Shown one piece after another: positions 1 to 64,000 of a stretch of 64,000 nucleotides of DNA (position 1 is the first letter of the stretch; each line of letters begins with the position of its first letter). This stretch comes from Eutreptiella sp. 'Long Island Sound 2002' (taxonomy: Eukaryota > Euglenozoa > Euglenophyceae > Eutreptiales > Eutreptiaceae): NCBI GenBank assembly GCA_964036045.1, contig OZ038382.1, positions 75,750,687-75,814,686 of the forward strand, written 5' to 3'. A model generated the notes under the pieces. That model searched no databases and was not told where the DNA came from. It worked only from the letters and a program-made list of their open reading frames with translations. The position numbers and the translations under genes were made by a program.

Positions 1-3000
1 GAGCGAGGGCTGGTGCGAAGCACTCACCGGCCACAGGGACATTATGAAACCCTTGCCCTCCCCTGCCCATTTTCGTAGCAAGGAGCCTGCACCAGGTGCA
101 CCTTGGACAAGGCCACCAGTGCCGACCGAAGACGTGGCCACCACCACCCCTTGGGGTATCACTTGTGGTGAAAACCACGCACCCGAGACAAGAAGTGAAG
201 AAGACATAAGAACACACACCAAAGCGAAAAGCAAAACCACCATAAGAGAAACAACAAGGAGCCACAGAACAAAAACGGACGAAGGCAAAGATGACAGAAC
301 AACGGCAAAGCAAAATGCAAGCATGAAAAAAACCCGGACAGCAAACAGCAAATATTTTTGGACAGCCCCGGGGCGTCCACCAATTCATCTTTCGAAAAAA
401 TGACCCAACACCAAATGTAACATGCAAGTACAAAGCAAAGAAATGTGCACCGTGCATGGGGAAGGGGGGGGGGGGGTATGGGGTTGGTGATCCACATCAT
501 TTTTGATCCAAACACTAGGCAGTGGGGGGGGGGGTTCGAGGGTGGTGATTTCTAGATCACTTTTGGATCATTCTTGGACCATTTTGCCCATTGTACTTTG
601 AACCAAATGCCGATGGTCTTGTGCACTTGTGGATCAATTTGATCAACAAAAATTGGTGGATCAACATGTTACTTTGTGCTTGCACTAGGTGTTACTTTTG
701 CTGCAGGTTGGATCATTTTTCTTGACGTCAATTTTTATGATCATTTCTTGGTCTTGTGCCTCATTGCTCTTGTGTAATCCACTTTTTCCAATGGTGGGAA
801 GTATAGTGGGAAGTATATTGATCCCCCCCCCCCCCAACTGCCTGCTACACAAAGGTGGGCCATAGCACGGGGGATCTAAATGAGCGACAAGGCAGGCAAT
901 CATCACGTAGCCGTTACACTGAACAAAATAGACACTCAAAAGGGGGACTAGGTACTCCATGGATCGTGGATCGGACCTTCCATCCCCCCACCCATGGATC
1001 GGAGCGGATCGTGGATCGGACCCCATCCAAAACACTTGCCCCCACCGGGTACTTGGGGCGCAAAATCGAAAATCAGCGAATCCACTCAAAACCATCGTAA
1101 AATTCCATTTTGGCAGCCACATGAGTGTTAGTTTTGAGATTGTTTTTGTTTTTCTAACTTCATTTTGTCATCACAACAACACACTAAAAAGTACCATGGG
1201 TTTGTTGTGTTGTTCATAAATTGGAAGGTGCACTTTTTGATCCGGATCGTGGCACTTTTTGAACAGGATCGTGGCACTTTTGGATCTGGATAGTGGATTG
1301 GACCTTCGCCGAACCCCCCCCCCCTCCCCCTGGATCGGAGCGGATCGTGGATCGGACCCTGACCAACCCCCCCCCCCCCCCCCCCGGGGGCCTAGTCCCC
1401 AAGGAAGCAAGCTTTGCCCTCAAACACATTGATCGTTGCCAACATCTACCTCCACCACTTTAGCATTGCCTCCGCTGATTCCACAACAAACCATGTGGTG
1501 AGGGACAAGGCCGTACTTTCCAATTCTCATACCGAAGTTCCCCGTTGTGAATGCGAAAACCGAAAATGATTGTGTGGCATTCGTTTTGTGAGGGCTCTGC
1601 CTTTGCAGCAATATAGTATGGAGGGGGGGGGGGGGGTTACGGCCTGTGCCGTGCCGTGCCGCCTATGGGGGGGGGGGGTAAATGGTCTGTGCCGCACCGT
1701 GCCGTGGTGTTCGTAGCAAATAAAGGAAGGCCAGTCATCGAAGTGAATAAGGATTGAGTTGGCATGTTGCTGTGCAGTTGCTTCTTTTGCCTCATCTGCA
1801 CTTGCCTTTTGGTTTTTGGTGATTTACTATGAAGGCAAGCTATGCTTAGTTTAACTGAATTGGTTCTTTTGTTTCCACATCATGTCATGGTTCAATTGTG
1901 CTACCTTTGCATGCATGTCAGATACATCACATTATTCTTAAGTTTGAACAATTCATTTGTCGTGTGATCTTGCAAGATTCATTTCTTGTGCTCCGTTCTG
2001 TTGTTTTTCGGTGTGTTGTGGTGTGGTGTGTTGTGTTGCTCGTTTTTTGTTTGAATTGCATTTGTGTAATCAGCAATCATCCAGAGTGGACCACGAAACA
2101 GCGGCAACCATCCAGAGGGCACTAGGAGATAGCTGCATGCATGCAGCGACTACTTTGCGCACTACTTTGGGCCCGAGGGAAGGGGTAAACAACAAAAAAA
2201 AATTACATTAGGCCGCGAGGGGCCCAGTGCATGTGCACAACACTTCATTTCGATTTTGTGCGCCGATATTCGGTAGGGTCCGGGGGGGGTACGGCTGGGG
2301 GGGGGGGGGGGGCGTAAACGGCCTATGCTGCCCTGTGCCGTGCCGTGCCGCTAGGGGGGGTAGGGGGCGCCCAAGGGTTGTGCCACGGAGGCCGTAGTAC
2401 AGGCACCAGTGCTTGTGCTTTATTGTGCATGCAGGGGTTGTCGTTGGACGTGTACCAATGGATGGTCCGGAAAATTGCGGATCATTTTGCTAAGCAAGGT
2501 TTATGGGGTGGGTGATCCGTGATCTGTGGATCATTCTAGGTGTGGGGGGGAGGGGGGGGGGGGTTGTGGACCCCCGCGGATCAGTGTTCCGCAGACTACC
2601 CAGTGCACAATGATCCGCAAGTTCGTCTTCAAGAAGATGGTCCAACACCAAGTGTGTCATGCAAATACAAAGCGACAAATTGATCCACTAGTTCATCTTT
2701 GAAAAAATGATCCAAAAATTTAAACCCCCCCCAAAAAAAAGAAAAAGGAAAGGAAGAAATAAAATTGAACCACAAGTCCACAAGAGCGTGCATATTACAG
2801 TGGGTCGCTACGTACGCTTTGTACAAGGCCTGTCCAAAAGCCCGGCGCGCCCACCCGAGACAAGACCCGGCGGGAGTGGTGGTGGTAGCGGTAGTGGTAG
2901 TTCATCTTCCATATTCCTTTATCTAGGGTGGTAACAGGGTCAATTTTGGGGTAACAGGTCACTTTTTTCATTTTGGGGTATATCGCGGTTTTTTGAGGTG

Positions 3001-3026
3001 CCGGAGCTTGGTAACATAGTCTCAAC
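1..3026. other. Non-coding, repeat-rich left flank
   Basis: No convincing gene is seen. The stretch holds poly-G/poly-C runs (about 465, 525, 820, 1370, 1625, 2295 and 2545) and short GATC-rich repeats: near-copies of GGATCGTGGATCGGA at 960-1030 and 1240-1365. A roughly 70-bp motif about CACCAATTCATCTTTCG at 375-440 recurs in altered form at 2606-2715. Open frames here are short, start on no conserved motif and run through homopolymers, so they were not called. Confidence 0.6.
2440..2600 (+). repeat. Dispersed GATC-rich repeat, copy 1
   Basis: The segment reads through a poly-G run into CCCGCGGATCAGTG and ends near a CGCGGATC/GATCCGCG-type core. A clearly related copy in the same orientation lies at 40365-40535, including the GGTCCGGAAAA lead-in, the TGATCCGTGATC-like centre and the poly-G run. 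No ORF is preserved between the copies, so this is a non-coding dispersed repeat, possibly a small non-autonomous element. Ends were judged by eye. Confidence 0.6.
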
Positions 3027-3232
3027 CTCTCATTCAACACACATGAAAGCAACAACCCAAAAGTTTGCCTTTGGGTGTTTGTTGTTACCCCAAATGTGTT
3101 ACCCGCACACCTCGCGTGCTGCTGCAAACCTTGAGTGTCTCGGTACCAGATATACGGGTAACACCATAGCGGTTGCATCAGCGGTGACAACACCCAAATG
3201 GGGGTGCCCACCGTCGCCGGCGGTCGCAAGCG
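3027..3232 (+). repeat. Left 205-bp inverted arm beside the RT cassette
   Basis: The segment from CTCATTCAACACACATG to GTCGCAAGCGC reappears as its reverse complement at 6331-6533 with only a few mismatches. The arms enclose the truncated F copy and the reverse transcriptase ORF. Terminal repeats in inverted orientation are known for some Penelope-like retroelements, but no target duplication was recognised outside the arms, so their role is inferred. Confidence 0.75.
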
Positions 3233-3236
3233 CCGA

Positions 3237-3893
3237 GAACGCCTTTTTTGGCCAAAAACCCCCCTTTTGAGGGCTCCACGCAAGTGTACTATGGGTTGTG
3301 ACCCCTCTACGCACACATTTTCTTGTCCTCTTTGCTCTTTTGAAAGTAGTCTTCACCATGTGGTGCAACCGGGAAGCTGGTATCGGGAACCCCGCAAAAA
3401 ACGAGCCTCCCGGGGACCCCCCCCCCATGGAGGTATAGCGGGCCCAAAACAACTTGAGGGGTTCGGGGGATGAAAACTAAGGGGGGGGCGTCCCTGACTT
3501 TTCGGTAAAACAACATAGGGGCGGTTTTTCGAAAACCCGAGGGCCCCTTCTCGGACACCTTCTCGGGACTTCTCGGCTTACGTTCCGGATCAAAAAGAGG
3601 TTCTCAAAATGACTTCTCGTGGGGGTTCATGATCAGAAAGGGGTTCCCAAACTGACTTCTCGGGGGGGTTCTGATTTGGTGTGTGTGTTCATCGCTTGTC
3701 CCTTTTTGTGTCCTTTGCACCTTTGGTTCATTGGTTACCCCCATGCCCGTGCCCCCCGTCATTGGTCGTTGGTTGCGTGAAGCCAATGATCGCTTGGGCA
3801 CCGGTCTTATCGCCGCCGCCCCTACCGAAGTGGAGGAGAACATCCGTATCGACGGGCGACCCACGAGGGTCAGTTTCAATCCGGGGACTACAC
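3237..3893 (+). pseudogene. Truncated 5' copy of the F gene (copy A)
   Basis: This block is nearly identical, in the same orientation, to 6728-7386 (copy B) and is related to 20406-20915 (copy C). It contains the F 5' leader, with repeated ACTTCTCGGG/GATCAGAAAGGGGTTCC-type segments, and the first roughly 70 codons of the F reading frame (from about 3683, containing GRWLREANDRLG). At 3893 the match to F stops abruptly, and unrelated sequence leading into the reverse transcriptase begins. It is therefore a 5' stub that cannot make the F protein. The duplication with copy B is recent, judging by the small number of differences. Confidence 0.8.
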
Positions 3894-3951
3894 ACCACAC
3901 ACTGCGTGCCAACACACAACGCTGTACGGCCCGGAGGAAGTACAGAGGGTT

Positions 3952-6300
3952 ATGCCAGGTGAATTCCATGACATTATCGCGGCACCTGCTAACGCGAAAA
4001 TACAGCCTTCTGTTTCACATGTGTATCGCATGCTACGCATGAATGCAGGCAGTTTGTATCAGAAGCTGCCGGCTATGCACCATGCCCCAATGAAGCCCCT
4101 CGTGCACCATATGGCCAGGCACATGCTCAGCACTCGGCGAGTGGAACATCCTGGTACTGACCCCCCCCCCCCTGCCATAACACAGACACACATACGAGCA
4201 ATGAAGGATAGTCTCCCATGTTACAAGTTCATTTTTCTGGACAAGAACGCCTGGTGTTACGCACTATGCTGCTGTGCATTCTGGTTATACACCGTGTACC
4301 AGGCGTACAATCGCAACGAATATGTGTCCGTGCGCAAGTACAGTAACGATACAGAATGCCAGTCTGTCATGTTTCTTTATTACTATTTTTTATCTATTGT
4401 TATCCCTACGTTCTCCAGCTGCCACCCTACACGCACCGCCAGACGTAACATCACCACGGCCATGCCATGGATAAAGGGGTACAGACTCCCCCACCCTGAA
4501 CCCATCACTGAACGCGTGGACTCTGACGAAAAAGCGAAAATGGTGCGTGAACGACTGCTTACACTGGCTGAAGACACGGTCCAGGAGATATCACGAAAGG
4601 CTGAGGTTCAGGGACGCGGCAGCCCGTATACACTGCACACACCGAACGTTACCAGATGGCACACCACGCCTAACACAAGGTGTGCAGGCAAGAACAAAAG
4701 CATCCCAGTGGCGCCGGGGGACGACATGGCCACACGAGAAATGTTCTCACATGCCAAGCATCCCCTCGGACGCCCACTGAAACAGGTGTCGCGTATCTCG
4801 TCTGTACTTGAACGCCACTACACCTGTGCCTTCGTAACCCTGAACGTCTTATCTCAGCAGCACCTCATCCAGGGATTTTTCGAACCTGCTAAAGCATATT
4901 TCAGTGAGCACAATGAAGCTGTGGGTGGAGGGGAACTGGATGTGGTACGGATGTTCCCTTCCCTGAGTCGCGAGAAAATTGTGAAAGCACGCACCACACT
5001 GCTGAAACGATGGAAGCCACAGCTGGACCTCCAGCGACTCCAGAAAAATGTGCACGTCTCTGTAGGAAAAACATCAGATACCAAAATGGACTGTGTAGGG
5101 ATTAAGGGACAGAACCTCTGGAATGTATATACTGTGGACGCATTTTTGGAGATGGCGTTTGCCAACTTATTTGTAAACGATATATTTATCATGGGTGACA
5201 CCCTCATGCGCCAGGCCGAAGGCACTGCCATTGGCGGTCCAACCAGTGCCCAGGACGCCGACATCTGCTTACTGGCAGACGAAAGCGAGGTGCCATGGGG
5301 CACCACAGTGCCCCTTTCGCTTAAGCTGGCACGGTTCCGTGGTAATATTATGTTTTTGTGCCCACTAAAGTATTGTCAATTCTGGGCCCACCATCTCAAG
5401 GCTTTTCTGACGGACCTCTACGGGGTAGAGCTAGATTTTGAGCAATTAGGTCGAGGCCTGACCTTCCTGGAAACGGAGGTCTGGTGTGAACACAACCAGG
5501 TAGAGTGGGGGTTGAAGAATAAAGGTTTGAGCGGACGCCTGACCAAGAACCCCCAGATGTGTAGGTATCCATCGAAATCTGACCCCATGGCTGCACAGTT
5601 AGTCAGAGCGCTGGCGATTGCCAATGGGAAGAAGGCGCTAACCGTTGCCACGTCAGCGACGCGCATCAGATCTAACTTCGCGCACGTGGTGTGGGAAATG
5701 GAGATGACACAGTACCCCAAGGTATGGCGGCTCAGCCACCTACGTAAACTCTACATGACAGCCACAGGGGTCAAACCGTGGCAGGACATCGTGCGTGACA
5801 AGCCATGGTTGGCCCCGGTCCCTGCCAAAATGTGCCTGCTTGACCCCGGTGCTAACCAGCCACAGGTGCAGCTCACGCATGTACAGCCGTCCGACGACCT
5901 CACCCAGGTATGGAATGATTCTCCAACAGTGACACTGAAAGTAGCAGTCACTGCCCCTGTGCCACACACACCACCAAAGATGCATCGACCACGTACAGCA
6001 GACCCACAGGACCGCACGCGGACAGCACCAGAGGACCAAGCACAGCCGATAGCACATCGTACACGCTCACACACGGCACCATCGAGGAAACTGTCACGGA
6101 CACACGGGAAAAAGCCCAAACACCCAAGAAGTAAAAGGGTCATGGTACCGGCGACATCACTGTCCACGTTCTCCAATAAAACCAGACGCCCGGTGTCTAT
6201 ACAAGTAGGGAACAGTGAAATCCACAGATTGGGAGCACATATGGCCCACTACCTCCATGACATGTGGTGGGCGGAGGGGTGCGACGAGCACCCCGTTTGA
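3952..6300 (+). CDS. Reverse-transcriptase-like protein of a retroelement, degenerate active site
   Basis: This 782-residue intact ORF carries RT landmarks in order: motif A as LDVVRMFPSLSREK with Asp at residue 330, motif B as QAEGTAIGGPTSAQDAD from residue 421, and motif C at residues 462-465. Motif C reads F-R-G-N where active RTs have Y/F-x-D-D, so both catalytic aspartates expected there are absent. The palm layout (DVVxMFPS, then a QxxGxxxGxPxS box) resembles Penelope-like and other protist RTs more than LTR or LINE enzymes; that placement is inference. Two hydrophobic stretches near residues 90-115 and 140-160 and a basic, Pro/Thr-rich C-terminus (about 650-782) flank the palm. No GIY-YIG, integrase or RNase H domain was recognised. 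The reading frame is also open for some distance upstream of the ATG. It may be an enzymatically dead or strongly divergent RT. Confidence 0.75.
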   Translation: MPGEFHDIIAAPANAKIQPSVSHVYRMLRMNAGSLYQKLPAMHHAPMKPLVHHMARHMLSTRRVEHPGTDPPPPAITQTHIRAMKDSLPCYKFIFLDKNAWCYALCCCAFWLYTVYQAYNRNEYVSVRKYSNDTECQSVMFLYYYFLSIVIPTFSSCHPTRTARRNITTAMPWIKGYRLPHPEPITERVDSDEKAKMVRERLLTLAEDTVQEISRKAEVQGRGSPYTLHTPNVTRWHTTPNTRCAGKNKSIPVAPGDDMATREMFSHAKHPLGRPLKQVSRISSVLERHYTCAFVTLNVLSQQHLIQGFFEPAKAYFSEHNEAVGGGELDVVRMFPSLSREKIVKARTTLLKRWKPQLDLQRLQKNVHVSVGKTSDTKMDCVGIKGQNLWNVYTVDAFLEMAFANLFVNDIFIMGDTLMRQAEGTAIGGPTSAQDADICLLADESEVPWGTTVPLSLKLARFRGNIMFLCPLKYCQFWAHHLKAFLTDLYGVELDFEQLGRGLTFLETEVWCEHNQVEWGLKNKGLSGRLTKNPQMCRYPSKSDPMAAQLVRALAIANGKKALTVATSATRIRSNFAHVVWEMEMTQYPKVWRLSHLRKLYMTATGVKPWQDIVRDKPWLAPVPAKMCLLDPGANQPQVQLTHVQPSDDLTQVWNDSPTVTLKVAVTAPVPHTPPKMHRPRTADPQDRTRTAPEDQAQPIAHRTRSHTAPSRKLSRTHGKKPKHPRSKRVMVPATSLSTFSNKTRRPVSIQVGNSEIHRLGAHMAHYLHDMWWAEGCDEHPV

Positions 6301-6330
6301 ACGGGGCAAAGTCTATCTCTTTGTGTGTTA

Positions 6331-6533
6331 GCGCTTGCGACCGCCGGCGACGGTGGGCACCCCCATTTGGGTGTTGTCACCGCTGATGCAACCGCTATGG
6401 TGTTACCCGTATATCTGTTACCGAGACACTCAAGGTTTGCAGCAGCACGCGAGGTGTGCGGGTAACACATTCGGGGTAACAACAAACACCAAAAGGCAAA
6501 CTATTGGGTTGTTGCTTTCATGTGTGTTGAATG
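6331..6533 (-). repeat. Right 205-bp inverted arm beside the RT cassette
   Basis: Reverse complement of 3027-3232, beginning about 30 bp after the RT stop codon. Differences are few and scattered. Between this arm and copy B (6534-6727) lie about 190 bp with no recognised match elsewhere in the window. Confidence 0.75.
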
Positions 6534-6727
6534 AGAGTATTCGCAATGCAAAGCAAAGCAGTGCAGGAAAACTTGTCGAAAACCCATGGGTTCAACCTGT
6601 GATTGTACATGCAAGAGACAAATCGCTGGTGTGCCGTTGTCCTCTGTTATACAACACACAGTGGGTTTCGGTTCACTGCTGTTATTTGTGTTTACCTGCA
6701 TGTATGCACATTATGTACGGGCGTAAG

Positions 6728-8250
6728 AACGCCTTTTTTGGCCAAAAACCCCCCTTTTGAGGGCTCCACGCAAGTGTACTATGGGTTGTGACCCCTCTAC
6801 GCACACATTTTCTCGTCCTCTTTGCTCTTTTGAAAGTAGTCTTCACCATGTGGTGCAACCGGGAAGCTGGTACCGGGAACCCCCCAAAAAACGAGCCTCC
6901 CGGGGACCCCCCCCCCATGGAGGTATAGCGGGCCCAAAACAACTTGAGGGGTTCGGGGGATGAAAACTAAGGGGGGGGGCGTCCCTGACTTTTGGGTAAA
7001 ACAACATAGGGGCGGTTTTTCGAAAACCCGAGGGCCCCTTCTCGGACACCTTCTCGGGACTTCTCGGCTTACGTTCCGGATCAAAAAGAGGTTCTCAAAA
7101 TGACTTCTCGTGGGGGTTCATGATCAGAAAGGGGTTCCCAAACTGACTTCTCAGGGGGGGGGGGGTTCTGATTTGGTGTGTGTGTTCATCGCTTGTCCCT
7201 TTTTGTGTCCTTTGCACCTTTGGTCCATTGGTTACCCCCATGCCCGTGCCCCCCGTCATTGGTCGTTGGTTGCGTGAAGCCAATGATCACTTGGGCACCG
7301 GTCTTATCGCCGCCGCCCCTACCGGAGTGGAGGAAAACATCGGTATCGACAGGCGACCCACGAGGGTCAGTTTCAATCCGGGCACTACGTTGGGTCGTAT
7401 CGAGGCGCCGCGCAGTGTTCTTAGAGAGATGGAGCCCGGGCTCGTTAGTGACATGGTTAACACCACCTTGATGCTCAATCCTACAATTCGGGCCGTTTTG
7501 ATCCACCTCAATAGTGCGGACGTTACAAGCCTTCTTGCGGGGAGGTTGCCGCACGTTCCAAACCCGAAGGACAGGGCCAGGGGAAAGGAACCCACCGGTC
7601 GGGCCCAAGAGGATTTGGTTTATTGGATTGGACAGGATGCGGACGATTGTGTGGTTTTCGCAAGCACCAAGCCGAGCGCCTCGGAGATGACACATCGTGC
7701 CTTTGGAAGTGCCCCAATTGGTCACAAGGAGCGTGTATTGCCGGCCTCCAAGAGCGACACTCCTCCGGTTTGGAGTTTGGCAAGCAATCCGGGACTTGCC
7801 TTTGCGGATCCGTCGGAGGGCATTACCACCCCATCCCATATGGCAGGGAAAATTGTGGCACTACCGAGGCAATGTCCGTAGCTATTGGTTGGGTTGGGAG
7901 ACCCACCCACAGTTGGTGTATCGCGCTCCGAGTTCACCTTCAACGAAGACCCAAGCAAATTGGATGGGACGGAACACATGTTGTGGAAAGGGGTGGTGGC
8001 CACGGCAATGCTTCATAAGGTTGTGGAAGCCCTTGAAACTGGACCATGCGACACTTGGGATCAATGACTTTCCCGGGGTTCACCGCGGTCCACACTCGGG
8101 CAGTAGAAGGATGTTTGCCCTACAACTTTCTCATGTTGACGTAGGAGGATCGGGTGTTGGATACCATGAATGTGAGGCCCTCATGTCATTCACAAACTTG
8201 CTTCTCAGCTTGTTCAACAACACATGGAGTGGGGACCACAAGGCGTACCA
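6728..8250 (+). pseudogene. F gene copy B, 5' half, interrupted by transposon T
   Basis: This is the left part of an F-family gene. The leader starts at 6728, and the reading frame is open from 7180 with the first ATG at 7240. It matches copy C (20406-21786) almost throughout, for example in IGRWLREAND, LNPTIRAVLIHLN and AFGSAPIGHKERVL. Two lesions are visible against copy C: a TAG at 7879-7881 where C has TTG (Leu), and an 8-base deletion near 8065 (GGATCAATGAC for GGATCCCGTATTCAATGAC). The match to F ends exactly at 8250, where the inverted end of T begins, and resumes at 19474. This half has no recognised fold. The oxygenase domain lies in the other half. Confidence 0.8.
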
Positions 8251-8286
8251 TGGGATGCGCTGTTCTAGGCTGTGGTGCGGAACCCC
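8251..8286 (+). repeat. T left terminal inverted repeat
   Basis: Begins TGGGATGCGCTGTTCTAGG and ends GGTGCGGAACCCC. It pairs with the reverse complement of 19438-19473. The preceding CA at 8249-8250 is the proposed left target duplication. Confidence 0.8.
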
Positions 8287-8435
8287 CCCAATTTTGGGGG
8301 TTGTTAATATGGTTGGAACCCGGACTTTCACATGTTACATGGGTGCACTATGATGCAACAATGTGCCTCGCATGTCTCGTTTGCTCGATATTCCCCGTCT
8401 TGCACTTTTGCGATTTGGTCTTTTTATGGTCTAAC

Positions 8436-8553
8436 TAGTTAGAACGGGGTTAGAGCACTAGTTATCGCGTGGGTTATCGCGCGATAACCTAGTTATCGCG
8501 TGAGTTATCGCTAGTTATCGCGCGATAACTAGTTATCGCGTAGGTTATCGAGC
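8436..8553. repeat. T left subterminal GTTATCGCG array
   Basis: The array holds about seven copies of (A/G)GTTATCGCG in both orientations, some fused into the palindrome CGCGATAACTAGTTATCGCG, plus TTAGAGC/CTAACTAGTTAG elements. Related arrays lie at 17270-17425 and 19168-19290, all within T. Short repeated subterminal motifs are typical transposase-binding sites in large DNA transposons. Here they could also act as promoter elements for the gene starting about 60 bp downstream. Confidence 0.75.
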
Positions 8554-8610
8554 TTCATTTTCTCTTGTTCCATGTTTCCCCTCTTCGCTTTAGCTCTCAA
8601 ATACTTTGTA

Positions 8611-9358
8611 ATGGCCCTTGCTGCTGCCCACGCTTGGTGCGAGCACCATCATAAGCCCCTTGGGGTCCGTCGCCTTGCCGGACCCGAGGGGTTTTCGATG
8701 GGTGACATCAATGTGAGGCGCCCTGTGGCGAGTCATTTCGAACATGGTGTGGACTTTGGACTCATCGTCCATAAGTTCCCCTTCATGGCCGACGAGAAAG
8801 GCCCCCTGGTTCTCAGCAACTACATCTTCGAGTTGCTAGAGGTAAAGCGAGGGAATGCTGGATTTTTGATCCAGCTGCATCCGGATGATGTGGATGCCGT
8901 GGTGGAGTCCGTCACCACCCATGCCGAGAAGGGTGCGGGGACGAAGACGACCCTTTATATGGGTCAGGAGGAAGAGGAGGAAGTGGAGGAGGAAGTGGAG
9001 GAGGTGGTGGAGGTGGGGGGTGGGAGGGGGAAGGACAAGCCCCACAACCCCTCATGATTGGTGTCCGGAAGGTAAGGATCCGACCTGGTAAGGGGAAGGG
9101 GAAGTCGGATTGTTGGTTCCCCCAACCCCTCACCCACAACACCCGCCGGGTCTGCGCTGACGACCCCGAAACCAAGCTCCCCATGCACTCCCTTTGCCCC
9201 ACAAGGGAGTGGGAGCCTGAGTGGTATGGGGTCACCACTCCCAACATTATTTCGGGGCAGGGGGTGATTCTTTTTCCTTTTGGGGGCAACCCCCCCCCCT
9301 TATTGGGGAGGCGGAGGAAGTGGTTGCGGCCAAGCCCATGGGGTTTTTTAATACTTAG
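8611..9358 (+). pseudogene. T-borne hypothetical protein with acidic region
   Basis: Coding is suggested by a continuous frame from an ATG at 8611, just after the GTTATCGCG array, through segments such as LVLSNYIFELLEVKRGN and LHPDDVDAVVESV. A Glu/Val-rich acidic stretch (EEEEEVEEEVEEVVEV) lies at about residues 128-143. The frame then breaks in a G-rich run near 9015-9050 and continues in the next frame with DDPETKLPMHSLCP and TTPNIISGQGVILFPFG. A second shift at a C9 run (about 9290) leads to GEAEEVVAAKPMGFFNT and a stop at 9358. No known domain was recognised. Position at the 5' end of T, same strand as the oxygenase and transposase, suggests an accessory transposon gene. Confidence 0.45.
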
Positions 9359-9558
9359 GCGTCACAAGTTGCCCACCCTCTAGGACCCCGTATACGCGCG
9401 ATTTGACAATATTCTACATATCTACTTTGAGTATGTTATTTGACGTATGTGACCAAAGTTGTTGGCAGAGCTGTGTGACACCCGTTGAAATACGTGTTGA
9501 TGTGTTAGCCTTGTGTATCCCCGTCTTCTAGTGTGTTGTATTTTACGTTTTTCTGAAG

Positions 9559-9859
9559 CTGGCCGAAATTTCAGCCAGGTTTTGGGTAACATTGCAAACA
9601 ACTATGTGTATAACCAGTTTTTGACCCTTCTGGCCGAAATTACGGCCAGCTTTTTGGTTTCTTGGTGAATAGGCATGATTATTTTCATTTTTCTTAGGGC
9701 TGGCCGAAATTTCGGCCAGCTTTTTGGTCTGTTCACTATTCAAGCACTTATATTCTGGTTTTTGGGTGGGCTGGCCGAAATTTCGGCCAGCTTTTCCTAT
9801 TTTTGAACATGTAAGCAATTATTTCCCCTTTGAACACACCTGGCCGAAATTTCGGCCAG
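9559..9859. repeat. Five-copy palindrome array upstream of P gene 1
   Basis: Copies of CTGGCCGAAATTTCGGCCAG start at 9559 (one mismatch), 9630 (one mismatch), 9700, 9771 and 9840, so spacings are 71, 70, 71 and 69 bp. The intervening roughly 50 bp are unrelated to each other apart from frequent trailing CTT. The array ends 71 bp before the ATG of gene 1. The regular spacing with diverged spacers suggests selection on spacing, for example an array of dimer-binding sites. Confidence 0.9.
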
Positions 9860-9930
9860 CTTGCAATTGTCGTTGTTCATGAGTATTACACCATACACTC
9901 CTACATAACTGTTTTCTTGTCTCAGCATTA

Positions 9931-12142
9931 ATGTCTTCTGCTATTACTGTCAATGTTGTACATGCTGCAGTTACTGGTGCTTTTGCTACTGCAGCCAAAG
10001 GGCTGTTGCGAAATGCATTACGTGGTGGGACTCTGCAAAAGCTTTTGCAATTCTGCCTCTTGTTGCGGAAGAATCGCAGGAGCCGGCACTCCCTGACACA
10101 GTTGAAGGCCGCCGCCACCGAGAAGAAGCCCCCACGATGGTACATGACATTTTTGTCACAGTTCCATGCCCTATATTGCCTGCTGCGCCGTATGGCCCTC
10201 CCATACTCTAACTGTGGGTCTGGTTACAACTGGGGTATTATGTCCTGCCGCCAACGCCGTAAGGTAGGAGTCCTTGGTCAGTGTAACACTAAGCAGGAGT
10301 CCATTCACCATCGTGCTGGACTAGCAGCACACAACTTGTGGAACACCATGCACCGTAGGCAAGTTTGTATATGGTTTGATAACCTGAGGCGTTACAGGTC
10401 GGGAGCTGATCCCCATTCACCCGACTTAACCCTAAACTGTACAGCTGTTGCTGTTTTGCACACTACTGCCCTACCTGCATACCGGGGTCTTCCGGAGCTG
10501 GCCGAAATTGAGGCCAGGGTACCAAAGGTTGCTGATGACATCTTTCGCTCACATAGAGCATTGTTTGATCGTATTGATGTTGCCAACCAAGGTATTCAGA
10601 GAGTTTGGGTTCGTGCTCCTTTGGATATTGCCAGAAAAGATGTTCGTTCCCTCAACTGGAGACCCTTTTTCCTGTCTGAGCTCCGCTCCGGCACACACAA
10701 AGAGCTTTTGCAACTCGTGGTTGATTTGTCATGTGTGGAACACCGCACCAGACACTGTGTTCCGCTGCTTGTGGACATGAAAATACACTTTGCCCTACTT
10801 AAGCTGTGTTATGGTGCTGCTTATGTTCCCTGGAATGTACCACAATTACTGTTGGGTTTTCCTTTGGTGTACGGAGTATAGCATAGCTATAAGTATTGCG
10901 TTGAATTGATCTACAGGGCGTTCTTGCCGTTCATTAAGTTTTTGGAGCAGGGGAACAGCCTTCAGGTTGGGTCTATCCTCCCTGGCAAGGTCAAGGTCAT
11001 CCATATGGAGAAGATGTTGCTTGGACTCATGCTAGCCACATCGTCCAATAGAGGCAGACTAGATGAGCGCGTCACTTCCCTGCTCAATAGCCAGCGGGAC
11101 TTGACACCCATTCAGCGCAAGGGTTTGCGTATGTTATTAGCCCTTAAGGCTTTGCTGTACACATACTGTCCAGCTGCTTTCAGCATTGGGACTTTGGTTC
11201 GTGAGTGCAACTGGGAGGGACGGGGGGCAGGTTCCGGTATTGTAGCTAAGCAGGCACTTGAGATGTCCCTACTGCTCATGCTGAACATCCTAAAGCCCGA
11301 GGAACAGTTAACCACGGAGTATGTGAAAACCACCGCTGTTGCTCTTTTGTTTTGGAGTCAGTGGCATTCCGCCTCCCTAGGGTGTATCCACTTTGAGGAG
11401 CTGGGTGAGGCACTTCTGAGTCGGTTCTCAGCCCACTGTCGCCGCAACACTGCCTGTACTAGTGTCCAACAGTCGTCTGATTTATTTCTGACACTTCCCC
11501 CTGTCCAACCCGGAGAGAAAGTTTTGCGTGGTGTGCTGACTGAGAGATCCGTGGCAATGTTCTCTGCCAATCTTAAACAATTCATCTTGACAGCCCATAC
11601 ACAGAGCCTGCCCATTTGTGTTCCCGTTCCGGACTATAAAGTTGAGGTGAGAAGACTGGATGCAGTTGAGGATTTGACGTTCCCCGGTACCATGTCTAGG
11701 ACACGAATCACCACGGACCGTTTAAAAGTGGTTCTGTTGCACCCAATGCAAAATCTGGTTGCGCGTACCAGGGTTCCTGAGGGTGTTGAGGATTTTTTAC
11801 AGACAAATGCACCTGCCCGCACTGCTGCCGAGCAAGGGGTGTTGCGTACTGCACATGCTTCTATTCGCGCTGCCAACCGTGCACTGCCTGCTGCTGCTGC
11901 TTCTGCTCCTGGTGGAATTGCCTTGCCCCCAAAGCCACCCCCGAAGCCCCGAGCCAGAGGCCCCCCAGTACCCCCCCCCGGACCCCCCCCGCCCAGTACC
12001 CCCCCCCGCCCTTGATGATTCCATTGCTGTCGACTCTTGTGATAGTGACCGAGATATTGATTGTGATGCAGACAGCGTTGCCTCCTTTGAAGCCCTAGAT
12101 GAGGCGGAACACATCGGTGTGGATACCCAGGATTGGGACTGA
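9931..12142 (+). pseudogene. P gene 1: large unknown protein, probable mobile-element function
   Basis: The gene has one frame from ATG 9931 to about 11950, broken by a TAG at 10879-10881 (context LVYGV-stop-HSYKYC), then continuing in the same frame. A proline-rich segment (PPKPPPKPRARG) with several C runs at 11935-12010 ends the frame early. The next frame continues with an acidic tail (SDRDIDCDADS, ending IGVDTQDWD) and a stop at 12142, so one frameshift in a C run is likely. About 735 codons in all. Notable segments are CIWFDNLRRYR (about residue 150) followed by LNCTAVAVLH, and VDMKIHFALLKLCYG. The layout of acidic residues in hydrophobic contexts would suit an RNase-H-fold transposase, but no catalytic triad can be assigned with confidence. 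The sequence at 10498-10517 is an 18/20 match to the P palindrome, read as LAEIEA. Confidence 0.6.
10498..10517. repeat. Exonic near-copy of the P palindrome
   Basis: CTGGCCGAAATTGAGGCCAG differs from the palindrome only at two central-right positions, which destroys its symmetry. It lies in frame inside gene 1 and encodes LAEIEA. Confidence 0.7.
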
Positions 12143-12234
12143 TTTCTGTTTGCAGCTGTGTTTGTCACTGTGGTATGGGTTCTGCCACGCATTGCCAGTG
12201 ATTTTGGTGTGTCTATTTGCTGTTTCATGTTTTT

Positions 12235-12393
12235 CTGGCCGAAATTTCGGCCAAACTTGTTGTTTTGTCATATGGCTACCCCCAGAACACAAATGACTTA
12301 AGGTTCTGGCCGAAATTTCGGCCAGCCTCTCAGAATGGTATTTGTACACAGTGGTTTTACATGCAGAGCAGTGCTGGCCGAAATTTCGGCCAG
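12235..12393. repeat. Three-copy palindrome array between P genes
   Basis: Copies start at 12235 (last base changed), 12306 and 12374, spaced 71 and 68 bp. The array fills most of the 370 bp between the gene 1 stop (12142) and the gene 2 ATG (12513). As with the 5' array, spacers are unrelated in sequence. Confidence 0.9.
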
Positions 12394-13292
12394 GTTATCC
12401 GAATTTCCTGTCAGGCAGTCCGTTTTGGTCCTTTTTTGGTTGATCTGTGCTTGTTATTTGCTATCTGGGAACTCTCCCCTTCATGAAATGTTGCCTTGTA
12501 GCCCTTTATTTTATGACTGAGCCTGGAGGGGTATCGCAGGACATGGCTGCTTCGCCAGATGGTGAGCCTGCAGCAGACAATGGGCAATCTCAAGTGCAAT
12601 CCCAGTCTCAAGAGGACCAGGCGAGCACAGAGGGACTTCAAAAGAAGCCTAAGGCCGCACCAAAGAAAAATTCATCATCCTCCATCAAGTTATCCGACTG
12701 GGTTACGTCAACGACGAAAATAAAGGTTCGGTGGGATCAGATTATTATCGACCACGACCGAAAATTCGGGCAGGTCCGTAGGATTTCGGATGATCGCGTG
12801 CAACGCCGCTACGACGATCTGAAGGCAGCCCCGCCTGTGGATTACATCCAGGATCTTCTTTTTTATAAAGTCACTCGTATGTGTGTTGTGGTATTCTTCT
12901 CGATGGTACCGTTTTCGCGTCTGAATTTTCGACCCTGCTGTTACGAATATTCCTGTTGCACAGCCACTCGCTGGGTTCTGTTCGGGGGTCAGCATGTTTA
13001 CACTGCTGCCCAAAAACACAAGACCGAATTTGAGATGAAAAATATGGAGACTCCGGATTGGACCCTGGTATTTGGTGGTTATGAAGTCAAACAGGACTGC
13101 CCCCTGCGGACTAGGCGCCGGCTTGCAGCCTTACATCAAATCCAGACCACTGCTGGCTCAGCATCCACCACATCGGAGCGAATGTCCCTACTCCTGGATA
13201 GGCTTGAGGATGAGGATGCCAATGAGTACACCCTGTACCATCACATTACTGTTATGCTTGAAGAGTGTGGTGTTACTGCCGAGGAAGGCACT

Positions 13293-13382
13293 GTGGTGTG
13301 TTTCATTTATTAATTCGGTTTTGTCGATCGACCTGGCCGAAATTTCGGCCAGCTTCTGTGTTCCACATGTTCTCCTGTGCAG
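13293..13382 (+). other. P gene 2 intron 2 with palindrome
   Basis: GT-AG intron, donor at 13293 or 13296, acceptor CTCCTGTGCAG ending at 13382. It contains a perfect palindrome at 13333-13352, preceded by TCGATCGAC. A similar TCGACCGAC precedes the palindrome in intron 3, so the two intron inserts share flanking sequence. Confidence 0.65.
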
Positions 13383-13683
13383 AGTGCTGTTGCCAAACGG
13401 TGGGGTGGCGTTGGGCGTTTGGTGAAATTTGTGGGTCTTCCTTGAGTAGACGCCATGGCAGCCATGGAAAAGCGTGGACTACATACCGCACTGGGTACGT
13501 TCAAGGAAGTGGAAGGCATCACGCCTGACCGACTTCGCGAGATCGTAGGTTACATGGATGGGACAAAAAGTACCCTACCTGGTCTCAAAAAAATTATAAA
13601 AGATGTTAAAAAGGCCCAGATGTGGTCCTGGCACATTCTTCATCCCGAGGCGGCTACCAATGGGCTTGTGAACAACACCAGAG

Positions 13684-13811
13684 GTATGTTTTGGTCAAAC
13701 AGGGGTTTGTATTCGAATAAATCGACCGACCTGGCCGAAATTTCGGCCAGCTTGTGTGTCGTTCAATTAATGCACAATAGGAGTCCACCCTGTGCTACCA
13801 CCTGTCTGCAG
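13684..13811 (+). other. P gene 2 intron 3 with palindrome
   Basis: GTATGTTT..CTGTCTGCAG intron of 128 nt, phase 1. Joining restores the frame from NNTR into ATLGTIEMAKRQC. It contains a perfect palindrome at 13731-13750. Confidence 0.7.
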
Positions 13812-15139
13812 CTACACTTGGTACTATCGAGATGGCCAAAAGGCAGTGCGCTATTGCATCACACCTGAAGGTAGCCTATGGAAGTTGGACTCGGACTGAA
13901 GAAAACCCCTGGCCCCCGTGGTCAGCAGTAACTAAGGCCCCTCTTTGGAAGGAACCCAAATATGAGGGGTTGCGGGGATTGTTGCAGAAGCCTGTTGCTA
14001 AGCCTGTTTGTGAAAAATCTGATACTGGTCTGGTCAGTATCCAATGTGCTAGGGAGTCCCTCGTTGAGTCAAGCACAGGCAAACTCATTGCAGAGTCAGG
14101 CCGTGTGGAACTGATGGCAATGCGTTGTGGAGTCCCTGTTCCCAGTATCATTAGTTCACTGCCCTTTGCTGCTTGTGTCATTGAGGTGCCCCGCCTCTAT
14201 ACAGCTGGTTTGCATAACCTGGTTGCGCAGCTGCTTTTGTCCGGTGTGCCTGTGTTCATTGCGGGTGAGTCTGCTGATGTGAAAGCCACTGTTGCTGCTT
14301 TGAAGGCCACTGTGGCTGAGGATATGTATCAGTGTGATGTTGCACTTTACAATTTGTCAAGCAAGACCCCGCTGTACACTTCTACGTTCCATCTGGTTTC
14401 CATTTGTTCTGCCACTGCCTTTGATAGCAAGCTTCCCCGTTACGTGGCTTTTACTGAAGGACCCATGTCGTCTGTGATGCCTGTTGAAATATTCTCATTT
14501 CTTTTGAGCCTGGTTCCGGTCCCAGAACGGGCAGGCAACTGGTTTTTGCTGGGGACTCTGTCTGTGTATTTTGCAAGCATGATGTCTACCAGGTTTTCCA
14601 AGGACTGTAATGTTGTGTGTGCCCTTTTGGGTGAGGAGACTGTTGTCCCCGATGACTTTGTTCAGCTCATCAGAGCAGGTATCACCAACGCCGACACGTG
14701 CCCCCCCAAGTCATGGGAGGATGTGTACCACGACTTGGGGGCAGGTTTTCCTGTGGATTGTTCTGGGGTTAGGTATGTAGATGAGGATCCTGAGGAGCAA
14801 GATGGGGAGGCAGAGTCGCAACCAGAGACACAGACTCCAAAGAAGAAACCCAAAACTGCCCCTGCCCCCTCACCCAGTGGCACGCAGTGCGCTCAGGCCA
14901 CCCCAGCTTCCTCCTCAGGCACTGCTGCCCCTAATGGCAAAGGTATGAATACTTTTGTGAATCATTTTTCACCATCCCAGGGTGGAAACACACAGTCACA
15001 GATTTCTGCCACTGCCAAGTCTGGTGCTGCAGCCTATGCCAAGCAGCCTGCTAACACAGGTGCTAAGAAGCCCCGTGCATCTGGTCTGCGCAAGCGCTAA
15101 TGCCAGTCCTGCTGCTTATATTGCCTGTCAGCATGAAGT

Positions 15140-15462
15140 CTGGCCGAAATTTCGGCCAGCATGCGGTCCTCAGCCTCTTCAGCCTTTTATTATTGTGTTT
15201 CCCCATAGGCACTGCAAAAGTCTGCTTTGATTCGTCAGGTGGCAAGTATTTGCTTGTAATTGAGTATATTATGTTGCACACCCTGTTCAAATGTCACTGC
15301 TCCTGTGTTCCTTGCTCATGTCTACTGTCTTAGGTACCCATTTCAGTGATCATATTCGGAGTTTCGATGGACCTGGCCGAAATTTCGGCCAGCTTAGGCC
15401 TGTCTGTCAAATAGGACCATGTGTTTGGACTTTTTCGAAGAGCTGGCCGAAATTTCGGCCAG
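15140..15462. repeat. Downstream palindromes of P
   Basis: Perfect copies lie at 15140-15159 (39 bp after the gene 2 stop), 15373-15392 and 15443-15462. The last two are 70 bp apart. The copy at 15373 is preceded by TCGATGGAC, matching the context of the two intronic copies. Confidence 0.9.
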
Positions 15463-15910
15463 GTTGGTTAAAATAGGAAATACAAGTACATGCTTTGGGA
15501 TAGTTTTTTGTGTGCTTCAATGAAAGGTATGTTTGGGGTTCCCTCATCTGTGGTGTATAGGGGGGTTCTGTGATCAACCTCGAACAAAGGGGAGAGAAAA
15601 ATAGGCAGCCCCCCCCCCCCCACACACACTGGAATGCAGTGGTCTAAATTTAAAACAACACTATATTTTGGTGATTGAATGTCTTTATTTTGAAAATCTG
15701 TGTGTTTCCAGAAATGCAAATAATGGCATATATTTGAAATACACACCTTGTTTTTGCATGTTGCCACCAGGGGGGTTTGGGTACCCAAAAAATAACACCC
15801 CTTTTCACATACTTTCCCCCTCATTACAACATGGACTTCCGTGGGCTATAGTGCCAGGTGGGGGGTGGGCAACTTGTGACGCCTAAGTAATAGGGACCCA
15901 AATGATCTTC
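15463..15910. other. Spacer between P and the T oxygenase gene
   Basis: AT-richer sequence with a C-run at 15609-15620. No gene, repeat match or splice pair was recognised. Short open frames here show no conserved features. Confidence 0.5.
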
Positions 15911-17252
15911 TGTCACCACCGAGGGAAGGTTGGTGGTGAACCACTTGATCGAGCACGATTTTTTGAGTGCTGTGCGGCTGGACAGTCTTTTGGAAGATCT
16001 TTATAGGGTGCCTCTCTCATAGAAGGCACCCATTTTCAATGAGAACCCCCCCATTGTGGGCAGACCCCAAGATTCAGGGACCCGCCGCACAGTGTATGGC
16101 AACTATGGGGGTCCCAACCACCACAAGCACAACCCCCACAAGCTCCACGATCTGCCAGCCCTCAAGAGTGTGGTGGGAGAGGGGTTGGGTGGAGCTGCAC
16201 CATTCTTGACATGGCTGAAATTTCGAGCTATGACCACACCCCGCAGCACCTGCATCGCGATGCCCCCCCCCTACACTGTGCCTGAAGGCACATTGATTGT
16301 TAATTGCCTGATTATGCTCATCCACAATCATGAGGCCGGGAATGGGTTGCATTTTCTTTTTGTGCCCTCGTGCAGTTTGGGGTTCCCTAACCCTTGGGTG
16401 GAGAGGGCTGTGCCATTCAAGAGGGGCCCTGCCTTTTTTTTTAATGCTCTTGATGTTCACCGGGGGTCGGGCATTCCAAAGGCCTCGCCCACTGGTGTGA
16501 CCCATCCTCGCCTCATGGCATTCTTTGCAATTGAGCTAGCGCAAGGCCCTAATCTTCGATTCCCCAACCTGCATGTCACCCAGTCCATCAAGCGCCCCCA
16601 GTTGGGGGCACCTGGTGGCCGAGTGGCGAAGACCATCCCCTGTCAGGGGGTGGTTAGGTGTAGGGGGAAGGTCGTAGCCAAGTGCTACGGCTGCGACCGG
16701 GCGGCTTTGTGCGCCGCCCACAAAGATGGTCTTTGTGTGCCATGCCAGGAGGGGGAGGAGCCGGAGAAGGGGGAGGAGGAGGAGTTGGTGGAGGACCCCA
16801 ATGGGGTCAGCATTGAGCAATGTGCTCAGTGCTTGCTCATGGTGGGAACAACCACCGGGGTTTTTTTGTTGTCGGCGTCGGGGGGTGGGAGGGAGGTGGT
16901 TGCCCCCCTCACTAATGAGGAGGTGGGAGGGGTCGCAGGCCACCCCGATCAGTTCCCCCTGGCCAAGGTGTGCCATGGAGAGGCACTACCGCGGCACACG
17001 TTGCAAGGGCATGTTGGGATTAAGGTGCCGGCGGGCACCATTTTGGTGGTGAGGAAGGGAATGTATGGAGGAGTGGCAAGGGTCGCCCCTGAGCTCGAGG
17101 GGGCGGCCCAGGTGGCGGACTGGAGGCAAGTGGGGGAGTATGCCGCCCTCACGGACTTCGTCTGGCTGCGGAGGATGAACTTGGTGCTGGACGACCCCAA
17201 GAAGGAGGGCAAAGGTATGCCCATGTCACCAGGTGTGAAAACTGCCCACTAA
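15911..17252 (+). pseudogene. T-borne 2OG-Fe(II) oxygenase-like protein with zinc motif
   Basis: Coding starts in one frame (VVNHLIEHDFLSAVRLDSLLEDLY), with a TAG at 16020-16022. It then appears to switch frame near 16195, giving TILDMAEISSYDHTPQHLHRDAPP, and returns to the first frame after a C8 run at 16262. Oxygenase landmarks are HRD at 16253-16261 (H-x-D), His in DVHRG at 16458 about 68 residues later, and an Arg at 16509 another 17 residues on. This is the expected iron- and 2-oxoglutarate-binding spacing. A zinc-binding motif C-x2-C-x6-C-x2-H-x5-C-x2-C follows (16683-16745), then a Glu-rich patch. The protein is homologous to the F gene product in the same domain order. In T it lies directly upstream of the transposase. 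A nucleic-acid-modifying role is possible by analogy with TET/JBP enzymes in transposons, but is not shown. Confidence 0.65.
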
Positions 17253-17269
17253 ACCCTGCCCTAACCCTT

Positions 17270-17425
17270 GCTCTAACTAGTTCTCGCGACAGTTATCGCG
17301 CTCTAACTAGGTGCTCTAATTAGTTATCGCGACAGTTATCGCGCTCTAACTAGGTGCTCTAACTAGTTATCGCGCTAGGTTATCGCGTTCTACATAGTTA
17401 TCGCGGGGGTTATCGCGGGGGACCT
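17270..17425 (+). repeat. Internal GTTATCGCG / CTCTAACTAG array
   Basis: Tandem alternation of CTCTAACTAG(GTG) with AGTTATCGCG(ACAGTTATCGCG), about nine GTTATCGCG-like copies, all in plus orientation. It ends 11 bp before the transposase ATG at 17436, so it may serve as its promoter region as well as, or instead of, a transposase-binding array. Confidence 0.75.
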
Positions 17426-17435
17426 CTTATTCTTC

Positions 17436-19096
17436 ATGGATATTGAAGCTAATGAGGCCCTGAGGGCTCTGAATTCAGCTAACCTGCAGCGGTACACCGA
17501 TTTGCAATGCCCCAAGAACCGGCGGCTGCTGCTGAAGGCTGTTCAGCGGATGGTTCGAGTTCTATTGGGGGATCACAACATGGTGTGTGGCACCAACACC
17601 AAAGGAGGAGTTTGTTTAAGTGGTGGGGCGCGCACAGCCCTCTCTGGCCCACTTGGTGGCCATCTTGCATTCACAGCTGAGGAGCATGAGGCCCTGAGTA
17701 TGCTACGCATGGCATGCAGCATGCATCTTTCCCAGCGGGCCCTTTTGCGAATGCCCCGCCGTTGTACTCAACGGGACCTAAGGAGCTTCGGCAACGGGTC
17801 ATGCCCTACTTTCTCCAAGCAACCAATGTAAAGTCTACCACAGGCCGCAATAGGGCAGCCGCCCATGTGCCTTTGCAGTCAATTGTACATAATGTGATAT
17901 CTATGGCCCGAGTTATTGGGAAACCCCCCCCCTAGTGGTGTTGCCATTGTTGTCATTTCAGTTGATGCGACTTCCTTGTGGAAGGCATCCTCTACCCGTG
18001 CGGACGTATGGGTCAATGTATAGGGGGGGGGGGCAAGTATGCTTCGAAGGTGAAGCTATGGGCCTCATGGTTCTGCATGGATGGCGGGGATGAACAGGCT
18101 TTTTTGAGAATCCTGGACATCTCCGCCAACCTCAACCAAGAGGTGAGGGATGTGGAGGAGGACGTTGTCCTCTTTCAAAACCAATTTTTGACTTGCATTG
18201 TTATTTTGACGGGGGACTGGAAGGGGATGCAAGCAATGCGGGGGGCGGCGTCTAAGCGTTGGTTGTGCAAAGACCCCAATGGTATTGTTGAGCAAATGGG
18301 GGTGGAGTCCACCTTAAAATGGGGGGCATTTTTGAGATGTGTGACCCCTAATAGACGGCCGGGGGACTACCAACATGCAGCATGCCGCATTCTAAATGGC
18401 ATTGCAAAGCGCACTGAGACCACCCTTCAGGCCCTCCCCCCTGGTACCCTTGGTAAGGCCCAAGCTCCTGCAGCTTTGCAGGCCTTCAAACAAGCCCTAA
18501 AGGATAAGACCTCAGGCATCCCTCTAAGGGAACTTCTCCCCTCGGCCTCAAGGGCCGAGGAAAAATATTTTGATCTTACAAGCACCAAAGTTTTCCTAAC
18601 CTCCCCCCCCTTCCAAAGGCAATTTGTGGATTGTCTCAAGGATCATGTCCCCACAATGAGGACCCCTGGTGGACCTCCATGATGGGTTGTTGTGCATGTC
18701 ATGGTAAAATGCATTGAGGGTTTGTATGAGCTTTGGAGGGTGAGGGAGATGTACACTCTAACCCAACTGGAACGCCACCGTGCGTTGACCACAAAATCTT
18801 CAAAAGGTTGGGGAGACTCAGGTTGGTCCCCCACCACGTGGATCCATTGGTGCTTGGCACATTCCACTTTTTTTGCCGAGAAATGCAGGAACATTTTTCA
18901 GTTTTCCTCCATCCCAACGGAGTATCGGCATGGGCCTTACAAGAGGAGGCTCAAAAATTGTTTCAAGGGTTGGTCCTTGGTGAGGCCAAGTATGTCCCTC
19001 CGCCACATGCACCATTGCATGTCTATGAACCCCCCGGAGCAAGGGCTTTTGGGACTGGAGGCAGCCAAGGCCTCAGACATTGACGAGTTTGTGTGA
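17436..19096 (+). pseudogene. T transposase, DDE-type (inferred)
   Basis: Pieces in successive frames form one roughly 550-codon protein: 17436-17760 (MDIEANEALRALN...), a frame change to KELRQRVMPYFLQATNVKSTTG, another after a C9 run (17924-17932) to IVVISVDATSLWKASSTRAD, and another after a G10 run (about 18015) to 18682. A TGA at 18680 is followed in the same frame by the C-terminal part to 19096. Candidate catalytic acids are Asp in VDATSLW (17964), Asp in TGDWKGM (18215) and Glu in SIPTEYRHGPYK (18920), each followed by conserved-looking residues. The last region is clearly homologous to 23278-23757 (W(V/I)HW, PTE, GW, S-R-M-H). Family assignment is uncertain. Flanking inverted arrays and terminal repeats support a transposase role. 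Confidence 0.65.
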
Positions 19097-19167
19097 AGAA
19101 AGACCATAAATGCTTTGTGCCAAGTGTTTTGTGTTGTTTGTCCCAGTGAGGGATGGAGGAGGGGTGC

Positions 19168-19290
19168 GCGATAACTTCCCGCGATAACTGCGCGATAACT
19201 GATTTATCGCGCATTGGCGCTCTAACTAGTTAGAGCAAGGTGCTCTAACTGTGTTCTAACTGTGTTCTAACTCTGCTCTAACTCTTTGAC
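19168..19290 (-). repeat. T right subterminal array (inverted)
   Basis: Three CGCGATAAC copies, the complement of GTTATCGCG, followed by five GCTCTAACT/GTTCTAACT units. Relative to the left and internal arrays the motifs point inward, as expected for subterminal binding sites of one transposon. The remaining 148 bp to the right inverted end (19291-19437) contains no gene. Confidence 0.75.
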
Positions 19291-19437
19291 CCCCCCAAAA
19301 AAAACCACCCCTACGATGAGGGTTGTGTGGGGAACGAAAGGGGATTGGGGGGTTTTTGAGGGTGCCGAATCCATTTTTTTAGGTGGTTTGCCCCGAATTT
19401 GAGGCTAGGTGGGTGTTCCGAAAATTGTGCTCTAACT

Positions 19438-19473
19438 AGGGGTTCCGCACCAGCCCTAGAACACTGCATCCCA
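19438..19473 (-). repeat. T right terminal inverted repeat
   Basis: Reverse complement begins TGGGATGCAGTGTTCTAGGG and ends GGTGCGGAACCCC, matching 8251-8286. It is followed by CA (19474-19475), the proposed second target-site copy, then F gene sequence. Confidence 0.8.
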
Positions 19474-20105
19474 CAATCGGCCGCAATAGGTGCGAAGGGG
19501 CGTGAAATGCAATCCTACCATCGCGACATGATGAAGGTTCGCAATGGGAGGAGGGTGCTGTCCATCTTTTCGACCTTGGCCGAGTACTTGTATTCCGGTG
19601 ATGGCACCGACACTGTCTTCTTGCCACATAGCCGTGAGGGTTTGCCCCGTTCATGGGGCCCTATTCCCATTCCGCTGCAACGCCGTGACTTGTCCCTCTT
19701 GTACAGCGACTTAGTCCATGCGGGCGGGTGTACATCTCTTTCCAAGCCGGAGTCATGGTGGAGATGAGTGCTTTTCTTGGGCATGGCCACTATTCCCGTC
19801 ACGTACACGTACACGGTCGAAGTTCGCGTTCCGTTTTGGGGTTTGCGGGTCAGCGGCGACGTTGATGGGCCAGACCGCAGTCCTTTATCGGATTGTTGGA
19901 AGAAAGACACTCGATGGCTTCAGTTGTGGAGTGCCGAGGCTCTGTGCCACTCACGAGGGGGAGCTGTGCCCGGCGTGCTCGAAGGTTACTGTTGGTAGTA
20001 AGGCGAGTGCGGCGGCTAGTGCTCATCATGCGCTTGGGTTTCTAGTTGGGGTCACTTGTTTGCTCCCCGTCCTGACCTCCACACTGCACCTTGCCTTGCT
20101 TGTTG
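19474..20105 (+). pseudogene. F gene, 3' half after T (copy D, partner of copy B)
   Basis: The sequence aligns with 21787-22415 of copy C and restores the F gene interrupted at 8250. It contains the oxygenase core: YHRD (H-x-D), DLVHAGG with the second His, then SWW-R and the metal/zinc motif CGVPRLCATHEGELCPAC. Lesions against copy C are a TGA at 19765-19767 where C has CGA (Arg), and a one-base frame change near 19905 before the zinc motif. Together with copy B this is one dead F gene. Confidence 0.75.
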
Positions 20106-20405
20106 TGTGCTTTTCCCTTGTAGGCTCTGTTAGGCAGCAACTTTTTCATGTATCAGGCAAAAAATTTTTATAACCTTTCAAGACACGCAGTTGGCACCTT
20201 TGTTTTGGTGTGCCGTGTTGTGGCGCTTTTCGCTTTTTACAGCGCGGCACTCTTGTGCTTACTTAAGGCTATCACTTTTACAGAAAATTTGACGATTTCC
20301 AGCCTTCTTACGTCAAATGTTAGGGATTTCACGTATCAAATCACTTACCCTTTCGCTAAGGCACAAGATTCACACCCTGTGTCTTTGATTTTTTTTTTTC
20401 AGCCC
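20106..20405. other. Spacer between tandem F copies
   Basis: Three hundred bases of AT-richer sequence ending in TTTTTTTTTTCAG directly before the F leader of copy C. No gene was recognised. The 3' flank of copy D and the 5' flank of copy C meet here, so F copies B/D and C are arranged head to tail. Confidence 0.5.
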
Positions 20406-22451
20406 CTGAATGTGGTGCAACTGGGAAACTGGTAGCGGAAACCCCCAAAAACGGGCCTCCTGGGGACCCCCCCCATGGAGGTATAACAGGCTCAAAACAA
20501 CTTGAGGGGTTCGGGGGATGCATACGAAGGGGGGGCCTTCGCGGACTTTCGGATCAAACAACATAGGGGCGGTTTTTCGCAAATCCGAGAACCCCTTCTC
20601 GGGACTTCTCGGCTTACCTTCATGATTAGAAAGGGGTTCTAAAAGTGACTTCTCGGGGGGGGGGGGGGGGTTCCCAAAATGACGTCTCGGGGGGTTTCTG
20701 ATTTGGTGTGTGTGTCCATCGCTTGTCCACTTTTCTGCCCTTTGCACCTTTGGTCCATTAGTTACCCCCGTGCCCGTGCCCCCTGTGTTTGGTCGTTGGT
20801 TGCGTGACGCCAATGATCGCTTGGGCAGCCGTCTTATCGCCGCCGCCCCTACCGAATTCGAGGAGACCATCCATATCGACGGGCGACCCACGAGGGTCAC
20901 GTTCAATCCTGGGACTACGTTGGGTTGTATGGAGGCACCGCGCAGTGTTCTTGGAAAGATGGAGCCCGGGCTCGTGAGTGGCTTGGTTCACACCACCTAC
21001 ATGCTCAATCCTACACTTCGGGCCGTTTTGATCCACCTCAATAGTGCGAACGTTACGAGCCTTCTTGAGGGGATGTTGCCGCACGTTCCAAACCTAAAGG
21101 ACAAGGCCAAGGGAAAGGAACCCACCGGTCGGGCCTAAGATGATTTGGTTTATTGGATTGGAGCGGATGCGGACGATTGTGTGTTTTTCGCAAGCACCAA
21201 GCCGAGCCCCTCGGAGATGACACGTTGTGCCTTTGGAAGTGCCCCAATTGGTCACAAGGAGCGTGTATTGGCGGCCTCCAAGATGGACACCTTTGCGCTT
21301 TGGAGTTTGGCAACCCATTCCGGACTTGCCTTTGCGGATCCGTCGGAGGGCATTACCACCCCATCCCATGTGGCAGGGAAAATTGTGGCACTACCGAGGC
21401 AATGTCCGTTGCTATGGGTTGGGTTGGGAGACCCACCCACGGTTGGTGTATCACGCTCCGAGTTCACCTTCAATGAAGACCCAAGCAAATTGGATGGGAC
21501 GGAACACATGTTGTGGAAAGGGGTGGTGGCCACGGCAATGCTTCATAAGGTTGTGGAAGCCCTTGAAACTCGACCATGCCACACTTCGGATCCCGTATTC
21601 AATGACTTTCCCGGTGTTCACCGCGGTCCACACTCGGGAAATAGAAGGATGTTTGCCCTACCACCTCCTCTTGTTGACGTAGAAGGATGGGGTGTTGGAT
21701 ACCATGAATGTGAGGCCCTCATGTCATACACAAACTTGCTTCTCAGCTTGTTCAACAACACATGGAGTGGGGACCACAAGGCGTACCAGCGGCCTCAATA
21801 TGTGCGAAGGGGCGTGAAATGCAATCCTACCATCGCGACATGATGAAGGTTCCCAATGCGAAGAGGGTGCTGTCCATTTTTGCGGCCTTGGGCGAGGACT
21901 TGTATTCCGATGATGGCACCGACACTGCTTTCTTGCCACATAGCCGTGAGGGTTTGCCCCGTCCATGGGACCCTATTCCCATTCCGCTGCGACGCCGTGA
22001 CTTGTTCCTCTTGTACAGCGACTTAGTCCATGCGGGCGGGTGTACACCTCTTTCCAAGCCCGAGTCATGGTGCAGACGAGTGCTTTTCTTGAGCATTGCC
22101 ACCATTCCCGTCACATACGCGTACGCGGTCGGAGTTCGCGTTCCGTTTCGGGGTTTGCAGGAAAGCCGCGACGTTGACAGGCCAGAGTGCCGTACTATCT
22201 CGGGTTGTCGGCAGAAAGCCACGAAGGACTGCTTCGGTTGTGGGGTGCCGAGGCTCTGTGCCACTCACGAGAGGGAGCTATGCCCGGCGTGCTCACAGGT
22301 TAGTGTTGGTAGTAAGGTGAGTGCGGCGGCTAGTGCTCTTGAGGCGCTGGAGTTTCTAGTCGGGGTCACGTGTTTGCTTCCTGTCGTGACTTCCACACTG
22401 CACCTTGCCTTGCACCCCCTGCCAGCACCCTCCCAACCCTTTTCGACCTGA
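20406..22451 (+). pseudogene. F gene copy C: uninterrupted 2OG-Fe(II) oxygenase-like gene
   Basis: This is the most complete F copy. The leader runs 20406-20709. The first frame (from about 20710) contains GRWLRDANDRLGSRLIAAAP. A TAA at 21136-21138 replaces a CAA present in copy B; the frame then continues to about 21786, where a one-base shift leads into the C-terminal frame ending at 22451. The C-terminal domain has HRD at 21831-21839, His in DLVHAGG at 22029 (66 residues later) and Arg at 22074/22077, the classic H-x-D...H...R arrangement of 2-oxoglutarate/Fe(II) oxygenases. A zinc-type motif follows (CFGCGVPRLCATHERELCPAC, about 22230-22290). The N-terminal 350 residues are unrecognised. 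It lacks the T insertion and serves as the empty-site reference. A transposase remnant lies 0.8 kb downstream, the same order as in T. Confidence 0.7.
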
Positions 22452-22454
22452 TGA

Positions 22455-23277
22455 TCATTGTAATGCCAGGTGGGATGAGTGCCCGCTCAGGTGATGGGTA
22501 CAAGAGGCCGAGACATTGTAATCAGCCAAGGACCAGCACATCACGGTGAGCAAGGTTCCTCCTCGGTACATCATGGCACTGAGGTGCCAGTTTGGTGGCT
22601 TCTGCATGGGCCGAGACGACGAGCAAGCCTCCATTGTGCGCTCGGACATGGGACATCCACTGCAGCCAATGCTTGACCCCCGCAAGGGGCTGATATGTGG
22701 CTGGCCGACGGAGCCATCGAAGGATGGAGCCTGCTTGTGTAGATGCAGGTAGGTATTGATTGTTCTTGCCTGCTGTACTGCCCTGTGCCTGACATGATAT
22801 GCAGGAGGGTTTGGTGCCTACAGGATGCTTAACTTTAGTGCTGAACATCGGTCTGGCATGTGCTTAGGAAGTCCGTCGGAAAGGTGCTTTGCGAAGGGGT
22901 TCTTGATCAGGAAGTCGGCTGAGAAGTGCGTCTGTGCAGGGGTTCCTTGTCAGAAAGGGGTTCCTGAAATGGGGTTCTCGGCAGGGTTCCTAATCAGGAA
23001 GGGGTTCTTGGTTTGGGTTTCTGATGGGGTTTCTCATCACATCCTAGAACCACCGTGCATTCCCTGACACGCCAAAACAGGTTGCAACAAGATGTCTCCT
23101 TTTGTGTGCAAGAAGAAGCTAGTTGGGGAGGGATTGGCCGCCTAAAGGATGTGTGGGCTAACTTGATGCAAGTCTCACAAAGGCGTCCTTCTTTTTCGGA
23201 CGCAAGGCCACAAGGACCTAACTTCCGCGCGTGTCTTTCTAGGTGACACGCAATACCAATAAAGAGTAGTTGACCTA
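22455..23277 (+). other. Non-coding stretch with F-leader-like repeats
   Basis: Segment 22860-23045 holds several imperfect units of GGGGTTCTTGATCAGGAAG type, resembling the ACTTCTCGGG/GATCAGAAAGGGGTTCC units in the F leaders. A further possible coding fragment (RRPSFSDARPQGPNF) lies at about 23160-23245. Nothing else was recognised. Confidence 0.45.
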
Positions 23278-23757
23278 CTCAAGGAATACTGGCCCAATCC
23301 TACGGCCCGGAATGGGGCAATAAAGGTGTACACCGTAGTGCACGCCATGTTGCTTGCCCTGACCCACCTTCACACCTTGTGGAGGAAAAAGGTCTACCTT
23401 TCGGATGTTGAGGTCGAGGAAGCCGAAAGATGGGCCAAAAAATTGGGGCAATGTTAGAAGTTGATGCGGTGGCATGCAACGGTATGGGTGCATTGGACGG
23501 TGTGCCATAGTAGATGGTTTGTGCGGAAGTACCGCACAATGTACTTCTTTAGTGCGGTGCCGACCGAGAGGAGGAAGTCGACCTATAAAGTGCACATTCA
23601 AAATATTTTCTGTGGGTGGTCGGTGAAGAATCCACATGTCTCCGTGAGGAGCATGCGGCATTTGCTCAACATGTATGGATTGGATGTTGGGCTAAAAGGT
23701 GTTGGAAGCGCATCCACCGGGACAGCGAGAGGGCAAAAGAGGAACATGAATGAATAA
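23278..23757 (+). pseudogene. Transposase remnant, relative of the T transposase
   Basis: One frame carries LLALTHLHTLWRKKVYL and VEEAERWAKKLGQC, then a TAG at 23456-23458, then KLMRWHATVWVHWTVCHSRWF and VPTERRKSTYKVHIQNIFCG, ending at 23757. This aligns along its whole length with the C-terminal third of the T transposase (18690-19090): LYELWRVREMY, TTWIHWCLAHSTFF and IPTEYRHGPYKRRLKNCFKG. Shared residues include W-I/V-HW, the proposed catalytic Glu in PTE, GW and S-x-R-x-M-H/R-H. The two Asp-containing blocks were not found upstream, so this is a fragment. It follows F copy C, supporting an F-plus-transposase ancestral element. Confidence 0.65.
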
Positions 23758-24199
23758 CATGGCCTTGGGGAATTGACAAACCGCGCCATGGTGGAGGCAT
23801 ACCGCAAGTATGCACACATGCATGCAAAAGCCCCGCCCCGGCACGCCCACTCGCATAGGGGGTACGACGGTGCCGGAACACGCCAAACATGAAAAGAGGT
23901 GGGTCAAGAGGGAGCCACGCAAGTATGTTACATGTCACGCCGCGCACGCGGGAAAGACAACGAACAAAGGTGGCCAAAGAGGTGTGTGGAGCATCTACAA
24001 TATGGGGGTGTGGGACAAGGCTTTGGCGGCGTGTGCCGGACTTTGGACAACGACGCGGCCGCCTGTCACCAATATCAGGTGACGGGTCTGAGCTTGGATA
24101 ATGTGGGGTGCGTAGAGGAACTTCACATCGTGGTTCACCGGTGTTGGGTTTTCCTATGCATCCTCTACTGTTGCATGGCCATTGGGCGGCTGCAGGTTG

Positions 24200-24608
24200 C
24201 TTTTGTTGAGGCGCGCTTGGAGTCACTCCCAATGAGAATGCGGAGGCCGTGCAACGGTTGTTGTACCGGGCACGCACGGGGGTGAAGCTGGGTGCCACCA
24301 CCTCACCCGATGGGGAGGAGGCCAGGGCCCTCTTCCTTGCATGGGACGAGATGGGCCCACTATTGGCCTATGCGCCGGAGGACCCCGAATCGCAAGCCGT
24401 TGTTGCCATGAGGGATCTACTTCGGGACTTGTACAACGACATGGGGGGGGGGGGGGCAGCCACACAAGGGAGACCACAACGGTGCAAACTGCAGCGACTT
24501 GCCCTGCCACCACTGTTGGCAGCAAACAAGGGCTACCCGGTGCTGCAGGCACACCTGGTAGTTGCCGGTGCCAAACTTGACCCCCCGGGGGTCGGCCAGC
24601 ATGTTTAG
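24200..24608 (+). CDS. Coding-like fragment downstream of transposase remnant
   Basis: An open frame without a clear start encodes TPNENAEAVQRLLYRARTG, then DGEEARALFLAWDEMG and EDPESQAVVAMRDLLRDLYND, then a Gly stretch from a G run and a less protein-like tail to a stop at 24608. Residue composition (Leu/Ala/Glu-rich, helical) is typical of a real protein up to the G run. No domain was recognised. It may be the last gene of the older transposon relative. A minus-strand frame overlaps it, and coding strand is not certain. Confidence 0.35.
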
Positions 24609-24619
24609 GGCCCCTTGCA

Positions 24620-25474
24620 TTAGAAGGAAACAGGAGCTAAGGCAGAAAAGATGGGGTATGAACTCAAACGGATTGTGGTGGCAGCTGTGGGATTAGCAGG
24701 TCCCAACGCAACGCCACCTGCCAGTTTCCGGGCGCCATGCCCTTGGGACCCCGAGCTGATGCTCTCGGGCAGGGGGGACATGGGACCTCCCGGCACTGGC
24801 TGCCAGTACCCGGCGCCCCCTTTGGCAGCATCCCTCAGCCACTCCCCCTTGCCCTCCTCATTTTTCCTAATTAGGCACCGGAAGAGTTGGCGTATGACCC
24901 AGCGCAGGGTGTAGTGACCCTTGCTGGCGTCAAAAAAAAATAGTTGATCTTGCCCACAGCCCTGTTCAAGAACTTGGGGAGACCAGGGGGCACCGGCTGA
25001 CTTGCAGCAGACCGCTGAGTCTTTCCCGAGGGCCTTTTGCAGCCACTCGGGAAGGGGTAAAACAGGGGATTTGGGGGGGGGGGGGGGGCTACACCTGGAC
25101 CTCATCCCCCTCTGCATCCTCATCCCCCTTCCCATCCGCGTCCCCACCCTCGGGCACCACCACCTCCCTCTGCTCTGCCTTAACCTCGACCCCCTCCCCC
25201 CTGTGACTGGCTGCGCCTCGTCTCCTCCTTTGCCCTCCACCTCTCCTCCTTCCCTCGTCTTCTCTCCTCCTTGTCTCGCCGCGGCTCCTCCTTGAGGCGG
25301 CACCACTCATCAACGGAGGCGGCGGCGGACGGCGCGCCCCGCCCCCTCCCCTTCCGGGGGCGGGGAACCGCCGGCTGCTGCAGGTAATGGAGCTGCTGGA
25401 GCTATTGGAGGAGCTTGAACTGCTCCCCCTGGGGGTGCTCCACCCTGCTGCAGCCGGTCCTCCACTATTTGCAT
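24620..25474 (-). pseudogene. Minus-strand protein fragment with Pro-rich, charged and helical parts
   Basis: Reading leftward from an acceptor-like CTCCCTTGCAG (about 25485-25475), the frame begins MQIVEDRLQQGGAPPGG and runs through a Pro/Ala-rich segment. A highly charged stretch (RREDEGRRRGGG, KGDEDAEGDE) is open only in another frame. The first frame resumes after the G13 run at about 25077-25090 with LPLPEWLQKALGKD and DASKGHYTLRWVIRQLFRCL, ending at 24620. Both frame changes fall at G/C runs. An upstream exon ending at 25689 (AAMEVLMNEMFKKMTDIV) would join to MQIVEDRLQQ across an AT-rich intron. No domain was recognised. Confidence 0.4.
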
Positions 25475-25688
25475 CTGCAAGGGAGAAGAGATGGAAAATT
25501 TAAATGGGGTTTAAAATTTTTGTTTGATTTTTAACACTTCATTTTTAGCTTAAACTTTAAATGTTAAACGACCGCCGGTGTTAAAATTAAACCAAGAAAA
25601 GCGACGCCCCCGTTAAATCTTAAACGAAAATTACTAACTTCAAACTCGCTTCCCATGCAAGCAAACACAAGCACATGCAAGCAAATAC
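25475..25688 (-). other. AT-rich intron-like island
   Basis: Between two minus-strand coding-like segments lies AT-rich sequence bounded on the minus strand by GTATTTGC and CTCCCTTGCAG. Its core (TTAAACGACCGCCGGTGTTAAAATTAAACC) resembles islands at 26090-26180 and 37195-37320. Confidence 0.4.
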
Positions 25689-27250
25689 GACTATGTCTGT
25701 CATCTTTTTGAACATTTCGTTCATCAGCACCTCCATTGCTGCTGGGTCCATGTATAGGGCTTACAGGAGCTGGGATGCAAGGGAAAGGGACATGAGTGGG
25801 GGGCTAGGATTAGACATGACTGTGGCCATTGTATATGGGGCCACATGGGGGGTTCCTAGGGTCCTAAGGGGTAGATCAAATTTCAGAAACCACCATTCCC
25901 ATACTTGCAAAACTACCTCCGCCTCCCTTTCTAGGGATGTGGCCCCCGGCATCCCCCCCCTCACCGGGTGGTGTGATCGTTGTTGGTCCGCTTTAAAATG
26001 GGTGCTATATGCTCTGGGGTGCCCAGAATTTCAGAAGGTATGTGTGTGCATGTGTGTGTTTAATGTTTCGGACGCTTGGTTTAACACTTTTGGTTTAGTA
26101 TTTAAAATTTCAATCGGCGCTTCAAAAAGTAAAAGTTAATGTTGAAAATTAAACGCAAAAATTTAAAAAAGTCGTCCGAAAAACTCACTTTGTCCCCCGG
26201 ACCACGGCCACTGCCTGTCTTGTTGCACGTCAAGGACGTGGCAGTCTGCGGGGACGATGTGCGCCCCGTCCGTGTCGTTAGAAGTGACAAGAACGGGACC
26301 GGAGCGTGGTGTTGGGGGGGCTCCACGAGCTCCTCGCCCAAGACCCCGCGCTTGGGCTCGCCGTGCTCCGCGGCTTGGGATTGGGAGCACGGCCGCCAGT
26401 GCTCGGAGCTGGGGGGCCCCTCGAGGCCATACAAGCCCACTTAGTGGGCCCACTTGGGTGAGGTAGGGTGGTTGTAGTGTCAGGATGCGGGGGTTTGGCA
26501 GGGGAGGGGAGGTTGGAAGGGAAGGGAGGTGAAGGAAGAAAGGGAGGGGGCAAGCACCACGCCCCTCCTCCAAGCCTAAGCCCCCCGCCCACAAAAGGCA
26601 AGGGGGGCAAAGCCCCCCCCCCCCCCCCGCAAAGAAGCGGAGGCGGTTCGAGTTGGACCCGGACGACGAGTCCGACAACCCCGCGTCTTCCTCTTTGTCG
26701 CCCTCCGGCTAAGACACCCCCCCCCCCCGAATAAGAACCCCCACCCAAAGTCAAAGGCCGCCCCGGCCCCAAAAGAGAAGCGGCGGGAGAACAAGGCGGA
26801 GGGGGTCGGGAAAGAAGCGGGGGCAGCGAAGAAGGGGGAAGGGGGGAGGACCCCCCGATCTCCTCGTGCGAACCCTCGCCCAGGTACCGTACATGGGCGG
26901 GGTAGAGGTAGGCACCGTCAACGGTGTCCACACCCGCAAGAGCGCGGTTGTTGGGGTGAGATACCCAAACAACCCCAAGCTATATGCGATGGAGCGCCAC
27001 CTCATCTTGGGCACGGCCGAAGCCCCGGAGGCCACCTCCAAAAGGTGCGCAAGGGCAAGACGTCTGCATTGTTGTATTTGGGCTCCAACCCCCGCTGCCA
27101 ATGCCTTGCTGGTCCAGTGCAGCAGTATTATGATCTCACAGCTTTATATCGGCTTGTTGTGACAGCTTTATATCGGGTTGTTGTGAGGCCAAGATGCCTG
27201 CACACCCCACGCCTCCCCACGCCACACCGCCAAGCACCACACCACACCAA
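25689..27250. other. Coding-like GC-rich segments, strand unresolved
   Basis: Both strands show long open frames around C/G homopolymers. On the plus strand, AKKRRRFELDPDDESDNPAS and KEKRRENKAEGVGKEAGAAKK (26620-26830) look like a nuclear signal with acidic and Lys-rich regions. PYMGGVEVGTVNGVHTRK follows at about 26885. On the minus strand, HIVPADCHVLDVQQDRQW ends at a GTGAGT donor-like site (about 26186). An AT-rich island lies at 26090-26180. Two overlapping element remnants are possible. No product can be named. Confidence 0.3.
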
Positions 27251-27937
27251 ACCCCAACCCAATCTTGCCAGGCTACATTGAAGGGAAGCCCGTGGGAAGT
27301 TACAGGTAAAGGTAAAGTGCCCGGGCGTTGTTTGAGCTTCAGCGTGAAGTTATTTTTGATTTACCCTCCTTTCCCGCCCCGGTCCAACAAGGCATCGCAA
27401 TACCTCAGTACAACTGCAATTTTGGTGTCGTGAAGTCGTCGGAGACATACATGGCGACGCCGCCATACATGGTGCACAGTTCCTAGCCCTCAGCTGCGGG
27501 CAGTGCACATGGGCATAGCACGCACACGTTACGTGCCGGTGGTCTGTGCTCCGCGACATGACATCATGCTTTGTTACAGTAATACACACACAGGGTGTAC
27601 GCGGCCTCCCTCATGGCCCTCGGTGGAACTCGCACAGCCAAATATGTGACCCATGGAAACACGGCGCGCGCAACCCTATGCAACAGCCACACGACGATTT
27701 GTTGCACCTAGGCATTAAGTGTTGCTGCGCGGCTTGGCGCCCACATTGTAGCCTCGCAAGCATTCCCCATCTACCCGTGTCTGCACCCCTTTTAGATGCG
27801 GCGCCGGTCGCTCAGTCTGCAGGCAGCCCAAGTCACACAGCACATCGCAAGACATGCGCCAACACCACCCGACAAAGACCGACACCAACTGTTTTTGACC
27901 TGGGCTTCATGAATTGACGCTCATGAATGAGGCCCAA
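27251..27937. other. No recognised feature
   Basis: Mixed-composition sequence without a repeat match, splice pair or convincing open frame. Confidence 0.4.
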
Positions 27938-28665
27938 CTAGGAGACCACCACGATCTGGTCTGGGCTCACTGGTGTTATGAACCAGTCACGCACGCATGC
28001 GACATCGTACTTTGGCTGCACTCCAACCGCCAGCTGCCCCCGCGCAGTTACGATTTGTGCCAGCTGATCTGTGACCTCGCAGCTAGGCCACCGCCTCCAC
28101 CAGCGCCACGAATCCCCCATTAGCTCGCAGGTAAAGCGCGGAATAGTACTGTACATGGGACCAATGGTTCCTGGACTGACTGTCGCAGCAACGGCTTGAG
28201 GGGACATCGAAAAAATTGCGGGCAGGGCTGGGAGGAAACGGAGATACGGCGCCACCGGGTGGTGCACCAATGGCACTTCGGCGTCAAGGCAGAATGCCTC
28301 CCAGACCCCATGTTCAAAGCACCCTCCACCCTGCAGAGATCAGACATCCCAGGCGCTTCCCATTCCGCTTTATCCCGAAGATGAGACAACATATGACGGT
28401 ACAACAGCACCGGAGCACTTTGATGCGACAGCACTGCAAGCGTGTCAAAGAGCACACACAACATATCTGTAAGCCGGAAAATTTGTGTACGTGGTCGATC
28501 CCTGCGCCATGTGGCGAGCTCATTGGCCCTCTGCTGCCACCCTGGCAGTGGACTTGCGGCGTGCGTGTCGTGTTGCGGTGGGGTCCACACCTCGTGAGGT
28601 CGGTCCCACACCGGGTGAGCAAGCATGGCCTTCGCCACACGATCCACCCAAGGATTGAACCACAC
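27938..28665 (-). pseudogene. Minus-strand hypothetical protein, frame-shifted
   Basis: Reading leftward from 28665, the first frame gives VDRVAKAMLAHPVWDRPHEV, LTDMLCVLFDTLAVLSHQSAP and LLYRHMLSHLRDKAEWEAPG, a helical and protein-like run. Around 28280 the sense moves to another frame (CLDAEVPLVHHPVAPYLRFL, then IPRFTCELMGDSWRW and VTDQLAQIVTARGQLAVG), ending at 27938. No known motif was recognised. The regular amphipathic composition, and the lack of such quality on the other strand, are the only support for coding. Confidence 0.35.
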
Positions 28666-28849
28666 CCACCACTAGAACCCGCAGAGCAGAGCCGCTGCGC
28701 TATCTGCTATGACCCAAATCCTCCCCGAAGCCTCCATGCATATCTACACGCATAGTGACTTGGCTACCAGGGGGGGGGGGGGCGTTTCTGCGGAGAACGA
28801 CAGCATGGGGGTTTTACATACCCCCCTCCCTTTTTCATTGGCCAAAATT

Positions 28850-29210
28850 TTAGGCAAAAGTAGGGTTTTCACATAACCGAACCCCCCCCCTCTTTTGTGG
28901 GGGAAGGGTTTGCTTAGTCCACCTCACACTACCACTATGCAGCATTGCTGACCACTTGTGAGCGCCCGAGAAGGCAAGCGTGAGGTAGCCGATTCTGATT
29001 TTGTCCCTCTTTGTTTGGGGACCCCCGAGAATGCAGGGGTTATGTAGCATTGTCGCCCACTTGTGGGGCGCCGAGAAGGCAGGGGTGAGGCAACCAATTC
29101 TGATTATGACCCGTAGCGTAGGTTTTGACTTCTGATTTTGTGCCCTTTATTGGGGACCCCCGAGAAAGCAAGGGTGACATAGCGTTTCTGCCCTCTTTTG
29201 GGCCCCAACC
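28850..29210. repeat. Imperfect tandem of a 90-120 bp unit shared with 57.2 kb
   Basis: Two to three units contain TCTGATTTTGTCCC, TTGTTTGGGGACCCCCGAGAATGCAGGGG and CCGAGAAGGCA. The same unit occurs twice at 57150-57320. It is preceded at both places by C-run sequence. No ORF is conserved between copies. Confidence 0.7.
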
Positions 29211-29242
29211 TTCCGGTGCCATTGAGGAAATACGGCTCATCT

Positions 29243-29578
29243 CTCAATCCACGCTCTGTTGCGTGGCCGCTTGAGTTGGGGTTAGGGACTCTCAATCCAC
29301 GCTTTGTTGCCCGGCCGCTTGAGCTGGGGTTAGGGACTCTCAATCCACGCTTTGTTGCGTGGCCGCTTGAGTTCGGGTTACGGACTTGCAATCCACACTT
29401 TGTTGTGTGGCCCGTTGAGTTGGGGCGACGGACTCGCAATGCATGCTTTGTTGTGTGTCCCCTTGAGTTGGCATTAGGGACTCGCAATCCACGCTTTGTT
29501 TCGTGGCCCCTTGAGTTGGGGTTCGGGACTCTCAATCCACGCTTTGTTGCGTGGCCCCTTGAGTTACTTTGTTGCATT
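29243..29578. repeat. 48-bp tandem repeat, seven units
   Basis: Units begin CTCAATCCACGCTTTGTTG and end GGGTTAGGGACT; seven diverged copies are in register. As 48 is a multiple of three, a 16-residue repeat (LELGLGTLNPRFVAWP) is open on the plus strand and another (HATKRGLRVPNPNSSG) on the minus strand. Nothing shows that either is translated. Confidence 0.9.
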
Positions 29579-29596
29579 ACCAGCCTCAACGGGCGG

Positions 29597-29770
29597 CACT
29601 TTATTGCATGACCGGCCCCTATGGGCGCCTCTTTATAGCATGACCGGCCCCTATGGGCGCCACTTTATTGCATGACCGGCCCCTACGGGCGCCACTTTAT
29701 TGCATGACCGGCCCCTATCGCTGCCACTTTATTGCATGACCGGCCCCTATGGGCGTCACTCTCTTGCATA
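29597..29770. repeat. 32-bp tandem repeat, about five units
   Basis: Unit CACTTTATTGCATGACCGGC plus CCCTATGGGCGC; five copies and a partial sixth follow directly after the 48-bp array with a short junction. Confidence 0.9.
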
Positions 29771-30359
29771 AGCGGTCGGGGGACAGCACTGGCCATGGTG
29801 TTGTGATCGGCATCGACCCTTGAGGTGGGAGAAAGCACTAGCTACTATGATGGAGAGCAGCACCGGCCATCGGGGTGGGGGGCAGCACTGGTGGTCCGTT
29901 CGACACTTCAGAGTGCACCGTGGACATTGGGTGAAGCCACACATCACCCACCACCAACCCCCCCCCCCCCCCCCAACGAAGCCGGCTAGCCCACCGACTA
30001 ACCCCCAAGAAAACCCTCAACCCAACCCAGATACCCCCACTAACCCACCTAACCCCCCAAGCGAAACCCAAGCTACCCCGGCACTATGGGAGCCGGAAAC
30101 GGGCTCCCGGGAGGTTTAACACGGCAACAATGGCCGGAAGGGCCAAGCACATGAGCCCAGAAGGCTAAGGGGTATTTTCTATGTGCTTTTATGCTTGTGT
30201 AGGGAGGTTTCATTTTTGGAAAATTTGTTTAAATTTTGTTGGTTTAAAGTTTAATCCCGGCGACGTATAATATTTAAAATTTACAACTTTTAAACCAAAA
30301 AGTGATCTCAAATTTCAAAGCCGAGAGCCATTTTAATGTTTTTACACATCAAGATGGGT
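29771..30359. other. Pro-rich open frame and AT-rich island
   Basis: A plus frame to 30119 reads through a C18 run into Pro/Asn/Thr-rich sequence (KPASPPTNPQENPQPNPD). It may be low-complexity coding or chance. An AT-rich intron-like island lies at 30205-30315. No gene was called. Confidence 0.35.
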
Positions 30360-31289
30360 GAGCCCCCCCCCAAAAAAAAATCAAGGCGTAAAATGGTTGA
30401 CAAACACACAAGGCACCCCGTAGGGGTTAAAATTTTCCCAAGCGACGCCCGTAACCCCCCGCAAAAAGTGCATACTTTGGTTTAATCAATTAATTTTTGG
30501 CCAAAAATTAACTATATTGGATTTAATTTGGGTCTCTAGGGTATACCCTACCAAGTGGTGGTCGACCATCTTCTGGCGCCTATATGACTGACATATCATG
30601 TCTCGGTTCTTCCCACGATATGTAGTGATGCAATCGTTTCGCCCAAGTAAAAATGCCAGACCCAGGTGAGAGTCGCCTAGGGGGGAGGGGGGGCCATACT
30701 TCAAGGTGTGAGGAGTGGCTAGGGATGTATTTTGTCTTCCACCTACTCTGAGTTTCCAAATACGAGACAATTTATAGCACGTGACTCTGTGTATTGTACT
30801 ATTGTGTGGTGGTGTGAGACGAAAGGCGGCGCCACCAGTGTGTAGGGTGTAGGTAGTGAAGATCCATTGCAACATGCATACCTTCACGTGACTCACCTCA
30901 AGAGATATGGTGACATACGTGAGCATAGTAATGTCACAAAACCCATCCAGGGACACATGTACCTGTGCTATGAGCTGACCTTCACCTTCCATCAGTGATG
31001 TGGTTTAGCCGCAAATGCATTTGTGAGCAGTCTTGTGCTTGTACGCCTTATCAACCGCATAGTCATTTTATCACCTCGCAGACCGAAATACCAACCTAAC
31101 ATGTGCTACATACCACGAAGGACCTTGATACAAAATTTTTGGGGGCAAGTGGATCCGGACCTTCTCGTAGTACCACTTGGGGGGAGATCCATGATGGCCA
31201 AAAAACGCAGCTTGTTCTGGTATTGACGGCATGCTCCAAAACTCTTCACTACACACTTTGCATTCTATGACCATACGAAGGCACGCACT

Positions 31290-32550
31290 ATACCACATAC
31301 ACTACGTGATAGCATTTGTTGGGGAAGAAATGCCGGGGCCCCTACGAAACACTATCATGATAGCGTTTCGTTCTATCCATGCACGTGATCTAGCTCAGCC
31401 TTACAGCTATCTGGGTTGCACAATTTCTCAATAAAGAAACAGTATCACTGACCAGGGATGGCAAAATCCATATTCATGATAGGGTGGCATCAAGAGGGCT
31501 CAACAATTCAAATGAGATGCGAAATGTCACTTTGTTGAGTATGGTACCCCGCAGAACTAGAGGCGGAATGTCCACTATTGTGATTCCCCTAAATCCCCTG
31601 AATAACCCCGATCAACATCATGCAGAAAAAGCAACATTTATGGCAACATGGTGCAGCTTTCACAAATCCATGAACCATGCCGAGGAGCTCGAGCCAACTT
31701 GGCACAGGGAAGGTGGTAGGTTGCTCTACATGCATCACATGACACCGGTTTAAGAGCAATAGCGTCATATTTTTGGGGAATTGGCTCATCACACATGTAG
31801 CATACACCGCGTTCAGCCTTTGGCTTACATGGGGCTACCTTTGGTTCTTGGCACCTATGAAGGGGTTGGGCATGTCTATGAAGACTTGATTGTTGACCGC
31901 ACCCTCCTCCCTAGGTGGGGCCGCATAAGCCGCTTCACGGTATGCATCGTGGCCTTCTGCAAGTGAAGTAAACACATTCCCTCTTTTAGACAATTGGGTG
32001 GGAGGACACTCTTCATAATCATGCTCCTCATCATGGAAAGATGAATCCAGTCAAGTGTTCAACACATCAGCCGAGTGTGAGCTTAGTAAATTTTCATCAA
32101 AGATGGTAACTACACTTGCTTCTCTAGGTGCAAAATTTGGTGGTGAATTAGGTTCACCTTTCATTGGTGAAGCTTGCTTTGCCACTGGTTGACAAGGTTC
32201 TGCTTTCACTGGTGGTTTGGGGCAAGGCTCGGCTTTGATTTCGCTCTTGTCTTTAGGATTCTCCACATTGTACCCACTTAGCAACATGGCTGCTTGTGTT
32301 TTCACCTTTTTACCCTTTTGATGATACATCGCAAGGATTTGGGGTACAACACTTACATACTTCCTTCTTCGTCATTTTGTCAGTACACCAAAAGTGGATG
32401 AGGTAGCATTTCTTGGGGAACAAATGTCATCACCAATCAAGAAATACTATCATGAAATGCTACCAAGTAGCATTTCTTTTGGAAGAAGCGCCATTCGTCA
32501 CTAGGGTAGTTGACAGTGTTTCTTCATTGAGAAATTGTGAGACAGATAGC
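31290..32550. other. Insertion inside repeat X copy 1
   Basis: This sequence is missing from X copy 2 at about 38890-38915. Its edges carry related short inverted motifs, TAGCATTTGTTGGGGAAGAAATGCC at the left and TAGCATTTCTTGGGGAACAAATG with AAATACTATCATGAAATG at the right (32404-32480), suggesting a mobile insertion. It contains the broken minus-strand gene at 31835-32329. Confidence 0.5.
31835..32329 (-). pseudogene. Hydrophilic minus-strand protein, one nonsense stop
   Basis: From ATG 32329 the frame reads MYHQKGKKVKTQAAMLL, then a Lys/Pro/Glu-rich repeat-like part (KAEPCPKPPVKAEPCQPVAKQ), then SVVTIFDENLLSSHSADVLNT and a TGA at 32051-32053. The same frame continues with LDSSFHDEEHDYEECPPTQL and GNVFTSLAEGHDAYREAAY, stopping at 31835. 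About 164 codons in total. It is highly charged with no predicted membrane segment and no recognised domain. Being contained in the insertion within repeat X suggests it belongs to a mobile element. Confidence 0.45.
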
Positions 32551-33190
32551 GGATAAAAAACCACATAATACACATCGACGGGCAATAGTAGGTCTTCGTT
32601 TTGGTCGGGGGGCGGCCTCGTACCTCAAGGTTGTATTCACGCAGCACCACATTCCATAACGTCCATGATTGTAAAAATGAACTAGTTCGCCCAAATCAAG
32701 CGCACTCCCACGGCGCCACCGGGTCATTCGCAGCTAATTTTTTCTTTTGGGCGACCCTTGGTGCTGTCCGTAGGTGATGGTGCTCGAATTTGGGCCAGAG
32801 GAGCCACAGGCGTACCACTATCTTTGTCGGGAGATGACCCGTGTTTCGAAACTTCCGATTCTTCTCTAACTTGAACCCTTTGCCAAACAGCAAAATCGGA
32901 CCAGTTTTTCGAAATTCCAAATGCCATATGGATCGTTTTTCGGTGCCGTTCACAAAAATGTAGTCGAAATCGGATTTGGTGAAGTTTCATTTTTGGCGAT
33001 TTTTTAAAGGATCTCGCATTCTGACCGACGAAAAAAAGTGCCTTTTTTCTTACGTTGTAGGGCCCGCTGTGCAATTCACGAATGTGCCTTCGGTTCGTTC
33101 TAAAATGTGTGTGTGGCCCCCGGAGACATTTTTGCAAGTGCACTATTCGGCCGATTCGCTTCGGGAACCACGAGTACATTTCAGTGGACT

Positions 33191-34591
33191 ATATCGTTTT
33201 TGTTAGACAAGGTAATCAACACCATGGACAAAAAAAGGATGTACAAATCATAGTTCCTGTTGATTGGTGACACTCATGCTGTCAGACAACACTTTCCTTG
33301 CAAGGAACGATTTTGATGCACAGCATCTTCTTCAGCAACCATAACGACAATGTACGGCCACCACTACAGGCTGCTATACCTTCCCGCAGCAACCCCTTGT
33401 ACCTTTGTGGGATTGGTCACTACAAAAAAAATTCAACCTAAATGAGCATAATGTACATGAACGCAAATGTTTTCCCATTGTGCACAAGCAACAACAAAGG
33501 CAATTGGAAACAGACAAAGAAAAAAAAACATAAAAGAATCCATGGCATTAGTTTGCTGACCAAGCTTGGGAAGGATTCGCTATGCTCCTCCTACCCAAGC
33601 CTAGAAACACAGAAAGTGTCACAAATACCGGTTACCACAATTCTTCGGTAAACCTTGAAACCACCGATGCAAAACACTTGTACATTTCCTCTACCCAAGG
33701 ACCCAAAGAACAAACGTGACCTGCTATGCATATCCAAAGAAAACATCAATCATGTACGTACCATTGCTTGAAACGTAACAATGCAACAATGCTGGTTGTA
33801 GGAAGGTATTGGTTCTCTTGGCACATTTTTCTTGAAAATGGAAACCCAAAAATTCGACCCCGGAATGATTTTTTCCCAAGGAAAGCAAGGGCCGTTTCTT
33901 CTTGTCTCTAACAATTGTTGATTTCTTCGGTCTATTGCTCATTGGTTTTGTTTTCGAGCCCAACGGAACGCTAGTTGGTTAGGCCGTGGCTCGTTCCGGG
34001 TCTCGTGGTTATCGGCAAGCGACCGGCACCCACATGGGTGCAAAACCCCCAACTCACGAAACACCCTCATTGTAGAACCTCACCAACCAATCTGCTAGCC
34101 ATTCTAAAGTCTTTTGGTCCATTCTGCACAAACATATCCGTTTTACTTCGTCATGAAATCATACTTAAGCACAGGAATCCTTCGTCGAACAATCACCCCC
34201 AAAATTCCGAAAACGGTCGCCGGTTGTGACGTCAAAAAAGTACCTTTTTGCGTATTTTTTGCGCCCAACATTCGGAGCTGCCAAATAGTACCCCCCCCCC
34301 CCGTCATTGCCCCGGTGACCTAGATTAAAGTCAATATGGTTAATTTTACTTTTTAATATATGAACCCGTTAATATATTAATCTCGCAAATATTAAGAGGT
34401 TATAAAGCTCACTTTTTTTGATTGGGTCAATTGTACCCATTTTTCCATGCACATATGAGGACCCATGAGGGGTGTTACGTGGTATATTGTTGCACAACGG
34501 TATAGTAGAGAGGTTCCAATGTTGTGTTGGTGGGTGTCTTGGACACCCCCCCCCTCCGGTTGCCCGCATTCCCCCCCTACTCCACACCACC
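33191..34591. other. No recognised gene
   Basis: Includes possible repeat-X-like tails, a C13 run at 34291-34303, and an AT-rich island at 34325-34400. Short open frames lack protein-like features. Confidence 0.4.
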
Positions 34592-35519
34592 ATGTTCCCT
34601 TGTATAGCCCTTCTTATGCCTTTCTGTCGGGACACCCTTACCGAGCTTAACATGACGCTCGTGCGTTTGAGTGGGGCCAAGAGTTTGCGGAACCCTTTGG
34701 TCTCCCAACTCCTTGGTGAGTGGGTGGCTTCATCTCCCTTGGCCCGGGCCCGATGGTCCGAGGCCACGGAGGTTGGCTACCCCTCCCTTATCCGCGACAA
34801 GCAAAAGGAGGCGGTGAAGCAATATGCCTCCCACCTCTTCCCGGCCCCGGACCTCATCGGCCTCCTCATGGACTTGAACGTCCCCAAGCTTGGCTTCCGG
34901 CACGTGTCGGAGTATATGAGCCGCCGGGGGTCGGCCTACACGGCCGCAACGGGCCTCCCGTTCCCCCGCCCCATTCCCACTCGGGATACGTTCACGGACA
35001 CGTAGAAGGAGTTGGTCACCCCCCTTGACCTACGGCCACCCGTGTACGTCCCCGATCCCCCCGCGAGTGGGCGCTCTTGGCCGCTACCCTCATGGGCCCG
35101 GTGCGTTCAATCACGTCCATCGCTAGTGGACACCATCGATTGGACAAGGCCCCTCACCTTCATTGTGCGTGGGGATGCGCACCCGTGTGCCGGGGGTAGT
35201 TGGACCCAACTCTCCATTGGGCTCCTCAACCACGGCGCACGGGGCCGCACACCCGCGTACTTGTGGGTGATAGGGATGGCCCTGTGCGGGGACAAGGACA
35301 TGGCGGCACTAGCAACGATATGGGCCGATAACTTGAAGGTTTGTGGCCCATTCGTTGTTTGTTAATTTTTGCGTTAATTTCTGGAGATTAATATCTAGAT
35401 TTCGGTTAATATTAACGGTGACTAAAAAATTAACTTAATATTAATCTCGAAAAATTAACTCAAATATTAACACATGGTTTTTTTGGTTGCAGTCTATTGA
35501 TGACCGCAAGGGGTTCTAG
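34592..35519 (+). pseudogene. Two-exon transposon-type protein of unknown function
   Basis: Exon 1 is 34592-35338 and exon 2 starts at 35493. The intron (GTTTGT..TTGGTTGCAG, 154 nt) is very AT-rich and phase 0. The frame reads LVRLSGAKSLRNPLVSQLLGE, LLMDLNVPKLGFRHVSEYMS and, after a TAG at 35003-35005 in the same frame, DTIDWTRPLTFIVRGDAHP, WTQLSIGLLNHGARGRTPAY and LCGDKDMAALATIWADNLK. Exon 2 gives SIDDRKGF, a TAG at 35517-35519, then WATARVAGELANWDDHPLV and HRFIGASRWPIMGST to about 35665. The Trp/Asp-rich second half looks like a conserved enzyme-like core, but the family was not identified. Two nonsense stops mean it is dead unless TAG is read through. Confidence 0.5.
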
Positions 35520-35896
35520 TGGGCAACAGCTAGGGTGGCCGGTGAGCTAGCCAATTGGGATGACCACCCCCTAGTGCACCGCTTCATTGGCGCCTCTAGA
35601 TGGCCCATTATGGGCTCTACATACAAAGTATACAACGTCAATGCACCTTTTCTTGTATGGAATGGAAAGAAACACGCACGCACGCACACACACACACACA
35701 CACAAACAATGAGGTCGGCACCCCCCCCACACACACACCCAACCCCTCCCACACACATCCCTCCTTGCTCCTTCCTCTCTCCTCCCCTTGCCCTTGCGCT
35801 TAAGATTTGAGAGGGTATTCCCTTTGTTTCTACAGATTTCAGTTTCAACATCAAGCAGTGGACATTGAACAAAGCGAAGAAGGTTGTAGGTATGTT

Positions 35897-35929
<33 letters not shown>

Positions 35930-36509
35930 TCATTGTGGTTAGGTTGCAGGTTGTAGAATGCCCCAAAGCAGATAAAGGGGCTGCTTCAGGTTTCATTGAG
36001 GTTTCATTGGCAATGCCACCCTCCCTCCTCTTGGTATTGTGGTGTGTGGGGGTGGGCTGTGGTGTGTGGAGGTGTGGTGTGTGGGGTTGTGGGGTGTGGG
36101 GGTGTGGGTTTTGGGGCTGTGGTGTGTGGAGGTGTGATGTTTGGGGCTGTGGGGTGTGGGGCTGTGCCGCCCCCCCCGAAAAGCACAATCAAATTTGTGT
36201 CTAAGCCCCGCAGTATGCAACCCCCCCACACCCCTAAAGCCCCACCCCCGGAAGTCTCCCGCCCCCCCGGGTGCCTGAAATGGTGAGGCCCAACAAGTAC
36301 GCATGCCCCGTGGTGTGTGTGGTTGTGTGTTATGCACCTTTTTTCACGTTAAATTTTGCGTCGCTTTCGTTAATTTTTCGAGATTCATATTAACGCTCGC
36401 GTGGATTAATAATTAATGTATTAATTAATTTTTGGCTCGATAATATTAATTTCCAGAAATTAGCTCAGGGGGTCGAAATTTAACTTTTGGTTTTTTGTGT
36501 TTTTTTCGG

Positions 36510-37165
36510 ACTGCACACCCCCAACATCCCACAGCCCCACACCACAAACCCCAAACCCCCACAGCGGCACCCCCCACAGCCCCAAGCACCGCAGCCCCGA
36601 AGGGCACCGTGCCCGGTATACCATTACCCCACAGCCCAGCAACCCACAGCCCCACACCCCACAGCCCCAAGCACCACAATCCAAATTGTCACAGCACGGC
36701 ACGCCACAGCCCCACACCCTCCAACCCAACAAACCATAGCCCAACACACCACAGCACCCCACTCCTGCCCCACTGCCCCACACAGCAAAACTGCACGCAC
36801 AGCCCCATGCACCACAGCTCTGCACACCACAGCCCCAAACGCACCGCCTTACATCCCACAGCCCCACACCAGGCAGCTCCACACCCCACAGGCCCACACC
36901 CCACAGGCCCACACCCCACGGGCCCAAGCAGCACAGCCCCAAACATGCCACAGGCCCACACCCTGCAACCCAACACCCCACAGCCCTACACCCCACAGGG
37001 CCACACCCCACAGCCCACACGCCACAGCCCCACACACCACAACCCCACACGCCACGGCCCCACACACCCCAGCCCTGTACACTACATCGCCACACCCCAC
37101 AACCCCACACACCCTAGCCGGACACCCCAAAGGCCCACACACTACAAGCGCACACACCAAAGCCC
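36510..37165. repeat. CCCCACA-type minisatellite
   Basis: About 650 bp of irregular 9-12 bp units such as CACAGCCCCACACCC. A G-rich relative lies at 36040-36170 (GTGTGGGGCTGTG) and another C-rich block at 37350-37745. Long open frames on both strands here simply translate the repeat. Confidence 0.85.
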
Positions 37166-37862
37166 CACATTGCCCCCCTTGTTTCCGTTTGATTTTTAGA
37201 CCGCCGGTGTTAAATTCTGGAGATTAATATTTAATTTTTGGACCGGCGTTCCAAATATCAAAAATTAACCGATAATATTATCTTACCAGAAATTAAAAAG
37301 TCGTCCCAAAAATTAATTATCCCCCCCAGTCCCTCGTGCACTGATTTTCTGCACCCACAATGCACCACAACCCACCACAAGGCTGCAATGCACCCCCACA
37401 GCACCCCCCCCCCCCCCCCATGCAACAGCCCCAAACACCACAGCACCTGACACCAAACCCCACACATGTCCACCACACACCCATATACCACAGCCGTACC
37501 CACCACAACCCCACACCACAACCCCACAGACCACAACCCTAGAAACCTCAGCCCCACACACCAGAATCCTAGAAACCACTCCCCCACACAGCACAGCCCC
37601 AAACATCACACCCCCACACACCACAGCCCTAGAAACCACACCGAGACGAACCATAGGCCCACACACCACAGCCCCACGAACCCACACACCCACACACCAC
37701 AGCCCTAGGAACCATAACCCTAGACCCCATAGCCCCAAACATCACACACCACAATACAAAAGGGGGGGGGGGTGGCATTGCCAATGAAACCTGAACTAGC
37801 CCCTTTATCTCCTTTGGGGCATACTACAACCTAGAAACTAGCCACAATGGACACACGTGCAT

Positions 37863-37863
<1 letters not shown>

Positions 37864-37905
<42 letters not shown>
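37864..37905. repeat. (CA)n microsatellite
   Basis: About 21 uninterrupted CA units inside the right arm of the foldback element. Its counterpart in the left arm is the (TG)n at about 35904-35929. Confidence 0.9.
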
Positions 37906-37907
<2 letters not shown>

Positions 37908-38084
37908 TACCTACAACCTTTTTCTCCTTGCTAAATTTTCAACGAAATCTTTTCTTCAAAAAGATAACCTGTGGAAAGAAAGGGCATACCCTCCCAAACC
38001 TTAGGCGCAAGGGCAACGGGAGGAGAGAGGAAGGAGCAAGGAGGTGTGTGTGGCAGAGGTTGGGTGTGTGGGGGTGCCAATATC

Positions 38085-38088
<4 letters not shown>

Positions 38089-38145
<57 letters not shown>
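38089..38145. repeat. (TG)n microsatellite
   Basis: About 27 uninterrupted TG units at the outer end of the right foldback arm. It pairs with the shorter (CA)n in the left arm. Confidence 0.9.
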
Positions 38146-38147
<2 letters not shown>

Positions 38148-38389
38148 AAAAAGGGGAAGGGGCGATATCCATTTTGGTAAGGCACAACAATTCTGCATGC
38201 CCTCTAGCATGTTTGGCTTGTTGTTGTGCATTTTTATGGAGGGTTAATATTTGGAGAATAGGGTTAATATTTGTGAGATTAATATTAATGTTGGCGACTC
38301 ATTAATTTTTAACTTTTCAAATATTAATCCAAAAATTAAAAACAAAAATTAAAGCCGAGAGCCGTTTTAACATTTTGAAACAACCACAT

Positions 38390-39470
38390 GGGTAGGACCC
38401 CCCCACCAACCCCCGGGGGAAAATGACACCCAAGCCCGTAAGGCAACCCATGGGGGTCATAATTTTCACGGCAAACCCCCTAACCCCCCTTAAAAGAATG
38501 CAAACTTGAGATTAACGTCTTAATTTTTGGCCAGATATTAACTATATTGGGTTTAATCTAGGTCACTAGGGGGTCTTCTACATCCTCCAAGGATCGTAAT
38601 GAGCTACTTTTTAGGGCCTAACTCCACGGTATGTCCGAATGCTGCCCAAAATACGCGACTGCACAACTTGAAAAGACTGTGAAATGTCACACCTCCGACA
38701 CATAGAATAGCTGCATTTTATAACCTTGCGGACCAAAATACCAACCCAACACGTGCTACGCACCACTAAGGACCTTGATAAGAAGGGTTTGAAAGTAGGT
38801 GGATCCGGGGCTCCTCGCAGTACTACTCGGGGGGAGACCCATGATGGCCAAAAAACGCAACCTGTTCGGGTTCTGACAGCATGCTCCGTTCTACGACCAT
38901 ACGAAGGCACACTCAAAACCACATAGTACAGATCGAGGGGCCACAGTAGGGCTTCGATTTGGTCGGGGGGTGGCCTCATACCTCAAGGTTGTATTCGTGC
39001 AGCGCCAAGTTCCTAACCGTCCACGATTGAAAAAACGCACTTTTTCGCTGAAATTGGCCCCACTCAAACAGCCGTATCTCGGCGCAACCGGGTCGTTCGG
39101 AGCATAATTTTTTTTCCGCGGGTGATGGATATTGAATCTAGGCCAGAGGAGTCTTAGACGCGGCGCTATTCTTGTCGCCAGATGACCCCCGTTTCGAAAA
39201 TTCCGATTCTCCCCCAACTTGAACCCTTCGCCAAACTGCGAAATCGGATCGGTTTTTCGAAATTCCAAATGCCATATGGATCGTTTTTCGATGCCATTCA
39301 CAAAAATGCCATCGTCATCGGATTTGGTGAAGTTTCATTTTTGGCGATTTTTAAACGGATCTCTGCATTCTGGCCAAGAAAAAAAAGCCCAACTATAGGA
39401 TTGTACGGACCAACCTACCATTCACGAATGTGCCTTCAGTTCGTTCTAAAATGTGTGCGTTGCCAACAGT
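38390..39470 (+). repeat. Long dispersed repeat X, copy 2
   Basis: Compact copy of repeat X without the extra sequence present in copy 1. Order of shared anchors is TTAACTATATTGG (about 38541), AAGGACCTTGATA (about 38768), GATGGCCAAAAAACGCA (about 38843), TTGTATTC (about 38987) and AAATGCCATATGGATCG (about 39265). Substitution differences are numerous, so the copies are old or were derived from different sources. Confidence 0.75.
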
Positions 39471-39499
39471 ATGAGAGCCCTAATCCAGCGGGATTCTCA

Positions 39500-40364
39500 C
39501 AGTAATTCAGCCTTATAGCTGAACGTCGCTGTCGGCAGCGGGGCCCCTCCCCCGCTGCCGGACAGTGAACGGCGGGCCTTACAGGCCCAGCGGCAGCAAA
39601 CGGCGGGCCTTACGGCCTAACGGCATCAAATTGGTAACCAATTGGTAAATTGGTAAATTGGTAAAACCTTTTGTTTCTTCCACATGCCTTTTGTATACTC
39701 AATGGGGATGGGTCAAGTCACGGTACGTCATGGTAGTGACCACCGAAGGACTATTTTTTACAACAACAACAATTTGTGTGCATTGGTCTAATGGCTCTTG
39801 CATGTTACACCACATCACGGGTTGGGGTCTAGACTACTTATTTGAAGAACAACAATGTGTGTGCTTTGATGATATTGACGATATTGATGATTTGGATGCA
39901 CCACCCGTTGGCTCCAGCTCTAGCTCTAGCTCTAGCTCTAACTTGGCCCGGGAACAACTTTAGGACCAAAGGCAGGTACAAACCACGAAGAAGAAGAGCA
40001 TGATTCATGTGATGAGTTTGACAACCCCAGTTGGTTGCATGAATATATTATGGCCCAAAGCCGCAAGACTCGTAGCAATGCTTCTATTTTGTTGCCGCAC
40101 ATGCAGTAAGTCAAAACAAGCCGTCAACACAAGAACCAGAGTTGCAGTTGCTTGCTCCTGTGCATTGTTACATGCCCCATGGCCCTAAGGGAGACCACAA
40201 TCTTTTTCGGCTGCTCGGCCATGGTACGTCACGGTACGTCAGGGTAGATTGACCGCCTCCAATTTTCAATAATCGCACATTAGTTTGTGCAATGTGTGTG
40301 CACTTTGCAACCCCAGGTTCTTGAGCCCCTAGGAGTGTCTTTGTTAGCCCCAACGGTTGTCCAT
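39500..40364 (+). other. Short repeats and a weak coding-like frame
   Basis: 39545-39660 has two GGCGGGCCTTACGGCC-type units and several AATTGGTAA units. A plus frame from about 39790 contains DDIDDIDDLDAPP and a nine-Ser run from CTCTAG repeats (to 39963). A shifted frame follows with HEEEEHDSCDEFDNPSWLHEY to about 40110. These acidic, low-complexity pieces may be one frame-shifted exon. No gene was called. Confidence 0.3.
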
Positions 40365-40535
40365 GTATCCGGATGGGTGGTCCGGAAAAACCGCAGATCA
40401 TTTTGCTAGGCAGTGGGGAGGATGGGGGGGCTTATGCGGTAGGGTGATCTGTGATCCATGGATTATTCTATGGGGGAGAGGAGGGGGGGGGGGTAATGGA
40501 CGCCCGCGGATCAGTGATCCGCGGACTACCTACTG
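40365..40535 (+). repeat. Dispersed GATC-rich repeat, copy 2
   Basis: Matches 2440-2600 in orientation and order (GGTCCGGAAAA, GTGATCCATGGATTATTCTA, poly-G, CCCGCGGATCAGTGATCCGCGGAC). The end of this copy forms a better hairpin (GCGGATCAGTGATCCGC) than copy 1. Confidence 0.65.
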
Positions 40536-40574
40536 TGCTTGGTGGTGCGCACCACATGAATCGCCCGACCAAAC

Positions 40575-42180
40575 ATGGATAAGCTTTGCATCGTTTTACG
40601 TGATAGGACTTTTGAGTTTCATCCGCACTGGCCTCCCTTGTTGAAATTTGTGTACGGTTCAGCCCTCATCCGGATCACCAAGAGTGCGATATGGCAGCCG
40701 GAGTATAGGTGTGTTTGCACCACACTGCCATTGCACGGAACGCAAATGTGCGGTTGGTGGACGTTCGGTTTGACGGGGGTATGTGTGCTAATAGTAAGCC
40801 GTGCCAGAGTGCCGTGCTATGGCCTTGTCTTTGTCGACCATGGTGGGCCGCCATATTTGCAAGGCGCTCTGTGGATGCACATAGCAGCAGCACTTGTAGC
40901 ACTAGGTCAACAGGACAACATGCTGCAGCGGTAGCAGCGACGGTGGAATGCATGGTGGCAACTCAAGTTTGGGTCTAGGTTGCCCACGAAGCACGCGTGA
41001 CCAACCGCGGCAACAACAAGACGCACCACTACCATTATTACCGATGCTACACGCCCGCATTACCAATTGGTGTTGTTGTGTGGCTGCTAACTACGGTTTT
41101 GTTGTTGTCACCCTCATCGGCTCCCCTGGTGTGAGCAAGCATCCATAGTTCCGGCCACACCCACATCCAACCCAAGATAGGACCAGTACATCATCGTACA
41201 GTACAACAGCCCCACCTCAACAGGTGCGACCTGCCGCAGGATGCCCCACGACTTGCCTCAGAATGGCCAGACTGTGGCGCCTTTTGCATTGGGGCCCCAG
41301 CAGTACATAGATGATGGCATCAGAGACCGATCCGGAGGGTGCCCTAACCCCTGTCTATCCCTCGCGCAAACACTTGGCTTCTCAGGGGAACGTATGAGGC
41401 GATTTGGAAGGAATGGCTTGTGAATCGGACTGTCACGCTACGAGACGTAGATGATTGGAGTAAGGCATGTGAATTGATTGCCGATTCTATTCTCATTGCT
41501 CTTGATGCTTGTGGCAGACACCAATGAAACACGCCGCCAAACCATTTGCTCCACTACCACGCTGTACGCCCCACAAGTACACTCACTGCAACATCGTCTG
41601 CGTGTTTTGTACACGGGGTGGCGGTGGCTGTGTCGTCGGTGAAAGTACGTTGTGTGGCAAGTATTGTGGCCTTTGGTTGTCGGCACACGTGGCATTGGAT
41701 CGTGTGATTGGCGTTAGTGTTTGTCCACTCGCCTCCAAAGCCTGAGCGGGGCCGACATCCTGTTGTGGGTGTAAAGACACAGCGCGTTTCTTTGTCTTTG
41801 TAGGATTTTGCGACTTGGTACAGTGTTGGCCGCAGAAATTGTCAGCACTATGCAGTGCACATGATCAAGCGATTAACAGGTCGAGACTCCACGAACTCCC
41901 TTTGCTCGGTGTGCTCTGCAAAGCATCAACCAAAATCTATGATTTCTCCGCCTGTGCACTTTTACGGATCTATGGGCTGTGCGGTAGTGCGACACGGGCA
42001 CATTGTGGCCGATTTTGCTACTAGATGGTGCGTGATTGAGGGAGAGAGGGATAGTGCGAAGCTTCGATGCAGGGTCAGAGGTTTTTCGTCTGCCGCACGC
42101 AGCAAAAGTCGGGCCAAGGGTCCCATTTTGTCTTTGGGGGTTTGTGTCCCCATGGCCGACTGGCTGCTGTCCCTTGGAGT
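40575..42180 (+). pseudogene. Scattered exon-like segments, unknown product
   Basis: Protein-like pieces in one strand include MDKLCIVLRDRTFEFHPHWP to SAIWQPEY (40575-40711); ANTWLLRGTYEAIWKEWLVN and LRDVDDWSKACELIADSILI (about 41365-41517); a Cys-rich piece CVFCTRGGGGC to CGKYCGLW (about 41600-41680); and SLCSVCSAKHQPKSM to FATRWCVIEGERD (41895-42060), ending at GTGAGTACG, a good donor, at 42181. Frames differ between pieces and no complete splice set could be built. The paired CxxC-like motifs may bind zinc. A decayed gene of an element or host is possible. Confidence 0.35.
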
Positions 42181-42486
42181 GTGAGTACGTTGGGCATCGC
42201 AACGGTGCTCACATTCTCTTTTGGCTTTTTTTGAAATTGTACGGGGCTGTGTTTTGGTGCCATCCCACACATCCCACGGTTTTGCACTACAAACATCTTC
42301 GGATGATTGGATGTATGTTGTTGTGAGTTCTCTGTTGTACAATTGTGTTTTTGGGTGGCTGGCTGAACGGTGGGCATAGAGTTCCCACACTCGGTTCCCA
42401 TGTTGCATTCCTTCGACAACATGGTGTGCCTCAAAGTGTACGTTCAGGTTGCTGAGAAGGATACTCAGGCCGGGTTGGTATAGGGC

Positions 42487-43092
42487 GTGCACTGCATTGC
42501 AGGTCGGGTCGGATCATTTGCTGCAATTGTCAAGAAACACACTGCGCACACTGTGCAGGGTCCGGTTCAACCAAGCATTGATACCTGCCGCCCCCTCGCC
42601 ACGCCCTCATTGGGAAACACCCCCTCCCTCACTCGTGTGAGAGTGGGTAGATTCCATCCTACTCGCAATGTTGCAAAATCTGCATCCCAGCTGCAGAGCG
42701 TGGCTGCAGAGCTTCTTGTGGATTGTTTTTTTCCTGTTTGGGGATTCCAAAGAAGAAACTATGCCACTCATTCGCTTCAAGAAGCCCAAGCTGATTACAC
42801 CCTTTTTGGCTGCATCACTGCACTTTTCTGTGCGTTCTGCACATTTGTGCACTGCCCATACAATGCATTGCGCCAAACATGCAAGATGCATCTCTTTGTA
42901 CGTGCTTGCGCTCCACAGACCTCTACATGTGTCGATGCAGTTTTGAGGCCAATTTTGTTTGTGCCAATCCGGTTGTGCTTATGTAGGGTAGTGCTTTCTT
43001 GTTTCTTTTCACTTGTATTTAATTTATTTTTTGCATTGCAGAGTCTTGCTTTGCTTCAGAGATTACCACCAAGGGATACAGTGGACACGTAA
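42487..43092 (+). CDS. Candidate exon, unknown product
   Basis: After an acceptor-like GCACTGCATTGCAG (ending about 42501), the frame encodes VGSFAAIVKKHTAHTVQG, RPLATPSLGNTPSLTRVRVGR and ATHSLQEAQADYTLFGCIT, then a Cys/Phe/Leu-rich tail to 43092. The first 110 residues look protein-like; the tail looks like read-through intron. It may follow the exon ending at the donor at 42181. Confidence 0.3.
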   Translation: MHCIAGRVGSFAAIVKKHTAHTVQGPVQPSIDTCRPLATPSLGNTPSLTRVRVGRFHPTRNVAKSASQLQSVAAELLVDCFFPVWGFQRRNYATHSLQEAQADYTLFGCITALFCAFCTFVHCPYNALRQTCKMHLFVRACAPQTSTCVDAVLRPILFVPIRLCLCRVVLSCFFSLVFNLFFALQSLALLQRLPPRDTVDT

Positions 43093-45193
43093 TTCACCTC
43101 ATGGCCACCAACCATCGACCCTGTCGGTCTTTTCCAATCCCTGTAACCTTGAACATGTGCGGAACACCGACAGCATAGAGGTCTGATTTTTCATACTTTC
43201 GTGTTGACCCCCGGGTCTGTGCGTGATAGGGTCATGGTGTGGTGCGTCAATGTACCGCAGCTGCTTGATCCGTTCATAATTTCAATTTCCATCGTTTCGG
43301 TGTTGACCAGATCTGAATCTGCAGAGTAAAGTTGTGCTGCATTGAGAGGATTGAGTCATCTGTCGACGAAGCAGGCTAGCTTGGCAAATGACGTTCACAG
43401 CCATTAAGAACAATGTTTGCTCGCCTTCACTTTGCACTATCACGTTATGGCCGTTTGAGAACGTGTTCTTGTCTTGTGCTCTCGTCAGTTGTCGCAGGGA
43501 CCACAGGGCAAACAGGGGAAACACCCGCAGGGGCAGGGGTCAGGGTAGGGACAGGGACAGTGGCAGGCAAGACGCATGGGGCCAGAGGCACGGGCAAGAG
43601 GTGGCAGGGGCCAAAATCTAGGACGGGCAGGGGTGAGGCGTAATAACCGCTGGCGGTTCGGGCATGGAGTGCCGTGTCCTTGTGATTTATAGACGAGGAC
43701 TTTGGCCCGTGCTATTTGCACGACATGGTCTCTACCACTTGGGTGGTCCTGTTCACGATGGTCGTGATATGCACAATGATGATGAATTGTTACTATGGGA
43801 GTCGCCGAGGTACTGTTTGTTGCCATGGCACTGGCATGGCACAGAATGGGACAGGGCAGGGCAGAGAAGGCAGACGGTAACACACAACAATTTTCATGGA
43901 ATGCAGGCATTAGTGGGAGAGTACGGTTGGCTTTCAAAATGGCCTTCAAAATGGAATGTACACTGTTCTCTAGGAGCCCACAGTGTGTGTCAAGGACCGA
44001 AGCAAGAGGGCATAGCATCAAGCTGGATTCATTGTTGACCACTGCGAATCTGAGGGTCCTGGTCATGGGACAGCATGCGGTTGTGCGATGGATTGGCTTG
44101 TTTGAGCCATGATATTTGCAAGATGGAGTTGCAGACCAAAATACTGCTGTGCCAAAAGTTATGGAGTGCAAACAAGCCGTGTGTGGCCCAATGACAAGCA
44201 CTGCAGTACCACTTCCAGTGGTGGTCACCATACACCATCCTATTGCACCATCATGGCATCACCTCAGCTGAGAGCTGGCGTTATTGTGAACCACTTAGCA
44301 TTTAATTTGCTCATTGTTTCACATTGTTTCAAGTTCCACAAAATGGGGAGCAATCAAATCGCCTTCATAAACTGTTGCCATGATGCACCCCTGGCATGCA
44401 GCTATTGCAGAGTGCCTGGAGGGAGGAATAATTAAAATGGTTTCATAAACCCCATCAATTCGGGGTTTCCAGAGCGGGAAGTCAAACAATGGTACATAAA
44501 CCCTATAATCTCAGTGTCTCCAAGGTGGGGAGTAGTCAAACTGCCTTCATAACCTGCCGTGTTGCGGTCGCGGAGTGGGAAGGAATCAAAATCGCCCCAT
44601 GGTTTGTGCCTCTGTGTGCTGAGTATTACTGATGCAATCGTGTAGGTTCGTGTAGTGGTGGCGTAGTTCGGTGAGGCCCATTGCTCGAAACTCAGGTGAT
44701 TTGCTCAAGACCTTTCACATGTTGTTGGTCAGGTGTCGGAGTAGTGTAGTGGATGGCAGTTTTATGCAGCAGAGTAGCAGAGTAGGGGAGCGGACCCCTG
44801 TTCTTCAGTTTTCGTGCGTGCGTGGGGGGCTGGGGGGTCACCGACATATAACCCTTGACAATTTTTGTTGTCAAAAATATCATTCATTTAGCCAGCAGCA
44901 GTACTGCTGCTTAAACATTATGCGTTGGAATTTAGCTCAGGGTTGCCCTTTGGGCATTTTGGGGTGGGAAATGCCATGGGTGTGTCACACATTTGACACC
45001 TCTTTGCTCTCGGGACCCTGATATGGCAAGGTCTGTTGAGCTAAGTTGATTCTTAGACACAAGGGGACCCCGAGACAGGTTGTGCTCCAGGGCAAGGTCA
45101 CAGCTCAGCCGAGGGATGAATGCGATGCGGTGGCATCCGTGTCTCTCGCTGCCAGGAAGGTGCCCCAAATCCTGGGGAACCCACACTGACCTG
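43093..45193. other. No convincing gene; minisatellites
   Basis: 43500-43640 is a GGGGCAGGG/GGGACAGGG-type minisatellite. 44340-44600 holds three or four imperfect units with TTCATAAAC and GGGAGTAGTCAAA about 75 bp apart. An open minus-strand frame of about 250 codons crosses the first repeat, but its composition (Cys/His/Pro scattered) is not protein-like. Confidence 0.45.
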
Positions 45194-45943
45194 CCCTGTG
45201 TTGCGCTTCTCATTTAGGGATCCGGTTCCTGGTCAGATCTGTGCGCTGGTGGTTTTTGATGCGCAGTGCCTGGGCCCTGAAGAGCGTCAAGATTGTTTGA
45301 GACCTGGATCTGCACCGGCCGGCTACGAATGCATGAAGAGGCCCTTTGCATCCATCGCCTTGGCCCTCTGCAATCAAACTTTTAAATTGAGCAGAGCAGT
45401 GCCTGGTCAAAGCTTGAGAAATATTCACATTAGCCAGCGTTGTGCCCGACTGCGCAACCCGTGCACGGCCGGGCTGGGAGATAAGGGGGTCACGAAATAC
45501 TGCGGTGATGGAGGGGTGGAGGCGCTCCTTGGCCGAACAACCCTGGAGGAGGGAAGGAAGGAAGGGAGGAGGGAAGAGCTGGGTCTATTTGTGCCATGCC
45601 AGATTGCACCTGTGGGCCCTGACCTCCTTGTTTTGCTTTGCAAACGCCCGGCATGTAATGACGGGTTGCGTGCACGTGCTGCACCCACAAGGCACACATG
45701 CGTATCTCTTGAGGTCGGTACCGAATGCGCCAACTTGGTGGGTTTTCAGTGGTCGTCGTCATTGTTGCCTGATTTGTGCCCACTGTGTGTCCCGTAGGGG
45801 GGGGTATATGGGGTATATTCGGAAAGCCCTTGAAAAGGGCTATTTGGAACACCCTGGGTCTGCATGCTGCACTGACAACATGTTTGAGCTTTTCGTCTTT
45901 TTTTGACGGTGCCTGCGTTCCTTGCTGCCTCTTTTTGTCAACA
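45194..45943 (+). other. Possible upstream exon(s)
   Basis: After CTTCTCATTTAG (about 45205-45216) an open frame gives DPVPGQICALVVFDAQCLGP and YECMKRPFASIALALCNQ, protein-like to about 45420. Beyond this it becomes low quality. This could belong to the same gene as the 45944 exon, but the frames could not be joined with certainty. Confidence 0.3.
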
Positions 45944-46321
45944 GGCAGCTACCATGTCTGCATACAAATTTACACCACAGGCAGAGATGACAAGATTAAA
46001 TGGTTGGATTTTGGTACAACCCCAGACCCTGAGAACCTGCAGCCCCATCCTGGCTTTGTCTGGGTGAAATCAGGGTACAGTGAGACCATTGCCTGGCGCA
46101 AGATCCAGCTGACCAAACAGCGCAACGTGGACCTGACAACTGATGGTCTGTGGGCCATGCCTCTCAACACGGGGTGGGTGCCAGTCAAGGCACACAGGCT
46201 GCAGGATTGGGAAAAACTGAAAAAATATGTTCCAATTCACAAGCAGGGGGATGTGTGCCCCAATGGGGTCCCTGCCCGTGTGGAAAGGGGCAACAATGAC
46301 GACGATTCAGATTCAGAATAA
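45944..46321 (+). CDS. Terminal exon of an unknown protein
   Basis: Begins after CTTTTTGTCAACAG, a good acceptor with a pyrimidine tract, and runs open for about 125 codons to a stop at 46321. It reads SYHVCIQIYTTGRDDKIKWL, PHPGFVWVKSGYSETIAW, LTTDGLWAMPLNTGWVPVK and DWEKLKKYVPI, ending in the acidic NNDDDSDSE. Composition, regular Trp/Tyr spacing and the acidic tail suggest a genuine nuclear or cytosolic protein. No family was recognised. A stop codon inside the acidic tail's end and no downstream donor argue that this is the last exon. Confidence 0.5.
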   Translation, partial: GSYHVCIQIYTTGRDDKIKWLDFGTTPDPENLQPHPGFVWVKSGYSETIAWRKIQLTKQRNVDLTTDGLWAMPLNTGWVPVKAHRLQDWEKLKKYVPIHKQGDVCPNGVPARVERGNNDDDSDSE

Positions 46322-49300
46322 TCTGTGGTCCCTCGAGCATTGCCCTGTCTTGCGCATCGTCCACTTTGCAGCTCCATTTGCTCAAAAATGTGATCATCTA
46401 CCCCCCAACCCATACATTTCTCAAACGGCCTTTTCTCACAGATTTCAAAAAGTATACACATAGCCCCCCCCCCCCCACCCCCCCAGTGGGACGAAATTTT
46501 GGCGCCTTGGACCAAAAGTTTAAAAAACCCAGGAAAAGTGCCAAAACCCACGGTTTCGGCGCACTATGAATGATCCCGAGAGACATGGCTGTATGTAGGA
46601 ATGTGTTTTTCTCCCACTGAGAACAGCCTAAGATTTTAATTGTTCAGGTTGCAGTCAATTGCGGCGGCCGGCAGTCGACCGACGACACTTGATGCTCAAC
46701 TGACGCCACCTGGCCGATAATTGACAGCAGTGACCCGTCGTCAGTGCTCTTCTGAAAGCCCCTGAATTGTTGGGTTGTTGGTGGGTGGGTTCAGTGGAGG
46801 TGGGGTATTCCACGGATTTGAGAGAGGGAGCTGCGACAGATCTGCAGAGCAGATGTGGTGCGATAAAAGCTGCTGGGACATGTGTTGTTTTTTTGTACAT
46901 CACGCAATGCCCAGCAGGCACATTGTAGCGTGTACACTCAACACTGCATGCTCTGCATCTGCACTCTGTGCATGTCACATCGTTCTGCTGACTCTGGGCC
47001 CTGCATTTTGCAACACATGCTTGGAAAATTGCACCCTGGAAAACTGCAGTGCGCGCTATGGGTACTGCACACTGTGAACTATGCACACTGCACAGATCTG
47101 CACAGTGCATACTGTACACACGTCACTGTGGACACTGTGGATTGTTTGCCCTGCACTTTGCATTTTGCACTCTGTACACTGCACATTCTGTACACCGCAC
47201 ACTGTGCACTGTACACTCAGCACCGCGCACTTTCCACACTTTAGACTTCCCGCTTTCAACAGTAATGTATTTTGGAGAGTTTGCTGAGCAACAGCACCCC
47301 GATGGTGTTCTTGTGGTGTACGATCGGGAGGGTGAAGGGGTAGTGAAAAGTATTTCCCCCTCATGTAGTTGCTTTTAATGCACATACCAGTCACCACAGA
47401 CGTCTTGTGTACTCGAAGTAGAAAAAACAATCGCCGCTTCTGGGCAGCTTCGGCAGTTTTTGGAACCACTCACCCTGCCGCAGTTGCAGCTGGCGGCCAT
47501 CCATTGATTTGTCGCTGCATTTTTGTGGTGGTCTAGTTCATGCTTCCAGGTATCATCTTCCACAATATTGGTCGTGTCCGAACCTCATGGACTGACTCAG
47601 TGTTCTCTGCCCTTTGGCGCAAGTTTGCTGCTTCCTGCCAGAAAGGGGGGGGGGGCTTTGAGCGTTTCCCCTGAAAGAGGGCTTCGTGACCCTAACAAAC
47701 TCTCTATGAAGCTGTGTGACTGTGGAGTGTGGGTTCCCACAATTTCGGTTCGTCTCAGTCAAGATGAGCTGTTTGTTGACTGACGCTTATGCTATGCCTC
47801 ATCGACCGATGGGAGCATGCGAATCTGCCCAGCATAGTTGCATCACACATGGCCTTGTGTTTACGGCACCCAGGGCAAGGAGAGGGGAGTGAGACTGATT
47901 GCCCCAATGTGAAATGGTGCTGATTTTGCACGAAGGTGGCGACGGTGCAACTTGCAAGTCTCTCCTGTGCCCACAGGGCTGAGGGCCTCCAGGCTTGCTC
48001 GCCTCCTTCGCTGACACATTGCCCAGCGATGCATTGCCAAACCTTGAGAACTGAACACCAACGCACAGAGTTTTGTTCGGTTTGGTCGGGGCACGATAGG
48101 CCACAGGCACGAATAGGAGTAGGCGCAAGAGGCAGGGGCATGGGGGTCAGTGCAGCTGTAGGGGCAGGAGCAGGGGCCCGTGTGATGGTCCCACTGGAAG
48201 GGGGGCCGATGGGTGGGTGGGTGTGGGTCAGAGAGCCTACCCCTCTAGAAATCACCTCGCAGAGGGCAACCCGAAAATTGCTTGGGGTGTGCGGCACGGG
48301 CGCCCTCCAAAGGTGCTGGTGGGGGATTGGCAAACTAGGCCTCCGTGCCGGCCCCCTTGTTTTATGCCAATTTTGGCAAGTCTGATGCAAATTTTGCCAG
48401 CGACAAAGAGTGCTGTGGGCTGGCATGACACCCCCACCAATGGCTGAGCGGATGGTAGGCCTTTTTTTGTGACAGGCCGGGCGAAAGACCAGTGGCATTG
48501 ACATTCCATTCATTCCCAAGTGTATGCACCTCCTATAGGGGCAGCCATGGGAGACACACGAAAGAAAAAAGTGATGACTTGGGACGCATGGGGCTCTCAT
48601 CAGTTGAGGATCACAATGCCCAACCCTGTTATAAATTGGGCTAAGCGAAATATGCACTTAGACCGTGAAGTGTAAAGATTGTCCCAACTTCTGCACATGG
48701 TTCCACAGGTTAATGTGATCAAGGTCTTGTGATGCCTACAAAAAAATATCTTTTTTTGAAGCTTGGAATTATCTGCCTTCACAATGAGTGAACTCATTGA
48801 TTGCTCTACCATTCAGTTTGTTTTCCCGCCCAGGGACCCCATACGAGGAATTCTGGAGCTTTGAGCATGTACATTTGTATTAGGTGTCTCTTTACCTTTG
48901 AAGGGGAGGAACATAATGTTGCAACACCGTTGGAAGTTGAAACACATTGTTGAAAAAAAAATTGGCTGGCAAGAACCATGATGCCGATGCATTGAGTGCT
49001 TTATGCCTAAACATGCTAAAAGGAAAAGGTTGATCCCGTTGTTGATCGCAACGGGCAGTTTCTTTCATTTGATGCAATTGAAGAAAAGAAAAGCGAAAAA
49101 ACACTGTGCCGAACAATCCTCCTCCACATGTGTTGTCCAAACGAGTGTATGATGAAACTGCCAACCCTAGTGATGCCCACATGGCTGCCCTTGCAACCCA
49201 ATGCCTTGGCACACCATCAAGGGTATCCAAATTTTAACAGATAGTTAGCCTTGAAGCGTACTAATAATAAGCAGTTTGCAAAAGCTAAAACTAAGTTGAA

Positions 49301-49537
49301 ACGCCAATGTTTGGTTGTGACACCTTCGTTTGAACTAATGTAGAACATTTGTTGACGCAAACATGAGGCAAGAATTTTGGCAAGAATGGGCAATAAACCG
49401 TTGCCAATTTAAAGTTGTTGCTTGGTAACCATGGATTGACCATGTCAGGTCCAAAGGTTGAGTTGGTGTAACAAGTACACAACAGTACTTCTCGCAGTCG
49501 AGAATGCCAAGGTTTGCAATGTGCCGAGGCAATTCAT
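46322..49537. other. No convincing gene; minisatellite at 46880-47250
   Basis: 46880-47250 consists of imperfect 9-14 bp units such as CTGCACACTGTGCACTGTACA. A weak GGGGCAGGAGC repeat occurs at 48110-48180. A 300-codon minus-strand frame at 47755-48657 lacks motifs and is rich in Cys, His and Pro; it was not called. AT-richer sequence at 48600-49480 has no recognised gene. Confidence 0.45.
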
Positions 49538-49807
49538 ATGGCTGAAGAAGATGACAATGCTAATAATGGAGGAGAAGATGATGAATTGATTTGCTTTGTT
49601 TGCCTGAAAGGTGATGTTTGTAATGACAATGGCATTGTCCTTTGTGATGGGGACCACTTAGAGCCACGTGGTTGCCATCAATTGTGCCGCCGGCCCCCTT
49701 CGCACACAATTCATGATGGCCCTTGGTTCTGCCCTGATTGCCAGCAAGATGAGGCATCTGTGCCACCATCACGCAGCACTGATGCAGAATTTATGTTCCT
49801 TCTATGA
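49538..49807 (+). CDS. PHD-type zinc finger protein or exon
   Basis: From ATG 49538 the frame starts acidic (MAEEDDNANNGGEDDE) and then has a finger: ICFVC (C-x2-C), GIVLCDG (Cys), RGCHQLC (Cys-His-x2-Cys) and WFCPDC (C-x2-C). The Asp-Gly after the third Cys, the Pro-Pro after CRR and the Trp two residues before the last C-x2-C are typical of PHD fingers, which bind histone tails. The loop between the third and fourth ligands is longer than usual. The short Ser/Pro C-terminus ends at 49807. It may be one exon of a larger chromatin protein; no splice sites were fixed. One of the few intact frames in the window. Confidence 0.65.
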   Translation: MAEEDDNANNGGEDDELICFVCLKGDVCNDNGIVLCDGDHLEPRGCHQLCRRPPSHTIHDGPWFCPDCQQDEASVPPSRSTDAEFMFLL

Positions 49808-52312
49808 ATTGCATTGATATTGCCGCCTCTTCTCCCACTCCCCCCACACAAACCCTATGGAGTCGGGAGCCGAAAACACTTTTTCAGGGAGCAAAAAGAA
49901 AAGTTGAAAAAAGCAGGGTGCACACACACCCGATAAAATTTTCGTCCTCTTCACTTTTGCTCTAAAGCACGAAACTTTTGGATTTTTTTTGTTGTTGCTG
50001 ACACCAGACTGAGTTCAGGCCATCTGGCCTCCGATGTGTGTGGGCATCAGGCCCAGAGAGAATGTACAGCATGAATTGCGTAACCTACAACTTCATGCGG
50101 GTGAGGCATGTCTCCATTCAAGGGACTCTGCGGGAGGGGCAGTTCGTAGCTACTGCACACGTTATGAGTGGTGTAGGCTGCCACGGCTTTTTGCAAGCCC
50201 ACCAATCAGATCGAAGAGGCTATTGCCGGAGACGATGTCGTGTCGGGGGGGGGGGGGCGTGGCGCCTAGGAGGTGTGTCAAGAAACACACATCCTCAGAC
50301 GGTGGGGTCGGCATAGACATCCCGTCCAGTATCACCCCATTGGATAGGGGAACCCGTCATGTGGATGCCATCAGTGAAGTGTAGAGTGGGGCGTATCGGG
50401 GACCCCGTGAGTTATACTGTGTTGGTGTCCTCCTTGGGGTTGGTGCGCAGACGTTTGTTCCACATGCTCCCTGGCGATAAGTCCCGTGTTCGTTTGACGA
50501 GGAGGTGGCGGACGATGTCGGATTCTGCAGCCAAGTGGCTTCCTTCTGAGTCCAAGTACTTGTCAACCAGTGGTCAGTTAGTGTCTCCAGCCGTGCTGCT
50601 TGACTCTCCAAGTGGTGTCGGACGCTCGCCGCAAACGAACGGGAGAGGGGGTACTGTTTTCGTTTTCCTGCCTCCATGTAGTTCTTGTGGCACTAGTCTC
50701 GCCTTGTACAGTCATAGTCACCCCAAAATTTCGAGAGACTATGCGGAATGAAGCCAAGTACGCCTCCTCCACTCCTTGGCAAGCCATGCACAGCCGTTGA
50801 TTGTGCGCGTGCATGTAGTAGTGTAGTGTGCAACCATGGATGCCCGGTTGAGGTATTTCTGGTAGGCCATCGCAACATGGTGTAGTGTGGCAATGGTCTG
50901 CACCTGTCTGCCGTAGATCTCGAATTGTTGTCCATGGAGGAGGAGCACGGAGAGGTATGAGTGGGCATAGGAGTGGAGTTTTAGGAGGGGGTGTGCTAGT
51001 TGCGTCTTCAGGGCCACGGAGGCCCGGGCCACAGAGTGCCGAAACCAGAAACAGAGGGCGAGCACAGTGGTGTGCCAGGCCTGCAATGTCTTTCTCAGCC
51101 AGTGGGTAAGCCGGTTCGCCCATGTCGTGATATGGGATTGCGCTCTGCCGTGGGTGGCCAGGTCCTGCCGGACGGCCCACAGGCGGCGGGTGTGGGCAGC
51201 TCCATGTATGGTGTACATGGGTTCTGATTCCGATTCCGATTCCTGGTGCTGCTGCAAAGACTCTCCCCCGGGGGGGGGGGGGTCCTGTACCCATAACACA
51301 CTGCACATATGCCCAGAGAAGAAGAGACCACACTCCTCTGCAAGATAGGGAGCAATTGGGGGACAACAACATCTAAAACAATAAACAAGCGATGAGCAAC
51401 GAGCAGCCCGCCATGCTGCACTAGTGCACAATGTCACATGCAACTGCCATGCAAGTTTATATCAATTTATCGCACCTAGCCCGAGGATTGGAGGATCTGA
51501 ATTGAATGCACAAATCCTACAGTGCCCACTAGGAATTATCCAAACCTACAATGATTTCTCACGGATCCTCGCATCGAAAACCCATGGGAGAGTTGGATAC
51601 ACGGGCTGGGTATGCCTAAGGCTGGATACAACAACTGCATGTGGATAACAAATAAAAAGTAGCAATATCTTCGACCGCAACTCAAGGCTTCCAACCAATC
51701 CCAAGACCATGGTGTCCACCACACAATCCACACCAGAATGGCACAAAATCCAAACTTGAGCCACGGTCCCTTAACACTTGATTTGCAAACGGTATGCTGT
51801 GTGTCACTGCAGATGGGAAAGGGTGCAGGCCGGGCGATTGTTAAAATTTTTGGGCTGCGGAGCCAAAAAAATGCAGTAAATCACATTTTCTCGGAGCTAC
51901 ATACATTTTTAGGAAATTTTTCCGAGAGGAAAAATTTAGAGCTTTTATGCGCTCATCAAATGATCCATGTTTCGGCCAATATCGATTCGCTTAGACCGAG
52001 TTATGGCCATTTTTGGACGTCGAGCCTTCAGTTTCCCGTGTTGCTCACAAAGGAAAGTCTTTCTACCCATTGAATCTTGGTAACAACACAATTGACGTAA
52101 GACCACACACGGTGCACATTTGCCCACCATGCATCCTCATATCATCCAGCTGCTCTTTCTCTTGTGGTTGATCTTCATTTGTATGCTTGTCATCTGCATG
52201 TTGCTGTTTACTTTGACAATTGCATGCGACGCACGGGATATAGATCAATAGAGGCTGATGCACAATGCCCACATTGAAGGCTACCATGGTGGGGAGAAAT
52301 CAACCTAGAAAG
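49808..52312. other. No confirmed gene; ambiguous coding-like frames
   Basis: A minus-strand frame at 50739-51443 contains HITTWANRLTHWLRKTLQAW and LHGQQFEIYGRQVQTIATLH, helical and protein-like. A shifted frame follows at 50600-50760 (VEEAYLASFRIVSRNFG), so a decayed minus gene is possible. Opposing plus frames exist. 51830-52060 is AT-rich with no feature. Poly-G/C runs lie at 50247 and 51269. Confidence 0.25.
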
Positions 52313-52892
52313 TACCCCCCCCCCCTTGTATAAGCTATGCCCTTATCCAAGCTACAATAGGCGTAGGGACTGTAATAATTGTGTACGTAATTTGAATTGC
52401 GTACGAAATGCAGTGCGGCCACATGAGACATGGGTTTGTTGTCACATTTGCCAATTACTTGGAGCCATGGACACATGCAACATGCCACATGCAAGGCAAT
52501 TTGATTTCCAGGAATTTGAAGTTGCCCGAGCCCAAACCAGCCCCTAAGCCTCAACCAAAGGCATCTTCAAGTGGTGAGCATGTGCGATTGTGCCGCATGG
52601 TGTATGGTCGCAAGAAGGGTTTCCAAGCTGACCATTTGTAGGCTTCGCATTCTTCATTGCTTGTGCGAACATGGGTGTGAACCTGAAATTTTCATGTTCC
52701 CAAGGCTTCCTTGCGTTTGCATACACTTGGAAATGTGGGCAGAGGTCAAGGTGCACTCATACCATGCGCGCGCACGTGTGTGTTGGTAATTGTATGTGTT
52801 GCGCGCAAGCTACGCCCTTGTCCAAGCTACAGTGGGCGTAGGGACCATAATAATTCCGTACATTGGCGTAGCTTATACAAGGGGGGGGGGGT
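52313..52892. mobile_element. Short non-autonomous element with inverted ends (MITE-like)
   Basis: The left end reads C-run then CTTGTATAAGCTATGCCC; the right end is its complement, GGCGTAGCTTATACAAG then a G-run. A second motif, CCAAGCTACAATAGGCGTAGGGAC with TAATAATT, is repeated in direct orientation at 52342-52378 and 52821-52856. About 580 bp long, no transposase ORF. Target duplication could not be judged because of the homopolymers at the ends. Confidence 0.6.
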
Positions 52893-54843
52893 AGAACATG
52901 CGGCGAGTGAAAATTGGTGAAAATGGGTGAAAACTCAAAAAAGCCATATTCGATGCAAAAGAAGCACCAAAATACGTGTTATCAAACACCAATGGTGCCC
53001 CTAGTACCACAAAGTGTGGGTTTCTAGTACAGCGAGATGCCCAAATAGTCGCATTGCGTGCGCACTGCACGCGCACTACGCTTAAGTCCCCCCCCTAGGC
53101 CTCATTTCTCCTTTTGGCTTGTTCCTTCCTCCAAAATTCGAGGAACTTTGTAGACACACTCCCCTACGTCCCCCTTGGCTGGTGTGTCCCCCTTTCCCTA
53201 GATGTCTGGCTTATCGTCACGATGCGGTGGATTTTCGCCTTCTTGGCCATTTCTTTTGGATAACTCCCGTTGCCTCTTGAATGGCACAAGATTAGAACTC
53301 CCCAACTGTCAGTTGGAAAGAAACCATCTCTTCTTAAGGGATTGAATTTATCAAGGACATGGGTACCAATATGCATGCCACAAAGAACGTATTGGTTCCT
53401 TGCAGTGCTCTGGTGGCAGCGTGGCGGGTGCACCATGGGAACAAACCCCCAACATATGTGGACTCTACTCCAAAAAACACGGAAATTCTTGCAGTGTGGG
53501 TCATACAAAGTTTTTGGAGCTGTTGGACATTATGGTGGAGCAAATGGTGAGACCATGAACAACACAATGCATAGCAACACGTTGGGGCACCCACACAAAG
53601 GACCCTCATGACATTGGCGGGTGTCCTTCTTTGGGATCCTAAAGGCTTCAAAGATTCAAGGGACATTGTTTCATGGCATGTGATGGGAAGGGAAGGTAGT
53701 ACGCAACTGTCTGGAGCTAGGTCAGCTGGGGTGGCCTGATTTTGAGGGTGTTTGGAAGGGGTCTGTATGGGGGTTCTTCACAGGGGAATCTGGTCCAAAA
53801 GTAGCGCGCAGTGCAAGGATTCCCCCTTGGGACGGGGATGTAAACACACAAGAGCAACCCCCACCCCAATCCCACGGGCTTAGCCCGGGCATCACAACCT
53901 CTTAGGGGTACCCCTTGTAGTTAATAGTCCACACAATAATTCTACAGTGTGTTATTTTGCATGGGGCCCTGGCATTGGTTATGCACGGCACTGAGGGGCT
54001 GTGCTTTGTCGGGGGGGGGGGCGGGGTTAGCTCCATCTCGCTTGTCCCACCTCCTCTTCTTGCCACCCGACGTGGTTTGTTGGTTCGCTTCCCCTTTTTT
54101 CTCGTGGGTGCCGCATCCACAGACATGATTAAGTGGCTTGTTTTTTTCCTTTGCCCCTCCCCCCCCTCTTGTCTCACTTGAATGTATCAGGGTTGCTCTG
54201 CTTGGCATCCTCCACCATTCAATTGTTCTGCGTACTGCTTCGAATCTGTGACCCCATTGTGGACATGATTTCCGGCTGGCCATTTTTCGTAATCTTTTTC
54301 TTCTACTTCTTCTACGATGCATACACTCGGTGATGCTGCCATTTCATCATCAAAATACCAATGCCGGCATGCAGCGTTGCTTTCTACTGCAATTTCAATC
54401 CTGACTGGCACAGAGTTGAGTCTCCATCCAAACGGACTGCATCGTTGCGTAATAGAGGTCATCGAACAATGCCAAGCTGCTTCTCAGGTTGCTGGTGGGC
54501 CTGGGCGGCACAGGCACAGTTGCAGCTTTCAGAGGCGACGCGACAACAATGGGTGCTTTGCAAGGCCGCGATTATTGTGCTGGTCAATCCATGACTCGCT
54601 GTGCGGATAGTCCGAGTCGCTCCCCGGATTCTTATCTGGTTGATTGTGTAGGCGATATACTGTCCAGATGGGCACGAGTCAGCCGTTGTGCTGAGTAGCT
54701 GCTAATACACGGGCAACTGGAGTTCTGCAACAGAGAGTGACGGTGCGGCACGGGCCATGGCACACAACATGCTGTGGAAAATTGACATGTGGGTCAGAGG
54801 CAGACTGGGCCAGCATCCGGCCTTGTTTGTGTGGTCCTGAAGG
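52893..54843. other. No convincing gene
   Basis: Mixed sequence with a G-run at 54011-54025. Several 90-130 codon frames exist on both strands without motifs or splice context. A weak protein-like run (ACSVAFYCNFNPDWHRVES) at about 54365 stands alone. Confidence 0.4.
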
Positions 54844-55161
54844 TTGGGATGTCAGAGGGCGCAAATGACCCAGTTCTGGGGTGTTCCCACAAACCTGGCT
54901 ACGCCCGCACAGCCACCCCCCCTTGCACAGTCCTTGCGGCATGCCATATCACATTGGGCCCAAAGGTACCACGTTCGGACACCTGTACCATTTCCTCCAA
55001 TGACTCCAGGTACAGGCTCACAGTTCCTGGAAACCATCAGGCTGGAACCTCCTCCACAGCCGGATTTCTCAGCACATGACGCCCCAATCGCCTCGGATGT
55101 CGACACGACACAGATACCGCCTCCAGTTGCAGCAGAGGGATCGCGTTGCTTCCCACCATAA
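54844..55161 (+). CDS. Candidate exon, Pro/Gln-rich
   Basis: Frame reads MTQFWGVPTNLATPAQPPP, LRHAISHWAQRYHVRTPVPF and TIRLEPPPQPDFSAHDAPI, ending at 55161. The Pro-rich linker composition is protein-like. Relationship to the exon at 55340 is unclear (different frame, about 180 bp apart with a plausible acceptor CCCCCCTCCAG at 55316-55326). Confidence 0.35.
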   Translation: MGCQRAQMTQFWGVPTNLATPAQPPPLAQSLRHAISHWAQRYHVRTPVPFPPMTPGTGSQFLETIRLEPPPQPDFSAHDAPIASDVDTTQIPPPVAAEGSRCFPP

Positions 55162-55339
55162 ACCCTCACACCGTCCCCCTCACACCCAGCGGTTGCTCTC
55201 TGGGCAGGGATGACATAATGATGCATGCACACACGCACTGCTTCGCCTGTATGCCTGACCCCTTTATTGACATCGCAGAATCCCTGTACCCAATAGGCCT
55301 TTAGTTCCACAGACCCCCCCCTCCAGATCCGAGCTCTGC

Positions 55340-55570
55340 ATGACCAAATGGGGCCAGCTTTACGAAGTGCAGACCTCACAGACCATTGACCGGAAGGAAC
55401 GCCACCAACCCCATACCATTCACCCCATGGATATTGGAAAGGTGTGGACCACTGCCAATGAGGCCCAAATGCAGCTGGCCCTGCACCTGTACAGACATAA
55501 AGGACAAGCCAGCAGTAGAATTGAGAGGGAGGGACTTTCGCCTGACCTGATCCTCAGTACTATTGAGTAA
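55340..55570 (+). CDS. Candidate exon, helical protein fragment
   Basis: After an acceptor-like CCCCCCCTCCAG the frame gives ELCMTKWGQLYEVQTSQTID, HPMDIGKVWTTANEAQMQLA and LYRHKGQASSRIEREGLSPD, stopping at 55570. Composition is convincingly protein-like along the full length. No family was recognised. Confidence 0.45.
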   Translation: MTKWGQLYEVQTSQTIDRKERHQPHTIHPMDIGKVWTTANEAQMQLALHLYRHKGQASSRIEREGLSPDLILSTIE

Positions 55571-56330
55571 ATGCACCCAAGCGACTTCTGGAATGAGAAT
55601 TGAATTGTGGGCGATGAAGACCGTGGTGTGGCAGGCGCGGTTGGAGCAAGCAAACCTGACCATTTGTGGCCCTTTGCACAGTCCCCCCCCCCTGGGAGGG
55701 GGGAGGGCGCACCGTTATTTGCCCCCAAAGTCCACGGCGCCAAAGAATAATTTCCCTCTAGTCAATGTAGTTGCCCTGCAAAGGTCAGGTTTGTGTCCCA
55801 GTGCATAGTCCCCCCCAGCGGGGGCGTCATTGGGTGGCCTTGGGTGGGGGCAACCGTTGTTCCTTCTGGGGGAATGTGCAGCGGGGGGGGGCAGATGGGG
55901 CCCACACAGTTGGCACAGTGGGGCACAGGGGCACAACCACAACATGTGAATGAATGAAGAATGCATGATGGAGAGCAAGCTGTACGGTCATGAAAGTCAC
56001 AGCGACCTGAATGCGCCATCCGTCTTCCAACCGCCAGGGCGAAGATCGGCTGGGAATAAATCCAGCTGCAGCAATGGAAGAACTGTGGGGCTCAACTGAA
56101 AAACCATCAATAACAGACAAGCCTTGATGATGGATTGGGCTTCAAAGACGTGGAACACCGATAGCGATCGACGAGAACGGGGTCACAAGGAACCTCACGC
56201 GTTTTCTACAAACTGACGTAGCTGTCTGCTCTGGCCAGTCTGACCTTTTGGGGTCCGGAACGGTACCCGAAACTGGTTCACTGGTGAATTCTCATGCAGC
56301 TGTGGCCTCGGCGGTCTTGCTCTGATTTCT
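55571..56330. other. No recognised gene
   Basis: C-run rich at 55682 and G-run rich at 55881. Two copies of an element with CAAACCTGACC / CAGGTTTGTGTCC and CAGTCCCCCCC (55650-55690 and 55785-55820) are partly inverted. Nothing else was seen. Confidence 0.4.
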
Positions 56331-56543
56331 GTGAAGCAAGTTGCGCTGGATCACTTCGGAATGGCACAGTTTGCATGCTCACTTGTAATTCTGCAGCTAA
56401 GACCAGAGCACCCCGATAAAAATCAATCAATCAATGAGGCATCAATAGATGCGTGGAGCAGGGATGTCCTCAGATGCTTGAAGTGGCGGGCTGGTTACAC
56501 CCTGTGCTCAGTGAGAAGTCCAGTGGACCTTGATTCAGACTAA
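56331..56543 (+). CDS. Candidate exon, unknown
   Basis: Open frame MKQVALDHFGMAQFACSLV, PDKNQSINEASIDAWSRDVL and WRAGYTLCSVRSPVDLDSD, ending at 56543. Length and composition suggest a terminal exon. It lies 0.8 kb after the 55340 exon and may belong to the same gene, but that exon ends in its own stop codon. Confidence 0.4.
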   Translation: MKQVALDHFGMAQFACSLVILQLRPEHPDKNQSINEASIDAWSRDVLRCLKWRAGYTLCSVRSPVDLDSD

Positions 56544-57330
56544 GAGTTTCTGCAGTGCTTCTGGTCAGGTCAGTAAGACTTGACTCTGGGGCTTGTGACA
56601 CCATCAGTCACAAGGCTTCCACAGCCCACGGCAACAGTTGAGATATATCTCCCACAGAATAATCATACTCCTTTGGAATCGACGTTTTGCAGTGAGCCTC
56701 CCCTTGGCTGGGGTATTGTTGGGCTGTGTCCTCTGTTTCCTTTGTCTCCTTGTCGGCACTGTGGGGTTGGACATTGGGCAGCATCCAGGTCCTGGAGTGG
56801 CGTTTGGTGAACTTGACAGGGCCCCCCTTGGAGAATTAGGTGCACAACGCATGCATCGCGCGCAGCGGGCACGTAGCGCTTGCATAGTGTGCACTTCCCT
56901 GGGCAACATTCGGGAACTTTAGGGAAAATCAGGGTTTACGTGAATATTCTTGTACTTCATGGTATAACCCCCGGGGGGGGGGGGGGTTCTCAAAAATCTG
57001 ATACCATGAGGGGTTTCGGAACCCCCCCCCCTTGTTTGAAAATGGCCCAAGGGGGGGTTTTAAGGGTGTTTTTCAATGCAAGCACACCATTTGTGCGAAT
57101 TTTTTTTGGTGATATTCTTTTGGGCTGCATACCCAGAGACTTGTCCTTGTCACCAATGCAGCCACTTTTGATTTTGTCCCCCTTTGTTTGGGGATCCCCG
57201 AGAATACAGGGGTGACGTAGCATTTCCGCCCTCTTTTGGGCCCCCGAGAAGGCAGGGGAGGCAGCCACTTCTGATTTTGTCCCCCTTTGTTTGGGGATTC
57301 CCAAGAATGCAGGGGTGACGACCCCTTTGT
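56544..57330. repeat. Non-coding, with repeat shared with 28.9-29.2 kb
   Basis: 57150-57320 contains two units with TTCTGATTTTGTCCCCCTTTGTTTGGGGAT and CCGAGAAGGCAGGGG, matching the unit at 28850-29210. G- and C-runs at about 56973 and 57023 precede it, as at the other locus. No gene was seen in 56544-57150. Confidence 0.6.
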
Positions 57331-58350
57331 TTGGCACCGGACACCAAAGGAGAAGAGGATACTGGCCCCACTGATGCTTGTGCCTTGGAATCGTGGTTAC
57401 GTTGCCATGGTTCTGACTGGAATACAGCTTATGTCCCATGCGCCAATGGGAGCACTATGCATATTACACAGCTTGTCAATGAATATTTCAATGGCAATGT
57501 GGAACATGCATCAACCGACCGCCTGCGGCGCATGGCAAACACTGCCCGGTTTGGACATACCCCCACAAACCCTGACAATGTTGCATTGCGTAACACTGGC
57601 AATGTCGATGAAGATGCCGTCACTGTTGGGGCTATTTTTCCGGCCCTAATGACCTTCATATGGGGCCAGCATCGGACATGTTCCGTGGGCACGTTTAGTT
57701 TTTCATGGTGCACGGTTGATGGTGCACAGGTGTATGGTACCACGAAGGAGGCCCTTGGGACACGACATGCCATTCCCGTGGCGGGTCAATTTTTGCCCTT
57801 TGTTGCAACCACCAATCATCCGACCTTGTTGTAGTGGACTGGACGCTTTGGTCCGCAATGTCAATTTCGGAGTAGCCATGTGGTGTTTTTGGATGCCCAA
57901 ATGGATGGCGATGGTCGTTGGATCATTCCAGTGGGCACGTTATCTGCCTTTTTGAAAACGGCACAGGTGCCAAATTGTCCCCAGTTGCGTGCAGAGCCCT
58001 ATGCTGGTGTGGCACATACCAGTGTGTGACCCGCATAAGAAGTCTGTTTGTTTTGTGGGGTGGCCATTGCTTTGGCAAGGATGCACAATCATGTGGCCGT
58101 GCACTTGCAAAGGGAAGAGGTGGTAGTTGACCCCAAGATGCGGGGTGAGGCAGAACCTTGTGGATTTTGTGGTCGTAGTACAAGCACGTGCACGACGAGT
58201 ATTGTGCGGAAGAAAATCAACACCACGTGCCCGTTTGTAGTCACGCTGGAGCCAGCCGTGGCCATGTGCAAGCAGGAAAACATGCCCCGTGAATGTCCTG
58301 TTCCTGGGTGCAGCGCGACCCCCTGGTTTTTGAACATCAAAACTCACTAG
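57331..58350 (+). pseudogene. Transposon-type protein with C-terminal zinc motif, broken
   Basis: A single frame runs 57331-58350 with a TAG at 57832-57834 and a TGA and a TAA near 58027-58035, where a frame change is also likely. Before the stops it reads SWLRCHGSDWNTAYVPCANG, TDRLRRMANTARFGHTPTNP and TCSVGTFSFSWCTVDGAQV. After the TAG it reads SHVVFLDAQMDGDGRWIIPV. The C-terminus has EPCGFCGRSTSTC, then Cys at TTCPF, then PRECPVPGC and WFLNIKTH, so about seven Cys and a final His suited to zinc binding. Similar CGFCG...C...C...W-x-x-N-x-x-x-H endings occur in proteins of protist and fungal mobile elements, by recollection only. No start was fixed. Confidence 0.5.
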
Positions 58351-58413
58351 GCACGGTGCCATCCCATGGTGCCACCAAACACCCTTGATTTGACTGGGTT
58401 GTAGTTAGCAGGG

Positions 58414-58787
58414 ATGATGCCAAAAAAAAGGAGCGTGCCAAAAAAAGTCCCTGCGGTTATGAAACCGAAGATCTCTTTGAAGGTGGCACAGGCGGTTGAT
58501 AGCAAGGCTACGTCTTACTCTGAAGCCTCGCTTGGCCGCTCGGATTGGGAATGGAAGCCAGAGGAGGATGCAAGCTCCGCGGCTGATTCTGATTTGTCTA
58601 GTGGTAGCGAGACCTCGGCATGTTCCAAAGATGCTAATACCTCTTCTTCTTCCTTGTCGGCCTCCCTTATTCAGGGTAGGAAGTTCTCCCCAAAAAGAAG
58701 GCGGTGAAGGCCAAGGGCACAAAGCGGCCCACTACCACTGCCACGCTCCGTGCTAAACAGCGATGCACGCCTAGGCGCAAGAAGTAG
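58414..58787 (+). CDS. Small Lys/Ser-rich basic protein, one frame change
   Basis: Starts MMPKKRSVPKKVPAVMKPK, continues with a Ser/Asp/Glu-rich middle (DASSAADSDLSSGSE) to about 58675, and appears to shift frame at a GGTAGG near 58674. The second frame then gives LPKKKAVKAKGTKRP and a basic end (QRCTPRRKK) with a stop at 58785-58787. Basic ends and an acidic-Ser centre suggest a DNA- or chromatin-binding protein. It follows the zinc-motif pseudogene by 64 bp on the same strand and may be the next gene of one element. A small intron at the shift cannot be excluded. Confidence 0.45.
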
Positions 58788-58924
58788 GGTGCCCTCTCCT
58801 TCTCCTTCCCTTGCAGCGGCATGGGCGTTAGGGCCGGAAGGCCCACACAATGGCACGGGGAGGAAGGCGTGGCCCGCCATAGCCTTAAGGGCCTCCCGAG
58901 TGGCGTTGGCCGACCAGTATAGTA

Positions 58925-59130
58925 TCACACACACACACACACACACACACCTTCCTTTATCCCCCCCCGCCCCAGATTGCATTTCTCACCCCATGCTGTA
59001 TTTCTAACCCCATGGGGTAATTCGAACCCCATGACAACCTCGGTGACCCGCCCACCCCTTATGCAGTTCTAACCCCATGGTGTATTTCCAACCCCATGGT
59101 GTATTTCGGACCCCATGACCGCCTCGGTGA
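58925..59130. repeat. (CA)n and AACCCCATGGTGTATTTC tandem units
   Basis: (CA)13 at about 58925-58950 is followed by five imperfect units of AACCCCATGGTGTATTTC interleaved with two ACCCCATGAC(A/C)(A/G)CCTCGGTGACCC units. Confidence 0.7.
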
Positions 59131-60792
59131 CCCACAGTCCCGAGGTTTCTAGTACCCATCGCCGGAAATACCCAAGCCAATAAACCCTACCCAACAAATG
59201 GGTAGGGGCGGTGCGAATTGTTGGATCACACCTGGGCTGCATGCATACCCAACCGTTGGGAGGTGCCCGACACGATGTGACAATCGTAATGTATTCCATT
59301 TTGTGTGCATAGATTGTAACATCTTAGGCCACCGGGTCCATTTTGGGCTTGCCAAGGGGGCTAGGGGGGCTAGGGTGCTGTTCTCGCGGACGATACCCCC
59401 GCGCAGCGAAAAACCCCCTTAACCCCCCCACCGGCCCCACAACCCCCCCCCTTTTTAGATTTGGCTCTGGGGGTTTTTTAATCAGGATATCCGATTTTTG
59501 AGAACCCCCCCCCCTGGAATAACCGTTTACAAAAAAGGTACAAAAACCTCATATTGGGCCCTGTGGTGCCCCTTGCCTCATTGTCGCCCCCTGCCTGCCC
59601 CTCCAAGGCACCTCCAAAGCCACTCGGCCATCCAGGAGTGCACCACAGTCTCGGGCTCCCTCATGATCAATTGTGGTCCACTTTGATTCCCTCTCAATAG
59701 GCTGGCGTGAAAACCCTAACCTGGGAATGGGGCCACAGCAAGGGATGATGTGCTCTTGGGATCTCATTTCCGGCACTTTGAGTTTGGAGTGCCACACAAA
59801 CACGGATGAACCCTGCAATCTTCCTGGAAGACCTTCCCCTCCCGAACCTCAGGGCTGAGAGGAGTCCAGACCTGATTTTGCGGTACCCTACCTCACATTA
59901 GAATAACCTTCCTTTGTGGGGCCTACAATATAGAAGATGCGTCGGTGAATATGCCAGTTTGGACCCTGCAACCCGTTTCTTTGGATGGCATTTCTGTGCC
60001 TTGGTCATATTTACAGGCCAGCATCCACACGCGCAAGTGTCCGGCCCTCGTGAGACCTCCACCGGCGAATAAAAAAGGGCCAATCAGCTGAACATGTGAA
60101 AAGAAAAGGACAGTTCATCGGACAGCCCGTCTAACTCCTCCGATTGGTGTTCCCCTTCCCCCCGCAAAACATTCAAACTATTTGCAGGCGAAACTTTTAC
60201 CCTAGTTTTTTTAACCCTCCACCATAATTTTGTTAACCCTCGAGACAACTCCAAACGAAACTAACAACACCTGCAGGTTTTTCTTTGTATCTTTGTAACA
60301 CAGCAACTCGATTCGGTAGAATTTTTTTTGCATGCATCGTCTTGAGGGGTTTGAGGGCCTTTAGTGGGACACATAAATCCCAGTCATTTGGTGAGGCTTG
60401 AGGGCCCGTAGGGGTACACATGAAGCTCAGTCATTTGGCAAAGGGATTCTGCCAGAAAAGAGGCCAGGGTAGGGTGCATGCAAGTGTCATCATTTTGCAT
60501 GCCCCGGATTGACCAGGGGGCCGCGTGCCCTTCGACACAAATACTGCCGATACCAACGCCCCTCCCACTGGCACTCCCTCACGACCCCCCTGAAGGGGCT
60601 TCTGCACCCAGAACCCCATTGGGGTCTGGCTGACAACAGGTTAACCCGCATGCTGGAGTTAATTTGCCGGAACACGGCACACATTTTCTAAGCCATGGAA
60701 TTGTTCACAGGAAAATGAAAGGAAAATGGCAACAGCTAGGCTTACGTGGTTGGTGATGGCTGTCTGAGTTACCCTCGAATGGTGCTGTCATT
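59131..60792. other. No recognised gene
   Basis: Short frames only. C-runs lie at 59445 and 59506. A plus frame at 59198-59422 with two Cys pairs is too weak to call. Confidence 0.45.
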
Positions 60793-61159
60793 CTACGGTG
60801 TGCCACCTCCAGTAGCTGTGCCAATATCATTGTAGTTGGGTGTGCTGAAATAGAAGGAGGCTCCTGTTGGGGAATAGGCAATGTGCTGAGCAGCCTGCAC
60901 CACGAATGTGTAACACTTAGTGGTCTGCAATCTACTGGTCCCATGTCACATTTTCCACGTCAGTGGTGGTGAGCACCCGCTGAACTTCACTGTCCTGCGA
61001 AAGACTTCCGGTGAAGCATGCCGCCGCCGCCGCCGCAGCATGGGAAGGATGCCAAGGGGCTGAAGCAGAACCTGTGAGCAGAACAAGAGTCCCACTCACA
61101 TCAACCAAAAACACTTTTTTCGACCATTCCTGGACAAGCAGTTTAGACACTTTCTGCAC
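60793..61159 (-). CDS. Minus-strand exon(s) of an unknown protein
   Basis: Reading leftward from ATG 61159 the frame gives MQKVSKLLVQEWSKKVFLVD, then a hydrophobic stretch, an eight-Ala run from CCG/GCC repeats, and EVQRVLTTTDVENVTWD. A one-base frame change near 60938 leads to QTTKCYTFVVQAAQHIAYSP, then GASFYFSTPNYNDIGTATGG and a stop at 60793. The second part looks like a beta-rich extracellular or enzyme domain end. An acceptor-like TTAGTCTGTGCAG precedes the first part on the minus strand, so it may be internal. No family was recognised. Confidence 0.4.
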
Positions 61160-61302
61160 AGACTAACTAGTGCGTCCACCTGAAAGTATGAACCGGGTAA
61201 CTTACCAAGCGTTATGGCATCCCCCACCCCCGACCCCCACCCACCTCTCCCCCATTGTCTTTTCTTGAAGGTGGTTTCTTTTGCTGTTTCGATCCTGGCA
61301 TC

Positions 61303-62610
61303 ATGTCATCTGAAGGATCGGCGCTGAAGCGGTGCTGCTTCATCTGTTGCATTGCGGTCATGCTGCTCCTCATTTGTCTCATTCCGTTTGCAGATGTGAA
61401 CCGGGGGTCTCCTGACGCAGAGCACGATGAAGCCATTTCTGAGCCAATGGTCGCTGCTGCAACTGAGACTGCAGATACTCGGGACAAACGTGCAGTGAAA
61501 CTCTCTCTCAAAGTGGCTCACGAGGCTACAGATGCTCGGGACAAAGCTGTGGTCGCCCAAGAAGCGGCGGTGGCTGCGGGAATGGTCGCAGTCGACAGAG
61601 CTCCTTTGCAAGAAATAGACCTGAACGAGCTGGGGCCTCCAGAACAAAAGGCACCACAAACCACCGATGCAACGGCCCCTCTGACCGGTGCCGTGAAGCA
61701 GAATGGCCCCGAGGAGGTGCCTGTGGACGAAGTCGTTGAGGAGCCCTCCGAGCAGCAGATTGCTGATGCAGTTGCTGCCGCGGCTGAGAAGGCAGCAGAC
61801 CAGAGTGATAGGGCAGCAGCAGCAGCAGCAGCAGCCGCAAGTCCAGTCGCTCTCGCCGCGAACGTTGCCGCAAAACGCGAGAAACCTGCTGAACAGGCAC
61901 CTCTTACTCCGGCTGCTCAAGTGATGCCAGCAGCAGAAGCCGCTCCAGCCGCTCCCCCGGCTGAGAGGGCTGTAGAGCCAGCAGCTGAACCCCCTGCTGA
62001 GAAGTCGGCGGAGCCAGCAACTGCACCGGAGAAGGCTGCAAAGCGACCAGCAGGGGCCGCAGAGACAGCAGCGGCACCTGTTGAGAAGGCAGCTGAATTG
62101 GCCGCTGCACCAGCCGAGAAGGCTGCCGAGCCAGCGGCTCCTGTGCCTGTGACACCTCATTCTTCCCAGAAGGCTTCTGAGTTGGCAATCGCACCCACTG
62201 GCTCAGCGACAGCTGCCGTTGCTGAAAAGGCGGCAGAGCAGGCGGCTGCTACTCCTGCTGCTGAGAAGGCGGTACATCATCCAGGGGCTGCCAGTGTCGC
62301 ATCCAAAAAGGATGCACAAAATGGCCCACCGATCTATTTCCTGCAGTTTGAGGGCCCCCCTGGTCTAAACAGGACTGAAGACGGCAAGTGGTCCATCAAG
62401 AGTCCTGTTTTCTGCCTGTCGCTCCTGACGGCGGCTTACCATAAGGTCGATCTCCACATCATTGGTCCTGGTCGGGTGCTGCAGGACCAGAAGGCGGGCA
62501 AGGGCCCGGCGCTGCTGCAATACATCTCCAAGATCCCTGACGGCAGCCTGGTCATCTTCTATGATGCCCAGGATGTCTTTGTGCTGCACAACACGGCTGC
62601 AATCCTGGAG
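61303..62610 (+). CDS. Type II membrane protein with glycosyltransferase-like domain, first exon(s)
   Basis: The first ATG at 61303 gives a short basic N-terminus (SALKRCC) and one membrane segment (CFICCIAVMLLLICLIPFA), typical of Golgi type II proteins. Residues about 60-340 form a long Ala/Glu/Lys/Pro-rich stalk of EKAAEPAA-type repeats. The lumenal part begins PPIYFLQFEG and includes VFCLSLLTAAYHKVDLHIIGPG, LLQYISKIPDGSLVIFYDAQDVFVLH and AAILE. It resembles the N-terminal glycosyltransferase domain of PLOD/collagen-glucosyltransferase proteins, in which an acidic D-x-x-D patch binds metal. That match is from memory of the family pattern. The exon ends at 62610 before GTCTGC, followed by CT-rich intron sequence. 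The rest lies beyond the window. Confidence 0.6.
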
Positions 62611-64000
62611 GTCTGCCACTCACTGTCTCTCTCCCTCTCCATCTCCCTCTCTCTCTATCTCTCCCTGTTGCTCCCCCTTGCTCTCGTGCACGTGGGCCAC
62701 CCTTCCTTCTCTTTCTCCCTTTTTGCTCACCCTCTCTCTCTCATTTTCCTCCATTTTCTCACTCCCCCTAAATCATTTCTTCTTTCCCTATTTCTTCCTC
62801 TCCGTCTCTTGCTCGCTTGCTTTTGCTTTCCACTTGCTTGTTGCTCTCTCTGTCTTGCTCTCTCTTGCACACTGTCTGCCTGTACATGCACACATTTCAT
62901 CATATGCATGGCTTTGGTGACATACGTCGTGTTAAGAATGTCTCCACATATGTCCCTGAGCGGACCCATGGCGCCCCCGCAACATGACACCATATTTGCC
63001 TGTGTATCCTCCCTGAGTAGGGCTGTCACATGTCCCTTCGTGTCACCTGGGTATTGTCCCCACAGTGTAATGGCCATCCCAGTTGTGTCAAGATTGCCTG
63101 GCAACTTTCTCTCTGCTCGATGTAATGGATACCTTGCCCTTTGCAAGTGGCAAGGTTTGTCAAGGCCGAGGATGTGTGCACCCGACTAATTGCTTGGCTG
63201 ACCTGCTTCCCTGTGTTGTGCTATCATTTTAGTTTGTGCCACCCACATGTGGATTTTTGATCAGATTTTGCCAGATTGGGGGAATGCTTCCTGGTGATGG
63301 CGCCCGTAGGGATATTGTATGGGTATCTCTTGTGGAGCACCCACGTAGTAGACCTGGATCACCCCCCCCCCCCTGTTCCGCAACCGCCAGGTAACCACCG
63401 GGCTAGAAACCCACTCACCAGATGTTGTTCCCAAAGACCGAGAACCAACCCCACTCTCAACCATTAAAGACTCTGAACTACGCAACATTTCATTTGTGCT
63501 TGCTCAGCTGACAGTATGGAGTCCAGGTTCTAGATTTAGTTCACATGGGACTTGGTTGCTGACAGCACCCCAGTCCTCATGTGGCAAGAGAAATATCACA
63601 TCTTGCTGAGCCACAGCCAATCCATGCCATGCTGCTGGGAGAGGGTCCGGCTCTTCCCTAGGGACCCCAGCTACTCCTCTCCAACAAGAGCCTTCACATT
63701 GCACCTCATAAACATGAGAGAGGGGTTTCCTGGGTAACATAATGAGGGCAAGGGCCCTTGGCCAATCCCCAATAACATGAGCCTTCAAATGTGCAGTTCA
63801 AGTCATGCTACGTGCACAAGCTTATGCAATAACTGGGTGGCCTTTGAGGCACTGCGTACTTTTTTGGGGTTTTAAGTACAGAAATGGCCAAGTTTGATAG
63901 CATTTGCACTCATTGCCACAGAAATGCTTTTCCTGTAGCATGTGCGGCACACAATTGCCATAATTATCTGAGTGCATGGAACTAGTATTTGTACACACAT
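62611..64000 (+). other. Probable intron of the glycosyltransferase-like gene
   Basis: 62611-62880 is dominated by TCTCTC/CCTCTC tracts; the remainder has no recognisable continuation of the protein. A T-rich acceptor-like site (TATCATTTTAG, about 63224-63234) is followed by no frame matching the expected domain. A C-run lies at 63362-63373. Confidence 0.45.

Follow-up and report, generated by a model that had tools for sequence, protein, structure and literature searches.

The question raised by this locus is what function, if any, is served by a 20-bp palindrome that recurs with a period of about 70 bp. The window, a stretch of 64,000 nucleotides of Eutreptiella sp. DNA, was scanned for the palindrome with up to three mismatches. 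The scan returned 14 matches, while 100 dinucleotide shuffles gave 0. Ten matches are exact, three (9559, 9630 and 12235) have one change and one has two. The initial annotation had listed 13 copies, 10 exact and three with one change, spaced 71/70/71/69, 71/68 and 70 bp within clusters, and both the copies and the spacings were confirmed. The match absent from its list is a degenerate fourteenth site of doubtful function in the reading frame of gene A (10498..10517, + strand); the interval of 658 bp seen here is found again at loci L028, L031, L032 and L033.

All the palindromes of the array fall within one 6.5-kb transposon, a copy of family 1 (9354..15887, + strand, 6534 bp), to which the same four loci carry stretches that are 97.5-98.7% identical. 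The copy has perfect 25-bp terminal inverted repeats, the left one, CTTAGGCGTCACAAGTTGCCCACCC, at 9354..9378 on the + strand and the right one at 15863..15887 on the - strand; the repeats of family 1 begin CTTAGGCG. It is flanked by the target-site duplication TAATA (9349..9353, repeated at 15888..15892). This 5-bp duplication is exact in 7 of the 9 family 1 elements and derivatives for which both ends were examined, with one mismatch in the other two, and such inverted repeats with a duplication of fixed length are what define a TIR DNA transposon. The copy is nested in a second, unrelated transposon (8251..19473, right end approximate) whose inverted repeat, TGGGATGC..., is its own and which has separate motif arrays near 8461-8540, 17271-17417 and 19167-19283; the flanks of the interrupted element align to an uninterrupted copy at 20410-22413.

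A search of the 2.28-Gb genome that allowed up to one mismatch yielded 9307 sites, and the reversed-pattern control yielded 0. The initial annotation had named genome-wide scatter of the 20-mer as an observation that would count against a functional array. However, 50 of the 50 sites among the matches listed, all on one contig, are flanked on both sides by the inverted repeats of the element. Its suggestion of a partition or replication site was rejected because the array lies inside a TIR element with many copies. A viral origin was also rejected, the exact 20-mer being absent from viral contigs, as was a bacterial origin, since a collection of 84,980 prokaryote genomes gave 11 stretches with one site each.

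The element carries three genes, all on the + strand. Gene A (9931..12142) encodes a candidate transposase; its copy in the window is interrupted by an in-frame stop (residue 317) and changes frame near 12006-12008. The frame is open in its relatives P0070 (722 aa, 267 members) and P0067. Gene B (12513..13313) is an open frame with relatives in family 2, and an extra exon extending to about 13436 is possible. Gene C (13455..15100) is composed of exons 13455-13683 and 13812-15100, with relatives P0103 and P0104 (134 and 175 members). Splicing out 13684-13811 gives a single 505-aa frame, and the homology of exon 1 in family 2 ends at the splice donor.

Pfam searches with A (split in two), B and C gave 0 families at E ≤ 1; no DNA-binding domain was recognised by Pfam in any of the three. 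With regard to a DDE-type transposase, the first member matched nothing in Pfam and A1 matched only four weak families (best E 0.085, each in 1-2 of 24 members); conserved WFDN, LVD and EE..EA acidic residues can be seen by eye in A1. The AlphaFold models of A1 and A2 were poor (mean pLDDT 54.6 and 35.0), and a PDB fold search gave no match at E ≤ 0.001. A PDB sequence search returned just two ribosomal-protein matches (E 3.6 and 4). Single-protein searches of viral contigs found no relatives of A or C. Additionally, 15 other open reading frames of the window gave three weak Pfam matches, all under the curated cut-offs.

Although putative exons account for 4476 of the 6534 bp of the element, all 13 good sites are non-exonic. 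They are placed in the leader, the gap between genes A and B, the introns and the downstream region, all on the + strand. Five palindromes form the 5' leader cluster (9559..9859; starts at 9559, 9630, 9700, 9771 and 9840) and three lie between genes A and B (12235..12393; 12235, 12306 and 12374). One (13333..13352) is beyond the open frame of gene B, in a putative intron with its donor at 13296 or 13298 and its acceptor at 13382 or 13384, and another (13731..13750) is in the intron of gene C. The remainder are a palindrome 40 nt 3' of the gene C stop (15140..15159) and a 3' pair (15373..15462; 15373 and 15443).

The possibility was considered that the palindromes act in transcripts as RNA hairpins (stem CUGGCCG, loop AAAUUU) for splicing, stability or packaging. 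Many of the leader, intron and 3' sites would be transcribed, and a double change in family 2, described below, preserves a base pair. However, the centres of the consensus palindromes are self-complementary (AAATTT, GGCC), a property superfluous in a hairpin loop, the single changes at 9559 and 12235 disrupt a stem pair that is left uncompensated, and an Rfam search of the window gave no match. The hairpins offered in the initial annotation, while possible, are thus quite improbable.

The spacers had been called unrelated, and for most of the 78 pairs this was borne out, the mean z of the alignments being 0.18 for the 50 nt downstream and 0.35 for the 50 nt upstream. The exceptions are 9630-9724 and 9700-9795, which are 79.8% identical with the palindromes included, and a few upstream pairs: the scores of 13333/15373 and 13731/15443 were equalled by 0 of 200 shuffles, and by eye 13333, 13731 and 15373 have a common upstream ATTCG...TCGA..GAC stretch.

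Two further families were compared with family 1. Gene A is about 46% identical to its family 1 counterpart in family 2 and 30-35% identical in family 3, and the termini are CTTAG... in all three. For 10 family 2 copies, the target-site duplications read from the printed ends were exact in five, had one mismatch in two, agreed over four printed bases in one and were unclear in two. The family 2 palindrome, CTGGGCGAAATTTCGCCCAG, differs from that of family 1 by a symmetric change, position 5 being altered together with its partner, position 16. Many imperfect palindromes recur in the same form in family 2, chiefly in the leader and the 3' pair, and a sliding mismatch scan found no counterparts of the 13333 and 15140 sites. 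The evidence on family 3 comprises one copy and genome counts. Its palindrome, AGTGCGCGAGGCCTCGCGCACT, is perfect and unrelated to that of family 1. It occurs at 10 sites with at most three mismatches in that copy, three of them in putative introns, and at 5885 sites with at most one mismatch in the genome (control 0). Two of the sites, 4883 and 6704, are asymmetric at the centre.

The intervals shorter than 130 bp measure 68-71 bp in 32 of 32 cases in five family 1 copies and 69-70 bp in 38 of 50 cases in 14 family 2 loci. When spacers of family 1 were aligned with those of family 2, the mean z was 0.19 (n=84) versus 19.8 (n=12) for the within-family control, though a few of the between-family pairs did exceed z 3. 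The initial annotation had proposed weighing the conservation of spacing against that of spacer sequence. In families 1 and 2 the spacing of about 70 bp does outlast spacer similarity, but the one copy of family 3 lacks this spacing.

These comparisons bear on the possibility that the sites are inert, a functionless satellite-like unit that was tandemly duplicated. The tandem units of about 70 bp and the alignable 9630 and 9700 units would agree with this, as would the repeated duplication of palindrome blocks in a 3.9-kb gene-poor derivative that has kept its ends and amplified the sites (31 in L029, 30 in L050). The first 100 TIR sites include 37 convergent pairs, of which 11 have the length of this derivative. 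Also in agreement with inert sites, five recent family 1 copies gave no signal of excess palindrome conservation, with pairwise differences of 2.7% in palindromes, 2.4% in other non-coding and 2.0% in coding sequence, as expected for young neutral copies. However, palindrome and spacing persist between families where spacer similarity is gone, the sites of family 3 are single and dispersed, and the palindromes have been kept better than their flanks in three colinear segments compared with L029 (168 of 180 palindrome cells identical versus 1218 of 1588 others, hand-summed). An inert remnant is therefore highly improbable.

The sites could also belong to the transposase, for assembly of a complex at both ends, the internal copies being by-products or decoys. 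The distance from cluster to end is 205 bp on the left and 425 bp on the right, and the derivative retains the ends while amplifying the sites. However, the three families also have sites between genes A and B and in putative introns that are remote from the ends, with no evident role in end pairing. Furthermore, derivative L048 (2.17 kb, target-site duplication intact) has three right-end sites only and no left cluster, though that deletion may postdate insertion. This reading is rather unlikely.

Host transcription or silencing factors, recruited for expression or repression, would be another candidate, since enhancers would suit the leader and intron placement and one site is common to many family 1 copies. 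However, three families in one genome have different palindromes, one of them unrelated, so that a single host protein for all is hard to imagine; moreover, the 50 of 50 sites among the matches listed are inside the element, and use by host genes was not seen there. Host factors are accordingly improbable.

On balance, the palindromes are probably bound by a dimeric protein that the element encodes, that is specific to its family and that favours expression of the element or its escape from silencing. Of the functions initially proposed for the array, dimer binding is the best supported because of the near-perfect symmetry, the symmetric double change in family 2, the different palindrome in family 3 and a spacing that outlasts spacer similarity. 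The observations underlying the fuller reading are the mobile element, the placement of the sites, the difference between the palindromes of the three families, the spacing common to families 1 and 2 and the amplification in the derivative; the protein, its element-encoded and dimeric nature and its anti-silencing role are what we infer. That the palindromes are family specific suggests docking sites for a protein made by each family itself. The palindromes would act in cis and in double-stranded form, as sites at which a homodimer encoded by the DNA transposon recognises the palindrome of its own family. Since sites occur in several types of non-coding gap (leader, A-B gap, introns and 3' end), binding would span the whole element. 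The likeliest role would be to maintain expression and avoid silencing, by activation or anti-silencing as with VANC on VANDAL and TnpA on Spm, perhaps with an additional aid to transposition. Several results weigh against this reading: no DNA-binding domain was recognised in A, B or C and the models were poor, the palindromes of recent family 1 copies show no excess conservation, many family 2 sites are imperfect and two of the sites above have no counterpart there in the scan, family 3 departs from the spacing of about 70 bp and has two sites with asymmetric centres, and L048 has three right-end sites only. In addition, L052, a relic with a transposase-like stretch, has no palindrome of at least 14 bp in the roughly 4 kb preceding that stretch.

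In passages of PMC5735166 and PMC10398659, the VANC target motifs of Arabidopsis VANDAL elements are described as family-specific, mostly non-coding, situated in introns and upstream regions and expanded by tandem repeats. The present arrays similarly occupy non-coding sequence of a transposon with several genes, introns and upstream regions included; they grow by tandem repetition, and the motif varies between related families, here three motifs in three families, the third known from one copy and genome counts. The VANDAL host methylates its DNA, and the same may hold here: CpG observed/expected is 0.61 for the window as a whole, 0.55 for the element and 0.52-0.70 at six loci, and this depletion, with TpG/CpA in excess, points to a methylating host. 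Unlike the 9-base, directional VANC motif described there, the motif here is a palindrome of 20-22 bp, and genes A, B and C match no Pfam model, so that neither a MULE transposase nor a protein of the VANC type was recognised among them. The resemblance is one of layout, from which we infer the anti-silencing role by analogy.

The TnpA sites of En/Spm are short and subterminal and are not known to be palindromic, unlike the present sites, which are palindromic and not confined to subterminal regions. TnpA is a transposon protein that a passage of PMC10398659 links with the activation and demethylation of the element encoding it, and the proposed protein would likewise act on its own element. 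The CACTA/EnSpm (CMCT) group is characterised in part of PMC12730594 by mostly CA..TG termini and duplications of 2-5 bp; the 5-bp duplication is permitted, but the CTTAG... termini of the three families differ. Subterminal repeats and several transposase-bound sites near the ends are attributed to hAT elements in parts of PMC12730594 and PMC10368747, and hAT5 has the same 5-bp duplication. However, protein A has no hAT match in Pfam, though divergence below Pfam detection is possible, and the palindromes are also in introns and between genes. Because the MuDR group is given a range of 4-10 bp in a portion of PMC10045372, a 5-bp duplication alone leaves that group possible. No earlier description of such palindrome arrays was found among the matches listed from open-licence PMC papers.

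More tentatively, these three-gene DNA transposons, with CTTAG termini and a 5-bp target-site duplication, may form a superfamily not previously described, in which a VANC-like system evolved independently. Every family would then have a perfect palindrome of its own, sited in introns and in the gaps between genes, together with a matching dimeric protein that either protects or activates the entire element, and the two would co-evolve as an address code. Escape of a transposon from silencing by sequence-specific means is already described for VANDAL; if the present reading is true, its presence in another lineage that shares the layout but has unrelated genes would make it a recurrent solution. 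The simplicity, exactness and number of the sites make binding directly testable. Furthermore, related proteins in one genome, with palindromes altered by one symmetric pair or wholly, would provide a natural series for the co-change of a DNA-binding protein and its site.

The palindrome array is real. A recount in the window returned ten exact copies of the 20-mer, three with one change and an additional one with two changes, compared with none in 100 shuffles, and the spacings given in the initial annotation were correct. The spacers, described there as unrelated, are so for the most part, with a few exceptions. A perfect inverted repeat bounds the sites on either side (9354-9378 and 15863-15887), and TAATA adjoins the family-1 element on both sides. 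Its genes are A at 9931-12142, which is broken in this copy, B at 12513-13313, or spliced, and C at 13455-13683 and 13812-15100. Putative exons occupy 4476 of the element's 6534 bp. All 13 good sites fall outside these exons, with five in the leader, three in the A-B gap, one in a putative intron behind the B frame, one in the C intron and three downstream. A degenerate site at 10498 lies within coding sequence and is also present in four other family-1 copies.

The genome (2.28 Gb, 2205 contigs), of which the window makes up 64 kb and whose introns, size and repeats point to a eukaryote, was searched for both motifs. The terminal inverted repeat (TIR), at no more than one mismatch, had 792 and 802 matches on the two strands, and the palindrome had 9307, while the reversed-pattern control had none. 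All 50 palindrome sites listed, every one on contig C1, were flanked by family-1 TIRs when compared by eye. The first 100 TIR sites listed formed 37 convergent pairs under 16 kb, of which 11 measured 6.4-6.7 kb and 11 measured 3.87-3.96 kb. The 5-bp duplications were exact in seven of the nine family-1 elements and derivatives with both ends checked; the other two, L033 and L050, had one mismatch each. The family-1 copy is nested in a second transposon (8251-19473), since its flanks continue an uninterrupted copy of that transposon at 20410-22413. Motif arrays of its own, GTTATCGCG in either orientation and GCTCTAACTAG, lie close to each end of the second transposon and in the space between two ORFs, an arrangement like that of family 1 with unrelated TIRs. 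Elsewhere in the window, 36000-38000 shows strong strand asymmetry (GC skew -0.40) and CCCCACA-type tandem repeats. Eleven bacterial contigs, a number of them from Marinobacter, Onishia and Halomonas, also contain the family-1 20-mer, with one site in each stretch.

Shorter derivatives also carry palindromes. L029 and L050, both 3.9 kb long and sharing 96.5% identity, have the family-1 TIR and an upstream part of B without A or C, and contain 31 and 30 sites, respectively, at up to four mismatches. L049 (2.3 kb) has 17 sites and L048 (2.2 kb) only three. When L029, L050 and L049 were pooled, 49 of the 60 intervals below 130 bp measured 68-78 bp. The 3.9-kb element is non-autonomous; an alignment of its partial gene B in L029 with B spans 149 residues at 63%. 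In three colinear segments aligned between family 1 and L029, 168 of 180 palindrome cells were identical, as were 1218 of 1588 other cells (summed by hand). No excess palindrome conservation was found among five recent family-1 copies. The translated-palindrome pattern was matched in 8 of 138 proteins, which indicates retention in some read-through frames and is not a rate, because the proteins were chosen by that pattern.

Family 2 (14 loci, L034-L047; TIR CTTAGGCCACGC...) has the palindrome CTGGGCGAAATTTCGCCCAG, in which both members of one pair are altered relative to family 1; imperfect sites are common in its leader and at its 3' end. Its leader gaps are mostly 69, 69 and 111-121, the A-B gap mostly 70 and the 3' end 69, and nothing corresponding to the family-1 sites at 13333 and 15140 was found in these loci. 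DNA-level alignment of a family-1 copy with family 2 was confined to coding parts in the four loci displayed. Spacers compared between the two families gave a mean z of 0.19 (n=84, a few above 3), and those compared within family 2 gave 19.8 (n=12).

Family 3, at one locus (L051; TIR CTTAGCCCACGC..., TTTTT on both sides), carries AGTGCGCGAGGCCTCGCGCACT at ten irregularly spaced places within the element, a palindrome unrelated to those of families 1 and 2; the genome holds 5885 matches and the control none. Three sites (4510, 4883 and 5665) lie in putative introns. For the latter two, several donor and acceptor choices (180 combinations) join the gene C frames; the intron borders around 4510 were set by eye only. 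The matches of protein P0101 include dozens of equal-scoring, stop-free family-3 copies, which suggests a very recent burst. Directly before a family-1-like right TIR, L051:7629-7938 contains family-3-related palindromes with symmetric changes, such as TTTGCGTGAGGCCTCACGCAAA; these and the right end possibly represent a fourth family.

Homologs of A, B and C are all present in family 2, with identities of 39-50% for A in the members compared, mostly 40-53% for B and mostly 31-40% for C in the longer matches (43-59% for C exon 1). Family-3 relatives are weaker: 30-35% for A, 23% for B (E 4.5e-10) and 25-30% for C (E 8e-5 and 2e-5). Near-identical relatives abound, with 267 members for P0070, related to gene A, and 134 and 175 for P0103 and P0104, related to gene C. 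A Pfam search of A, B and C returned no family at E<=1, and 24 gene-A relatives matched four families, all weakly (best E 0.085). Protein A has no recognised fold; as the largest, conserved gene, with conserved acidic residues, A is a candidate transposase.

The array looks functional, and the sequence data fit a putative dimeric binder. An element-encoded dimeric DNA-binding protein would act on its family's own palindrome, a scheme consistent with the symmetry, the differing palindromes of related families, the non-coding placement and the concerted change. The partial B of the derivatives offers at most a hint as to which of the three proteins might bind. Comparable logic is known for VANC on VANDAL and TnpA on Spm, and from the layout and CpG depletion we infer that the array may have an anti-silencing role.
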